A stretch of 64,000 bases of DNA from Diacronema lutheri (lineage: Eukaryota > Haptophyta > Pavlovophyceae > Pavlovales > Pavlovaceae). This document shows positions 1 through 64,000 of the stretch, one piece after another. Each line of letters starts with the position of its first letter. The stretch's first letter is position 1. The position numbers were made by a program, and so were the translations under genes. A model generated the notes under the pieces. That model was not told the DNA's origin. It worked only from the letters and a program-made list of their open reading frames with translations, and did no database searches. The stretch is from positions 1,612,001 through 1,676,000 of the forward strand of contig JAGTXO010000003.1 of NCBI GenBank assembly GCA_019448385.1, in the 5' to 3' direction.

Positions 1-159
1 CTGCTGCTCTTCGGGTGGAACATTTGGCTTGACATGGTGCGAATCGTCGCGTGGTGGTGCGCGCTCTACGGCTTCCAGACGGTCGTCGAGGGCTTCCTTG
101 CGCAAGACGAGCACGAGGCGCTCAAGGCGAAGGCGGCAAAGGCCGGCAAGGCGCGCTGA
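1..159 (+). CDS. C-terminal end of an unidentified membrane protein
   Basis: The frame is open from base 1 and stops with TGA at 157-159, leaving 52 codons of a gene that begins upstream. The first half is rich in Trp, Leu, Ile, Val and Tyr and looks like one membrane-spanning segment. It is followed by an acidic turn and a Lys/Ala-rich tail ending KAAKAGKAR. I do not recognise the family from this fragment. Leu/Trp codons and reading are sensible compared with the shadow frames here, so I consider it a real exon. It converges on the ferlin gene, whose stop is at 445. Confidence 0.45.
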   Translation: MLLFGWNIWLDMVRIVAWWCALYGFQTVVEGFLAQDEHEALKAKAAKAGKAR

Positions 160-222
160 GCGCGATCTTGCGCGGGCAGGGACACGTGCCGTTGCTAAAG
201 GGCGCCCGCCGGCGGGCGCGCG

Positions 223-226
<4 letters not shown>

Positions 227-267
<41 letters not shown>
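227..267. repeat. 41-bp poly-G tract
   Basis: An uninterrupted run of 41 G lies in the 285-bp gap between two convergent genes (stops at 159 and 445). It is probably transcribed in the 3' region of one or both genes. Nothing else in 160-444 looks like a gene. Confidence 0.9.
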
Positions 268-268
<1 letters not shown>

Positions 269-444
269 GAGGTGAAGACGATCGGCGCGCATGACACACC
301 CGCAGACTCTACGCCTGAATCCGATTCTGAGATGTGCTCCCCGCTTCGCGCGCCAGCTCGACAGAACGCGGGGAACCTGCTCGCAAACCCCCCGCGCTCT
401 CGAGCGCAGATCCTGCGCGCCCGCGAGCCTCAAGCGCCCGCCGG

Positions 445-3400
445 CTACGACGGGCCAACGCCAAACGAGCCGAACGCCTGCTCGAACACGGCGGCGTTCT
501 GCGCGACAACGATGCAGATGATGATGTTGGCGACGACCTGAAAGAGGATCACCGAGACGAGCACGCACGCGGCGCACGCGCCGCCGCATTGTACGCGCCA
601 GAGCCGCTCGGGCGTGAGCTGGCGCTGCTGCCGCTGGATCTCAGACTCGATCGCCGCCTTGACGCTCTCGGCCATCGACAGGCGTATCTCGTCGCGCATG
701 ATCGACGTGAAACGGTCCGAGAAGCCCTTGTTGTTACGCGTGCGCTGCGGCTCGGGCAGCACCGGGTACCGGTTGGGCGGCTCGCGCCCCGTGCCGGCCG
801 GCCGCTTGCGCGCAACGTCGATCGGCATCGCCTCGAGAGAGATGGCCACCTCGCCCGCGCTTAATGCGCGCTCCTCGTGTGCGCTTGAGCTCATCATCTC
901 GACCCAGAAGCGCTGCGAGCCGCCCTTTGGCTCGAGAGGCAGCGTGCGGTCGTTCTGCTTGAGCTGCTCCCTCCCAAGCCACGCATTCTTGCACAGCCTG
1001 CTCACGTCGATGCGCGCGCCGGCGATCACCTCACCGTCACCAATCAGCGCGTGGTCCCAGACCTGCATCTCAATGTGCAGCCCTTCGAGCGAGCGGCGCG
1101 AGGTGAGCGGCAAGAAGAGGCGGAAGAGGAAGCGATGGTTGTACAGCGCCTGCCCGTCCACCACGCCCCAGTGCACGTCGGTCTGGTCCTTTTGCGCGGG
1201 CCCGCCGTGCCCAACCAGCCTGCACACAAAATATGGGTCAATTGCGCGGATCGCGCCCGCCTTGCGCAGCCGGCGCGTCTCAAAGATGATCAGCCGCAAT
1301 TCAAACTCCTCGGGCGGTGCAAGAGCGATCTCCTTGTACGGCGCAGCCTTCCACTCCTGGAAGGAGAGTACTTCCACCCACAGGTCGAGCGTGCCCTGAG
1401 CGGCGGCAGCGGTCTCGCGGTAGAGCACCTGCCACACGCACGGGGGGGGGGGGGGGGGGGACCGGCTTTTTTGAGCGGCTTGGGTTTCAGGCGCAGCGCG
1501 CGGCGGGCGGGAGGCAATGCCGCGCGCGCGCGCTGAGCGCTGAGCGCCATGCGTCGGCGCGTGTTTGGCGCGCGTGCGGATCGCACCCTCTTCTCGACGG
1601 GCACCTTTGGCTTCGAGTCGACCCAGCTGCGCGAGAACCAGCGGTCCTCCACATCGAGCTCGGTTGAGCCGAGCTCCTCGTCGAGGAGCGGCACAGCGCC
1701 CGCCTCGATCACCGAGATGCGCACGCGCCCATCGCCCGGCATTCTCGCCTCAAACTCGAAGGATTGGAAGTACTGCGGCTCGAAGGTGCCCTTCACCATC
1801 CGTATCCTGTCCGACACGGTCGTCGAGCCGTGCGTCACGGACAGGTACGTGTTCAAGCCCGTCGGTGCAGCGTCGCCGGAGAGCCACGCAACGTGCGAGC
1901 CGCCACCGCCCACGCCGAATGCGCTCAGTCGCCCGCGCAGCTGACTCGGCGTGCGTGTGCGCGAGAGCTGGTGGCCTCGGAGCACGTACAAACGGATGAA
2001 GACGCGGGCGCTCCCGTCCACGTGCGCCAGGCCGATGGGCGCGAGGAGCGGCAGCGTCCACACGGTCGGCTGCGCGAGTGCGGTCGCGTTGCCGCTCGAG
2101 CTCGCATCGCCGCTCCCGCCGCCATCGCCATTGCCGCCGGTGCCGCCGCAGCCGCCGCGCAAGCTATGCTGTGCGTGCGCGCCGTGCGCGCACGCGTCCG
2201 CGCGCGCGTCGCCGACCGCGCCGCGCGCGCCATCGCCACCGCCCGCGCCCGGCGCTGCTGCACGCGCCGTCGTCGACGCGCCGCCCGCGCCACCCGCGGC
2301 CGCGCCGCCCGCGCCGTGCGAGGCGACGGTGACTGCGAGGGCATACTTGAGCGACGCGACGGTGTGCAGGCCGCCGCCCGCGCGGACGACAAGCGGGCGC
2401 GACGAGTAGGGCGGGCGGATGAGCCTGGCGCCCGTCGACGTGGTCATCTCCTCGAGCTCCGTCATGTGCAGGTGACGGCCGTACGTGAGTACGTCGCCCT
2501 CCTCCTCGGCGCCGAGCTCGGCCGTTGCGGAGACGATCGTCGTCGTCGCGCCATCACCATCGCCATCACCATCACCATCGCCATCGCCATCACCATCGCC
2601 GTCGCCGTCGCCATCGCCGTCGGCGCCCTCGTCCTCGTCGGCGGTGCGTGCACGGCTCGTCAGTGGCCGCCGGCGGCCGCTGCGCTTGAGGGCACTCAGC
2701 AGCCGCCATCGTGCGGCAGCTGCGCGCGGCGGCCTCTCGCCGATGGAATCAAAGTCGACGGCACGCTTTGTCGAGACGCGTCGGCCCATCTGCCGCACGC
2801 CCTCCAACGCCACCGAGCCGTGGGCGATGAGCGGAGCCGGCATCCGCGCGGCGCCCGCCTCGCTCGGCATCGCGCGCGCGAGCCGCTCCTTGCCGCGGCG
2901 GCGCGCGAGCGCGCCGCGCTTTGAGGGCGGCTCGTCTGCGGCGTCAAGGTCGCCCTCCCAGAATATCCTCGCGCGCGCGGGCTTGGGCTGCTGCAGCTGC
3001 TGCTGCTGCGCGCCAGCGGCCCGCGTCGCGTTGCGAGCGGCAGCGCCGGTGCCGGCGCCAAGGATGGCGGGCAGCTTCTTGAGCGAGAGCTGCTTGGCGA
3101 CGGAGACCGTGCGTGACACGCTGCCGTTCGCTCTGCCCTCGCCGCCCTCGCCGCCGCCACCCGCGAGCCCTCGGCTCGCGGGTGGCGCGCGCGGCTCCGA
3201 TTGCGCGCGGCCGGCACGACCAGCGCCGAGCGGGCGCGCAAGCAGGCCGCGGGCAAAGCCTCGACCCGCGCCAGTCCGACCATCGAGCTTGGCCGCGCCG
3301 TCCAAGCCGCCGTCCGCGCACGCCGTAACCGGCGCGCCGCGCGCGCCGCCGGCCACCGCCGCACCGGGCGAGCTCGAGCGGCGACGGTGGCGCGGCACGC

Positions 3401-6400
3401 GCGCGCCGACCCACACGCGCGCGGCGCGTGCGCTCGCGCCGAGGCCGCCGCGCGGCCACGCGGCGAGCATGCCCACCTCGACGCTCGGCGCGCGCCTCCG
3501 CGCGCCCGGCTCGGCGGACGCGGCGCGCAGCCGGCCCGCGCCGCGCGCGCGTAGCGGCGAGCGGCCGCGCGCGCTCGCGGTCTGCGACGCGTCGTGCGCG
3601 TGGACGCGCGGCGCGCTCGGCGGCACGAGCCGCGGCGGCGGCACGGGCGCGAGCATCCGTGACGCGAGCGCGTCGTCGCTCAGCGCGCCGTCGCTCGACA
3701 TCGAGTCGTCGTCGGCGTGGCTCACGTGGCCATGCCGCTGGCTCCGACGGCTGCGGCGTGCGCCACGCACGGCCGCGCGGCTGATCGCGTCGACAGCGTT
3801 GGGCAGCGCGCGCAGCTGCAGCTCCGCCATCGTGCGCAGCGTCGACTCGACGTCGTGGCGCGCGCCGCGCCGGCGCGCGGCGCCCGCCGGCGGCGCCTTG
3901 GCGTGCGCGGCGCGCGCGCGCGCGCCCGCCGCGTGCTGCAACGCTTCCGCGCCGGGCGCGGCGGCCGAGTCGGCGAGCGCGTCAGCGAGGAGCGCGCGAA
4001 GCGGCAGCGCGCCCGTCGCGAGCACCGCGCCCGAGCCCTGCATGCCGAGGACGCCGGCGACGCCGACCTCGCGCAGTCGGATCGTCGCGGCGGGGCAGAC
4101 GGTCGGGTCGATAGGCAGCTCGCACGGCAGCCTGATGCGCACGTGCTCGGCGGCGTGCGCGGAGAGCGCGGAAAGCGTGAGCCGCGCGTGCGCGCGCACG
4201 GGCGCGCCGCTCGCGCACTGCAGCTCGACCTCGAGCTCGAGCTCTGTGCGCGCGTTCTGTCGGAGGACCGTTACTGCATTTGACGAATCATCGAGCCGCA
4301 GCCCGACGAGGAGGATCTCGACGAAACACGGCAGGCGCGCCACGACGAGCGGCTCGCCACGGCGCACGGCGCGCGGCGTGCCGTCGAGCCAGCCGAGCCC
4401 GAGCCCGCGGCCGAGGCGCTGCACGTCGATGCCGAGCGCGGCGCCGAGCCCGCTCGACGGGTCGCTCGTTGCCGTGCGGTCGCCAAACTTGAGCCGCTTC
4501 GCCTCGTCCGATTCGTTGGCTTGCGCGTAGAAGAAGGCGGCGGAGGCCGCCTCCTCCACCGCGCACGCGAGCAACACGGCGCCGAGCGGCCCCTCCGCGC
4601 GGCGCGGCGCGTCGTCGAGCCGCGAGCGGCCGCGCGCGCGCGCGCCGGTGGCGCTGCTCGGCGGGCCGAGCGTGTACCACTCGGGCTCGAGCGCGTTGCG
4701 CGCGGCGACGGCGCGCGGCTGTACGCGCGCGGCCGCGTCCGCCGTGTCCACGCGCGCGCAGCCCACCATCGTGTCCGTGCCGAGCGCGCCGCTGGTCGCC
4801 CACACCTCGAGCGTGGCGGTCGGCCAGAGCAGCCGGTCGACGGGCAGCGGCAGCTGCAACGTGAGCGCCTCGAACCAGCCCGGGCAGCTCGTGTGCGTGC
4901 GCGCGGCGGAGCGCGCGGTCGACTCGCACCCACCGCAGCGGAAGAGCACGTACGTCGACGCGCCACCCGAGTCGTCGGTCGGCGGCAGCCCGTCCGCGCA
5001 GAAGAGCAGGAGCTGCAGCTTGGCGGCCATCAGCACGGGCGGCCGCTCGGGCGGGCCTGGCTCGAAGGGGCCGGCGCGCGGGTTCTCGCGGCCAAAGTGC
5101 GTCTCGACGAGCAACTCGACCGTCTCCGCGCCCGCGCCGCCCGCCGACGCGAGCGCGCCCGTCGCGTCGACGCGCGAGAGCGTCAGCCAGCGCGGGCGCG
5201 GCCTGACGAAGAGCACATCGCTGCGTCCATCCGAGTCCGGGAGCATCCGGCCGAGCTCGGCGATTGGCACGCGCGCGACAGCGAGGAGCGCGCGCATCGG
5301 CCCGCGCAGCGTGATGAACACGTCGGGCTGCGCCGCGACATCGAGCGGTAGCTCCGCCGTCAGCGCAAGCGGCTGATTCCACTCGGCGGCGCGCGCCATG
5401 ACGGGCACCGCCGGCCGCGTCTCCGACTCGACGTGCGCGAGCTGGACGGCGATGGAGCACGCGCCGCCGGCGGGCACGCCGGTGGCGGAAAAGACGCGCA
5501 CGAGCAGCGCGAATCGGCCGCGCGCGCTCTCGCTCACCAGGCCGCCGGCGCGCAGGCCCTCGATCGTGCCGGGCGTGCCGCCCATCGCTCGGCGGATGTC
5601 CGAGTCGCCCGTGAGCTTGCGAAAGAGGCGGCACTGGAGCGAGCCGCGCCACGCGGTGGGCGGGAGCTCGCCGCGCGCGATCGCGTCCGCCACCGCCTGC
5701 TTCGAGCCCACCGCCGCGCCGTACATGGGCAAGAACTTGTACTCGCGCACCGCGCGCCGCTCGGTCGCCTGCAGCGAGAGCGATGCGGATGCGAGCACCG
5801 CCCGACTTCCCTCCTCGAGGAGCAGCAGCTCGATGCGGTCTGCGATGGCGGGGAGGGAGAGAGGCATGCGCAGCCGCTGCTCGAAAGACACCTCAGACAG
5901 CTCATCCGAAAAGTCGACGCGGTTGGCCTGCGTGCGCAGCTCGAGGCCGGCGAAGCGGATCGCGACGCACACGCGCAGCTTGAGGCCGCCCGGCGCGCTG
6001 CCGGCGAGCGTCGTGAGCGGCTTGACGCCGACGGCGCGGAGCACGTCGACGAAGAGCGTGCCGAACGTCATCTTGATCGACGGCGAGAGCAACACGCCGC
6101 GCACGTCCGTCTCGCGCGGCGGCTCGGTCGGCAGCTGCTTTTGCCTGCCCGGCCCGCTCAGCAGCGCGCTCACGCGCAGGTAGCCACGCGTCACGCGGCC
6201 GACGCCGCGCGTGTCGGCCTCCTCGGCGGAGAAGAGAGCCATCCACGTGTGCCACACGGCGTGCTGCGGAGACTGCCACACGTGCACCACCTCTAGCTCG
6301 CACGTGCCGATCAGCTCGGACGAGAGCGTGTCGGCGTCGCGCACCTCAAAGCGGATCGACAGGAGCTCGGCGCGCTGCGGTGTGAGGCCGGGCAGCTCGA

Positions 6401-6647
6401 AGGCCATCGTCGTGCCCCACGCGCACGAGAGGCAGCGCCGGTTAACGTGCGTGCGCTGCCGCGATGCGCCCACGTGCGCCACCACGTACGGGTCGGACGT
6501 GCCTGTCGGGTCGCGCGCCGCGAGCCCGTGCGCCTCGAGCACCGTCACGCGCAGCATGTAGTCGCCCGTGACAAGGTTTTCGGCCGAGCTGACCACCTGC
6601 CGTTGCGACTGAAGCAACGAGGCGAGTAGTTCCGCCGTGCCCTGCAT
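445..6647 (-). CDS. ferlin (multi-C2-domain membrane-fusion protein)
   Basis: Ferlins are tail-anchored calcium-sensing proteins of vesicle fusion and membrane repair. Two exons: 6647-1587 and 1428-445, joined in phase 0 across an intron at 1586-1429 (donor GTGCGA, acceptor behind a 19-C tract). About 2014 aa, as expected for the family. A first C2 domain follows the N-terminus (LRVTVLEAHGLAARDPTGTS), at least three further C2-like blocks follow, then a long low-complexity linker with an Asp-Gly repeat, and two C-terminal C2 domains. The last part is diagnostic: QGTLDLWVEVL, KDQTDVHWGVVDG and PAGTGREPPNRYP match conserved ferlin blocks just before the single C-terminal membrane helix. In-frame ATGs also exist at 6734 and 6791. 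I chose 6647 because a palindromic TATA-like box at 6762-6769 would then leave normal leaders on both sides. Confidence 0.85.
2551..2622. repeat. CCATCR hexanucleotide repeat inside ferlin
   Basis: About twelve copies of a six-base unit (CCATCA, CCATCG or CCGTCG) lie in frame within the ferlin exon. On the coding strand they specify a run of alternating Asp and Gly. This is a flexible acidic linker and a likely length polymorphism. Confidence 0.85.
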
Positions 6648-6675
6648 CCGCCCCGGCCGGACGACACCGCCGGGG

Positions 6676-6705
6676 GTCGACCCGGGCCCCCTGTCCCGGG
6701 TCGAC
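6676..6705. repeat. 11-bp perfect inverted repeat (hairpin) in ferlin leader
   Basis: GTCGACCCGGG at 6676-6686 pairs perfectly with CCCGGGTCGAC at 6695-6705 across an 8-base loop. It lies just upstream of the preferred ferlin ATG (6647), so it would form a very stable hairpin in the ferlin 5' leader. If translation began at 6734 it would instead be coding. Confidence 0.75.
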
Positions 6706-6761
6706 GGGCCGCCCGACACGACGGACGCCGCCATGATTCGACGCGCGCGGAAGCCGGCGGA

Positions 6762-6769
6762 TTTATAAA
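6762..6769. promoter_or_regulatory. palindromic TATA-like box between ferlin and ABCA
   Basis: TTTATAAA reads the same on both strands and is the only AT-rich island in the GC-rich divergent spacer. It lies 100 bp before the ABCA ATG (6869) and about 115 bp before the ferlin ATG (6647). It could serve both genes. Function is inferred from sequence and position only. Confidence 0.45.
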
Positions 6770-6868
6770 CGGTCTCCTCGGCGGTCGCCATCGCTCGGCA
6801 AGGCACGGCTGGGCGCGGACGGAGGGGAGAGCGAGGGACGGCCGGGGCCCACCGCGCGCGCGGCGGCC

Positions 6869-9800
6869 ATGTCGTGGGACGAGGCGGAGACCGTACTCAC
6901 GCGGAGCAAGCTCAAGTGGCTGCAGGACCAGACCGTCGCGCGCCAGGGCGGCAAGCCGCGCGACACGCGGTTTGACTTTGTGCGCCAGCTCTACGCGCTC
7001 TGCATGAAGAACGTGCACCTGCGCGTGAGCCTCGGGCTCTACTTCTTCCCGCTCGTGGTCATCCTGCCTATCCTCGCCGTCCTCTGCCTTGCGCTCATCG
7101 ACACGACAACAAACGTGCCGCCAGTGATCGAGACGCCGACAGCGCCCTTCTTTGCGCTCGGCTTTGCGCCCGTGGCGTCCATCCTTCGCTGCGCCGTGTT
7201 CGAGCCGCTGCGCGGCTCGAAAATTGGCGGCGCGTGGTGCTCGCCCATGCTCTTCGCGCCCACCGCAAACGCGGACGTCTCGCGCGTGATGGACGAGGTC
7301 GCCGCGCGCAACAACTGGGTGGCGCGCACGCTCTCGTCCGCCGAGGCGAGGCGCAGCACTCGGCCGAGCGGCTGCGACGTGTCCAACTGCGTGCTCGGTT
7401 TCACGAGCGTGGCGCGACTCGGCGACTGGCTCGAGGCCAACCCGGGCCGCGCGGCCACCGCCATCGTCTTTGTCGAGCAGAGCGCCGCCGTGTTGGGCAG
7501 TCTCACGGAGCTGGGCGGTGAGACGTTGCCCGACCGCGTCGCCTTCGAGGTGTGGTACAACACGTCCGCGCTGCCGCTCTACGCGGCGGACGGCGCGGAC
7601 GCGCTCGCATCGTTCAACGAGACCTCGGCGCTCATCGTCGCCGCGCAGCACGAGGTGCAGGAGGCCGTGCTCTCGCGCAAGCTGAGCGGCGCATCGCTCA
7701 AGGTGAGCTTTCGGCGCTACCCGCGGCTGCGTACCGCGCGCTATTACGACGTGCAGCGCTTCTACGGGCTGCTCGCGATCAACTTGCCGGTCTCGCTGCA
7801 CGCCGTCGGGCTGCTCGTACAGATCGTCTCGGAGAAGGAGCTCGGGATGCTCGCAGCGCTGCGCGCGATCGGCATGTGGGAGGCGACATACTGGCTCTCC
7901 TTCTACCTGCAGCACGCGGCGGAGGCACTCATCATGGCGTGCTGCATGTACGCGGCCGGGACGATCGTGCGGCTGCCCATGTTCGCGCAGACTGACCTGT
8001 GGGTGTGGCTCAGCGCGATCTGGCTCTTCTCGATGGCCGCGTGTGGGACGGCGTGCCTCCTCGCCGTCGTCGTGCACCGCAGGACGAGCGCGAGCGTCCT
8101 CGGCACGATTGGCGTGATCTGCGCGTCCTTCATCGCGCTGTGGCCGTCGCTGGCGGATCTGCGCTTCGCCACGCTCCTCGCCACCTTCCAGGACCCGTAC
8201 CTGCTGCCCGTGCACACGGGCGTCCTCGAGTTTATGTACCCGCCCTTCGCGCTCCTCAAGGTCGTCTTCGACATCACGCAGCTCACGCAGCGCACGCCGC
8301 AGCTCGACGAAGAGACGGGGATCACGACGCTGCAGGCGAGCGGCACGTACACCGTCGACGACCTGTGGACCGGCGGCTACGGCCTCGGCCCCTTCGACTC
8401 GCTCGCGTCCGGGCGCGAGGCCGTGCCGCGCGACGAGTGGCAATATGAGCTGCGGCCAACGGCTGTGTCGTTCAATTGGCTTGCGCTGCGCGCGCTCCTC
8501 TCATTTGTGCTCACGTGGTACCTCGCGCAGGTCGTCACGAGCGGCCAGGGCCGCGCGCGCCACCCGTTCTTCTTCCTCGCGCCCTCCTTTTGGCTCCCGC
8601 CCGCGCCGCGCGGCAACGTGCCGCTGCTCAACCGACTGAGGCTGCGCGGTGACCACGATCAGCTCACGCACCTCGACGTGGACGTGGCGGCGGAAGCACA
8701 CGCCGTGCTCGGCGGCAACTTGCCCGACGAGAAGCCCGTCGTGCTCTACGACGTGCACAAGGTGTACGCGCGCGGGCGCGCGCCGGCGGTGCACGGGCTG
8801 AGCGTCTCGCTCGAGGAGCACGAGCTTTTCGCGCTCCTTGGCAGGAACGGCGCGGGTAAGACGACGATCGTCAACATGCTCGCGACACTGCGGCGCATCT
8901 CTCGCGGCGACATGATCCTATACGGCGCCTCCGTCGAGAATGACGTCGACGCCGTGCGGCGCATGATTGGGCGGTGTGCGCAGTTTGACATTTTGCACGC
9001 ATCGCTCAGTGCGGCGCAGCACCTCCACCTCTTCGGCCGCTTCTACGGCGTGCACCGCGCGGCGCTGCGCGCGCGCGTGCCCGACGCGCTTGCCGAGGTC
9101 AACCTGAGCGCCGTCGCGAACAAGCGCACGGCCTCCTTCTCGGGCGGGATGAAACGGCGCCTCTCGCTCGCGTGCACGTACGTCGGAGAGCCGCGCGTCG
9201 TCGCGCTCGACGAGCCGACGACGGGGATGGACCCGTACAACAGGAAGCGGGTGTGGGACATGATCATCTCGAAGAAGCTGCACGGGCGCACCACGCTCCT
9301 CTGCACGCACTCGATGGAGGAGGCGGAGGTCCTCGCGCACACGGTCGGCATCCTGCACGACGGCCAGCTCGTCGCGCTCGGCTCGGCGCCACACCTCAAG
9401 CGGCGCTTCGGCGCGGGGTACACGATCAAGCTGGTGACGCGGCGCACGGACCTGCACGCGCTGATGGCCAAGGTCTCCGCCCTCGTCCCCGATATCCACG
9501 TCGTCGAGAGCTCGCACACCGCATGCACGTACTCGATCCGCGAGGACCAGATGGCGCGCGCGGGCAAGTTGCTCCGTTACATCGAGTCGGTGAAGAAGGA
9601 GTCGGACGAATATATCAGGGCGACGGCGACGGGCAGTGCCGAGCCGCACTCGCCTCGCGCCGCCTCCCGCCTCGCGCACCTTGGCTTCGAGTCGCCGCGC
9701 GACGCCGCCGGCCGCGCGAACGACGGGCACGGCCGCGCTGCGCTCGCCGCGCCGCCGCCGTCCATCATCCTCAAGGACTGGCTCGTGGCGCACACGTCGC

Positions 9801-12800
9801 TCGAGGAGGTGTTCATCACGAGGCTGCGCCAGCACCACCCGCTGCCTGACGCACCCATTGCCGACCCGGCGGGCGACGCGATCGTCGGCGACGGCGGCGG
9901 CGGCGACGGCGGCGACGGCGGCGACAGCGGCGGCGGCGCGGTGGGCGCGCCCGCCGCCGACCCGTACGACGCCACGCCGACGAATGGCTCGGAGCGCGCG
10001 CCCACCGTCGAGGCGGAGCGCGACAAGGCGCGACCGCGTCAGCGGCAGCTGCGCGCGGCCGCGCTCAAGAACGTCGCGCTCTCACGCCGCCGGCCGATGC
10101 GGCAGTGCGCGACGCTGTGGTGCAGCGGCGTGCTCATCGCGTTGGTGTACGTGCTGCAGATCTTCCTCGTCGACCATCCCGCGGAGTTCACGGCGATCAG
10201 CTCGAGGCGGTTGGCGGACGAGCTGAGCGCAGCGTGCGGCAACGTGACCGCCCTCTTCGACGAGGCGTGCGAGCGCCGCGCCTCCCTCGTCGACGAGCCC
10301 GTGTGCGCGCTGTGCGCCCAGCCCGACTGGCCGTCGTACGAGGCGTGCTGCATCCGCGCAAACCTGTCGCTCGCGAACCGCTGCGTGAGAGACCAGTGCG
10401 TCGGGCAGGTGGGCGACGTGGACTCCGCACGGCCCGACTGGTCGTCCGACTGCTCGGCGCGCACTGCCGGCACCGTTGCGTATCCGCGCCCGTACTGCGA
10501 GTGTACGGACGCGGACGGCGGTCGGTCGGCCGCGCTGCAGGCGCGGATCGACGCGACGCCCGCCTGCGCGGCGAAGCGACGGCTGGTCGACCTGAAGCCC
10601 GAGGCGATGCCGGTCGAGTGGGTGCCGACCAACCGCAACCCGGGCGCGCTCGACCGCGCGCTCGACCCGCCGGGCATCGTTGACGACAGCCGCCCGACGT
10701 GGCTCGGCTGGCGCGTGCCCGTTTTTGGCGGGAAAGAGCTTGGCAGCGTGCAGTCCAAGGGCGGCGCGGCGGGCGGCACGTTCATCGGCACGTACGAGCA
10801 GCCGATCTGGGGCGCGCAGCCCACCTTTCCGGCGACGGCGGCAGCGAGGGCCTTGCGCGCCGCCTCGCGCGAGCTGACGGCCGCGCAGACGGCGCTTGCC
10901 GACGCGGTGAGCGCGCAGATTGACGCGACCGGTGTCCTTGCGCGCTTCCCGCGCGCGGTCGGGCGCACGTCCTTTCAGACGTCCCGCGGGCAGCCGAGCG
11001 AGGAGTGCACCGCAGTCCGCTCGGCGACCAAGTGCTGCTACGTCGCGACCCTGATCAACTTTGGCCCCTACGACTTTGGCCGCCGCATTGACGTGTGCTC
11101 GGAGCTTGGCGGCGAATGCCCGGAGCGCGACGAGCCGGTCGGGCCATTCCTGCGCGAGCGGTTGGGCTGGACGGCGGCGGAGGTAAGTGCGGATGCCAAC
11201 GTCAACATCTCCGAGCGCTCAGCCTCGCTCCGCCTCGCAGTCGGCGCAGATGCCGACTTTGCCGGCCGGCCGGCGCTGTGCGACGGGGAGGTGCCGCCCC
11301 TCTGCGCGGCGGTCTACGCGCGCGACGCGGCGAGCACGGCCAACTTGACGTGCACGCTCATCCGCGAGGCACGCGAGATGTACCTGCCGCTCGTCAACGC
11401 GACGGAGCTCCGGTGGAGCGCCGACGAGTGGGACGCGGACCCGAGCTGGGAGTGCGTTGACGCGCAGTGCGTGCAGTACGAGGCCTTCGTCGTCCCGGCC
11501 TACACGGTCGGCGAGTGGGGCTCGCAGGAGGAGCTCAACGAGCACGTTGTGCGCGAGCAGGCCAAGGTGCTCGCCGACTCGTACGGCGACGCCGCGGCGG
11601 TCAAGGCGCACGCCGGCGTGCGCACGAGGCTCAACGTTGCGGAGCACCTCTTCCCGTCGTGGTCAGTTGACGTCCACGCGCTGCTGCCGGGCAACGGCAC
11701 GGCCGACTTTGCGATCACCTCCTTCTTCCGTCGCGCGGCGAACGGCTTCTTCTACGTGACCGAGCCGCTCGGCGACGCGACGGGCCGCACGCCCTACGAC
11801 GTGCGCCTGCTCGACCTCGAGCGGCCGCATGCGCTCGAGGGGCAAAGCTCGCTCTCGCGCGGCGTGCCCGCGATGCTCATCAACGCCTTCGCGAACGCGC
11901 TGCTGCAGGAGCGGTTGGGCGAGTCGAACGAGCTCCGCGTGGGCACGCGGCCGATGCCCGAGCTGGCCCGCGAGCGCCTCCCCTTCGACGTCGCGTTGAT
12001 CGTCGACGCGATGTCGATCGCCGCGCTGCCCGCCGCGTGCATGATGATGCTGCCGCAGATCACATACGCTCTCGTGCAGGAGAAGGAGTACAAGGTGCGC
12101 ATGCTGACGAGCATGATGGGGATGCCGCAGCTCTCCTACTGGCTCGTCGAGTGGGCCTTCGCCTCCCTCGCCTCGCACCTCTTCCTCCTCGTCTTCTGGC
12201 TCGTCGGCACGTACATGCTTAGCCTCACGTCCTTCATGCGCTCCAAGGGGGCGCTGCTCATCGTGCTGCAGGTCTGGGCGCAGCTGCAGGTGGGCATAGC
12301 GTTCCTCGCCTCGACGCTCTTCCAGCGCGCGCGCTCGGGCGCCCTCTTCGCCGCGCTCATCGTCATCTCGTCGCTCGCGTCGGGCGCGACGATCTACACG
12401 CTCAGCCTCGGAGAGCTCGACAACGCGCCCGCGTGGTCTGCGCTTTACGACCTGTGGCCGCCCTTCGCCTTCTGCCACTGCCTCTGGCTGGTGATCCGCG
12501 TGCAGGTGAGCGTGCAGGACCTGCTCGTCGACGGTACCGAGGTCTCTTTCGCCCTCCGGCTGCTGCTGATCCACATCGCCTGGGTCTTCCCGCTCGCAAT
12601 GTACCTCGACGCGACCCTTCCGCGCAAGTTTGGCATCCCGGAGTCGCCGTGCTTCTGCTTCCGGCCCGAGTTCTACCTGCGCTCGATGCTCAAGCTCGCG
12701 GGCGGCGTGCCGCGCGCGATGCCCGGCAGCCAGTGCCTCCGCCGCTGCATGCCACGCCTCGTCGCCGCGCTCAGGGCCGTCGAGCGAGGCGCGGTCGACG

Positions 12801-14681
12801 CGCGCAACTCGCTCTCGCGAGACTCGGTGGCGGACGCGGTGCGCGCGCGCGTGCGCGCGGGGCGCGCGCGTCCGGCCCGCGCGCCGCGCGCTCGCCTCGC
12901 GTGCGCGCACCGTCGGCGCGCCTCACACGCCGTTCGCGCGAGCCGCGGGTGCGCGTGCGCGCGCGCCTGCCGTGCCGGCGCGCAGATCGAGAAGGACGGG
13001 CGCAAGGAGGACGCAGACGTGCGGCACGAGCGCGAGAGGATCGAGCGCGGCGACTACGATTCGGCGCTCGCGCTCATCCAGATCTTCTCGCTGCACAAGG
13101 CGTACCGTGAACGCGTCGCTCTGCACAACCTCACGCTCAAGGCGCGCGCCCGCGCTGGCTGTGCGCTCGGCGCGTCGCGCTGCCGCCTGCCCTACGCCGA
13201 GCCCAAGCTCGCGCACGCACACGTCCGGCGGTCTGACGGCCCGCGCGTCCTGCGCCCGCCATGCGTGCGCGTGCGCGCCGCGCCACGTCGCGCACACGCA
13301 GGTGGACGTGGACGAGTGCTTTGGCCTCATCGGCCCAAATGTGCGGCGCGCGCGAGCCGCGCCCCCGCCGCGACTGCACGTGCGCCGCGACCGCGCGCCG
13401 CGCGCAGCTGCGCAAACGTTGTGGGCGCTCATGCGCGGCATCTGCCGTGCCCCGCTGCCGTGCCGGCCGCTTGCGCAGGGCGCGGGCAAGACGACGATCA
13501 TCTCCGTGCTGACGGGCCTCTACCCTCCGACCAAGGGCAACGCGCTCGTTGCCGGGCACGACATTCTGCGCCAGATGCCGCAGATCTACAAGTCGATCGG
13601 CGTCTGCCCTCAGTTCGACATCCTCTGGCCCGATCTGACTGTCCGCGAGCACCTGCTCTTCTACTCGCGAGTCAAGGGCGTGCCGCGCGCGACCGAAGAG
13701 GAGTCGGTGCGCGCCGCCGCGCAAAACGTCTACCTCGGGTTGGGCCGGCTCAATACGGTCGTGTCCAACCTGTCGGCCGGGCAAAAGCGGCGCGTCTCGC
13801 TCGCCGTCTCGCTGCTCGGCCACCCGGACGTGATCTTTCTCGACGAGCCGACGACTGGCCTCGACCCTGAGAGCAGGCGCGCCGTGTGGCAGATGATCGA
13901 GAACAGCAAAGCGGGGCGCGCGATCGTTCTCACGACGCACACCATGGAGGAGGCCGATATGCTCTGCACGCGCGTGGGCATTTTGGCGAACGGCGCCCTG
14001 CGCGCGCTCGGCACAAGCGTGCACCTCAAGAACAAGTTTGGCGACGGGTACAAGGTGGACATCTCCTTCATGCCGTCGACCGAGGAGCGGCTGAGCGCCT
14101 TTATGCGCCGCGTGCTGCCCATCGCCGAGCTCGACGCCTCGCGCTCGTGGACCGGCAACCGCGTGTACAAGGTGCGCAAGGAGGACGTCTCCCTGGCGCG
14201 CCTCTTCCACGTGATGGACACTCGGCCCGACTCGGTTGGGATCATACACTGGGGCGTGCGCCAGACCTCGCTCGAGGAGGTCTTCTTGATCATCACCTCG
14301 GACTACGAGCTGCAGGTCGACGGCTCGGAGGTGACGATCAAGACGCCGCGCGCGGCGGCGATGGCGGTCACGCGCGGGATCAGGCTCCGTACCGCCGCGC
14401 TGCTCGCAAAGGCGCCCAAAATCGCCGGCGTTCGGGGCAGCATGCTCGAGCTGCCGGCCACGCTGCGCTTGGGCCCCGCCAGCGAGGCGCCGACCGGCGC
14501 GCGCGCGAGCGCGCAAGGCACTGTCTCGTGCCGCACCGGCGCGCTGGCGTCGTGGATCTCGCCATTCACGCACACGCCCAGCCCACGGCAGCCTTTGCCG
14601 CGACGCACGTGGCTCCCAGGCCGCCGCGGCCTTGCCTCCCCTTTGCCCAGCAGGCCGTCGTCTGGGCACGAGCGCATATGA
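6869..14681 (+). CDS. full-size ABCA-type ABC transporter
   Basis: Exons 6869-12838, 12986-13141, 13302-13340 and 13479-14681 join in phase 0 to give about 2455 aa. The order is TMD1-NBD1-TMD2-NBD2. A hydrophobic helix near residue 50 is followed by a large extracytoplasmic loop and the TMD1 helices. NBD1 has Walker A GRNGAGKTT, signature FSGGMKRRLS and Walker B VVALDEPTTGMDP. TMD2 carries a Cys-rich loop. NBD2 has GPNGAGKTT, signature LSAGQKRRVS and VIFLDEPTTGLDP. The TSLEEVF element that follows NBDs in the ABCA family is present after both. The family exports lipids or amphipathic compounds; the substrate here is unknown. The second intron is GC-AG, and the third exon is a 39-nt microexon ending inside Walker A of NBD2. 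The extreme C-terminus is low-complexity and may hide another intron. Confidence 0.88.
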
Positions 14682-14701
14682 CTGCGTGCGGGTGTACTAG
14701 G

Positions 14702-14828
14702 AAGTACACCGGCGGAGGCCTCGCGTCACGGTGCGTCGGATGGTGGCGTCGACGACGGAGGCCTCGCGTCGTCGGCGGAGGCCTCGCGTCGTCGGCGGAA
14801 GTACACCGGCGGAGGCCTCGCGTCGACG
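14702..14828. repeat. GGAGGCCTCGCGTC tandem repeats at a convergent gene junction
   Basis: Four imperfect copies of CGGAGGCCTCGCGTC, two of them preceded by AAGTACACCGG (14702 and 14799), fill the junction between the ABCA stop (14681) and the SMC C-terminus. On the minus strand they encode the Arg/Ser/Pro-rich tail of the SMC protein, which therefore looks recently extended. Confidence 0.75.
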
Positions 14829-17800
14829 ACGCGCGAGCCCGCGGAGATGGCGATGCGGCGGGAGGCCAGCCGCTGGAACTCGGCGCGGTGGCTGATCGAG
14901 ATCACCTGCGTTTTGCTCGCGACGCGTTGCAGCAGCCTTGCGACAAGCTCAACGTTCTTGTCGTCTAGCGCAGCGTCGACCTCGTCGACGACCAGGAGAT
15001 CGCCCGCCTTGTGCAGCGAGCAGCTCACCAGCAGCGCGATGCTCAGCAGCGTGCGCTGCCCGCCCGAGAGCTCGCGCAGATCGGTCGACCACCCCGCCGC
15101 CGGCTCGCCCGACGCACACCGCGCGCGCACTGCGACGCATAGCTGGTGCGCGGCATCGTCCCCGGACTGCGCCTTGCCAAGGCCCTCAAGCGCGAGGATG
15201 GTCGCCTCCTTGGACGGGACGAGCTGCGTGAACATCGCGCCAAACGCGCCGCTGATCGCCTCGAGAGACGCGTCGATCGCGGCGCGCGAGCGCTCGTCCG
15301 TCTCGGAGATGCCCTCTTTGAGCACGCGGATCGACTCGAGGATCGTCCTGCGCTTCGCCTCGAAGCTCGCGAGCTCCACGCGCCGCTGCTCCTGCGCGTC
15401 CGCGTTGGCGAGCACGCGCGCCTCGTCGAGCGAGGCAGCGTGCGCCTCGACGCTGCGTAGGGCATCGGCACTCTTGGCGTGCAGCGCGCGCGCGTCGGCG
15501 GCAAGGAGTTCCCACGCTCCGAGGCGGCTCGCGCGCGTGGGCTCGTCGGCGGGCTCCTCGTCTTCCTCGTGCGTCGGCATCAGCGCCTCGCAACGGTCGA
15601 GCAGGCGGGCAATCGCGGCGACGTGCGGCTGAGCGCACGTACGCGGCTCGCGGTCGGTGGCGTGGCGGTTGGCGTGGCGCCTGTCTTCGTCGCCGCGAGC
15701 GCCGAGCAGCTGCGCCCACGCCGCCTCGCGCACGCCAAGCGGTCGCATGACCTCGTCGAGGCGCGACATGCCATCGCGCACGTCATCCAGCTCGACGCTG
15801 CCGCGCTCCAGCGCCTCCGCGTGCCGCGCCTTGGCCGCCTCGTGCGCACGCACAACGGCGTGCAACGCCGCCTTGCTGCGGCTCGCCTCCGCAAAGCAGA
15901 GGCGCGCAACCTCGCACTCGGCGTCCAGCTTTGCGAGGTCGTGCGAATCGAGCTGCGAGAGCCGTAGCGCGGCCGCGGCGGCGCGCTTGGCGCACGTGCT
16001 AGTCGTCCACTCGAGGCGCTCGCAGAGCTGCGCGCACGCCTCCGCGTGCCCGTGCGCCTTGATGTCGAGGCTTTCGGCGAGAGCGAGTTCGTCGTCAATC
16101 CCTGTGCGGCGTGCGTGGCACTGCGCTTCGAAGACTCTGATGCAGCGCGCGATCGCGTCCTGCGCGCGCGCCACGTCCATCACGTGTGCGTTCAGACTGT
16201 CGGCCTGCGCGGACGGCGCGGGCCACTCGCGCTGTGCAGAGCTGACGACCTCATGGAGCAAAGTGTGCGCGTCGCCTGCCGATGCGGCGCGCTCGGCGTG
16301 CTCCTCGCGCACGCGCGCGCACTCCTCCGCCGCCGCCAGGCAGGCCCGAGCGGACGCCAGCCTGTCCGTGAGCTCCTCGCGTAGCGCGCGCCTCTCCGCC
16401 TCGGCGCGCAGGCGTGCGACGGCGCCGTCGAGCGCAGCGTGCTCGTCGGCAAGGCTGCGCGCCTCGCGCTCCACGATAGCCTGCCGAACGAGCAGGCCGA
16501 CGAGCTGGTTTGAGGCCACGCGCCGATCGAAGCCGCCGCGCACGCTGCCGTGCCGGTGGCGCGTGCCGTCGGCAGCGACGCACTCATCGACCGACCACGC
16601 GAGCCCAATCGACGCCGCGGCGTCGAGCACGCGGCGCGCAGCGGCACCGTCTTTCACAAGAAGCTTCTTGCCCACGGCGAACGCGACCGCCTGCTCGAGT
16701 GCCACCGAGGCGGACTCGAGGAGCGCGAGCGGCCGAGCGGCCACAGCCGCGCCATCGCCGCCAAGCGCCGCGATCACGGCCTCGTGAGCGCGCGCGAGCT
16801 CACCAACGTCCGTCGGCTCGATGCGGTCGAGCGGCCACACGCGGATGGGTTGAGCCGATCCATGCTCCGCCCTCTGCACGAGCGCGTCCGCGTCGGCTGT
16901 CGTCTCGACGACGAGGCATCGGCTCGCCGGCGCGAGCAGCGCGTCGAGGGCCGCGCTCCACTGCTGGGCGCTCTCGCCGCGCACGTGGATGAGCGAGGCG
17001 AGGGACCAGATCGGCCGACCCTTGCTGCGGAGCGCCGCGTCCGCGCAGCTTGGCGCGGCCGTGCGCTCCTCCACCTGGCGTGCGAGTGCCTGCATCTCCT
17101 GCTGCGCACGGCCGAGCTGCAGCGCGACGCGCGAGCGGCCGACTTCCGCCTCGCCGAGCGAGAGCAGCGGCTGCAGCTCCTGCGGCTGCATGCCCGCGGC
17201 ACACGCGTGCGCGCGTGCGCGCGGCACGTCCGCAGCGCTAGCCATCGCCACCTCCACCTCGGACGGCAGGTGCGCGCCGCACGCGTCGGCGATGCGCGCC
17301 TCGAGGGTGGCGACGGTCTGGCGCGCGTCCAGCAGCGCCTCGCGCGCCTTGCTCGACTCTACCGCGCTGCTCGCAAGCTCTCGGCGTGTGCGCTCCTGCG
17401 TGGCCACGAGCTCGCAAGCCAGCCTGTCAAGCCTCGTGCGCTCGAGCTGTAGGTCCGTCCGCACCGCGGCCGAGGAGCGCTCGGGCTGTGCGCCCAGCCG
17501 GTCGTAGACGCCGCGCCAGCGGCCAGTGAGCGCCGCCTCAGTCGATGTGAGTAGCGCGCGCCGCTCGTGCAGCGCCTTCACTTTGACGAGGGTGCCCGAG
17601 GCGTTGTCCGTCGCCGCGGCGACGTTGAGCTTGATCTGCGCAAGACGCGCGGCCGCGCCGGCCATCTGCACGCGCGCCTCGACAAGCGCGGCCTCGTCGC
17701 TTTCGATCTGCGGCAGCAGCCTCTCGACGTGCTCGCGCAGGCTATCCAATCGCTGCTGTGCGTCCGCGTCGCCGACGTTGACCTCGGCGAGCTTGACGGC

Positions 17801-18604
17801 GAAGGTCTCGTCCTGCGCGCGCCAGCCGGCGAGCTCGTGCTTTGTGTGCTCAAGGCTCGCCTCGAGTGCATCCGCGCGCTCGGCGAGGTCGAGCCGCTCA
17901 GCTGCGCGACGCTCATCCTGCGCGAGGCTCGCGACGAGCTCGAGCTGCGCGTGCTCCACGCGCGCCATCCTTCTCTCCACGACAAGCGCGTGCTCACGCT
18001 CCGCCTTGTCGCACGCCGCATGCAGCTGATCGAGGTCGGCGTTGAGCTTTGCGAGCCGCGACTCGTCGGCACGCAGCCGCCCGGTCGCGTCGGCGCGCGC
18101 GGCGAGGTAGGACGAGCAGCCGCTCGCCTGCACGATGAGTGGGTAGAGCGTGGCGCTCTGCACCGCGTCCTGCACGGCCGCCTGCCGAATGTAATAGGGC
18201 GCGCCCTCCGCAATCAGGCCGGAGCGCTGTAGCCAGTCGCGCAGCGCCTTCGTCGTGATCGATTCGCCGTTGAGCCGGCGCTCGCACCGCTCCGCCTTGA
18301 GCTCGGCGACGAGGACGTGGCGCCCGCACTCGCCGTCGGCGAGCACGCGAATGACCGCTGTGACCGCGCACGTGAGCGAGCCCGCCGCGTGCTCCACCGA
18401 CGAGCTGCGCAGGTCGGCGAGGCGCGCGGCGCGCAGCTTGGCGCAGCCCTCGCCGAGCACGAAGAGTAGCGCGTCGACGACGTTGGACTTGCCAGCGCCG
18501 TTCGGGCCGGACAGCACGCACAGTCCGCGCTCGAAAATGAGCGCTTGCTCGTGCGCGAATGACTTGAAGCCGTTGATCGTCAGCGACTCGACCCAGCGCG
18601 GCAT
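14726..18604 (-). CDS. SMC-family ATPase, divergent, subfamily unresolved
   Basis: A single 1292-aa open frame with full SMC architecture. An N-terminal ATPase half starts VESLTINGFKSF, with Walker A SGPNGAGKS near residue 33 and an R-loop-like KLRAARLADL. Long coiled coils follow, then a hinge near the middle (region GRPIWSLASLIHV), a second coiled coil, signature LSGGQRTLLS and Walker B LLVVDEVDAALD. SMC proteins act in chromosome cohesion, condensation or repair. The Q-loop block GAPYYIRQ resembles SMC3, whereas the C-terminal block ALDDKNVELVARLL resembles SMC1 or bacterial SMC. The usual E-x-A-G-T element after the Q-loop is replaced by VQASGCSS. No intron is needed. The ATG at 18604 is the first real ATG; the frame extends five codons further from a GTG. 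Confidence 0.75.
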   Translation of the reverse strand: MPRWVESLTINGFKSFAHEQALIFERGLCVLSGPNGAGKSNVVDALLFVLGEGCAKLRAARLADLRSSSVEHAAGSLTCAVTAVIRVLADGECGRHVLVAELKAERCERRLNGESITTKALRDWLQRSGLIAEGAPYYIRQAAVQDAVQSATLYPLIVQASGCSSYLAARADATGRLRADESRLAKLNADLDQLHAACDKAEREHALVVERRMARVEHAQLELVASLAQDERRAAERLDLAERADALEASLEHTKHELAGWRAQDETFAVKLAEVNVGDADAQQRLDSLREHVERLLPQIESDEAALVEARVQMAGAAARLAQIKLNVAAATDNASGTLVKVKALHERRALLTSTEAALTGRWRGVYDRLGAQPERSSAAVRTDLQLERTRLDRLACELVATQERTRRELASSAVESSKAREALLDARQTVATLEARIADACGAHLPSEVEVAMASAADVPRARAHACAAGMQPQELQPLLSLGEAEVGRSRVALQLGRAQQEMQALARQVEERTAAPSCADAALRSKGRPIWSLASLIHVRGESAQQWSAALDALLAPASRCLVVETTADADALVQRAEHGSAQPIRVWPLDRIEPTDVGELARAHEAVIAALGGDGAAVAARPLALLESASVALEQAVAFAVGKKLLVKDGAAARRVLDAAASIGLAWSVDECVAADGTRHRHGSVRGGFDRRVASNQLVGLLVRQAIVEREARSLADEHAALDGAVARLRAEAERRALREELTDRLASARACLAAAEECARVREEHAERAASAGDAHTLLHEVVSSAQREWPAPSAQADSLNAHVMDVARAQDAIARCIRVFEAQCHARRTGIDDELALAESLDIKAHGHAEACAQLCERLEWTTSTCAKRAAAAALRLSQLDSHDLAKLDAECEVARLCFAEASRSKAALHAVVRAHEAAKARHAEALERGSVELDDVRDGMSRLDEVMRPLGVREAAWAQLLGARGDEDRRHANRHATDREPRTCAQPHVAAIARLLDRCEALMPTHEEDEEPADEPTRASRLGAWELLAADARALHAKSADALRSVEAHAASLDEARVLANADAQEQRRVELASFEAKRRTILESIRVLKEGISETDERSRAAIDASLEAISGAFGAMFTQLVPSKEATILALEGLGKAQSGDDAAHQLCVAVRARCASGEPAAGWSTDLRELSGGQRTLLSIALLVSCSLHKAGDLLVVDEVDAALDDKNVELVARLLQRVASKTQVISISHRAEFQRLASRRIAISAGSRVVDARPPPVYFRRRREASADDARPPSSTPPSDAP

Positions 18605-18821
18605 GCACGCGAGCTCCACCTCGTGGTGATTTGGGCGGGACCACTTCGCCGCAACGACACTGACAGTCAGCCGTTAGTGTGTACACAACGGGGCTCGCTG
18701 AAGCGCGGGAGCGGAGGCGCGCGAGTCGCAGCACCAGTGCGTCGCCGCCACTCGCTCGCGCTTGATGCGCGCGCCTATGAGCGAGGCCCGGCGCGCGCCT
18801 TAGGCCACCCGTTCCGTGCGC

Positions 18822-21800
18822 TCACACCGCGCCCGGCGTGCCGGCGGCGACCGGCGCCTTCATCCCCAGCTCGTTCACCGCCGCGACGCAGCGGTGGCAG
18901 ATGGCCGGGTGCGCCGCGTCCTTGCCGACTGAGTCGCAATAGTTCCAACACCGCTCGCACTTGGTACCGCCCGCCGGCGCGACGCCGACCGTGCAGCCGG
19001 TGGCGCTCTCCCGCTGCGTGACGACGCACGCCGACTTTGCGACCACGTCGTCCGCGCCGGCGCACAGCTCGACTGTCGACGCGAGCATCACGTAGCGCAG
19101 GTCGTTCACGCCGTCCGTGGGGAGTGCGCCGAGGATCTGCGCGAGCGTCGCGTTCGGCGCGTGGATGAAAACTGCCGCGTCGAGCGACGCGCCGATGAGC
19201 TTCTGCGTGCGCGCGAGCTCGAGCGCCTTGTTCACGTCGTCGCGCACCTCGCGCACCGCCGCCCAGCCCGAGTAGCGCTCGGCGGCGAGCGCGGCGGCCG
19301 CGGCGTCGACTGCGCCAGCGCTCCAGCCCGAGAGGAAGACCGACTCTGCGCTCAGCTCGGACTTGTACCTGGGGGAGGGGAGGGGGGGGGGGGGGGGGGG
19401 GGTCGAGGTGGGGAAGGGCCGGGGTCGGCGGCACGTGGCGCGAGCCAGCCGAGCGTCGCGCGCGCACGGCGCCGCACGGCGGCGGGCGCTCGTGCGCGCG
19501 CGAGGTTGGTGGGTGCCGGGTAAAAAGGCGGGAAAGACAAGGCGAGGGGCGCAGCGTGTGGGTGCAGGGTAAAAAGGCGGGAAAGACAAGGCGAGGGGCG
19601 CAGCGTGTGGGTGCAGGGTAAAAAGGCGGGAAAGACAAGGCGAGGGGCGCAGCGTGTGGGTGCAGGGTAAAAAGGCGGGAAAGACAAGGCGAGGGGCGCA
19701 GCGTGTGGGTGCAGGGTAAAAAGGCGGGAAAGACAAGGCGAGGGGCGCAGCGTGTGGGTGCAGGGTAAAAAGGCGGGAAAGACAAGGCGAGGGGCGCAGC
19801 GTGTGGGTGCAGGGTAAAAAGGCGGGAAAGACAAGGCGAGGGGCGCAGCGTGTGCAGCGCGTGCGCGCGCACGGCAAATTTTGCCAAACATCCTCGGCAA
19901 GGTGGGGCAGGAGCGGGGCGACTGCGCGCGCCATCTCCTCGCTGAGCGCGGAGAGCACGGTCTGGCACGCCCGCCGGCGCGGGTCGTTTGGCGCGGAGAT
20001 GTACAGCCTGACATGAGCGGGGGGAGGGGGGCGGTAGCCATTCGTGCGCGGCGTCAGACGGTGGATCGCCGCTCGGCCCCCGCCAGCGAGCGCGCGCCGC
20101 TGCCGAGCTGAGCTGTGCTGCGCGACGTGTGTCACCTGTCCTTGGCAATATCGAGGTAGAAATTGGACAGGTCCGACACCGCGAAGCGCATCAGCGCCTG
20201 CGCCGCGCGGTAGAACTGGTAGGTCGAATACGCGTCATGCACCTCGGCCTTGACGCCGTCGAGCTGCGCAAGCATCCACCGGTCAATCTGCGGCAGCTCG
20301 TCGAGCAGTACCGCGTGCGCTTGAGGCGAATAATCGTGAAGGTTGCCTACGAGGTAGCGCAGCGTGTTGCGCAGCTTGCGGTACGACTCGAAGACCTGGC
20401 ACAGCCATCGCAACCACAGCCACGCCCAGTCGAGAAAGAGTCACAGTCACAGTCACAGTCACCGTCACAGTCACAGCCACAGCCACAGCCACAGCCGGGG
20501 AAAAGGGGGGGGGGGAGGGAACGCACACGCGCACGCATACAAGGGTCGGAGGTCGCACGACATAGCGGCGACGAGGCGGCAGAGCGTGTGCTCCCGCTCT
20601 GCCGTGCGGCCTCCGCATCGCCGAAAGCGCCGGTCGGCACGCGGCGCGCAGCTGTGCGGTGCGGGGCGCGCTGGGCGGACGAGCGGACGGACGGGCCCGG
20701 CCGCTACGCATGCGCGGCTGTGGACGCACGTGCGGGGGCTGGCCGCGGGCCATCGAGGCGCCGCGCGACTGCGCGCACCTGCTTGAGGATGTTTGGCCCG
20801 ATCGACACGTCGGACGAGTAGTCGACGGTTGAGACCCAGAGACGCAGCACGTCCGCGCCGTACGGCGGCTCCTTTTTTAAATCCTTGCCGCCGCCGATGA
20901 CCAGCATCGGGTCGACCACGTTGCCGAGCGATTTGGACATCTTGAGGCCCTTCTCGTCGAGCACAAAGCCCTGCCGCGCGCCACACGCGCGCGGGGGCGG
21001 CGCGGCAGGGGCGGCGCGGGCGCGGGCGGCGTGGCAGGGGCGGCGCGGCGGGGGCGGCGTGGCAGGGGCGGCGCGGCGGGGGCGGCGCGGCGGGGGCGGC
21101 GCGGCGGGGGCGGCGCGGCGGGGGCGGCGCGGCAGGGGCGGCGCGGGCGGGGGCGGCGCGGGCGGTGAGCGGCGCGGTGTGTACGCGCGCGCGCGCGGCG
21201 TGCGCGCGGCACGCACGTGCGTGAGCACGGTCTTGTACGGCGCGCCGCCGCGCGCCGCGACGGATGTGAGGAGCGACGACTGGAACCAGCCGCGGTGCTG
21301 GTCGGAGCCCTCAAGGTAAAGATCCGCGGGATAGCGCAGGCCTTGGCGCGCATCTGCAACAGCGCTCCAGCTTGAGCCCGAGTCGAACCACACATCCATC
21401 GTGTCCGTGCCGATCTCGTACTCGTCCGCCAGGCCGCGCAGGCCCTCGGGCAGCAGCTCGGCGACGCTCGCCTCCCACCAGACGTTGGAGCCGCGCGCGG
21501 CGACGAGCGCGCGCACGTGCTCGACCGTCTCGGGCGTGAGCAGCGCCTCGCCCGTGCCCTTCTTGTAGAAGACGGGGATCGGCACGCCCCACGCGCGCTG
21601 CCGGCTGATGCACCAGTCCGAGCGCCCCTCCGTCATCGCGGTGATCCGGTTCTTGCCCGACGGCGGCAGCCACTGCACGTCGCCGATCGCAGCGAGCGCG
21701 CCGTCGCGGAAGCCATCGACCGATGCGAACCACTGCTCGGTCGCGCGGAAGATGGTGGGCTTCTTCGAGCGCCAGTCGTACGGGTACTTGTGCGCGTAGC

Positions 21801-23214
21801 TCTCCTCCGCGAGCAGCGCGCCCGCCTCGGCGAGCATCGCGATCACCTCCGCGTTCCCGTCCGAGAGCACGGACTTGCCCTCGAGGCGTGGCCCAGCTTC
21901 CGCCGTGAACAGGCCGCCATCGTCGACGGGCGAGAGGAGGGGCAGGCCGTACTTCATGCCCGTAAGGTAGTCGTCGCGACCGTGCCCCGGCGCCGTGTGC
22001 ACGAGGCCCGTGCCCGACTCGGTCGTGATGTACTCGCCGCCCGCCACGACGGGCGAGTCGCGCTCGACGAGCGGGTGGCGGTAGCGCGAGCCGGCAAGTT
22101 CCGCGCCGCTCAGCGAGCCGAGGTGCTCGAGCGGGACGGGAGGCGCGCTCGCGGCGCCGGCGGCGGCGGCTCGACCGAGCGTCGCGCCCAACGCGCCGAC
22201 CAGCTCCTTTGCCACGACCAGCGCGCGCCCATCCGGCGTCCTGACGAGCGCATACTCGATCTTCTCATTAATCGCGATCGCCAGGTTCGCCGGGATCGTC
22301 CATGGCGTCGTCGTCCAGATGGCCAGCGATGCGGGCGCGCCGGCGAGGAGCGAGGCGAGCGTGGCGCTCGGAACGACCACGTCCATCGCCACGTAGATCG
22401 AGCGGCTCGTGTGCCCCTCCGGATACTCGAGCTCGGCCTCGGCGAGCGCGGTGCGCGTCGATGGAGACCAGTGGACGGGCTTCTTGCCGCGGTAAATATG
22501 CCCGTTGAGCGCCATCGCGCCAAAGACGCCGAGCTGCGCGGCCTCGTACGCGGGGTCGAGCGTGAGATACGGCGCCTCCCAATCCGCCCACACGCCGAAG
22601 CGCTGGAACTGCGCGCGCTGCCGGTCGACCGCCTCGAGCGCAAACGCGCCGGCGCGCTCGCGCAGCGCGAGCGGCGTGAGCGCACGCCGCTCAGTCGTGC
22701 TCTTGATGCCCTGCAGGACCTTGAGCTCGATGGGCAGGCCGTGGCAGTCCCAGCCGGGCACGAAGCGCACGCGTCGGCCCTGCATCATCTGGAACCGGTT
22801 GATGAAGTCCTTGAGGACCTTGTTGAGCGCGTGCCCGCAGTGCAGGTCGCCGTTCGCGTACGGCGGCCCGTCGTGCAGCGTGAAGGGCTCGCCCGGGTTG
22901 GTGTCGCGGAGGCGCTCGTACACACGCGCGTCCTTCCAGAACGCCTGCAGCTCGGGCTCGCGCACCACCGCGTTCGCCCGCTGGTCAAAGCTGGTCTTAG
23001 GCAGCGAGACCGTCCCAGAATAGATCGACTCGGCGCCGGCCTCCTCCGAGCCGCCGCGCTTCTTGGCGGTGCGCGCGACGCGGCTGGGGCGCGTAGCACC
23101 CGAGCTCGTGCCACGCACGAGCCGCCCCCCGAAGGCCCGCGCGGGCCGCGCTGCCAGACCCGCCGCGCGGTGCTGCAGCGCGGCCACGATCGTGACCATC
23201 GCTAGCCCTTTCAT
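18822..23214 (-). CDS. isoleucyl-tRNA synthetase, bacterial type, probably organellar
   Basis: Class I synthetase charging tRNA-Ile. Five exons: 23214-21217, 20970-20779, 20395-20136, 20007-19873 and 19368-18822, about 1043 aa, with every junction restoring the conserved IleRS sequence (for example VLTH joined to GFVLDEKG). The HIGH motif is NGDLHCGHALNK near residue 120. The editing-domain block WTTTPWTIPANLA, the KMSKS motif KGLKMSKSLGN and a C-terminal zinc motif (CERC, then CHRC) are all visible. The N-terminus has a hydrophobic start and an Ala-Arg-Ala-Phe-Gly step before an Arg/Ser-rich stretch, like a secondary-plastid targeting signal. Four introns (246, 383, 128 and 504 nt) include three that are repeat-filled. 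Confidence 0.92.
19382..19402 (+). repeat. 21-bp poly-G (poly-C in sense) at an IleRS 3' splice site
   Basis: On the coding strand this is a run of 21 C, continued by TCCCCTCCCCC and the acceptor AG at 19370-19369. It acts as the polypyrimidine tract of the last IleRS intron. Confidence 0.75.
19509..19856. repeat. 49-bp minisatellite, seven copies, in IleRS intron 4
   Basis: The unit contains GGGTAAAAAGGCGGGAAAG; its GTAAAAAGG core recurs at 19520, 19569, 19618, 19667, 19716, 19765 and 19814, exactly 49 bp apart and nearly without mismatch. The array occupies most of the 504-nt intron (19872-19369). There are no unique spacers, so it is not a CRISPR array. Confidence 0.93.
20434..20497. repeat. 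CACAGT/CACAGC hexamer repeat in IleRS intron 2
   Basis: Roughly ten copies of CACAGT or CACAGC lie inside the 383-nt intron (20778-20396). A further G run (20505-20515) follows. This is simple-sequence expansion with no coding signal. Confidence 0.8.
20993..21170. repeat. 15-bp GC-only repeat in IleRS intron 1
   Basis: About eleven copies of a GGGGCGGCGCGGCRG unit fill the 246-nt intron (21216-20971) that separates the VLTH and GFVLDEKG blocks. The intron length is a multiple of three and the sense frame has no stop. Confidence 0.8.
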
Positions 23215-23502
23215 TATTCCGCGTGGCCGTCTCGAGAAGGCGCCTTCACCAGGATGGCGGTCGCGGACTTGCGGCACGCGTACGCTGCCATCGCCGCCTT
23301 CACGACGGTCATCGACGATGGCGGCGTGGGCGAGCGCGGCGCTGAGAAAAAGGCGTGCCGCGCACGGGCGAGTAGGGCCAGCCGCCAGCGGTCTGCTGAC
23401 ACTGATCCGAGAGCGGAGACCGCTGACATCGATTGACACAACACGGCGCGGCGCGCGCTGGGGCGACGGAGCGCGGCTTGCGCGCCGCACGATGGCGGCG
23501 GG

Positions 23503-24852
23503 TCAAGCCGCCTTTGCGAACGGCGCCGCCGGGTCGACGGGCGCCTGCGCAATCGTCTTGTACATGGCGAGGTTGCGCTTGAGGATGTCAAGCTCAGCGT
23601 CGACGCGGTACGCGACGCCACGCTCCTCGCACCACGCGCGGAGGAGCGGGGCGAGGCGCGGGTACTTTGAGCGCGGCATGGTTGGGAACAGGTGGTGCTC
23701 CACCTGGTAGTTCATCCCGCCCCAGATCCACTCGGAGAAGGGGTTTGACGAGACCGAGTCGCGCGTCGAGCCAAGCTGCGCGGCAACCCAGTCCGGCTGA
23801 CGCTCAAAGTAAAGCTCCTCGGTCTGGTGCGAGACGGTGACGATGATCGCGGTGAAGAGCGACGAGAGCGAGACAACCGCCGCCATCGTGGGCAGCGAGC
23901 ACGCGCACACCGCCCAGAAGAGGCCGTAGTGCGCGACGAGGGGCAGCAGCTCCTTCCGCAGCACGTCGCCGTCCTCGCGCCGCGTCCACGCAACCTTGAG
24001 CGAGTCGAAGCGCCAGATGTGGAAGAGGAGGGAGAAAGGGAGCGCGACGTACCTGTGCTGCCATTGCCGCCACGGCTTGTCCGCCTGCTCGTTTGGCGGC
24101 CAGAGCCAGAGCGCGGGGTCGACCATCAAATCCTCATCCGTGCCGACCTCGTTGGTGACCGCGTGGTGCAGGTTGTGCTTGTCCGACCACCAGGTGGAGC
24201 TCAGGCCGGCGGCGAGGCCGCCAAACGGGCGCATAAAGTCGCAGAACTTGTCCTTGCCGTGGATGTAGTCGTGCCCGAGCCAGCCCGCCATCGTATTGGC
24301 CGTCGCGAGCGTGAGGACCGCGAAGACCGACGACACGACCGGCACACCCGACCAGGCAAAGGTGGAGCCCGCGGCGACGGCGAGCGCCCAGAGGCCAAAG
24401 CTCGTCGCCTCGGCGAGCGCGTCGCGCTCCCACCATCCCTCCGCCTCGAGCTGCTCGCGCCACGCGCGGAAGTCTCTCGTGAGCTGCGTGACGGGCGCGC
24501 ACGCCGCGTCAAGTACAGCGGCCTCGTCCACAGCTTGCACGGACGGGAGGCGCGGCATCATGCGCTTGCGCGTGTCGGCCGAATGGAACGCGTGGAACAC
24601 GTCCGTCGCGTCCTGCCCCTGGAACAGGTCGATCCAGTGTTCGCCGGCCGGATGCGCCGCGCGCCAGCGCGTGAGGTCGACCCAGCGGTCGTCGATGCGC
24701 ACGCGCAGCTCGCGGCCGCGCAGCGCGGGCTTGGCCGGCGCGGCGGCGCGGCCAGCCGGCTTGGGTAGCGAAGCCACCGCTGCGCACGGTGCGGCGAGCA
24801 GCGCCGCGGCGAGCAGGGCTGCGCCACGTGCGCGCGTCGTTTTGCCTTGCAT
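23503..24852 (-). CDS. cytochrome-b5-fused front-end fatty-acid desaturase
   Basis: 449 aa, uninterrupted. It introduces a double bond between the carboxyl end and an existing one in polyunsaturated fatty acids (a delta-4, -5, -6 or -8 type; regiospecificity cannot be read). A cytochrome b5-like domain lies near residues 45-105 with HPAGEHW and GQDATDVFHAFH. The three His boxes are HDYIH, HNLHH and QVEHH; the Q in the third box is typical of front-end desaturases. Hydrophobic helices lie between them. The b5 heme motif is HPAG instead of the usual HPGG. The N-terminus is an Ala/Leu-rich signal-like stretch, which is unusual ahead of a b5 domain. A longer in-frame extension upstream of 24852 is not convincing. 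Confidence 0.88.
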   Translation of the reverse strand: MQGKTTRARGAALLAAALLAAPCAAVASLPKPAGRAAAPAKPALRGRELRVRIDDRWVDLTRWRAAHPAGEHWIDLFQGQDATDVFHAFHSADTRKRMMPRLPSVQAVDEAAVLDAACAPVTQLTRDFRAWREQLEAEGWWERDALAEATSFGLWALAVAAGSTFAWSGVPVVSSVFAVLTLATANTMAGWLGHDYIHGKDKFCDFMRPFGGLAAGLSSTWWSDKHNLHHAVTNEVGTDEDLMVDPALWLWPPNEQADKPWRQWQHRYVALPFSLLFHIWRFDSLKVAWTRREDGDVLRKELLPLVAHYGLFWAVCACSLPTMAAVVSLSSLFTAIIVTVSHQTEELYFERQPDWVAAQLGSTRDSVSSNPFSEWIWGGMNYQVEHHLFPTMPRSKYPRLAPLLRAWCEERGVAYRVDAELDILKRNLAMYKTIAQAPVDPAAPFAKAA

Positions 24853-25710
24853 CGCGTTTCTCGCGAGAACCCACCGAGGAGCACTATTTTCAAAAGACAA
24901 AAACGTTGATGACGCGAAAGGGCGGGAAGGAGATGAGTGAAGGGCAGCACGAGGTCCGGGTTCCGAGTTCCGACAGGCGTGCGCCGCGTGCGCGACGCAA
25001 ACCGGCAGCAGCCGGCGGCAGGCGACGTGTCCAACTTGAGCGAGCGCGTTGAGATGCTGCGACACGCCCTTGTGCAATATCGCCGACAGGAAGCGGTTCA
25101 AAGAGAGGCTAACCGCAAAGCCGAGACGGTGCGCGAGCCGCATGATGCGATCTCGGCCCACGCGCCGCCTACGCCGTCCTCGGCGTCGGCGCCGCTCGGC
25201 GATGTCTCCGCACACGCCTGCACCGCACGCCCCTCGCCGCGCGTGCAGTGGGCGAGGATGAGGTGGAGCGGCGCTCGGCCGAAGCCCGATAAACGCCCGC
25301 CGAGGTGGTAGTGGATTGCAGCGCGCGTTTTACCGGAGAGCGTCCTGCCGATTCGGCCGCGCCTCCTCCTTCCCGCCTCAGACGTGTAGCTCTCAATCGG
25401 CGTGATGCGCCTTTTACGCGCCCACTACGGGTGCAGCGGACAGCCACCACTCGACGCCGGGCCACCACATGAGGTGCTGTCGCTTCGGAATCAATGGCTC
25501 GTGCGTGAGCGCACGCCACGGGCACGTTGATCTCGTCGCCGTGCCTGTGAGCACTTCCCCGAACAGCACGCCGACGAGAAACGGCGCGTGCTCTCCCTTT
25601 CGCACCGTGCCGTCGACGCGGTGCGGCACGCCCAACGGCCCATGCCGCCGGGCCTTTGCCTTTGACTTCCGCTTTTCGAGTTCACGCGGTTTGCGTGCGG
25701 TCTCACAGCC
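24853..25710. other. 858-bp divergent intergenic region, no gene seen
   Basis: This separates the desaturase (-) from the ankyrin/RAE1 gene (+). It is less GC-rich in places than its surroundings (for example 24885-24910). Short open frames exist on both strands, but none shows a recognisable domain. It is probably two promoters. Confidence 0.5.
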
Positions 25711-28150
25711 ATGATGCTGCAGCAGCCCGACGCGAACGCGCGGCTGCTGCATGCGGCTGAGGTGGGCAACTCTCTGGCGATGAGCCAAGCGCTCGCAGAG
25801 GGTGCCAATCCGCGCCACGCGGACGCGCAGCAGCTGAACACCGCGCTCCACCAGGCCGCCAAGCTCGGCGACGTGCGCGCGGTCGAGCTGCTGCTCGCGG
25901 CGAGGGCCGACCCGAACGCGACCAACGCCGTCCAGGCAACGCCGCTCGTCTACGCGGCGCAGAAGGGCCACCACGATGCGGTCAAGGCCCTGCTTGCGAG
26001 CGGCGCCCGCCGGGACATCCTCACCCGGGTGCAACCGCGCGCGCGCGCGAGCGGCTGACGCTCGCGCGAACGCGCGGCCGCGTGGGCGCGCGCTGAGCAC
26101 GGCCGCGCTCGCGCACGCCGCGCGCCGCGCGCCGCGCGAACGGCGCATCGCAGAAAGGCAAGAGCGCACTCGCGCTTGCCGAGGAGAAGGGCCACGTGCA
26201 CGTCGTGCAGCTGTTGCAGGCGCCACCAGGCGCCAGCGGTGCGGGCCTCGCGTGCGTGCCTCAGCTTGGCGGCGGTGGCGCCGCGCCGGCGGCCACGGCT
26301 CCCGCAGGCGCGCTCTTTGGCGCGCCTTTGTTCGGTGCGCGCCTGCCGAGGGCGCCGGCGCGTGCGCGTGCGCGCATCTCTGCCCCCTCTCCCATCTACC
26401 GACCGCCACCCCAAATCCTCTTGCGCGCCGTGTGCGCCGCGCGTCGCGGCCGCGCGCAGGTGCTCCGCCTGCAGTCGGCGGACTTGGCTCAGCCGCCGGT
26501 CCCGCGCTCGCGGGCACGTCGGGCTGCGGCGGCCTCGGGTTCGGCGGCGGCAGTAGCAGCAGCAGCGCCCTCGCGTTCGGCGCGTCGCCGGCCGGCGGTG
26601 CATCCGCCGGCGGCACGGGCGGCTCGTGGCTCTTCAGCGCGACCGCGCCGTCCCAGGCGGCGGGCGGCGGCTTGAGCGGCGTGGGCGGCAGGGTCGGCAA
26701 CCTCGAGCTGTCCGCCGCGCCACAGGCGGCGGCGGGCGGCGTGAGTCAAGCCCAGCCGGTGGCCGCGCTCGGCGGCGGCTTCGCATCGTTTGGCGCGGCG
26801 GCCGCGCCGTGCGCGTTTGGCACGCTCGCGCAACCGGCGGCGGCCGGCGGCGGCGTGGCTTCGCCGCTCGCCGCCGCGGGCGGCGGCGGTGGCGGGTTGG
26901 GCGGCGGTGGCGGGTTGGGCGGCGGTGGCGGGTTGGGCGGCGGTGGCGGGTTGGGCGGCGGTGGCGGGTTGGGCGGCGGTGATGCGACGCCGCCGCTCGC
27001 GCTCGGCGCAACTGACGCAATGCGCGCGCTGCGCGGCGACGGCGGTGCGGGCGCGGGCACGCCAACGGCGCCACGCACGTTGGCGCTGCCGTCGCCGCCC
27101 GAGGAGAGCGTGAGCGCGCTCGCCTTCCGCTCCGCCGCGATGCCCGAGCCCGCCTCGTCCGCCGGCCGCGAGCTACTCGCCGCGAGCGCGTGGGATGGGA
27201 CGACGCGCGTGTGGGATGTGACCGGCTGGGAGGAGGCGGTTGCGCCGGGTTCAGCGGGCGCGGCGGCGCGGCGGCCGGCGCTCGCGCACGTGTACGCCGC
27301 GCGCGTGCCCGCGCTGTGCGTCGCGTGGGCGGCCGACGGCGCGTCGGTGCTTGGCGGCGGGTGCGATGGGTCGATCACGCGCACGGACCTCGCCGCGCCG
27401 TCGGCCGCGGTGGAGGTCGGACGGCACGCGGGCGGCGTGAGCTGTGTGCACACGGACGCGCGGATGGGCGACGTGCTGCTCTCGGGCAGCTGGGACGGCA
27501 CGCTCCGCTCGTGGGACCTGCGCGCGCCGTCGGCGCGCGCTGCTCTCAGCACGGCGACGCTCGCGAGCCGCGTGCTCTGCGCGCACGCGCGCTGGCCGTA
27601 CGCAGTGGTTGGGCTTGCGGTGCGCGGCTCGGTTCTCCTCTTCGATCTGCGCAGGCCGGACGCGCCCGTGCGCACCGAGGGCATTTCGGAGAAGATGGCC
27701 GAGCCGCCGCGCTGCATCGCGCTCGCACCGGTCGGCGCGAACGCTACGGACGGTGACGGCGCGCGCAAGCTCACCTACTGCGTGGCGACGTCGGGTGGGC
27801 GGGTGGCGGTGCAGGGCGTGACGGTGCCGTACACCTTCCGCGCGCACTGCTCGGCCGAGCGTGCGTACGCCGTCAACTCGCTCTGCTTCTGCGCGCTCGA
27901 CGACGCGCTCCTCACGTGCGGCTCGGACGGCGTCGTGAGCATTTGGAATTTGCGGGAGCGCAACCGGGTGTTCTCGATGCCGAGCGCCGGCCAGGCGGTC
28001 GCGTGTGCCGTCTTCGATGGGCGCGGGCATGGCTTCGCGTACGCACCGTCGTACGACTGGGCGCACGGCGAGGAGGGCGCCGACCCGAGCAAGGGCCCCG
28101 AGGTGCGGCTTGCGCACCGGCCTGCGGCTGCCAACAGCAAATCGTTGTGA
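25711..28150 (+). CDS. ankyrin-repeat / RAE1-type WD40 fusion protein
   Basis: Exons 25711-26028, 26154-26334 and 26460-28150 give about 729 aa. Residues 1-130 are ankyrin repeats (ARLLHAAEVGNS, TALHQAAKLGDVRAVELLL, TPLVYAAQKGHHDAVKALL), and the last repeat is completed across intron 1. A Gly/Ala-rich linker follows with scattered Phe-Gly pairs and five GGGGLG repeats. From about residue 380 it is a seven-blade propeller matching RAE1/Gle2: SVSALAF, LLSGSWDGTLRSWDLR, YAVNSLCF and the diagnostic FAYAPSYDWAHGEE near the C-terminus. RAE1 binds Nup98-type nucleoporins and works in mRNA export and mitosis. RAE1 proteins are usually about 350-370 aa with no ankyrin part. Both introns are 125 nt (donors GTGCAA and GTGCGC). 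Confidence 0.82.
26884..26980. repeat. 18-bp in-frame repeat in the RAE1 fusion linker
   Basis: Five near-identical copies of GGCGGTGGCGGGTTGGGC encode GGGGLG repeats in the linker between the ankyrin and WD40 parts. The period is a multiple of three, so copy number can vary without frameshift. Confidence 0.88.
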
Positions 28151-28228
28151 GGGCCTCGCTCTGACCGTCACGTGGCGCTCGACGTCGCTGTCTGCATTGC
28201 CAGTGTGACGGTGAATGAGCGGCGCACG

Positions 28229-28876
28229 TCACGTGACGGTGAACGAGCGGCGCACGTCGCGCAGCGTGGTGCCCGCTTTGCGCCACTGCGCCGGGCTCGC
28301 GTCGACGCGCAGCGCGTGCAGCTTGCCGCTGCGCACGGTGCACGAGAGCAGCACGACGCGCGTGGGCAGGCACGAGCCAGACACAATCTCCTGATCGCGC
28401 TCGCACGTGGCGGGCGAAAGCGCAAGGTCATAGTCAAAATAGGGCGAGGCGCTAACGCCGTCGCCGCTGCCCTGCCGGCGGACGGCCGCGACGAGGTCGG
28501 CCCTCTCCAGTCCGTCGAAGCCGAGCTTCGAGAGCGGCACGCGCGAGATCTCGCCGAGGTCGTCGAGCGAGATGAGGTTCGTAGGCGTGGCACTCACCTC
28601 GATGCGGTCGGCGACTGGTCCGTTCACCGAGTCCATCCATGGGCCCGGCTGGCTGCCCGCCAACGGCGCGACGGGCTCAGCCCAGATGCCTGGCACAGTG
28701 TACCGAGCGGCGCCCTGCTCAATCGTGCGCATCGGCGGCGCGCTGGGCGCCGGGCCGTCGGGCAGCTCGTCGGTGGCTCGAGCGGGTGCGCTTGCGAGGC
28801 GCGAGCCGAGCGGCAGGACGGCAATGGCGTGCAGCAAGAGCCGCCGCGAGATCATCGCCGATGATCCGACGATCAT
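28229..28876 (-). CDS. PsbP-like thylakoid-lumen protein
   Basis: 215 aa from the ATG at 28876. PsbP-family proteins assist photosystem II or NDH in the thylakoid lumen. A twin-arginine signal is visible near the start (ISRRLLLHAIAVLP, then ASAPARA as a likely cleavage site). The C-terminal PsbP fold shows DYDLALSP, VVLLSCTVRSGKLHALRVDA and a final RRSFTV, as in known PsbP domains. A complex-plastid protein should carry a signal peptide and transit peptide ahead of the lumen signal; these are missing from this start. The frame is open to an ATG at 29005, but that extension is Arg/Lys-rich and not signal-like. An unseen 5' exon is possible. The stop converges on the RAE1 fusion stop, 78 bp away. 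Confidence 0.7.
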   Translation of the reverse strand: MIVGSSAMISRRLLLHAIAVLPLGSRLASAPARATDELPDGPAPSAPPMRTIEQGAARYTVPGIWAEPVAPLAGSQPGPWMDSVNGPVADRIEVSATPTNLISLDDLGEISRVPLSKLGFDGLERADLVAAVRRQGSGDGVSASPYFDYDLALSPATCERDQEIVSGSCLPTRVVLLSCTVRSGKLHALRVDASPAQWRKAGTTLRDVRRSFTVT

Positions 28877-29003
28877 CTCGCGCGCTGCGGGACGATGCCG
28901 TCGACCGAGCTCTCGTCCTCGGGAAGAGAGCGAGTTCTCTCTCGCCTTCCGCTTTCGGAAGCCCTCACCAAAACGTCGACCCGCGCTCCTCCGTTCAACG
29001 GCC

Positions 29004-31892
29004 ATGGCCGTCGCCGGCTGGGAGGCGCTCGTCTTCGAGGCCGCCCCGCCCGTGGATGTGCGCTTCGACGCGGGCGCGGCGCACGCGGTCGCTGATCCGC
29101 GAGTGCGCGCGGCTCAGACGACTGCGGCCGAGCGCGTGCGCGTGCTGCGCGCGCTCAACCCGCCGCCGGCACGGCCGAGCGCGTGCCAGCAGCACGGCTT
29201 TGGGCGAGCCGTGCGCGCAACGCCGTCGGGGACGATGGCGCACCACGGTGCCGTCGGGGCGCGCGCAAGCTCGGCGCGCGCGCAAAGCGCGGAGCGCCTC
29301 CGCGCGCACGGCACCGGCGCGCGCGCTGCATTCCTCGACGGCGCTCTCGCGGCGGGCGACGCGCAGGCGCCCGAGGCGGCGGCCGCCACGGCGCGCGCGC
29401 GCGCGGCGGCGCGCGACGCGGCGGCCAGGGACGAGCGCCACTCGGCCGCCGCGCAGCGCAGCGAGCACGCCGGTAGCTCGGCCATTGCAGCCGCACGGGC
29501 GCTCGCGGAGCGCGATGCGCGGCTGCGCGCCGCCGACGCCGATGCCGCTCGAGCGCGCGATGGCGCCGCGCGCGAGAAGGCGACGCGCGCGGCACTCGCC
29601 GCGCGCGGGCGCGCCAAGATGGCCGAGGACGTCGCGCGCAGCGCGCGCACGGAGCATGACGACGCGCGCGACGCGGCCGCGCGCGTCGCGATCCGCCAGC
29701 TCGAGCGACGCCTCGCCGCGCACGCGCGCCGTCTCGCGCGCGAGCGCGTCGCGGCGCGCGCGCGCGCCGACGCGCGCGCCGACGACGACGTGGACGCTTT
29801 CGCTCTCGCCGCAGAGCGCGCGGCGGTGCACGCGGCGATGGGCGCAGAGCCGGCTCCGGGCAGGCCGCGCACGCACGTGCATAAGCTCACGCTCTCCGCC
29901 GTCGCGCGGGGCGAGGTTGAGCCGCCCGTCGCGTCCGCGACGCGCGGCGCGGGCGACGGCGGAGCGGGCGGGCGCGGTCCGGCGGCGAGCGCGGCCGCCG
30001 CGCCCGCTCGCTCGGCCGAGTCGGTGCTCGACATGCTGCACGCGCAGGCGGCGGAGGTGTCTGCGCGCGCCGCGCGCCTGGCGAGCGCGCGCACATCGCA
30101 GCGCGCAGCCACGCTGTTTGCGCAGATGCACGAGGTGATCAGCGCCGCCGGCATGTCCGCGCGCGGCGCCGACCCTCGGACTGAGGACGACGAGGGTGAC
30201 CTCTATGGGTACCGGCTGTCGCAGCTGCACGAGCACGCCGCGCAGTTTGGGGATGCGCCGCCGCCGCGCAGAGGCGCGCCGCCGCCCGAGCCCGCCGTGC
30301 CAGCCGCCACGCGCCGCCACGCGCCGCTCGAGCGCACGCGCAAGCCGTTCCCGGCGGCAGCCGCGGCGGCGCCCGCGCGCGACGCGCTCGCGACGCTCTA
30401 CGCCAAGCTCGGCGAGTACGAGCGCATCGACGGCCGCCCGGCGCGGCGCGCGTCCGCCGCGCCGCGCGACGACGACGGCGCGAACGGCGGGCGCGACGCC
30501 GCGGCCGCTGCGCTCGCAGCCGCGGACGCGCTGCTCGCGCAGATGCGCGCGGGTGGCGCGCCCTCGCCTTTGCCTACCGCGCTCGCCGCGTTCGCCGGAA
30601 CCGCCGACGGCGCCGACGGCTTGGATGCGCACGGCGCCGCGGCGACCGACGCGCTGGCCGCGGCGCGCGACACCGTGGCTCGCGTGCGCGGCGCGCACGA
30701 TGGCGTCGCGCACGATGGCGGCGCGCACGATGGCGGCGCGCACGATGGCGGCACGCACGGCGGCAAGCGCAGGTCGGCCGGGCATGCGAAGGCGCGGCTC
30801 TCGGCGCGAGACTCTCGGCGCGCGCACGTGCCGCTCGCGAGCGCCAGCCCACCCGCCGCCTTGGGGAATGTGCGCGCCGCGCCGCGCCGTGCGGGCAGCG
30901 CGCCGCCCGGCGAGCGCGCGAGCGCGGGCGCATACGCGCGAGGGCAAGGCGAGGACCGCGGGCGCGAGACAGCGCCGGACGCGGTGCGCTCGAGCCGCGG
31001 CGATGGCGCGCTGCACTCCGTGCGCCGCCAGTTCGCCGTGCGTACGCCGGTGCGCGCGATCGTCGGCACAGTCGGCGGCGCGGCGAGCGACACGGGCGCG
31101 GCGCGCGGCGCGGGTGCGGGCGCGGCCGACTGGATCAGAGGGGCGACGGAGGCGGCGGCGACGGTCGACGCCGTGTGCGCGCCATGCGCGCGCGCAGACG
31201 ACGCGTCGACGATCGTGCACCCGCCCGGCTCGCCGCCGCGCACGGCCGCGCCATTTGGCGCGGCCGCTCCGCGTGCAACGCCGTCGGGTCACTTCGCGCA
31301 CCATCTCGTCCTCGCACCGCACCCGCCCGCGGCGGGCGGCGTGGAGGCGCGGTCCACCGCGCGGCCGGGCAGCGCGGCGGCGGGAGGCGTGCGGCAGCAC
31401 GCGCTGCACGCAGACTGGCACCGGCGAGGTAACGGCGCGTCGCGCAACGCGCCGGCCGAGCCGGCCGGCGGCGAGCGGCCGGCGCGCGGCGCGCTCACGC
31501 TGTGCTGCGGCGAGCCGTACGGCCAATTTTGCTGCAAGCGGCACCATCCCGACCCGCTTGTGGTCTGCTGCCAGGCGCACGACCCGCTCCCGCTCTTCCG
31601 CGTCCTCGCGCGCGCGCAGCGCGCTGACGACGGCCGCCCGCGTGGCCCGCGCGGTTTCAAGCAGCCGCGCGGGCCCGTGAGCGGTTTCATCGCGCCCACG
31701 CACTCCTTCTCGAGCAACCGGCGGCCGGCGGCCGAGGCGGCGATCGACGGCAAGGGCGGGCACGCCTTTGGCGGTGCGCGTCGCATCATCGCGTTTGGGC
31801 CAGCCGACCGCGTGCGTGCCGGGCCGGGCGTCGGCATCGTGCCTGCACCGCCCGTCGCGCTCAGCCCGTCCGACTGCTTTCCCGAGGCCTAG
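29004..31892 (+). CDS. Ala/Arg-rich coiled-coil protein of unknown function
   Basis: 962 aa in one open frame. Residues of roughly 80-290 form Ala/Arg/Glu-rich heptad-like segments (RQLERRLAAHARRLARER). A low-complexity middle contains four AHDGG repeats (30693-30760). The C-terminus is compositionally different and looks folded, with a Cys/His cluster (LCCGEPYGQFCCKRHH, then VVCCQAHDPLPLF), an arrangement that could bind zinc. The protein ends in a conserved-looking block GFIAPTHSFSS and an acidic last residue pair. I do not recognise the family. The ATG lies within CCATGG shared with the opposite strand. Confidence 0.6.
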   Translation: MAVAGWEALVFEAAPPVDVRFDAGAAHAVADPRVRAAQTTAAERVRVLRALNPPPARPSACQQHGFGRAVRATPSGTMAHHGAVGARASSARAQSAERLRAHGTGARAAFLDGALAAGDAQAPEAAAATARARAAARDAAARDERHSAAAQRSEHAGSSAIAAARALAERDARLRAADADAARARDGAAREKATRAALAARGRAKMAEDVARSARTEHDDARDAAARVAIRQLERRLAAHARRLARERVAARARADARADDDVDAFALAAERAAVHAAMGAEPAPGRPRTHVHKLTLSAVARGEVEPPVASATRGAGDGGAGGRGPAASAAAAPARSAESVLDMLHAQAAEVSARAARLASARTSQRAATLFAQMHEVISAAGMSARGADPRTEDDEGDLYGYRLSQLHEHAAQFGDAPPPRRGAPPPEPAVPAATRRHAPLERTRKPFPAAAAAAPARDALATLYAKLGEYERIDGRPARRASAAPRDDDGANGGRDAAAAALAAADALLAQMRAGGAPSPLPTALAAFAGTADGADGLDAHGAAATDALAAARDTVARVRGAHDGVAHDGGAHDGGAHDGGTHGGKRRSAGHAKARLSARDSRRAHVPLASASPPAALGNVRAAPRRAGSAPPGERASAGAYARGQGEDRGRETAPDAVRSSRGDGALHSVRRQFAVRTPVRAIVGTVGGAASDTGAARGAGAGAADWIRGATEAAATVDAVCAPCARADDASTIVHPPGSPPRTAAPFGAAAPRATPSGHFAHHLVLAPHPPAAGGVEARSTARPGSAAAGGVRQHALHADWHRRGNGASRNAPAEPAGGERPARGALTLCCGEPYGQFCCKRHHPDPLVVCCQAHDPLPLFRVLARAQRADDGRPRGPRGFKQPRGPVSGFIAPTHSFSSNRRPAAEAAIDGKGGHAFGGARRIIAFGPADRVRAGPGVGIVPAPPVALSPSDCFPEA
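30693..30760. repeat. 15-bp in-frame repeat (AHDGG)
   Basis: Four copies of a GCGCACGATGGCGGC-type unit within the coiled-coil gene encode AHDGG repeats. It is an in-frame minisatellite. Confidence 0.8.
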
Positions 31893-31981
31893 CCCCCCCA
31901 CGCGCCGTCGTCGGCTCAGATCCGTATTCAAAGTGCCCGCACACCTCTTCATGCAAGGCTGTGCAGACTGGAGCCACCTCC

Positions 31982-33874
31982 TCATTTGGCGCGTGGCGCG
32001 ACACGGTCGGCGCGCACAACAGCGGCCGTCGGCCTCGCCGCGCCGGCGACTAGTGCGCCCTGCTCGTCCGGCGCGGCCGAGTCGTGCGCGCGCACCACGA
32101 TTCTCTGGAAAGGCTGAGCCGAGACGACCACGTCGGCGAGCACGCGTCCGCTCGTCGCATCGCGTACGCGCCACCACTCGCCCGGCTCGGTAAGGACGGC
32201 GAGCGCCTCGCGCGGCTGCAGCTCTGCCTCGCGGTGCCACGCGCGCGGCGCGTCGCACAGCCGCAGCACGCTCGCGCTGCCAGCCGCGCTGCTGTCGAGC
32301 ACAAACTCGACGCGGACGTGGCGGCCATCCTGCGAGCCCGTCGGAAGGCTTTGACCCGGTGGCGCGCAGTAAACGTTGACGTGCTGATGCAGCTCGTGCG
32401 TCGCCGCGTGCTCGGCGCACACGCGCCCGCTGCTGTCCGCGACGACGAAGAGGTCACCCGCCGTCGCGCGCACCGTCAGGCGGCCGTCAGACGCAAGGCG
32501 GCCAACAGCCCGGTCGTTGATGCCCACGTGCCTCTCAGCACTCGGCGTGCCCACGCTGGCGATCGGCTCGTCGCCTGCCTTGAAGAGCCGCAGCTCGGGT
32601 TGCTCGTCCTGCGGCTGCGCACGCAGCGCGCGCGCGGCCTCCGCCGCCTCGTCGGGGAGGCGCGCGCCGTCGGCGACGGCCGCGGCTGCGGCCCCGACAA
32701 GTAGCCGCCGCGTGCGGCGGACGTCCGGCGCGTGGAACTCGACCGACACCGTCGACGCGGGCACGATGAGCACGGTCTCGTCGCGCTCGGAAGCGGTGAC
32801 GGAGAGCAAATGGTTGCCCGAGGCCGAGTCGCGCACGCGCCAGCGCTCGCCCGCGTTCGTCACCTGCACGAGCGGCGGTTGGCCCTGGCGCACGTCGGCG
32901 TACCAGAGCTCGAGCGTGTCCAACTCACTCACCCAGTACACCGACGCGCCCTCGCTCAGCAGCTGCGTCGGCGGGAACTCGAAGCTCAGCCGCACCTCGG
33001 CCGCGGCCTGAGGCTCCGCGTCGTCGCTGGCGGTTGGCACGGGCTGCGCGCGCGCGCCGTCCGCGCCGTCCGCGGTGCGCGCGGGCTGGATGGGCGTTGC
33101 ACGCGCGCCAGCCACAGCCACCGCCTCGATGCGCGGCGCCGGTGCGACGCCCGCGACACCCGCGAGCGCGGCCACCGCCCGCCCCTCGGCGTCGCGCACG
33201 CGCGCCTCGAGCGAGCGAAGGCGCGCAAGCGCCTCGGCGCTCTTGGCGATGGCGGCGCGCTCGCGCTCGGTGGCTGCGCGCATCTGGCTTTCGAGCTGTG
33301 CGACGTGCTCGCGCACCCTGCGCCCCTCGGCCTCCACTGTGTCGCGCAGGCTCGTCACCTGCGCGACGACGGCGCCGCGCGCCGCGTCCGCGTTGGCGAC
33401 GCGCGCCTGCAGCGCCGAGAGCTGCGCCTCGAGGGCGAAGAGCTGTGCAGCTGTGGGATACGTCGAACGCGTGAGATGGCTGGCAAGTGACACGCGCTCG
33501 TTCGCGAGCACGTCCACCGCGTGGTGCAGCGCGTGCTGCGCCTCGTTGGCTCCACCGCCGAGCGTCGCCCACGCGGCGCCTATGCACGCCAGCGCGCACG
33601 CGGCGCCGATTGCGCGGACGATGAGAGCGCGTGAGCTGCGCGAGAGCTTGCTGACTTGAAAGCGCTCACCCTGTTGCGCGCCGACTCCGCCGATGCCGCC
33701 CGCTTCGAGCGCCGACGCACCGAGCGGCGACGCGCGGTTGAGGCTCGCACGGCGCGGCAGCTTGGACGGCGTGCCCTCCAGCTCGTCGACGTGACGGCCA
33801 TGCTGCGCGGCGGCGGCGCGTTGGAGCTGGCGCGGCATCTCAATCGCAACCGTGCCCGTCATCGTGCGCGACAT
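31982..33874 (-). CDS. one-pass membrane protein with coiled coil and two VHL-beta-like modules
   Basis: 630 aa from the ATG at 33874. A basic N-terminus precedes a membrane helix near residues 85-107 (ALIVRAIGAACALACIGAAW), then a coiled coil of about 100 residues. Two similar beta-type modules follow, each with a Trp-Arg-Val-Arg-Asp core: ERWRVRDSASGNHLL with SVYWVSELDTLELWYADV before it, and WWRVRDATSGRVLAD near the C-terminus. These resemble the VHL beta domain, in which a Tyr-Trp strand precedes a W-x-V-R-D strand. The assignment is by eye and tentative. No VHL alpha box (elongin-binding helix) is apparent. The predicted topology places the modules in the lumen or outside. It converges on 29004-31892 (89 bp between stops) and diverges from the SNARE gene. 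Confidence 0.55.
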   Translation of the reverse strand: MSRTMTGTVAIEMPRQLQRAAAAQHGRHVDELEGTPSKLPRRASLNRASPLGASALEAGGIGGVGAQQGERFQVSKLSRSSRALIVRAIGAACALACIGAAWATLGGGANEAQHALHHAVDVLANERVSLASHLTRSTYPTAAQLFALEAQLSALQARVANADAARGAVVAQVTSLRDTVEAEGRRVREHVAQLESQMRAATERERAAIAKSAEALARLRSLEARVRDAEGRAVAALAGVAGVAPAPRIEAVAVAGARATPIQPARTADGADGARAQPVPTASDDAEPQAAAEVRLSFEFPPTQLLSEGASVYWVSELDTLELWYADVRQGQPPLVQVTNAGERWRVRDSASGNHLLSVTASERDETVLIVPASTVSVEFHAPDVRRTRRLLVGAAAAAVADGARLPDEAAEAARALRAQPQDEQPELRLFKAGDEPIASVGTPSAERHVGINDRAVGRLASDGRLTVRATAGDLFVVADSSGRVCAEHAATHELHQHVNVYCAPPGQSLPTGSQDGRHVRVEFVLDSSAAGSASVLRLCDAPRAWHREAELQPREALAVLTEPGEWWRVRDATSGRVLADVVVSAQPFQRIVVRAHDSAAPDEQGALVAGAARPTAAVVRADRVAPRAK

Positions 33875-34036
33875 GGTCCGTGCGACGCGCTCGTTGGTTC
33901 GAGGCGGCAGCCGCTGGACGACGGCGCTGAGGTTGGTGGAGGGCCGGACCTGGTGTGCACTTTTCCCCCTCCCGCTTTCCGGACTCGACAGCCCGCCCAT
34001 CCTCCGGACCAGCAGGGCGGTCGTCTGGGGCGTTGA

Positions 34037-34532
34037 ATGCAGCCCGCGTCGGAGCCGGTGACGGTGCGGCCGCTCGTCGCGAGCAATGCGGTGGGCAGCC
34101 AGCAGATCATGGCCGCGCAGGACCAGGTGATGCTCCAGCAGGACGCGCAGCTCGACTCGATCAGCCGCTCGCTCGGCGCGGTAAAAAACATGGGCCTCCA
34201 AATCCGCGACGAGCTCGGCATGCAGGTGCGTCGACAGCGGCGGACGGCCCAGCACGGCGGCCTGCCGCGCGGCATGCGCGCCTGCGCGACGTCACGCCTC
34301 ATCGCCCGCGCCGCTCTCCGCGCCGGCCGCGCGCACGCGCGCCCGCGCGCAGAACCACCTGCTCGACGACATTGAGGGCGGCATTGACCGCACGCACAAC
34401 GAGCTGCGCGGCGCGCAATCGCGCATGGAGCGACTGCTGAAACAGACGAAGGACTGCAAGTGGATCTGCGCAATTGTCATCCTCGCCGCCATCGCGATCG
34501 GCCTTCTCGGTTGGGTCTTCAGATCCAAGTGA
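34037..34532 (+). CDS. short Qc-SNARE (syntaxin-8/SYP5-like)
   Basis: Exons 34037-34225 and 34353-34532 give 122 aa; the intron is 127 nt with donor GTGCGT. The SNARE motif runs from about residue 28 (MLQQDAQLDSISRSLGAVKN through LRGAQSRMERLLKQ). The zero-layer Gln is the last residue of exon 1 (DELGMQ then NHLLDDIE), matching the LTLQTRLIDDLD region of plant SYP5 proteins. A C-terminal tail anchor follows (AIVILAAIAIGLLGWVF), ending RSK. There is no N-terminal regulatory domain, so it is compact like Bet1 or a shortened syntaxin-8. It acts in vesicle fusion, probably in the endosome/Golgi system. Confidence 0.8.
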
Positions 34533-34588
34533 GCAGAATGATGCAGGTCCGGTCGCCAGTTGGCGTTGCCGTCGGCGTCCGATTTTGA

Positions 34589-35590
34589 TCATCTGATGTG
34601 GCCCGCGGCCGTGGCCCTGTGCTCGAGGAGCGGCTGCAGAGGGAGAAAGCTGCCGTAGGCGTGCAGCGGGATCCCATTGGCCGCCTCGCCGCGCGACCTC
34701 CGGTTGGCGTTGTTGCCCACGGCGGCCTGGTGCGCCCACGTGCCGCTCGGCGAGGCGCGCGCCGCCGTGCCAAACGTGCGCGGCGTGCGCGCGCGCTGCG
34801 GCGGCTGCGCTTGCCGGTACCCACCGACGCCTGGCGGCGGCGGCGGGTCGGCGCGGCCGTCGGGGCGTGCGCGCGGCGCCGGATGCTGTTCCGAGAGTCT
34901 GATCCAGTTGCCATGCGTCGGGATGTCGTGGCGCGAAGCGAGCGGCTGCGGCGGAACCCACGGCACGTGCCCTGCCGTCTTGGCGCGCGCCTCGTCGCTC
35001 TCGCTGAGGAGCAGCTGGTGCGTCTTTGCGGCGGCGAGCCGGTCCCACCACGCGTCCGGCCCGGAGAGCTCGCTGCCGTCGGGCGCGGTGGGCGGGCGTG
35101 CGCGGCGTGAAGGCGCCGCGCTGTTGGGCCGCTCGACGGGGCGGAGCGGCCTGCCCACCGCCGGCGCGACGTGCGCTGCCCGCTGCGCGTCGGGCGTCGG
35201 CAGTGCCGACCGTGGCCGGTGCCTCGCGGCCTCCTGGTGTTCCCACGTACCGCTCGGCGACGCGCGCGCTGCGACGGGCATGCGGAAGGCGGGCGTGCTC
35301 GAATGCCACCCCGCCTGCGGGAACTCATCCTTGGCCGCGCGTACGCGAAGCCGCTCCGCCTCCACCGCCTCGGCCGACGCGGCCGGCGCGACCGAGTGCG
35401 CGCCTGACGCGCTCGGCGCAGGCGCGGCGGCCGGCCCGCCGCGCGCTCGCGCCAGCGCGTTGCCTGCACGCCGGAGCACGCTCGCGAGTTCGCGCGCGGA
35501 GAGCTCCGCCTCGTCCTCCGCCACCGGCTCCGCCCAAAGATCCGACGGCGCGAGGCCGTCCGGCGCGTACCCATACCGGAGCTCTTCCAT
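34589..35590 (-). CDS. unknown protein with repeated ASPSGTW motif
   Basis: 333 aa from the ATG at 35590. It starts MEELRYGYAPDGLAPSDLW and is Pro/Ala/Arg-rich and probably disordered. A short motif occurs twice, ARASPSGTWEHQ and ARASPSGTWAHQ, about 150 residues apart; a PDAWWDRLAAAKTHQLLL helix lies between. I do not recognise it. Repeated G-T-W-x-H-Q signatures suggest a peptide-binding or structural role, but this is a guess. It diverges from the next gene across only 86 bp. Confidence 0.5.
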   Translation of the reverse strand: MEELRYGYAPDGLAPSDLWAEPVAEDEAELSARELASVLRRAGNALARARGGPAAAPAPSASGAHSVAPAASAEAVEAERLRVRAAKDEFPQAGWHSSTPAFRMPVAARASPSGTWEHQEAARHRPRSALPTPDAQRAAHVAPAVGRPLRPVERPNSAAPSRRARPPTAPDGSELSGPDAWWDRLAAAKTHQLLLSESDEARAKTAGHVPWVPPQPLASRHDIPTHGNWIRLSEQHPAPRARPDGRADPPPPPGVGGYRQAQPPQRARTPRTFGTAARASPSGTWAHQAAVGNNANRRSRGEAANGIPLHAYGSFLPLQPLLEHRATAAGHIR

Positions 35591-35676
35591 TTTTTTGGGG
35601 GGTCTGGCGGTTGGGTTTGGCCGTGTGGAGCGGGCCCGACTGGCTTCAACCTGCATCAGCTGCACCAAGGGACTGC

Positions 35677-36933
35677 ATGCCACGCTTCAGCCAGTGGGGC
35701 CAGCCCTCGCAGGTCGAGGAGCCAAAGCGGCCGCGGCTGCACGGCGGCGCGCCGCCCGCTGGCGGCTTCGACGCCGGCGCGCTTGGCCTTGACCTGACGC
35801 AGCCGCCTGACTCGCCCGAGCTCGCCGTCGACGCGCCGCCTGCCGTGCCGCCCGACATTTCGCACGAGCTGAGCCAGCGCGTGGCGCTCGGCACGGGCGC
35901 GTTGAGCGCACTGCCCACGTACGACGAGATCCACGCGCGGCTGCAGCGCCTCGACCGCCTCGACGACGCGAGCGTGGGTAAGGCGCTGAGCAAGGCCGAA
36001 GTGCTTCTCCTCCTCACGGCAAACGGCATCAACTCGCACCGCGCGTCGGCGCACAAGGCGACGATCGTGGACGAGCTGCTGCGCGCGCTCAAGCAGCGGC
36101 GCATCGGCGCGACGCTCGCTGACGCGCAGCGCGCGCTGGTGCGTGCTACATCAAGCGTCGACGACGACGACGCGACACTCCCGCCCGACGAGCTTGACGC
36201 GGCAATGACGGACGCGCTCGCGCAGATGGGGCAGCCGCAGCACGCGTCGCCGCGGCCGCCGCCGCCGTTGCCGTCTGCGACGGGCGCGCCTGCCTTTCGA
36301 GCGGCGGCGACGCCTCTGCTGCCCGTGCGCACCAACAGCATGCCCGACGTCGCCGCGCTTGCGCAGCCGCACGCGAGTGCGGCGAAGCGCCGGCGCGGCG
36401 CGCTCCCGCCTGCCTCGCTGACGGAGGAGGAGGAGGACTTTGTGTACCGGCTCGTGACGGGCACGCTCGGCTCGATTGGCGGCGACGGCAGCGATGGCGC
36501 GGCCTCGCGCAGCGTGCAGACGCAGACGGAGCCGCACGCCTTCGCCGCGCCGCGCTCGGCGGGCGGCGCGCTTGCGCCCTACTCGCAGCTCCAGCAGTCG
36601 CAGGCGTGCGTCACCGTTGCGGTCGACTCGCAGCAGCAACAGCTGCAGATGGCGCTGCACAGCAACGCGGCCGGCCAGCACATTGACGATCTTGTGGGCA
36701 AATGCCGCAAGCTGCTCAAGGCGCACCCTTTCGCGCTCGCCGACGACGACATCCGCAGCGCGCTCGCAACGAACGGGCGCAACGTCATGCAGGCCGTCGA
36801 GAGCCTGCGCGCCAAGGCATCGACCGCGTCGGCGAGCGCGCGCGCCGCCGCCGCGACGAGCGGCCCGTTGGGCTCTGCCGCGAGCAGGATGCAGCGCGTG
36901 TGGGACGAGCGTGTCACGCGCGGGCTGCTGTGA
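35677..36933 (+). CDS. unknown, probably nuclear protein with two small helical domains
   Basis: 418 aa in one frame. Near residues 95-150 a helical block (SKAEVLLLLTANGINSHRA, then ATIVDELLRALKQRR) looks like a SAP-type or similar DNA/protein-binding helix pair. A basic patch AAKRRRGAL resembles a nuclear localisation signal. The C-terminal block (IDDLVGKCRKLLKAHPFALA, then ALATNGRNVMQAVESLRAKA) resembles a UBA/CUE-like three-helix fold. Neither assignment is firm. The start ATG lies 86 bp from the divergent neighbour. Confidence 0.55.
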   Translation: MPRFSQWGQPSQVEEPKRPRLHGGAPPAGGFDAGALGLDLTQPPDSPELAVDAPPAVPPDISHELSQRVALGTGALSALPTYDEIHARLQRLDRLDDASVGKALSKAEVLLLLTANGINSHRASAHKATIVDELLRALKQRRIGATLADAQRALVRATSSVDDDDATLPPDELDAAMTDALAQMGQPQHASPRPPPPLPSATGAPAFRAAATPLLPVRTNSMPDVAALAQPHASAAKRRRGALPPASLTEEEEDFVYRLVTGTLGSIGGDGSDGAASRSVQTQTEPHAFAAPRSAGGALAPYSQLQQSQACVTVAVDSQQQQLQMALHSNAAGQHIDDLVGKCRKLLKAHPFALADDDIRSALATNGRNVMQAVESLRAKASTASASARAAAATSGPLGSAASRMQRVWDERVTRGLL

Positions 36934-36973
36934 CCCGCGCCACGACCAACTTGAATATAGTAGCGCGAGGCCC

Positions 36974-38941
36974 ATGGCGGCGCGCGCGCGCTTCCTCTGG
37001 GCGCGGGTCCACCCGTGGCGCGGGCGGTGCGGCATGCGCGCGCCGGCGCGCGCGGCGAGCATGGGCGTGCAGCTCAACGCACGGCTGATGGCCGCACCCG
37101 AGCCCGAGCACGTTCTCGAGCTGCACGGTGCGCACGCAGGCTGCTTTGACGCGGTCAACCTGAGCACCGCGTGGGGCCGGATAAGCCGCGTCGCGGCGAC
37201 GTGGCCGGCGCGGCGGCAGGCGGCCTTCTTCGACGAGCATAGGGACGCGCTCGAGCGGCTGCACGCAAGCATGCACGCGCGCCTCCGTGACTTTGGCGCG
37301 CGCGAGCTCGCCAACACGGCATACGCGTGCGCGTGTCTCCCCAGCGATCCGGCGCTCGCGCTCATGCGCTCCGTGCGCGAGCGCGCGCCGGCGCTCTCGG
37401 CGGACTTCAAGCCGCAAGAGCTGGCGAACATCGCGTGGGGCTTTGCCAAGGCCGGGCTGCGCGCGCCGCCCCTCTTCGAGATGGTCGAGCGCGAGTCCGT
37501 CCGGCAGCTGCGCAACTTTAAACCGATCGAGCTCGCGTCGCTCGCGTGGGCGTTTGCGCGCGACGGGACGGGCAAGCTGAGCAGCTCGGACGCGCTGTTC
37601 GAAGGGATCGCGCGGGAGGCGGAGGCGCGGATCGACGAGTTCAACGTGCGCTCGCTCTTCAACCTCGCGTGGGCCTTCGCCGCGACGCGCCGCGCGGACG
37701 AGCGGCTCTTCGACGCGATCGCACTCGCCGCACTGCCCGTCTGCGACTCGCTCCCGCCGCAGCAGCTCGCGGTGCTCGCGTGGGCGATGGGCCGCGTGCG
37801 CGCGCAGCAGCCGCGGCTCGTCCGCGCCCTCGCCGCCGCTGCCGCGCCGCACGCCAGCCGACTACAGCCCAAGCACATCGTGATGCTGCTGTGGAGCGCA
37901 AACCGGTGCGGCGCGGCCGACGCGCGCGTGCTGCGCGCGCTCTCGTGCGAGGTGGCGCGCACGGCGAAGACGTACTCGGCGCTCGAGCTGGCGCTCGTGC
38001 TATGGGCCTCCGCCGCCTCGCACGCCGCCGACGCTGCGCCGCTCTTTGCCCTCGTTGCGCGCCAGCTCGCGCCGGACGTGCGCGCATGCGAGGGTCGAGC
38101 CCTCTCCCTCCTTGCGTACGCGTCCGCCGTCTCCGGCCACGCGCGCGAGGCGGGGCCACTGCTCGACGCGATCGAGGCGGAGCTGCCCGCTCGCGCGCAC
38201 GCGCTCCGCCTGCCCGACCTCGTCCGCACCGGCTGGGCGCTCGCTGTCGCGCGCCGCTACCCGCCCGCGCTCCTCGATGCAATCGTGTCGCGCGTGAATG
38301 CGCTGCCGTCGACCGCGCTCGCGTGCGAGAGCGTGCAGCTGCGCGTGCAGCTGCACCAGATCAACCTGTCGCTCGCGCTGCTCGTGCCCGCGCACCTCGC
38401 GGGCGCGCTCGCCCTCTCGCCGCCGCACGCCGCGCTCTGCGCCGACGCGCTCCGGCACGAGACTGCGCCGTGCGCTCCGTCAGCCCCCCACTTGACCGTC
38501 TCCGCCGCGCTCGCGCAGCTGCGCGTGGAGCACGAGAACGAGTACGTCGTGCCCGGCCTCGGCTGCACGGTCGATATCGCCGTCTGGCCGCCCACGCGCC
38601 GTGGCGCGCCGCGACGCGCCGATCGTGGCGCTGCATCGGCAGCCGAGCGCGCCGGTGCATCCATGATGCTCGTCGAGGTCAACGGCCCACACCACTACTT
38701 GCCATCGGGTGAGCTTCGCCCGACGAGCGCGCTCAAGCACGCGCAGCTGCGCGCCGCTGGCTGGCGCGTGCTTGTCGTGTGCAACGACGAGTGGCTGGCC
38801 CTGCCCGCTGGGGGCCCGCGCCTCGGCTTCCTGCGCGACCTGCTGCGCGCGGGCGGGCACGCGGGGCCGCGCGCGGGTGCGGCGGCGGTCGTGCGGCGGG
38901 CCAACGACGGGGCGGAGCTGGCTGCGGCAGTAGCCTGCTGA
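36974..38941 (+). CDS. OPR/RAP-domain organelle RNA-binding protein
   Basis: 655 aa. At least seven degenerate helical repeats of about 38 residues carry a W-A-F/W-A-x core: ELANIAWGFAKAG, ELASLAWAFARDG, SLFNLAWAFAATR, QLAVLAWAMGRVR, HIVMLLWSANRCG and ELALVLWASAAS. The C-terminal RAP domain is clear: VDIAVW, MLVEVNGPHHYL, ALKHAQLRAAGWRVLVVCNDEW. OPR/RAP proteins bind and process or stabilise plastid or mitochondrial transcripts. The N-terminus is Arg/Ala-rich without acidic residues, as in an organelle presequence. It starts 41 bp after the preceding stop on the same strand. Confidence 0.8.
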   Translation: MAARARFLWARVHPWRGRCGMRAPARAASMGVQLNARLMAAPEPEHVLELHGAHAGCFDAVNLSTAWGRISRVAATWPARRQAAFFDEHRDALERLHASMHARLRDFGARELANTAYACACLPSDPALALMRSVRERAPALSADFKPQELANIAWGFAKAGLRAPPLFEMVERESVRQLRNFKPIELASLAWAFARDGTGKLSSSDALFEGIAREAEARIDEFNVRSLFNLAWAFAATRRADERLFDAIALAALPVCDSLPPQQLAVLAWAMGRVRAQQPRLVRALAAAAAPHASRLQPKHIVMLLWSANRCGAADARVLRALSCEVARTAKTYSALELALVLWASAASHAADAAPLFALVARQLAPDVRACEGRALSLLAYASAVSGHAREAGPLLDAIEAELPARAHALRLPDLVRTGWALAVARRYPPALLDAIVSRVNALPSTALACESVQLRVQLHQINLSLALLVPAHLAGALALSPPHAALCADALRHETAPCAPSAPHLTVSAALAQLRVEHENEYVVPGLGCTVDIAVWPPTRRGAPRRADRGAASAAERAGASMMLVEVNGPHHYLPSGELRPTSALKHAQLRAAGWRVLVVCNDEWLALPAGGPRLGFLRDLLRAGGHAGPRAGAAAVVRRANDGAELAAAVAC

Positions 38942-39028
38942 CGGCGTGGCCAGCAACTGATGAAAAGTACAATTGTGTGGCAGCCTGCTGGCGGCGTGGC
39001 CAGCGACTGATGAAAAGTACATTTGTGT
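38933..39028. repeat. 50-bp tandem duplication downstream of the RAP gene
   Basis: A 46-base segment at 38933-38978 recurs at 38983-39028 with three mismatches; each copy contains CTGATGAAAAGTACA. The first copy includes the stop codon of the RAP gene. The duplicated segment is far less GC-rich than its surroundings and lies between two convergent genes, so a role in 3' end formation is possible. Confidence 0.85.
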
Positions 39029-39114
39029 CACCGATCCTCCGCCCCGACGACGCGGCGCTGGGGCAGCGCTCGTCGGACACGTGCCATCGCGTCCTCGCGG
39101 CTCGACGCTCCGGC

Positions 39115-39459
39115 TCAACGCTCGTACAGGCCGGGCGGGGCAAAGCCGCGCTGGCGGCAGAGCGAGGGCGGCGCGGGAGCATTCGTGTCGGCCGCCAGTG
39201 CGCCGCCCGTCGAGAAGGAGCGGAAGGTCGGCTCGTCGTCCTCGATCTCGTACGCAATGTTGCGCGAGATGCCAGCCGAGAAGTGGTACGCGGGGGGCGG
39301 CTCGTCCTCGATGACCAGGTCGTCGACGTCACCGTCCGAGTGGTCGCTGGCGGCTCGGCGAAAGATGGGGCGGTCACCGTCAAAGCCGACGAGCACCACG
39401 CCGCTCGCCGCGCCGCGCTCCTCGCCCGTCTCGCCCGGAAGCAGCGCGCCGTGGTCCAT
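39115..39459 (-). CDS. small acidic protein of unknown function
   Basis: 114 aa from the ATG at 39459 (MDHGALLPGE). It has a DGDVDDLVIEDEPPPAYHFS stretch, then NIAYEIEDDEPTFRSF and a C-terminal GFAPPGLYER. Two similar acidic blocks (IEDEPPPAYHF and IEDDEPTFRSF) look like an internal duplication. An in-frame ATG at 39570 would start 11 bp from the divergent AAA ATPase ATG, so I prefer 39459. Family not recognised. The balanced composition, unlike nearby shadow frames, supports it as real. Confidence 0.45.
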   Translation of the reverse strand: MDHGALLPGETGEERGAASGVVLVGFDGDRPIFRRAASDHSDGDVDDLVIEDEPPPAYHFSAGISRNIAYEIEDDEPTFRSFSTGGALAADTNAPAPPSLCRQRGFAPPGLYER

Positions 39460-39470
39460 CTCCGCCCCCC

Positions 39471-39525
39471 TTTGGAAGCTCGATGCTGTGTCCTTTGTCG
39501 ATGTTCCCAGGGTCCAGCTTCCAAA
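39471..39525. promoter_or_regulatory. 10-bp perfect inverted repeat in a divergent promoter
   Basis: TTTGGAAGCT at 39471-39480 pairs with AGCTTCCAAA at 39516-39525 across 35 bases. It sits in the 122-bp spacer between the small acidic gene (-) and the NSF-like gene (+). The arrangement suits a dimeric-factor site for both promoters; function is inferred. Confidence 0.4.
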
Positions 39526-39581
39526 ACGGGGCGGCAGGTGGGTCCCATTTTCAAACTCGGCGTGGTCCATCAGGGGGCGCC

Positions 39582-42386
39582 ATGCTGGCGCTCGTCTTCT
39601 ACTCAGCGGTCGCGGCGAGCGCGCACAGCCCTGCCCTCGCGCGAGCGTTTCATGCAGTCTGGCGCGAGCCAGTGCGTGCACAGCTCCGCCCGCACGAGCC
39701 AGTCCGAGTTGCGAGAACGCCTAGGGCGAGCGCGCGCGCGCACAGCGCGTCCGCGGTGCGCGCCGCGGTGGGCACGTCCGAGCCGGCACACGCAGCGCTC
39801 GGCCCGGTCGTGCGCGCGGCGCGCGCGGCGATCGACGAGTGCACGGGCCGCGGCACGGAGAGCAGCGGCACCGGCCGTGTCGAGTGGGGCACGTGGTTGG
39901 ACGCCGACCTGCGCTGGCGCGCGATCGACGCGCTCGACAACGTGTGCGTCGCCCTCGACGGCGAGGCCGCGTGGGCGCGGCTCTGTGCGCGCTACGGCGC
40001 CATCGACGCACCGGTCTCGCTTCGCGTCGCGGGCGACGACGAGGGCAAGCGTTGGGACGTGCTGCTCCACCTATTGCCCGCGCAGTCGTCCGAGCTGCCC
40101 GGCCAGCCGGGCGACCTCGGCCGCGTCGTCAAGCCGACGACCGGCACGCTCACCCTCCTCAAGCCGCTGCTTGGCACGACGCGCGTCACCAAGCTGCGGC
40201 TCGACCGCGATGACCGACTGCAGCCGATCGGCGTCGCGACGGACGCGGTTGGCGCGGGCTACGGCTCGCTGGGGGGCAGCGGCGCGCGCGGCGCAGCCGC
40301 GGAGAACACAACGGTCGTGCTCGGTGGACTTCACCAGCACACCGCCGGCCGGCTCGGCCGCGCGGCGCTCCTCGAGGTCGTGCTCGCGCCGCCGCACGCG
40401 GACGCGGCCGAGCGCGTGCCGCCATTGCCGGCGTGCGCGCGCCTCGACGTCGACGCGGACGCGGAGCTGGGCGCGCTCTTCGCGCGGCTGGGTGATGCGG
40501 ACGCGCTGCGGCGTGCGGCTGGCGGTACGGCCGGCGAGACGGCCGCCGAGTCGGCGCGCCGCCTCTCGGCGGCCGGCATCGGCACTGGTGGCGGCGGCAG
40601 CGGACTGTCTGAGCAGGTGGGCGGGCTTGAGGCGCAGCTGGGCGCGATCGTGCGGCGAGTGCTCGCGTCGCGCGCGAGCCCGGAGGCGGCGGCGCGGCTC
40701 GGCGTGAGCCACGTGCGCGGCGTGCTGCTCTCCGGCCCGCCAGGCTGTGGCAAGACGCTGCTCGCGCGCGAGCTTGCGCGCCAGCTCGGCGCGCGCGAGC
40801 CGCAGGTCGTCAACGGGCCCGAAGTGCTCTCCAAATTTGTGGGCGAGGCAGAGGCGAACGTGCGCCGGCTCTTCGCGCCCGCCGCCGAGGAGTATGCCGC
40901 TGCCGGCGCCGCGTCCGCGCTGCACGTCATCATCCTCGACGAGATGGACGCGATCGCGCGCGCGCGCGGCTCGAACAGCGGCGACACGTCCGGCGTGCGC
41001 GACTCTGTCGTCAACCAGCTTCTCGCGCAGATGGACGGCGTGAAGGCCGCGCCCAACGTGCTCGTGATCGGCTGCACCAACCGGCCCGAGCTCATCGACC
41101 CGGCGCTTCTCCGGCCGGGACGCCTCGAGGTGCAGCTCGACGTTGCGCTGCCCGATGGTGCGGGCCGACGCGACATTTTGCGAATTCACACGCGCGCGAT
41201 GCGCCAGAACGGCGCACTCGCGCCCGACGCGTGCGCGCTCATCGACGGCGCCGACGGCACCGACGGCGCCGAGCGCAACCTCGCCGCGCGCACCGAGCAT
41301 TTCTCGGGAGCAGAGCTCGCGGGCCTCGTGCGGTCGGCGGCATCATTTGCACTCGCGCGCGCGTCGCTCGCCGCCGCGTCCCGCGCGGAGGGCGCGGCAG
41401 TGTTGGCCGGCGCGCCGTCGCTCGAGGCGGAGTCCGTTGCCGTCCGCGCCGCCGACTTTGAGCGCGCGCTCGCGGAGGTGACGCCCGCGCTGGGCAAGCG
41501 CGACGCGCAGCTTCAAGCGCGATTTGCGCTCCACGGTGTCGCGCCGCTCGCCGACGCGCAGCGCGATGCGCAACGTGCGCTCCGCCTCTTCGTCGCGGCG
41601 GCGACGCGCGCCGCGCCCGGTGGCGGCGCGCGCGTCCATTCGCTTCTCGTGCTTGGCGAGGGCGCTGGCGCCGGCGCGACTGCCGCGGGCGCGTGGGCGA
41701 CGTGGCACGCGTCGAAGAGTGGGTGCGTGCAGTACGCGCGAATCCTCACACCGCTCGACGTGCTCGGCGCTGCGGACGCAGAGTCGGCGCGCTGCGCCGC
41801 GCTCGCCGATCGGTTCGCCGAGGCGCGCTCGCTCGGCCGCGCCGCGCTGCTCCTCGACGACGTCGACCGCATGCTCGACGGCTCGCCCGCGCTCGCGGCC
41901 GCGCTGCGCGCGCTGCTGCGCGAGCCGCTCGTCGGCGCGCGCGGTGTGGCGCGCGGCGCGAACGGCGGCGAAGACACGCGCGCCGCGCCTGCTCTCATCG
42001 TGATCGGCACGTGCTCCGACCCGGTCGCCGCGCGCGCGCTCGCGCTCGGCCCGCTCTTTGGGGCGGCGGTGGCGCTGCCCCTCGTCGGCGCGGCGCCGCA
42101 CGCGGCCACGGCGCTCGAGCACTCGGCCGCGCTCGGGCTCGCGCCCGCCGCCGCGCACGCGCTCGCCGCCGTCGCGCTCGCCGAGCTCGGCCCGCTCGGC
42201 GTCAAGACGCTCCTCGCGCTCGCCGAGCGCGCGTGCGCGCTCGCCGCCGCCGCCGCCGACGTATCTTCGCCCGACGCGCGCGACGTCGCGCTCGCGCTTG
42301 GGCTGTCGGCCGGCTCGCCGCTCGCCGAGCTGCAGCTGCGTGCCATGGAGCTCGCGTGCCGCGAGCAAAGGCTGGGGGCTCTGTGA
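39582..42386 (+). CDS. NSF-like AAA ATPase with a plastid-type presequence and degenerate D2
   Basis: 934 aa. The D1 domain is clearly of the NSF/Sec18 type: SGPPGCGKT near residue 385, VVNGPEVLSKFVGEAEANVR, Walker B HVIILDEMDAIARARGS, then GCTNRPELIDPALLRPGR. D2 aligns with NSF D2 (YARILTPLDVLGAADAESA; LLLDDVDRMLDGSPAL; VIGTCSDP), but its Walker A is lost (LLVLGEGAGAGATAAG, no GKT). NSF separates SNARE complexes. The N-terminus is unlike NSF: a hydrophobic MLALVFYSAVAASAHS segment reaching ALARAF, then a Ser/Arg/Ala-rich stretch, which fits a bipartite plastid-targeting signal with Phe at the cleavage junction. A 200-residue region of unknown fold replaces the usual N domain. D1 retains its ATPase motifs and D2 looks structural. 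Confidence 0.75.
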   Translation: MLALVFYSAVAASAHSPALARAFHAVWREPVRAQLRPHEPVRVARTPRASARAHSASAVRAAVGTSEPAHAALGPVVRAARAAIDECTGRGTESSGTGRVEWGTWLDADLRWRAIDALDNVCVALDGEAAWARLCARYGAIDAPVSLRVAGDDEGKRWDVLLHLLPAQSSELPGQPGDLGRVVKPTTGTLTLLKPLLGTTRVTKLRLDRDDRLQPIGVATDAVGAGYGSLGGSGARGAAAENTTVVLGGLHQHTAGRLGRAALLEVVLAPPHADAAERVPPLPACARLDVDADAELGALFARLGDADALRRAAGGTAGETAAESARRLSAAGIGTGGGGSGLSEQVGGLEAQLGAIVRRVLASRASPEAAARLGVSHVRGVLLSGPPGCGKTLLARELARQLGAREPQVVNGPEVLSKFVGEAEANVRRLFAPAAEEYAAAGAASALHVIILDEMDAIARARGSNSGDTSGVRDSVVNQLLAQMDGVKAAPNVLVIGCTNRPELIDPALLRPGRLEVQLDVALPDGAGRRDILRIHTRAMRQNGALAPDACALIDGADGTDGAERNLAARTEHFSGAELAGLVRSAASFALARASLAAASRAEGAAVLAGAPSLEAESVAVRAADFERALAEVTPALGKRDAQLQARFALHGVAPLADAQRDAQRALRLFVAAATRAAPGGGARVHSLLVLGEGAGAGATAAGAWATWHASKSGCVQYARILTPLDVLGAADAESARCAALADRFAEARSLGRAALLLDDVDRMLDGSPALAAALRALLREPLVGARGVARGANGGEDTRAAPALIVIGTCSDPVAARALALGPLFGAAVALPLVGAAPHAATALEHSAALGLAPAAAHALAAVALAELGPLGVKTLLALAERACALAAAAADVSSPDARDVALALGLSAGSPLAELQLRAMELACREQRLGAL

Positions 42387-42468
42387 GCCTCGGCATTCGG
42401 ACCGCCTGACTGAAGACTCAGACCGTAAACTGTGAAAGCCGTCTGTGACTGTAACCGAGGGTACGAGG

Positions 42469-43762
42469 ATGGGCGGCGACGAGGGCGCGAACGTGCCGCT
42501 CGACGCGCGCGCGCTACTCGCGCAGGCGCGCGCGCCGGCGCCGGTGGGCGACGGCGTCGAGCGAGCGGACGTACTCGAGTATGACCTCGGCGCGCTTTGC
42601 GCCTTCGATCCGTCGCAGATCGACGAGGCCGCGCTCGCCGCCGGCGCGGAGGCGTGGCTCGCCGACTCGGCGCGCGACTGCACGCAGCTGCTCTTCAACC
42701 GGCTGTGGGCGACGGCGGACGGGCAGGCGGGTGACAAGGGCGTCATTTCACTGCCCGCCCCCGCCTTGCCACTCCCGCGCGAGAAGCCGCTGCCCAAGCC
42801 GCCCGCGCCGACGCGCTGGGCCAAGTTTGCACAGGAGAAGGGGATCGTCAAGAAGAAGCGCGAGCGCATGATGTACGACGAGCTGCAGCAGAAGTGGATG
42901 CCGCGGTACGGGTACAAGCGGCACAACTCGGACGATGCCGAGTGGGTCCTCCCCGCCAAGAGCACCGACTTGCCCGGCTCCGACCCGTTCGAGGAGAAGG
43001 CGCGCCTCAAGGCCGAGCAGCGCGGCCGCCAGCGCTTCAACGAAGAGCGCAACCGGCGCGCGGCGAAGCGTGGCGCGGCGGGTGGTGCGGCGGCGTCGCC
43101 GCCGGTTGGCGTGCCCGAGCTGCGCGCCGCCATGCCGAGCAAGGAGCAGCGGCTGAAGCAATCGGACGGCGCGCTGGTGCGTGCGCCGCAGTGCGTGCGT
43201 GGCTCGGACGTTCCGATCGTTGCTCGGGCCCCGCTGCTCGTTGCTCGTGTGCATCCGCGCCCATGCGCCGTGCTGCCCTCACGCCACTCGCCCCTGCGCC
43301 CCGCGACCGCGTCGCCCGCAGCACGTCGCGCAACGCGCGACGGCCTCGCTCGGCAAGTTTGACCGCGCGCTCGCCAATGAGCCGAGCCGCGCGCGCGCGA
43401 CCAAGCGCAAGTTTGAGGACAACTTGCCGATGGATCTTGCGCAAGACAAGTCGAAGGGGCTCAAGGTGATCGACAAGCTGCTCAAGGCGGGCGGCGCGCA
43501 GCTCGACGCGGGCAAGGCCGCGCGCCTTGGCCAGCAGGGGCACGAGCGCGCCAACCGCGAGGCCCGGGCGGCGCGTGACGTCGGTGCGCCTCGCGGCCGC
43601 GGTCGCGGCGGCGGCGGCGGGGGCGGCGGCGACGGCCGCGGTGGCCGCGGTGGGAGCGGCCGTGGCGGTGGGGGCGGCCGTGGCGGTGGGGGCGGCCGCG
43701 GCGGTAGCGGCCGCGGCGGCTCAGGCGGGAAGGGCCGCGGGCGCGGAGGAGGCCGGCGCTGA
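42469..43762 (+). CDS. RRS1: ribosome biogenesis protein RRS1
   Basis: Exons 42469-43176 and 43322-43762 give 382 aa; the intron is 145 nt (donor GTGCGT). RRS1 helps recruit 5S RNP and mature the 60S subunit in the nucleolus. Conserved blocks: EYDLGALCAFDP, TQLLFNRLW, LPLPREKPLPKPP, TRWAKFAQEKGI, KWMPRYGYKR and after the intron ATASLGKFDR. The C-terminus is a Gly/Arg-rich RGG tail of about 50 residues, typical of nucleolar proteins. The ATG at 42469 is the first real ATG; the frame is open slightly further upstream. It follows the AAA ATPase on the same strand by 82 bp. Confidence 0.88.
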
Positions 43763-43841
43763 GATCAGAGTGATGCGTGGGGTGCGCGCTTGCGCTCGCA
43801 GCGCGTCCAGTCAAGTCACGAGACCTCAAAATGACTGACAC

Positions 43842-44480
43842 TCACAGCTCCTTCTTCCTCGCGAGCGTCTCGTGGCCGCCGTCCTGGTCGCTGAGCTGCT
43901 CCTTGAGCTCGAGCGTTTGCGCCATCATCTTGACGAGCTCAAGTGACTGGCTGGACGCTTGCTGGCGGAGCGTCCGGAGGGAGTCCTCGCGCGTCACGAT
44001 CACTTTCCGGACGGCCGCGAGCTCGACGCGCAGGCGGGTCAGCTCGGCGTCCTTCTCGTCGAGCAGCATGCTGAACGTCGCTTGCTGGCGCAACGCCTGG
44101 CCGCGTAGCGCCTCCTCGGAGAGCGAGCGCCTGCCCGCGCCACCGACGACGGCGAACGCGCGCCAGCAGAGGAATGCGAGCGCGCCCACGCCGAGCTCGA
44201 GCCGGGCTTCCAGCCCCGCGGCGTAGGGGAGCGCGTGGTGGGCCTCGGCCATCGCGAGCACGAAGAGCAGGCAGAGCGTTGCGCCGACCACGTGCGCCGG
44301 GCCGCTCAGCGCCACGCGCACGAGGAGCGCGACGAACCGCCGCCAGTTCGACGCGCCGTCGAGCGCGCCTCCGACGAGCGCGTCGGCGACAAAGGCGAGC
44401 GTCGCCGCGGTTGTCAGCGTGCCGACGAGCGCGATGAGCGGCCGCACGAACGCGGCGCATGGGCCCACGAGCGCGAGCAT
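43842..44480 (-). CDS. BAP31-like ER membrane protein
   Basis: 212 aa. Three N-terminal membrane helices (FVRPLIALVGTLTTAATLAF; HVVGATLCLLFVLAMA; LGVGALAFLCWRAFAVV) are followed by a coiled coil (LLDEKDAELTRLRVELAAVR to MMAQTLELKEQL) and a C-terminal dilysine signal KKEL. This layout and the K-K-x-x end match the BAP31/BAP29 family of ER cargo and quality-control proteins. Individual residues are only weakly conserved, so the call rests mainly on architecture. It diverges from the U1A/U2B'' gene with 105 bp between start codons. Confidence 0.62.
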   Translation of the reverse strand: MLALVGPCAAFVRPLIALVGTLTTAATLAFVADALVGGALDGASNWRRFVALLVRVALSGPAHVVGATLCLLFVLAMAEAHHALPYAAGLEARLELGVGALAFLCWRAFAVVGGAGRRSLSEEALRGQALRQQATFSMLLDEKDAELTRLRVELAAVRKVIVTREDSLRTLRQQASSQSLELVKMMAQTLELKEQLSDQDGGHETLARKKEL

Positions 44481-44585
44481 CCAGCCGCGCGCCCGCTGAC
44501 GATGACGTCCCAACGATGACGTCCAGCACGCCGGACTGGGACCCTCTGCCGCGTGTTTCGAGTTTGGACCGTGCGTGCCGCAGGG

Positions 44586-45284
44586 ATGGCGGGCGAGGGG
44601 GCGACGCTCTACGTGCGCAACTTGAACGAGCGGGTGAAGCCAGAGGCGCTCAGGTCGGCGCTGCAGCTCGCGTTCGAGCCCTTTGGCACGGTCCTCGACA
44701 TCCGGCTGCGTTCCGCGCACCGCCTGCGCGGCCAGGCGTTCGTGTCGTTTGCCGACGCGGGGCGCGCGCGCAAGGCCGCCACGACAATGGACGGCTTCGA
44801 GCTCTTCGCCAAGCCGATGGGCGTCGCGCTTGCGAAGGAGCGTGCCGACGTGCTCACCAAGGCTGATGGCACCTACATTCCGCGCGAGCGCAGGCGCGCG
44901 CAGGCCCTCGCGCTCGCCGAGCAGAATAGCGCCGACGCGCGCGCCGCCGTCTCGGCGCGCGCCGCGGCGGGCGCCGCGTCGGACGCCGGCCCGCAGCCGG
45001 CGGGCGTGGGCGCGGCGAGTGGCGCGCCGCCGCTCCCGGCCGCCAACGAGCCCAACGAGAAGCTCTTCCTGCAGGGCCTTCCCGCCGACCTTGACGGCCA
45101 GTCGCTTCAGATGCTCTTCGCGCAGTTTGGCGGCTTTCGCGAGGCGCGCACCGTGCCCGGCCGCGCCGGCATTGCGTTCGTCGAGTTCCACACGGCGGCG
45201 CAGGCGACAATCGCGCTTGATCGGCTGCAGGGCTTTAAGCTTGACGACGAGCACGCGATGCAAATCTCCTTCGCGAAGCGGTGA
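44586..45284 (+). CDS. U1A/U2B''-type snRNP protein
   Basis: 232 aa with two RRMs. RRM1: RNP2 LYVRNLN, RNP1 RGQAFVSF and GFELFAKPMGVALAKERAD, as in U1A/U2B''. RRM2: KLFLQGLPADLDGQSLQMLF, VPGRAGIAFVEF and a final MQISFAKR, an almost exact family signature. It binds stem-loops of U1 and/or U2 snRNA during spliceosome assembly. Only one such gene is seen here, so it may be the single dual-function form found in many lineages. No intron. Confidence 0.92.
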   Translation: MAGEGATLYVRNLNERVKPEALRSALQLAFEPFGTVLDIRLRSAHRLRGQAFVSFADAGRARKAATTMDGFELFAKPMGVALAKERADVLTKADGTYIPRERRRAQALALAEQNSADARAAVSARAAAGAASDAGPQPAGVGAASGAPPLPAANEPNEKLFLQGLPADLDGQSLQMLFAQFGGFREARTVPGRAGIAFVEFHTAAQATIALDRLQGFKLDDEHAMQISFAKR

Positions 45285-45422
45285 GGTCAGGAGAGGAAGG
45301 GTGAGGGGCTTTGCCACGACAGAAGACGCTCTCTTTTGTTCAGAGTGCCTGCCAGGAGCGACCCGATCAGTGTGGTTGGTGCCATGGCACGACCCAACAC
45401 CAGCACATCGCGCAACCGCATC

Positions 45423-45845
45423 TCAGGGCGCAGATGCGCCGGCGGCGACCCGCACGCCCTTGACGGTAAAAGGCGCGCCTGCGCCGTGCGGCCTCGACGC
45501 GCCGTGCGTCGTCGCGACAGGCGGGCTGCTCGCGGACGCGGAGCGAGCCCATGGTGTGCCGCCCGCGGTGGGCGAGGGCGAGCGCCCGCCGCGGTCGTCG
45601 TCCAGGTCACGATGGCGGTGCTGCTTGGACGCGGTGACGGGCATGAAGCCTGCGTCCGCGTCCTGATAAAAGGACGAATGCTGGCCGGCGGTCGTGACGA
45701 CGAGGCGCTGCTCCGAGGTGAGCGCGAGGCCCGAGCTGACCTTGGTGCCGTCAAGAGCATACAGTCCCTCGGCGGATCGCAGCATCGCCGACAGGTTCAT
45801 CTGCCGGTCAACCTGCCTGAGTACGTCCTGCGCGCGGCGTGGCAT
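45423..45845 (-). CDS. small protein of unknown function
   Basis: 140 aa. The first 75 residues look folded (QVDRQMNLSAMLRSAEGLYA, then SGLALTSEQRLVVTTAGQHS, SSFYQDADAGFMPV); the rest is Ser/Pro/Ala-rich and disordered. No family recognised. The composition of the first part favours a real gene. It lies convergent to U1A/U2B'' (138 bp between stops) and downstream of the IQ protein on the same strand. Confidence 0.45.
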   Translation of the reverse strand: MPRRAQDVLRQVDRQMNLSAMLRSAEGLYALDGTKVSSGLALTSEQRLVVTTAGQHSSFYQDADAGFMPVTASKQHRHRDLDDDRGGRSPSPTAGGTPWARSASASSPPVATTHGASRPHGAGAPFTVKGVRVAAGASAP

Positions 45846-45980
45846 GGCGCGCGCGCGGCGGCGAGGGCGTGGACTTGAGCGTGGGGCAGCGCGCAGCGGG
45901 CAGCGGCGGGTCGGCTGCACGCCGCGGTCAAGCGCTCGCAGCGCGCGGTGGCGGCGTGCGGACGTCAACGCAAGTTTGCA

Positions 45981-48696
45981 TCACGGCGCGCGGCGCGCGA
46001 CACGCACGGGCATCTGGACGGTGCCATGTGGCGGCACGTTGATGAGACACACGCGCGTCACGTCGCGCTGGTCGTGCAACGAGACGATGAGGCGGAGTGT
46101 GCCGCCCGAGCGCGCGCCGCGCGACGCCTCCGTCGCGCCGGCGGAGGCGGCGGACGCGCGCGTGCGTGGCTGCGTGCCCAACGCCGGCCTCGGCGCCACG
46201 ACCGGCGGATGCGAAGTGGTCGCGGTTGCGTCGGTGCGCGCACCCGGCGGCACATTTGGCGAAGCCTCCGGCGTGCCGCGCGCGCCGCCGGGGCCGGCTG
46301 CGGGCGGTGCGGCCTGGCCAAAGGACGAAGCGAGCGCGCTGAAGGCGCTGTGCACCATGCCCAGGCCCCAGCCCGTCCCGCCGTTGCCGCACGCCGCGGG
46401 CGCGCCGTGTGCGCCGGCCGGAGCGGCCGGCGCGGGCGAAGTGGCCGGCGCACGCGGCGCACGTGGCGCGCGCGCGCGCGGCGGCGGCGTGCCGTTGCCA
46501 CGCGCGACCGTCGCGCGCGGCGATGCGGCCGTGGCCGGCGCGGCATGGCCGTGCGGGTGAGCGGCCGCCTTGGGAGCGGCCGCAGCCGGCGCGGCCGGCG
46601 CGGAGCCACGCCGGCGGCCGCCGGCGGAGCGCGCGCGTGCCGGTGTGGCCGCCGCTGCTGGCCCGCTCTCCGCGTGAGCGCGCGTCGCGCTCGACGACGC
46701 GGCCGAGCCAGCCTCCCACCCGTCGTGCGCGCCGCGCTCGCGCGAGCGCGCGCGCTGCCGCGCCGTCTTGTGGCGATGGCGTTCCTGTTCCTCCTGGGAG
46801 CACAGGGAGGAAGGGGAAGGGAGGGCGGGAAAGGGAGGGGAAAGGGGATGGGCCGCGCAACGTTGGCGCGGAGGCAGCACGTACCCAGCGCGCGGGCAGG
46901 CGGTACAGCGCGAGGCGGCGCTGTGCGGCCGCACGTGGGACGGGCGCGAGGGACGAGGGGCCGACAAAGGAGAGGAGACAACAGGAAAGGTAAGGACGGG
47001 CGCGAGGGACGAGGGGCCGACAAAGGAGAGAAGACAACAGGAAAGGAAAGGACGGGCGCGAGGGACGAGGGGCCGACAAAGGAGAGAAGACAACAGGAAA
47101 GGAAAGGACGGGCGCGAGGGACGAGGGGCCGACAAAGGAGAGAAGACAACAGGAAAGGGAAAGACGGGCGCGAGGGCGCGCACGGCCGCACCGGCGGCCA
47201 CTCGGAGAAGCGCATCGCGCGCCACGATGGTGCGAGCTGCGCGCTGGCGTGCGCGAGCGGATTGCGCCACGCCTCCGCCTCGGAGGGCTGGCGCTTGCCC
47301 CAGCCGCGCCCAGCGTCGCGCGCCGCCCAGTCGGCGGCGCGCAGCGACCCCTCCCAGTCGTACACGCCCGGGTCGAGGTAGCCATATTCGCCGTCGGCGG
47401 GCGCGACAGATGGCGGGCGCATCGGCGGCGGCTTTGGCGGCGCGGGGCGGTGGTGCAGCGCGCCACGCCCGTCGGGCGTGAGCGCGCGCGCGCGCGCGTT
47501 CCTACCCGCGTGCCGGCCGGCCGACGCGAGCCGCCCGCCACGCGCGCGCGCCGCGTCCGCGCCGCCGGCGCCTCGCTCGTCGTCGTCGCCACCGCTCTGC
47601 GCTTCCGCGTCCGCGCTTGGCAGAGGCGCGCGCGCGCGCGGCTGCGCGCCGAGCGCGTTGGCGGCGCGCGCGCGCGCGACGCGGCCGGCGGCGCGCGCGG
47701 CGACGGGCGCGGCCGTGTGGCGCGCGCCGCCGCGTGTGCCGCCGGCGGCGTCGCTGCCGTCGGAGCCCGTCGCATCGCCGCCGGCGCCGTCGCCGACGCG
47801 CGCGCCCTCGCTGCCGCCGTCGCCGTCGGCGGCTGCGTCCGTCCCCAAGTCGCGCGTGCGCCCGTTGTAGTAGTCGCGGTAGGCGATGCGACGCCGCTCC
47901 TCCTCCGCGGCGAGCGCGCGCTCGTCGTCGGCGCCGCCCGCGTCGTCGGGCCGCGCGGCCGCGTCGTCGGGCCGCGCGGCCGCGCGCGGCGACGAGAGCA
48001 CGAGGGCGACCGACTCGAAGGACGAGCGCTGCCAGCGGAACGGGTGCTGCGTGCCGTGCTGCACGCCCAGCGGCAGCTCGCCGTCGGCCGACCGGCCGGA
48101 CCGGCCGGACTTTTCTTCGTCGCTTGAGCGGCGGAAGCGGCCAACGCCGCGCGCACCGTCGTGCGAGCCCGTGCTCGCCGCGTCCGCGGCCGCGCCGGCG
48201 GCGTGCGCGGCGTGCGCAAGCTCGTCGGCGCGCGCGCGCGCCGAGTCGACGCCGCCCTCGAGGCGGCGAAGTGCGACGGCGCGCGCGCCGCGCGCCGCGT
48301 GCAGCTCCGCGCTGATCGCATCAGCGCGCGCCGTCTCGGCGGCGAGCGCGGTCTCGAGCGCGCCGACGCGCGCGTCGGCCGCGTCGCGCAGCTCGGCGCG
48401 CGCGGCGCGCGACGCGCCGACGGCCGCGCGCGCGTCGTGCAGCTGCGCGCGCAGCCGCGCGGCCGCCGCGTCCGACTCGTCGAGCGCCGCGTCGCGCTCG
48501 GCAATCGCCGCGTCGGCGAGCGCGCGCACGCGCTCGAGCTCCGCCTGCACGTCCGCGGCCGCTGCGCGCGCGCGCGCCGCGTCCGCCGTCGCTGCAGCCG
48601 CGGCCGCGGCAGCGGCGTGCGCGGCGGCGTGCGCGCGCGGCCTTGCGCGGCGTGCGTGCGGCCGGTGGCCGTCGATGCCGTCAGAGCTGCTGCCGC

Positions 48697-48743
<47 letters not shown>

Positions 48744-50451
48744 GCGTCGATTCCCGCCGCCCGCCCACCAACGCCGCCGCTGTCACCGTCGTCGTCGTCC
48801 TCGCCGTCGCCCACCGGCCGGCGCTCGGCCGCGCCGTCGCGCGAGCGCCGCCTCTCCCCAGCGTCGGCCGCGCGGCGGCCGCGCGCCGCGCCGGTCGCCA
48901 CGCGCGCGCCGTCGGACGCGCGCCGCGCGCCGCTGCGCGCGCGCTCGAGCTCGAGGGCGCGCGCGCGCTCGGCCGCCGCGTCCGTTGCGAGCGCGGCGAG
49001 CGAGCGCGCGGCGGCCGCGTCGGCGTCGGCGAGTCGGCGCTCGAGCAGCGCCACGCGGCGGAGCGCGCGCGCGCGCGCCTCGTCGGCGGCGGCGGCGCGC
49101 TCCGCCTCGCGCAGCAGCTCACGGTCGTGCGCAGCGGCGACGGGCAGGCGCGTGCGCGCCGCGCTCGGCGCGGCGCGCGCCGCGCGCCGCGCGTCAGCGA
49201 GCGCGGCGCGCAGCGAAGTGGCTTCGCGCTTAGCGGCCGCCTCCGCCTCCTCGCGTCGCGCCTCGAGGTCGGCGATGCGCCGGCGCGCGGCGGCGAGATC
49301 GGCGGCGAGCAGCTGGAGCGCGTCGCGCGCAGCGCCGCCTAAGCCGTGCTCATCGGCGCCGTCGCCATCGCCTTCGCGCTCATCGTCGCTCGCCGTGTCG
49401 CCCTCCTCCTCGCCGCCGCCGCCGCCGCTGCCGTCGCCACCGCCGCCGGGCGCGCCGCGCACGGCGGCGGCGGCCGAACGTGGCGAGGGCACGGGCGGGC
49501 GGTCGAACGGGCGCGAGGCAAACGGCGAGAGCGTTCGCTCGCCGCGCCGGCGCGCGCCGTCTGTGGCCGCGGCGACGCCGGCGCGCCGGCGTCGCATCGC
49601 CTCGCGCCGGCCGCGCCGGCCGCGCGCGGCGGCTTGCAGCGCCGTCGCGGCACGATCGGCGTCGCGCAGCCGCTCCGCCGCGGCGAGCGAGCGCCGACGC
49701 CGGCGCTCGGCCGCGCGCGCCCGGCGCAGACCCGCGCGCGTTGCGCGCGCGCGCTCGTGCCGCTGGATCACGATGGCTGCGGCCGCGCGCGCCGCGAGCC
49801 GCCCCTCGGCGGCGGCGCGGCGCGCGGCCACGCCTTGCGCGCGCCCCCGCGCCGCGCGCAGCACGGCGGCCTCGTGCCGCGCGGCGCGGCCACGCGCGCC
49901 CGCCTGCAGCGCAAGCGCCGCGCGCTGCCGGTCGGCGGCCGCGCGCGCCGCGTCCGCGCGCCGCCGTTCGCGCGCCCAGCGCTGGAAGCGCCGCTCTTCC
50001 GCGTCGGCGCACGCGGCCGTGCGCCGCGCGGCCGCCTGGATGAGCGTCGCCGCGTCGGAGCGGCGCAGCTCGGCGGCGTACCGCGCGCGCTGCGCCGCGT
50101 CCGCGTCGCGCGCCGCGGCCGCCGCCGCGTTCCGACGCTCGGTCGCCATCGCCGCCGCGCGCTCGCGCGCGCGCGCGGCCGCGGCCGCAGCCGCGCGCGC
50201 GTCGGCGGCGGCGCGCGCGGCGGCGCGCGCGGCGCGGCCGCGCTCGGCCGCCTGCACCGCGCGCGCGGCGCGGTGCTCACGCCAGCGCTCGCGCTCAGCC
50301 ATCCGCTGCCGCCGGCGCGCGGCGAGGCGGCGGCGGCGCTCGTCGCGCCACGGCGCGTCGCGCGCGGCCACGGCGCGCGCGCGCGCGGCGCGTTGGATCG
50401 CGCGCGCGGCCGCGTCAAGGTCGTCGGAGCTGCCGGTGCGGTCGGTCGGCA

Positions 50452-50493
<42 letters not shown>

Positions 50494-50571
50494 GGGCGCC
50501 CGCATTCCCACCCATGGCGCGCACGCCGTGCCTCGCCGCGCCCGCGTCCGCGTACGCGCGCGTTCGGCGCG

Positions 50572-50602
<31 letters not shown>

Positions 50603-52330
50603 GCCACCGGCATACTCGCCCGCATAGCCGTGCGGCCCACCGAGCGGCCGCGCGCGCTCGACGGCGTCCGCGCGCGGCTCGAAGACGGTGCCGTACGAGC
50701 CGCCGCGCGGGACGAGCCCATCGCCCGCCTTTGGCCCCGCGCCATAGTGCGACTCTCGTCCGCCGCGCGCGACTGCGGCGCCGCCGTCCGCGCCGCGCGC
50801 GTACATGTCGTGGCCGCCGTACATGCCGCCGTACGGCGTTGCGCCGCGCGCGCCCGGGCTCGCGCTGCGCGGCGGGCCGCCGCCCGCGACGCCGACGCCA
50901 TTGCCCGCGTCGGCGGGCGGCGCGCGCTCCAAGCCGCCGACGGCGCGCCGCGCGTCGTCCGAGCGCGCGCCGTCGGCGCGCGGCGCGCCGCCGCTGTGCA
51001 ACGTCGCGTCGCTCTCGCGCTCGTCGGACGCCGCGGGCGCGTCCAACTCGGTCCAGCGCGACGACGACGGCGAGCTGCTGTCGTCGCCTCCGCCCGCCGG
51101 TCGGGGCGCGCCAGGCGTCGGGCTCGGCTGCACAGGCCCACGGCTGAGCGCGCCTGCGCGCGCGCTGCCGGCCGGCGGCCAGGCCGCGCGCGACCGCTCG
51201 TGCGACTGCGGCGTGAGATCGCGCGCGGGGCCGAGCTCGCGTGCCTGGGCGCCGCGCGCGCCGCCGCCGCCATTGCCGTCGCCGTCGCCACCGTCGTCGC
51301 CGCCGTCACCGTCGGCGGGGAGCAGGGCGATCGCGAGCGCGGACGGCCGCCGCGTGTCGCGCGACGACGGCGCCGTCGACTCGCGCGGCTGCGCGCGCTC
51401 GTCGGCGACCGCGCCCGCGTGGTCTGCGCCGCCGAAGCGGCGCGCGGCGATTGCGGCCGCCTCGCGCGCGAGCTCGCCGCCCAGCCCGCCGCTGCCGGGC
51501 GAAGCGGCGGCGGGGCTGCGCGGTGGCGTGCCGGCCGCACCGCCCGCGCCCGCGCCGGCGCCGGCGCCGGCGCCGCCATCGTGCAGCTCGCGCGCGAACG
51601 AGCGCACGCGCGACGGCCGCACCGCGCGCACATCGGATGGCGGCGGCGCAGGCGGCGCGTCGCGCGCGCGCGCGCGCAACGGCGCGCCGGCCGCGAGCGC
51701 GGCGTCGATCTGCGCAAAATCGCCCTGCGCGAGGCGGCCGGGCGGCGCCGACGCGGCGCGCTCGCTGGCCGGCCCGGCCGCCGGCGCGCCCGCGCGATCC
51801 CGGCGCGTCGGCGTGACGGAGCGGCGGCCGAGCATCGCGGCGGCGGCGGGGCGATCGTGCGACGCCGCGTGTGACGACACGCCCATAAAACCGCCGTAGC
51901 CGTACGAATGCGAGAGCGTGTTCTCGACGATCGGCCGCAGCCCGCGGCCGAGGTGCACGACGCGGCTCTCGTACTGCGGGTCGCCGCGGTAGAAGGAGTC
52001 CGAGGAGGCGCGCGAGCCGCCGCCGCCCTTCTCGGGCGACTCGGCGTCGGTCGCCTCGCGCGCAAAGAGCGACGGGCCGTATGCGTGCACGAGCGCCGAG
52101 TAGGTGAGCTGCGTGCCCGGTACGCGCCTGTCGTCGCTGGCGCTTTGCGTGCTCAGCCGCGCCACGCCGTAACGCCGACTCGGCGAGCCGCTCGAGCCTG
52201 CCGATGGGTCGGCAGGCGGGCTCGATGGCCGCACGCCCGTCTGGCTGCCCTGCGGCTCGGCCAGCGGCTGGCCGCGCGGTGCAGGCGCTGCGCCCGCGCC
52301 GCGCGCCTCGACGACTCGCCCGAGGGGCAT
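45981..52330 (-). CDS. large IQ-motif coiled-coil protein
   Basis: Two exons, 52330-47192 and 46793-45981, about 1983 aa; the 398-nt intron contains a minisatellite. The N-terminal third is disordered, with SDSFYRGDPQYESRVVHLGR the most ordered part. It is followed by poly-Asp and at least six IQ-like motifs (AARAIQRAARAR, AARAVQAAERGRAAR, AATLIQAAARR, ALALQAGARGRAAR, AAIVIQRHERAR, ATALQAAARGRRGRR), which typically bind calmodulin or myosin-type light chains. Long Ala/Arg coiled coils and a second poly-Asp run follow. The last exon ends in a more ordered block, GGTLRLIVSLHDQRDVTRVC, then VPPHGTVQMPV. Function unknown; a cytoskeletal or ciliary scaffold is plausible. The exon 2 start is inferred from acceptor and phase. 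Confidence 0.6.
46939..47178. repeat. 56-bp minisatellite in the IQ-protein intron
   Basis: GACGGGCGCGAGG recurs at 46939, 46995, 47051, 47107 and 47163, each 56 bp apart, giving four full copies and a partial one. The array fills much of the 398-nt intron (47191-46794). On the coding strand the unit is pyrimidine-rich. Confidence 0.92.
48702..48741. repeat. GTC triplet run encoding poly-Asp
   Basis: A CGT/GTC triplet run in the IQ-protein exon encodes about eleven Asp on the minus strand. A similar run at 50451-50492 encodes thirteen Asp just before the IQ motifs. Confidence 0.8.
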
Positions 52331-52976
52331 TGGGGCAGCCCGGGCCCCTTTTGGGCCAAAACGTTGTGAATGAAACGTCCGGCAGCGTCCTCACAAACGA
52401 CGGACGGAATCGTGGCTCGTGCCTGGCGCCGCCAGGCGCGTGAGCAGCCAGGCGCGTGAGCAGCTCTTCGGCCAACGCCATGCCACGAACGTCAATTCCA
52501 AGTCTGGCAAAGTGTACGATCGGCGCCAGCCGGCCAACCTGCCGACCGCGGGAGGTCTGGCAAACTTGAAGTCGTGACAATGGCACTATGCTGACATGCA
52601 GGCTCGAACCGTCGAACGCCTTGCCGGAATCAGATTTTACAAAGCCATGCCCTGTGTACAGTGACAAACTGCGCTTGCTGCGCCTTGAGCGGCGCGCGCG
52701 CCGTGTGCTCGCTTGACCGTCTCCCACACTTCCAGGCCCCTAGGCAACGGCTTCACCGACCGACGCGGTCGCGCGCTCCGTATGCACGTGCACATGCCCA
52801 GACCTTTTGGCGTGGCGCGCGCGCGTCACAAACGTGTAAACGCGGCGCCGCCGCGCCGCCGCGCCGCGACGCCGGGACGCCGCCGCGACGCGCCTTGGCC
52901 GACGCCGCTCCAGCGCGCCTCGGCCGCCGTTCGCTGCGCGTGAGCGTCGGCGCAGAGGCGAACGTGTCGTGCGAGC
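52331..52976. other. 646-bp intergenic region, no gene seen
   Basis: This lies between the start of the IQ gene and the stop of the homeodomain-like ORF, both on the minus strand. It contains a 16-bp direct repeat, GCCAGGCGCGTGAGCA, at 52431-52446 and 52447-52462, and is less GC-rich from about 52450 to 52680. It is probably the IQ-gene promoter. Confidence 0.5.
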
Positions 52977-53276
52977 TCAGCCCGATGAAGCGGCGGCGAA
53001 TGCGGCTCGTCGCACCCTGAACCACTCGACGATCAGGTTCGTGTCGTGCACGCGGAGCCCGTCCGCCAGCACGCGGATCATCGTGTCGCTCGGCGTCGGC
53101 TCTGCGCTGAACGCGGCGTGCAAGACCTCGAGGACGTCCGAGCACAACTTTGCCACGGCGGTGCACTCCATGGACTCGGCGTACGTCCCCTGCGTCTCGC
53201 TCGGCGATGCGTCGTCGAACATTGTGGCCATCGACTGCGAGCTCGCCCGAGGCGATCGTGACGCTGTGGATATCAT
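52977..53276 (-). CDS. short homeodomain-like protein with atypical recognition helix
   Basis: 99 aa, possibly only the last exon of a larger gene. Residues 43-93 align by pattern to a homeodomain: helix 1 DVLEVLHAAFSAEPTPS (cf. LExLxxxFxxxPxPS), helix 2 TMIRVLADGL, and helix 3 TNLIVEWFRVRRAAF (cf. QVxVWFQNRRAK). The core residues Leu16, Phe20, Trp48, Phe49 and Arg53 are present, but Gln50 is Arg and the near-invariant Asn51 is Val. It stops soon after helix 3. Homeodomains bind DNA as transcription factors; without Asn51, specific binding is doubtful. The opposite strand is also open here, but it lacks any domain. Confidence 0.5.
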   Translation of the reverse strand: MISTASRSPRASSQSMATMFDDASPSETQGTYAESMECTAVAKLCSDVLEVLHAAFSAEPTPSDTMIRVLADGLRVHDTNLIVEWFRVRRAAFAAASSG

Positions 53277-54665
53277 GGTTGCAATCGGGGGAGGCTGCCT
53301 CCGGAAAGAAGAAGTTCCAATGACACTTCAGGCTCCCGCATACGCTCAGCCAACACCGCCAATCACACTCGGTTTCGGCGGGACGAAGGTGAGTAGATCC
53401 TGGACCGGCTCGTGGCCCTGGGCGCAATCCGCGGCGCCCAATCGGCTGATTACGACACCGGCCGTACTGTGCACACCTGCCTAGGGAGACTCTCACGCGT
53501 GCCCGCGGTGTGCGCGGCCCGAAAGCGTTCCCCGTCGCGTCGCTCCCCGATTGGTCCCGCGCGCGCTGCGGAAGTGGCGCCGGCGCCAAAGCCGAGCGCG
53601 GCCGCCGCGCGCGGCGCGCCCTTTGCGTCGTCCGCCGGTCCACCGATGCAGCGATGCTGTGCGACGGGCGAGGCGGGGGAAGGCCATGAGGTCGCGAACG
53701 TGCGCCGAGTAAAGCCGCCTGAGCCATCGCGCGCACGCCTGCTACGAGTTCGCCCTCCTCCTGACCTTGTCAAGTGTCGGCCGGGCTCGTCGGCTCGCGC
53801 GACCCTCGATTCAGACGCCTCTCATCAGTTCCTCACTACACCGTCAGTGAAATCGATGGAGGGAACCTGCTGTGGCGCGCGGTACGTGCCTCCACCACAG
53901 CGCGCGAGGGCGCCGGGGCACGCTCGCGAGGAGGCGCGCGCGCGCAGCAGCAGCATAAGCATTAGCAGCAGCAGCAGCAGTCCATGCGCCGCGCGATGGG
54001 ACCGCAGGCCGGGGCCGCCCGTGCGCTCGGCGCGCGCGCGCACGGCCCGGCCGTTGCGCGCGCGCCCCGCCCGCCCCAAAGCCGACGCCACTGTGGCCGT
54101 GCGCGCGCGCCGCGCGCGCGGAGGGCTCGCCGCGGAAAGCTTGATCTTATCTGTCAGCCCACTCGGGCGATGATCACACGCGAACGACACGCGGGAGCGC
54201 GCGGCCGCGGGGCCTGAACAGCTCGCGGCCCGCGCAATGACCGACGGCGGGGCCTCCCCGCGCGCGGCGCGGCACTCACGGCCGCGGCGGAGGGTGCAGC
54301 TAGGGCGTGGCGGGCCGCGTGCGTGGCGGCCGGGCGGCATCGTGCGGGCCGCGCCGCGGCGGCCGGTGGGTGCGCCGCCGAAACGCGGGCGTGGGGGGCG
54401 GACAGCGCCCCCCACCCTTCCCTACAGCACGAGCGGAAGCGCGAGGGGTGGCTCGCCGCGCGCTGCGCCACGAGATGGGGCCCAGCGCCGCGCGGCACGG
54501 CACACGCCACGAGCCCCACACGCGCCGCCGCCGCGCGCGCGCGCGCGCGCGCTTGGCTCACGCTTGCCTACCGTGCCGCCGCGTCGCCATCGTGCGAAGT
54601 CACGCCGCGCAGCCGCGCGCGTGAGCCACGCGTGAGGCGCCCTGCACTTCGCCCACGCCGCCGCG
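53277..54665. other. 1.4-kb intergenic region, no convincing gene
   Basis: Several open frames cross this stretch on both strands but are low-complexity and unlike any domain I know. A CAG/AGC repeat lies at 53947-53982. Upstream exons of the homeodomain-like gene (-) and the promoter of the karyopherin gene (+) may lie here. Confidence 0.45.
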
Positions 54666-56164
54666 ATGGACTGCGCCGCGCTTGGTGCGGACGTGAGCAG
54701 CCGCCGGCCGCCTCCATCGCTCGGCCAGGCCTATGCGCTCTGGCTCGCGCACGCCGCGGCGCTCTTCGCGCCGGACACGCCCGCCGACGCGCGCGCGCGC
54801 GCATCGCGCCATCTTGAGCAGGCCGTGCGCGAGCCGCACGCGCTCGCGTTGTTCACGGCCATCGTGCGCATCGGCGTTTGCGCGCACCCGCGCGCGGCCG
54901 TGCTCGGCGTTGCAGATGGCGGCGGCAGCAGCGGCGATGGCGGCGGCGGCGCCGGCGGCGCGCGCGTGCGGGCCGAGCCGGAGCGCGCGTGCGCGGCGGC
55001 GCTCACCCTCGCCGCACAGCAGCTGCGCACGCGCGTGCGTCGCGAGCCACCGCCGCGCGACGCGCTGCGCGCGCTAACCGCCGAGCTGGCGACGGCGCTT
55101 GTCGCCAGCTGCGCGCCGAGCGGCGGCGCCGCGCCCCGCGCGCTCATCCACGCGCTCGCCGAGGGCCTCGCCGCCATGCTCCTCCTCTCCGACGGCTGCG
55201 CGCCGTCCGACGCGCGCGCGCCGGACGGGTGGCAACCGGACGGGTGGCAACCGGACGGGTGGCAACCGGACGGGTGGCAACCGCTGCTGACGCGCGCGGC
55301 GGCCGAGCTGCGCGCGCTCGGTGAGGCGGGCGAGCGCGCGTGCCGCGCGCTGCTCGCCGCGACGCCGCTCGAGCTGTCGCCGCGGCACGCGGGCGCGGCC
55401 GACGCGCGCTCCGCCCTCGCGCGCGCGCGCTCGGCGCTGCGCTCCGCGGACGCCGCGTCGGGCGTGCTGCCGCTCCTGTGCGAGTGGCACACGCGCGCGG
55501 ACTGCGCGGCGGAGCGCGCGCGCGCTTTTGCGGCGATGGCCGAATGGGCGAGCGCGCGGCTGCTGCCGCCGGTCGAGGCGCTGGGCAGCGCGCTCGCCGC
55601 GTGCGCCGCGGCCGTCCTCGCGCGCGCGCCGCAGCGCGCGCTCGGCCAAGCCGACGGCGCCGACGGCGGCGACGACGGCGACGACGATGATGACGACAGC
55701 GACGGCGAAGCGGAGGCGGCGTTGCAGCTGCTCGCCTCCCTCGCCGAGGCCCTCGCCGCTGACTGCGCGAGCCACGACGAGCAGCGGCTCGATGCCGACG
55801 CGCGCGGCGCGGACGAACCGACGCGGCAGGCCGAGCCGCGCGCGCGCGCCGGCGGCGAAGGCGCCGATCACGACGCCGACCACGCGGCCGACGGCTCGCG
55901 CGGCGCGCTGCCGGCCGGCGCGCGCATCGACGGCGAGGCGACGGTGCGCGCGGCGGCGCAGCTCGCCGAGCACGCCGCCGCGCTCGCCGCCGTGCAGCGC
56001 GGCGCGCCCGCCGCGCCTGCCGCGCGTGCGGCGCGCGCGCTGAGCGGCTGCGCGCTCGCGCTTGGCCCGGCGCTGCTGCGCGCGGCGGCGGACGAGGCGG
56101 TCGACGACGCGGCGGCGGCGGTGGCGACGAGCGGACGCGCGCCGAGCGCCGCCGCGGCGGCGGA

Positions 56165-56200
<36 letters not shown>

Positions 56201-58985
56201 GCTCGCCGCCGTGCCCGCGCCGGGCGGCGCGGCGGGCGGGCGCGCTCCGCTGCGCTCGCTCCTCACGCTGCTCGGCGCGCTCGTCGACGCGTCGGACTCG
56301 CCGGCCGCGCGGCGCGCGCAGCTCGCCGCGCTCGCGTCGTGGGCGCCGCTCTGGGCCGGCCTGTGCGCGGCCGCTCGCGCGCCGGCGCGCACGCGCGACG
56401 CGCGCGCGGCCGCGCGCGCGGCCGCGGCCGCGCAGCTGCTGTGGGCGGCCGCTCGGCCGCTGCTCCTTCAGCGGCTGCCTGCCGCGCTGCTGCGCGCGTC
56501 GACGCTGCCGCCGCATCTCGCGCCGTGCGGCACGGCGCTGCTCGCGCCCGCGCCCGACGCGGTGCCCGGCGTCGCGCCACTGCGGCTGTGCGCGCGCGCC
56601 GACGGCGCGCGCGACGCGTGGGACGACGTGCGCGAGTCGGTGCGCGAGGCGATCCGCGCGGCGCTGCTGCAGCCACCGCCCACGGTGCGCGTCGGCGCGG
56701 ACGCCGCGCCCGCCACGCCGCCCGGCGCGCGCGCGAGCGGCGAGCGCGGCGGCGGGCGCGGCGGCGGGCGCGGCGGCGGGCGCGGCGGCGGGCGCGGCGG
56801 CGGGCGCGGTGGCGGGCGCGGCGGCGGGCGCGGCGGCGGGCGCGGTGGCGGGCGCGGCGCGGCGCGCGACGGCGACGGCGACGCGGCGCGCGCGGCGGCC
56901 GACGCGGCGGGCGCGGCGTGCGCGGCGGAGCTGTGCGCGCTCGCGTGCGCGCAGCTCGGCGCGGAGGCGGCGGCGTCGGCCGCCGCGCGCCGCGCGGGCG
57001 CCGACGCGCGCGCGCCATGGCGGCCGTGCGAGGCGCTGTTGCACTTCATCTCGGCGACGGCCAAGCCGCTGCGCAACGCGCCGTGCGCGCAGCTCGGCGC
57101 GGCGCTGGGCGCGGCGGCGGCGCTGCCCAACCACCGCGCGGTGCACGCCGCCATTGCCGTCCTCGTCTCGGCGCTCGCCGACTGGGCCGTCGCCGCCGCC
57201 GCCACGCGCGCCGACAGCGCACCGCTTGACGAGTGCGTGCGGCTCGCGCTCGCGTGCGTGCCGCTGCGCGAGGAAGGCGGCACCGTCGCGCCGCTGCCCG
57301 GCGGCGGCTGGGCGGCGGCGGCGTGCGGTGACGGCGGCGGCGGCGGCGGCGAAGGTGGCGGCGGCGGCGGCGGCGGCGAGGCGCGCGCCGCGCTGCGAGC
57401 GCACGACGCGGAGGGCGCGTGCTTTGACATGCGCGTGCGCCAAGACCACGCAGGCGCCGTCGCACTGCTCAAGCTCGCGGCCGCCGCGCGCGCGCGCGGC
57501 CTCGAGCTGCCGCTGCCCGCGGACGGCGCGCGGCGCGCGCTCGCGTGCGCGGCGCGCGCGCTCGTCGACGCGGAGACGGGCGGCCGGCTGCACTCTGAGC
57601 GCTCGCGCGCGCTGCTCGTCGACGCGCTCGCGAGCGCGACGAGCACCCTCGCCGACATGCGCGCGCAAGACGCGTCCGCCGCCGAGCTGTTGCGCGCGCT
57701 GCTCGACGAGGGTGTGCGCCTCGCGCGTGAGGCACGCGACGCCGAGGCGGGCGTGCTCGCCGGTGGGCCTCGCGCCGACGCCGCCGCCACCGCGCGCCAC
57801 GCCGCGCTGTGCGCCGAGCAGCTGCGCGTCCTCGGCGGCGCGGCGGCGCGGCTGCCGCAGCGCGCCGCGCTCGCCACGTGGCTCTCGCGCTGGCACCACG
57901 TCGACGAGCTCGCGCGCGCGGCGAGTCGCGAGCGCCCGCCGCCGCTGGGCGCGCCCGACGGCACGCCCGCCGCCGCCGCCGCGCCCGCCGCCGCCGCCGC
58001 CGCTTATTGCGCGCTGTGCGGAGCGGTGCTCGGCGCGCATGGCGCGCGCGGCGCGGCCGAGCTGCCGCAGCTGCTGTCGCGTCTCGCGCCCGCCGTGTGT
58101 GCGCTCATGCCGCTCGCGCCCGTCGCGGCGCTGCGCACGACCGCCATCGCGTGCCGCGCGCTCGGCGGCGCGCTCGACGGCGCGGCGGACGGCGGCGCGG
58201 CGGACGGCGCACGCGCGGCGGCGGTGGCGGCGGCGGTCGCAGGCGCGCTCGGCGCGTGGCTGCACGACGCATCGGCGCTCGTCGCCACCGCGCTCCTCGG
58301 GCCCGGCGGCGACGACGGCGGCGTGTGCCCGCTGCCGACGCCCGCCGCCACCGCCGCTGACGCGCGCGCCAAGCGCGCCGCGCTCGCGCACGCTTACTGC
58401 GCCGAGTTGCTGCCTGGAGCGGCCACGGCCGCGCCCCTCGCGCTCGCGCACGCCGGCCGCGCGGCGGCGGCGATCGTGCTGCGATGCGCGCGCGCCGCGC
58501 CGCCGGCGGGCGCCGAGCCGTCGCACGCCGACTGCGCCGAGGCGCGCGCCGCACTCGCAGCGCTCTCGGCGCAGCCGGGCGCGCGCGGCGCCGCGGCGCT
58601 CTACGGCGACGGCGTGCTCGGCGCCGAGGGCCCGAGGCTCGTTGGCGCGCTGCTCGGCGCGGCGTGCGGCGGTCTGCCCGCGTGGATGCTTGGCGAGGTC
58701 GCCGCGGCGCTTTGGGCGCTGCTCCACGCCGTCGGCGTCGACGTGTTCGCCGGCTGGCTCGCCGCCGGCGCTGCGCCCGGCGCCGCGCTCTGGCCGCGCG
58801 CCGAGCAGCCGCTCGCGCAGCGGCTCGCCGTCGCGCGCGAGCTGCTCGCGCCGCGCGCGGTCGCCAATCGCGCCGTGTTCAAGGCGGTGCTCAAGCAGCT
58901 GCGCGGCGGCAAGGCCAAGGGCGCGGGCGGCACGCCACGCATCGAGCGCGGCGGCGGCGACGATGGCGGCGCGCGCGCGGCGTAG
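54666..58985 (+). CDS. importin-beta-family protein, TNPO3/IPO13-like, with large low-complexity inserts
   Basis: 1439 aa, Ala-rich, all-helical in appearance. The N-terminus (AYALWLAHAAALFAPDTP, then ARARASRHLEQ) fits the first HEAT repeat of karyopherins. The C-terminus fits TNPO3 best: GLPAWMLGEVAAALWALLHA followed by VFAGWLAAG (cf. LPPYMLPDVADVLWEIMQ and FCRWLE). TNPO3/IPO13 carry SR proteins and other cargo through nuclear pores. Usual length is about 920-960 aa; the extra 450 residues come from inserts such as DGWQP repeats, acidic runs, poly-Ala and a GGGR repeat array. HEAT-type helices persist between inserts. No intron evident. Confidence 0.5.
55221..55280. repeat. 15-bp perfect tandem repeat (four copies)
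   Basis: Four identical copies of CCGGACGGGTGGCAA encode DGWQP repeats in the karyopherin-like protein. Perfect identity implies a very recent expansion. Confidence 0.92.
56744..56860. repeat. 12-bp repeat encoding GGGR
   Basis: About nine copies of GGCGGCGGGCGC (some GGTGGC) encode a GGGR array in the karyopherin-like protein. Such RGG-like tracts often bind RNA; this one is surrounded by HEAT-like helices. Confidence 0.85.
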
Positions 58986-59218
58986 CGGTGCGCGCCACCG
59001 CCGCGCGCGGAGGGAGGACGAGGGCGCGGGGAGCGTTTGTCGCGCTGGCTGACTGTGGGCGCCCGAGTCCCGACGCAAATCATGACCGTTCACGTGACTG
59101 ACGCGTTCTGCTGACCGCCCCTCACTCTGCCCACTCACTGACACGCACTGGCCCACTGCCGCAAGCGCACAGCCACACACCCTGAGACACCCAGAGGCGC
59201 GCGCCCTCGGCTCAGCAC

Positions 59219-61104
59219 TCAGAACTCAAAACTCAAAAGGTCAGCATCGCATTGCGCACAGCAGCCAAGCCACGCTGACGGCGAGCAGCGCGGACGCCGA
59301 CGGCGCGCTGCCGTCCACGCCGTCGTCGTCGAGCTGCGCCGACCGCGCGGCGTCGGGCGTCGGGCGTCGGGGCGGGGGCGCGTGACGCGTGACGCGCGGG
59401 TGGCGGATGCGCGCACGAGGCGGCGCGCGGCGCGCGGCTGCCTCTGCGCGCGCGGTGCGCGCACCTGCAGCCTGAGCGCGAGCGCGTGCGCGCAGAGGCA
59501 GCCGGCGGCGCACACGCCGCAGAGCGCACGCACGCGCGCGGCCGCGAGCCGGCAGGGCAGCAGCGCCGCGCACGCGAGCAGCGCGATCGCGCCGCCGAGC
59601 GGCATCGACGCGCCGTGCGGCGGCAGCGCGGACGGCGCGAGAAGCGCGGCGAGCTCGGCGCACTCGCCGCGCGCGAGCTCGGCCGCGCCAGCGGTGCCGC
59701 CACGCAGCCCGACGATCGGCCCGTCGCGCACAGCCAACGCGACGAGCTGCGCGAAGCCGTACGCGCCAAGCCACGCGCGCAGCAGCAGCCGCGACGCGCG
59801 TGACGCGCACGCCCGAGGCAGCAGCAGCAGCCCGAGCACGGCGCACGCGGCGGCGGCAAGGGCGGCGGCGCCGCCGCGCAGATCCGCGTGCGACGGCTGC
59901 CCCGCCGCCGCGAGCGCGGCGCGGCCGAGCGCCACGGCCGCGCCGTGCGCGAGGTGGACGGCGTCGGCGGCGGCGTCAAGCGTCGCATTCAGCGGCGGCA
60001 GTCTGCCGAGCGCGCGCGCGCGCGCATGCGCGCCCGCCGCGGCGGGCTGCGCGCGAGCGCAGCCGGCGCGCACCGCAGAGAGCAGCGCGCTGGCGAGCGC
60101 GTCACTCGCGTTGCCCAGCACGCCGAGCGGCGCGCGCGCGCGCGCGGCGAGCGGCGCGGGGAGCGCGCGCAGCAGCGCGCTCGCCGCCGCGCCCGACAGG
60201 CCGGCCGACGGCGGCGCGCGCTCGCACTCGCGCTCGGAGAAGAGGCCGCGCAGGCCGAGGCTGAAGCCCGCATCGACCGGCTCGCCGCGCGCGAGCCACA
60301 GCGATGCCGCGCGCGCGGCGAGTGCGCGCGCGCTCCCCGCGCCAGCGCGCGAGAGCGCGCCGGCGGCGGCGCTCGCCGCCCAGCGCGCCGCGCCGTCGAG
60401 CGCGCGCGCGGTGACGTCGAGCGCGCGCGCGAGTTGCGCCGTTGCTGTCGCGTTGAGCGACGCCTCCGCCGCGTCGAGATGCGCCTGCAGCCGTCGGAGG
60501 TGCGCCTCGCGCAGCGAGGCTGAGTCGGCGCGCGCGCGCAGCTGCTCGGTCAGCCGGTGCAACTCGGCCTCGGAGCGCGCAAGGCGCGCCTCGAGCGAGC
60601 TCGCCTCCTGTGGCAAGCGCGCGCGCACGAGGAGCGGGACGGGCGACGCGCTCAGCGGCGCAGTGCTCTGCGGCCTCGCGCGGCGCGCCGGCGCGCGCGC
60701 GCCGGCGGCGCGGCCTCGCGCACCGCCTTGGCCGCCTGGACTTGCGCCTCGATCTGGGAGGAGGTGGCGGCGCGCAGCTCGGCGAGGCGCAGGCCGGTTT
60801 CCGTCTGCTCGCGCACCGCGCTCGCGTGCGCGCCGCGCAGCGCCTCCACCTCGGCGCCCAGCTCAGCGACCGTCGCGTTGAGCCGCTCGGCCGCGTCGCG
60901 CCACGCGGCCGCCTCCGACGCGGACGCGCGCGCCTGCGCGTCGGACGCCGCGCACACGTCAAGCTCGAGGCACGAGGCATCACCGTCGCTGCACGCGCGC
61001 ACCTCTCCCGCCGCGCCGCCCGCGAGGCACGCCGCCAGCGCGAGCGCGAAAGCGTTTGAACGGGTCGCCCCATGGCGGGTGGCGTTTGAACGGGTCGCCG
61101 CCAT
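59219..61104 (-). CDS. signal-peptide, coiled-coil, multi-pass membrane protein of unknown family
   Basis: Exons 61104-60724 and 60607-59219 give 589 aa; the intron is 116 nt, donor GTGCGC. An N-terminal signal peptide ([17 protein letters not shown]) precedes a short Cys-containing region ([15 protein letters not shown]), then coiled coil on both sides of the intron ([40 protein letters not shown]). About three membrane helices follow near residues 390-520. The arrangement of signal peptide, Cys region, coiled coil and C-terminal membrane helices recalls KAR5/GEX1-type nuclear-fusion proteins in outline only; I see no diagnostic residues. The last 80 residues are Arg/Pro-rich and may reflect a missed intron. 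Confidence 0.55.
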
Positions 61105-61261
61105 GGCGGCGGGTCCGGACGGGACCCCAAAGCGTCGCGAAAGCGCGCACCGGACCTTTCGGGTGGCAGCTCGCGCGAGCGCCGCCTCCAACCGCCCTCC
61201 CACATCAGCAAAAAAAGGGCTCCTCCTCCCGCGCTCTCGCACCTCCCGCCGACCACCAACC

Positions 61262-61672
61262 ATGCCCGGCAAGAACGTGACCCCTGCTGCCGGCGGCCGT
61301 GGCGGCTCGAAGAAGAAGTCGTCCTCGCGCTCGGCGAAGGCGGGCCTGCAGTTCCCCGTCGGCCGCGTCCACCGCCACCTCAAGCTTGGCCGCTACTCGC
61401 AGCGCATCGGCGCGGGCGCGCCCGTGTACATGGCCGCCGTGCTCGAGTACCTCGCCGCTGAGGTGCTCGAGCTCGCGGGCAACGCCGCGCGCGACAACAA
61501 GAAGTCGCGCATCATCCCGCGCCACGTCACGCTCGCCGTGCGCAACGACGAGGAGCTCAACAAGCTGCTCTCGGGCGTGACGGTCGCGCAGGGCGGCGTG
61601 CTGCCCAACATCCACAGCGTCCTGCTGCCCAAGAAGGCCGTCAAGAAGGCGGGCTCGTCGCAGGAGTTCTAA
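61262..61672 (+). CDS. histone H2A with SQEF tail (H2A.X-like)
   Basis: 136 aa, intronless. The core is canonical: [79 protein letters not shown] and [14 protein letters not shown]. The C-terminus SSQEF is the SQ-E-hydrophobic motif phosphorylated by ATM/ATR-type kinases at DNA breaks, so this protein can serve as H2A.X. The 157-bp divergent spacer to the previous gene presumably holds both promoters. A histone-type stem-loop follows the stop. Confidence 0.97.
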
Positions 61673-61723
61673 GCGGCGGCGCGCCCGCGCCCAGCGCCGC
61701 CTGGCGGCGCGCCCAAAACCCAC

Positions 61724-61739
61724 GGTGTATGTCTACACC
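61724..61739 (+). terminator. histone-type 3' stem-loop
   Basis: GGTGTA, loop TGTC, TACACC: a perfect 6-bp stem with a 4-base loop, 51 bases after the H2A stop. It is preceded by CCCAAAACCCAC. Replication-dependent histone mRNAs in animals and some algae end at a 6-bp, 4-loop element starting with two G-C pairs, with U at loop positions 1 and 3, and CCAAA-type flank; this element has all of these. Stem pairs 3-6 differ from the animal consensus. Function is inferred. Confidence 0.55.
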
Positions 61740-62143
61740 CCGCTGCACGCTTCTCCACACGGCCTCCAGAGCAAGGAGACGCGCGAGCACAGCGCGCCGC
61801 CGCGCCCAGCGCACCGGCCGCGCGCGGCCGCAGGCAGCGCGTTCTGGCACGCGCCGGCCACGTGCTCAGCACTGGCCGGCCATGGCTGGTCGTAGGAGGA
61901 AGGCGCCGCAAACGGCACCGCAAACGGGCAAGGGCCGCGCAGGGGCAGCCGGCAGCGTGTCGACGCTCAACAGGCCTGAGCGAAGCAGAGGTGAAGTGGC
62001 GGGCCCGACGGAGACTGCGCCAACGCCGAGGCGTACGCCGCGCGACCCTTGACTTGGCTCCAAGCCGACAAGAAGTGGCAGCCTCACTGCAAATCAGCCG
62101 CCATCGCCTGAAGTCCCCGTGACTGGCGTGCGCGGGAAGCGCG
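61740..62143. other. intergenic region, H2A 3' flank and next promoter
   Basis: No gene is evident. A purine-rich stretch (CAGAGCAAGGAGACGCG, about 61767-61783) lies about 30 bases past the H2A stem-loop, where a histone downstream element would be expected. The remainder is presumably the promoter of the WD-repeat gene. Confidence 0.4.
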
Positions 62144-63304
62144 ATGGCGTTGGAGGGGCCAATCGATGGCCTCGACGAGGGTCGAGCTTCGCCGCGTGCG
62201 GGGCGCGCCGCACCGGCGCGCGCGCAGCCCAGCGCGCCCATCGATTCTCTTGCCGCCGCATTCGACGGGCAGTCGCGTGGCCGCGCGCCGCCAACTGGGC
62301 GCGCAGACCGCATGCGCGCCGCGCGCGCGGAGCCAGACGGCGGTGTCATGCCCAGTGGCGGCGATGGCGTCGGCGGCGACGGCGGCGATGGCGGTGACGG
62401 CGGCGGCGGTGGCGGCGGCGGTGGCGGCGTCAGCAGCGGCTTGATCGACACGGCCCCCATCGGCGCCGCGGGCGACGGTCGCAGCGTGGGCTGTGGCTGC
62501 GCGGCAGCGGCGGCGGCGGACGCGCGCGCTGCGGTCCTCGCGCGCGAGCGCGCGGAGGCCTCGGCAGCGGCGGAGGCGGCGGGCGTGCCGGTGGCGGCGA
62601 TGTTGGCGGAAGAGGCGGAGGCGGGCGAGGCCGCTCTAGCCGAGGCCGAGGCGCGGCACGCGAGCGGCCACGCACGCGCGAGCGCGGGCGCCGCCGCTGC
62701 CGCTGACGCGCGCGCGCTCGTGGCGCGCGCGCGCGGCGAGGGGAGGCTGCGGCCGCTCGCGCCTGTCGCGGCGGCGTCAGCCGCGCGCGCCGCGTTCGCG
62801 CGCGAGCGCGCGCGCGACGCGGCCACCACGTCGGCGGGCGCGGCGGGCGGCGCGGCGGGCGGCGCGGCGGGCGGCGCGGCGGGCGGCGCGGCGGGCGGCA
62901 GCGGCGAGCGCTCGATCGCGCTGCAGCTACGCGAGCGCGAGCTGGGCGTGCGGCGGCGCGGTCTGGCGCCATCGCCGCTACTCGCCTTCCGCTCGCTCCG
63001 CCGCGCGCACGGCGCGCGCGGCCACGCCGAGCCGGTCTATTGCGCGGCCTTTGATGGCGGGGGCAGCATGCTCATCACTGCGGCGGACGACGCGCTCGTC
63101 AAGCTGTGGTGCACGGCGAGCGGCTTCTTGCTCGCGACGCTACGCGGGCACGCGATGGACGTGACGGACCTCTCGATAAGCTGCGACGACTGCATCCTCG
63201 CCTCCGCCTCCAACGACCGCACCGTTCGCCTCTGGGCCGTGCGGCCGACGCCGGCGCTCGCGCCCGCGCCCGCCGCGCGCGCGTGCGCCGCGCTCGGCGT
63301 CGAT

Positions 63305-63338
<34 letters not shown>

Positions 63339-64000
63339 GCGCGGTGGGCGCGAACTCGATCGGCCTCGGCCTTGGCGAGCCCGTCGTGCCGCGCGCGCCG
63401 CGCGACGGCGGCGGCGCGGGCGGCGGCGCGCGCGCGTTCACGCCGCACTGCCTGCGCGTGCTGCGCGCGGGCGCGGCGCTGCAGACGGTAGACTGGCGGC
63501 CATGGGACGGGCTCGCGCCGCCGCAGCTGCTCACGACGGAGCAGAACGGTTTCATTCGGCTGTGGGAGTGTCCACCACCGTTTTACTGGACCGCCGCAGT
63601 TGCCGCCGCCAACGGCACGCTCGCCGCCGAGCAGCGCGCGCCTGCCGAGCCGAGCGCGTCGTGTGGCGCGCGGCGCAAGCAGCCCGCCGCCGCGTGCGTG
63701 GCTGGCGGCGCGCGGCGGCGCGGCGCGGGCGCGGCATGCGCCGGCCCAGCCGGCGCGTCGCCGCCGTCGCCGCCGCCACCGCCGCTGCCGTGCGTGCGCG
63801 TCGCGTGCTCGGAGTCGCTCGAAGGCCTCACGCCCGCGCAGGCTGTCGCGTGGGCACCGCTCGGCGCCGACTGGGCGTGCACCAAGCTGCCGCTCAAGTC
63901 GGTGCAGGGCTTCCGCGACGAGGCGCTCTCCGTCTTTTGCGTCTCGTGGACGGCCGGTGGGACGCTCGTCGCCGTGGGCACATCCGAGTGCGCCGCGACG
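62144..64000 (+). CDS. BRWD/PHIP-like WD-repeat protein, N-terminal part
   Basis: An open frame of 619 codons from the ATG at 62144 (in-frame TGA at 62120) runs off the window, so the gene is 3'-incomplete. After about 290 low-complexity residues, including a five-fold GGAA repeat, WD repeats begin: [69 protein letters not shown]. These match BRWD/PHIP ([38 protein letters not shown]). Later blocks FIRLWECPPPF and VFCVSWTAGGTLVAVGTSE also fit. BRWD proteins end in bromodomains and read acetylated chromatin; that part is outside. The alpha-helical N-terminus of animal BRWDs is not recognisable. Confidence 0.75.

Follow-up and report, generated by a model that had tools for sequence, protein, structure and literature searches.

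A divergent NSF-like AAA+ protein with a signal-peptide-like start and a degenerate D2 domain in the haptophyte Diacronema lutheri

Introduction

NSF is mostly a singleton across eukaryotes according to the available text of PMC5070193, and two NSF are marked in Leishmania and Trypanosoma (PMC5070193, Table 1). A window of the Diacronema lutheri genome (the whole stretch of DNA analyzed here, 64,000 nucleotides at 1612001-1676000 of contig C4; the published assembly is given as 73.25% GC in the accessible part of PMC8379373) contains a gene starting at position 39582 that had been described, from its letters alone, as an apparently plastid-targeted NSF paralogue with a dead D2 ATPase site. The question raised by this locus is whether it encodes a genuine member of the NSF family and, if so, whether such a protein would still serve vesicle fusion or would have another task in a complex plastid. 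In the literature, searched at the level of titles and abstract openings, we found neither a plastid NSF paralogue nor an AAA-cupin fusion, and PMC5462543 makes no mention of NSF, AAA, vesicle or SNARE.

Gene structure and genomic context

Translation confirmed an open reading frame that runs from the ATG at 39582 to a stop ending at 42386 and encodes 934 residues without an internal stop, just as the sequence-only reading had placed it. The frame stays open back to another in-frame ATG at 39483, and the segment between the two (39483-39581) looks noncoding, with a GC3 of 0.58 compared with 0.80 in the next stretch and 0.90 in 39822-40611. Because this segment is noncoding-like, a coding-like gene occupies the minus strand from about 39459, and the frame contains no additional ATG between 39582 and D1, 39582 is likely to be the true start in preference to 39483. 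Some caution about this start is suggested by the codon score, which is low across 39582-39740 (residues 1-53) and becomes positive from about 39750 (it was scored as far as about 40380). An alternative spliced 5' exon appears unlikely; the divergent gene lies so close that there is hardly room for one. The features of the locus and of a second paralogue described below are listed in Table 1.

Several other elements were observed around the gene. The next gene downstream (42469-43362, plus strand) encodes the ribosome biogenesis protein RRS1 (PF04939, E 1.3e-47) and has no evident link to the 39582 gene. Upstream, a long open reading frame at 36494-38941 on the plus strand presumably resembles a RAP-domain protein, and a pair of similar direct repeats, each some 50 bases long and found by eye, lies at 38925-39030 between this frame and the divergent gene.

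Table 1. Features of the 39582 gene, its flanks and the C77 paralogue (positions refer to the window unless a contig is named)
Feature	Position	Strand	Basis
Divergent neighbor gene, coding-like, no Pfam family	39115..39459	-	codon score and Pfam
Short gap separating the two divergent genes; presumed bidirectional promoter	39460..39581	.	inference
NSF-like AAA+ paralogue of 934 aa in a single open exon	39582..42386	+	frame translation, Pfam, PDB matches, D1 tree
Signal-peptide-like segment MLALVFYSAVAASAHSPALARAF, presumably cleaved before F	39582..39650	+	sequence, LHC comparison
Arg/Ser/Ala-rich transit-peptide-like stretch	39651..39821	+	composition only
N' region (also present in C77); probable degenerate PCO/ADO-like cupin	39891..40481	+	profile and alignment comparisons
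D1 AAA domain, NSF clade	40602..41381	+	Pfam, PDB phmmer, tree
D1 Walker A GPPGCGKT	40734..40757	+	motif
D1 pore loop SKFVGEAE (NSF: YVG)	40830..40853	+	motif; NSF YVG from the available text of PMC6160233
Linker and degenerate NSF-type D2	41382..42383	+	shuffle-tested alignment
LGEGAGAGAT at the former D2 Walker A, lacking Lys	41652..41681	+	alignment, motif
D2 Walker B-like LLLDDVDRM, kept	41847..41873	+	alignment, motif
D2 sensor-2 LGPLGVKT, Lys as in NSF D2	42186..42209	+	by eye; outside the shuffle-tested alignment in the PDB rows
C77 non-canonical NSF-like gene (L037)	G000:C77:78000-82000, about 306-2455		translation, Pfam, alignments

D1 belongs to the NSF clade

The claim that D1 keeps all ATPase motifs of NSF was borne out: in addition to GPPGCGKT and the aromatic FVG pore loop, the domain has VIILDEMDA, TNRP and RPGR, and judged by these motifs it would be ATPase-competent. 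Pfam detected an AAA domain at residues 381-521 (E 3.2e-36) plus an AAA lid, and no protease family was present among the best 25 of 26 Pfam families. In a phmmer search against PDB, NSF (3j94) spanned D1 and D2 in a single stretch (residues 346-782, E 1e-83), and the top rows were Cdc48 chains (best E 9.8e-86). Because both Cdc48 AAA domains match D1 of the 39582 protein, the rank of PDB matches alone is indecisive between NSF and Cdc48, and the assignment is decided by the tree. This tree comprised 27 AAA domains, i.e., 21 from other loci of the same genome, the 39582 gene and five PDB rows (NSF, Sec18 and Cdc48); neither the L038 copy (see below) nor shorter pieces were included. The 39582 gene, the gene on contig C77, the alga's own NSF, NSF 3j94 and Sec18 formed one clade (5 of the 27 rows, 100/100), separate from CDC48, and the 39582 protein branched outside the three canonical NSFs.

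Other AAA+ genes in this tree also have presequences. The genes L010 and L017, both of which we take by eye to be FtsH-like, resemble the 39582 gene in combining a signal-peptide-like presequence with an AAA domain, but they belong to another AAA clade and, as noted above, the 39582 protein has no detected protease family. Two CDC48-like genes, L020 (G000:C28; signal-peptide-like start) and L016 (G000:C86), paired together beside CDC48 D1 (92/80). They may represent the two variants of sCdc48 (SELMA) which, according to a portion of PMC5070193, are usual for haptophytes. The symbiont-derived p97 of complex plastids, as sCdc48 of SELMA is described in the same portion of that paper, is similar to the 39582 protein in being a Cdc48-family AAA+ protein with a signal-peptide-like start in an alga with a red plastid; however, D1 of the 39582 protein groups with NSF and not with CDC48 or with the sCdc48 candidates L016 and L020.

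D2 is homologous to that of NSF and has no Walker A

The second AAA domain is homologous to NSF D2, since none of 1000 shuffles scored as well in any of three comparisons (own NSF, 3j94 and Sec18). As had been proposed, it preserves NSF signatures (LLLDDVDRM and the GVK of sensor-2) without a Walker A, LGEGAGAGAT being located where NSF reads EGPPHSGKT. The sensor-2 Lys is a feature of NSF D2 (PMC5070193), and the domain serves nucleotide-dependent hexamerisation in NSF according to the available text of the same study. Thus, the 39582 protein shares with NSF/Sec18 the D1 clade, the D1-D2 order, the Walker B-like motif and the sensor-2 Lys of D2, whereas it differs in the absence of the D2 Walker A and of the SNAP-binding N domain and in the presence of a signal-peptide-like N-terminus.

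The ordinary NSF and a further divergent paralogue

When the genome was searched with D1 of the 39582 protein, 69 matches were obtained, each piece being counted separately. The strongest match apart from the gene itself was on contig C30 (60% identity, E 7e-68), followed by C5 (L024) and C77 with nearly equal E-values; L024 was outside the NSF clade in the tree. The C30 gene matches CDC48_N at 32.0 bits (below the cut-off of 35.1) and CDC48_2 at 26.8 bits (above 22.4), and has D1 and an intact D2 P-loop, GPPGAGKT. By this domain content, it is the ordinary NSF of the alga. Because an ordinary NSF with NSF-N and a complete D2 P-loop is present, the 39582 gene is a paralogue, in agreement with the sequence-only reading.

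The gene on C77, which is new here, has a first exon that starts MATIVWRASALLCAVGGASASVAHRF, followed by a proposed 104-base intron and a second exon, with a total of 682 codons including the stop. It appears to encode a signal-peptide-like start, the same non-NSF N-terminal region (N'), an NSF-type D1 and, in place of D2, a SAM-like domain (SAM_1, E 1.3e-4, 22.7 bits compared with a cut-off of 23). A diverged D2 at this C-terminus was not supported, as 999 of 1000 shuffles aligned as well. A frame-disrupted, closely similar copy of this gene (L038, G000:C78) was found near a contig end.

Topology tests on D1 did not reject the 39582 and C77 genes as sisters (p-AU 0.40). A haptophyte-only duplication of the own NSF was rejected both for the group of 39582, C77 and own NSF (p-AU 0.0007) and for 39582 with own NSF (p-AU 0.0002); it should be noted that these values rest on three canonical NSFs only, that most other rows came from the same GC-rich genome and that the groups were chosen only once the tree had been inspected; the result may therefore be an artefact. 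In viral contigs scanned with the whole 39582 protein, 20 pattern matches contained no relatives.

The N-terminal region is probably a degenerate cupin

The N domain of NSF had been thought to be replaced by an unrelated region. The first part of this claim stands: an origin of the region from NSF-N was not supported for either paralogue, as 602 of 1000 shuffles scored as well in the comparison of the 39582 protein with the own NSF N domain and 774 of 1000 did so for C77. The region is, however, better described as a degenerate PCO/ADO-like cupin common to C77, although the match is weak. The N' stretches of the two paralogues aligned with a score of 90 (shuffled, 45.8 +/- 7.7; 1/1000 as good). 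Pfam assigned no family, including PF07847, to the N region of the 39582 protein. In C77, PF07847 (PCO_ADO) was the sole family returned for the N' stretch alone (E 0.0075) and was matched at E 0.054 with the whole ORF, both under the Pfam cut-off. When C77 was searched against PDB with phmmer, plant cysteine oxidase 5 appeared twice over the N' stretch (E 1.5 and 1.7), at ranks 5 and 6 of 7 behind four other weak matches.

A model combining the alga's own PCO with plant cysteine oxidases 2, 4 and 5 of the PDB gave 10.3 bits for N' of C77 (0/5000 shuffles as good) and 0.9 bits for N' of the 39582 protein (20/5000). Among 1790 ORFs of the fetched DNA, the C77 ORF (8.4 bits) was outscored by one other ORF (8.7 bits). 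A profile of the two N' stretches scored 22.0 against the PCO profile, compared with 11.9 +/- 2.1 for shuffled columns (0/300 as good), 11.8 for the reversed profile and 11.1-16.7 for seven decoy pairs, and the hhalign probability of this match was 2.2%. The profile alignment placed TGTLTLLKPLLGTTRVTK on GMTVLSKLVYGSMHVKS and AALLEVVLAPPHADAAER on CAILDILAPPYSSEHDR. In this alignment, the motifs of the cupin core are collinear with those of PCO/ADO thiol dioxygenases (PF07847), but N' is fused to an AAA domain, and neither paralogue has the HxH iron ligands; the third His alone is aligned, such that two of the three iron-ligand His are missing. AlphaFold2 without an alignment gave no usable model (pLDDT 31.7 for the N' region and 37.8 for D1-D2). 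These weak but repeated matches lead us to favor, with reasonable though incomplete assurance, a degenerate PCO/ADO-like cupin. The genome search yielded one PCO/ADO gene (L065 on C69, with HDH ligands), and its family is a possible source of the N' region.

The presequence resembles those of light-harvesting proteins

The 39582 protein starts with MLALVFYSAVAASAHSPALARAF and continues with HAVWREPVRAQLRP, which fits the earlier description of a signal-peptide-like start ending in ARA-F before a Ser/Arg-rich stretch. We compared it with presequences of light-harvesting (LHC) proteins of the same genome: from 52 LHC matches, 20 starts were taken, 12 of them were readable from one exon (8 were dropped), and the 9 distinct ones were tested. 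These genes begin with MLALSVAALAF, MFAQIAVAALAF and similar sequences. All nine are uncharged at positions 2-12, their hydrophobic maxima lie at 1.78-2.48 and, judged by eye, they finish with AF, AY or SF; the 39582 presequence has a maximum of 2.22, no charge and ARA-F. Within the window, 582 ATGs open at least 60 codons, of which 25 reach the hydrophobicity of the 39582 start, 6 are also uncharged and one, the 39582 gene itself, also has AxAF; as the thresholds were the gene's own values, chosen post hoc, these counts indicate an unusual start and not a class. With the same thresholds, 5/9 LHC presequences reach the hydrophobicity, 6/9 have AxAF as coded and 2/9 pass all three. A resemblance of the presequence to LHC presequences is supported, and plastid entry of the protein is plausible.

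The start of C77 is signal-peptide-like but has no Phe at the presumed site, and by eye it is nearer to that of an sCdc48 candidate (MMGRTAALLAIVAGTSGAVA). The same kind of start without Phe was seen in L010 (MMKLFVTCALAHAGCASS; presumably FtsH-like) and in L020 (MMGRTAALLAIVAGTSGAVAHG), which we take to be an sCdc48 candidate. According to the accessible text of PMC12136025, plastid proteins are recognizable by Phe or a comparable residue at +1 and periplastid ones by its absence, a rule that may not apply to Pavlovales.

Possible functions and alternative explanations

Two SNAP-family genes were found in the genome. One (L043, G000:C36) is a single-exon gene without a signal peptide that we label a gamma-like SNAP, and the first exon of the other is not readable. 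NSF uses its N domains together with SNAP to keep the SNARE complex above the D1 pore (as described in part of PMC6160233). With the SNAP-binding domain gone and the gamma-like SNAP devoid of a signal peptide, the proposed vesicle fusion or SNARE-type role, like SNARE disassembly by the 39582 protein, is not supported. D1 could act on SNAREs via another adaptor.

Because both the partnership of N domain with SNAP and the nucleotide-dependent D2 hexamerisation are missing in the 39582 and C77 proteins, we view them as re-purposed unfoldases rather than SNARE recyclers. Specifically, we give about even chances to their being NSF-derived AAA+ unfoldases that no longer work on SNAREs, have acquired a new substrate receptor and act in the secretory-plastid route. 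The precursor would enter the ER and thence the complex plastid (stroma or periplastid space). N', a probable cupin without a full iron site, would be the docking domain that delivers the substrate (possibly the N-terminus of a protein) to the D1 pore, where D1 alone would do the work as a threading motor. D2 would be a nucleotide-free structural ring or scaffold and, in C77, the ATP-locked D2 would have been replaced by another oligomerising module, the SAM-like domain. A more far-reaching version, which we hold only tentatively, is that these organelle-directed unfoldases form a haptophyte lineage whose separation from canonical NSF predates, or was unrelated to, any duplication within haptophytes, possibly with a red-algal-endosymbiont origin like that of sCdc48, with a pseudo-thiol-dioxygenase receptor that reads protein N-termini and with a D2 that was either inactivated or exchanged for a SAM oligomeriser.

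Other explanations have to be considered. The most serious of them, though still unlikely, is that the presequence is not a plastid signal and instead leads to the ER, vesicles or the cell surface, serves as a membrane anchor or is a mitochondrial presequence. The basic Ala/Arg/Ser stretch would fit mitochondria too, and the C77 start without Phe is closer to the sCdc48 candidate; on the other hand, the first 12 residues of the 39582 protein are uncharged and hydrophobic as in 9/9 LHC presequences, and F comes after a small residue, which also holds for most of these presequences. We would attach rather little weight to a decaying or mis-modelled gene, i.e., a functionless degenerating NSF duplicate or one that misses a 5' exon. 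The dead D2 and the low codon score over residues 1-53 could be read in this way, but the frame of 934 codons is unbroken, the codon score is positive from about 39750 to about 40380, D1 is intact, a second divergent paralogue has the same N' region, and there is little space for a 5' exon before the divergent gene.

It is similarly improbable, if anything slightly more so, that the 39582 protein is a periplastid or plastid membrane-traffic factor which does in the complex plastid what NSF does in the cytosol, namely disassemble vesicle fusion complexes. Its D1 is in the NSF clade and its start is signal-peptide-like; in addition, periplastid vesicle fusion has been conjectured (in part of PMC5756292), and a chloroplast vesicle system including SNAREs has been predicted for plants (in the available text of PMC4171996 and PMC4028247). 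However, the SNAP-binding N domain is absent, of the SNAP-family genes, L043 lacks a signal peptide and the second has the unreadable first exon, and the same part of PMC5756292 allows for a loss of SNAREs from a system of this kind.

Implications

If the reading of the 39582 and C77 proteins as re-purposed unfoldases is true, an NSF offshoot without the SNAP-binding domain would operate in the endosymbiont route, and a SNARE machine would have been redeployed on another substrate, in addition to the known case of Cdc48 in SELMA. N' would be a possible case of a thiol-dioxygenase-like domain serving as an AAA+ receptor. The 39582 protein provides a concrete case for asking whether complex plastids hold fusion or unfolding machinery of vesicle-traffic origin. 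Our data hint that this alga carries, beside a normal NSF, two offshoots whose start resembles an address tag for export or for the plastid and which are missing the part that NSF uses to grip its usual partners, as if an old vesicle machine had been rebuilt for another job.
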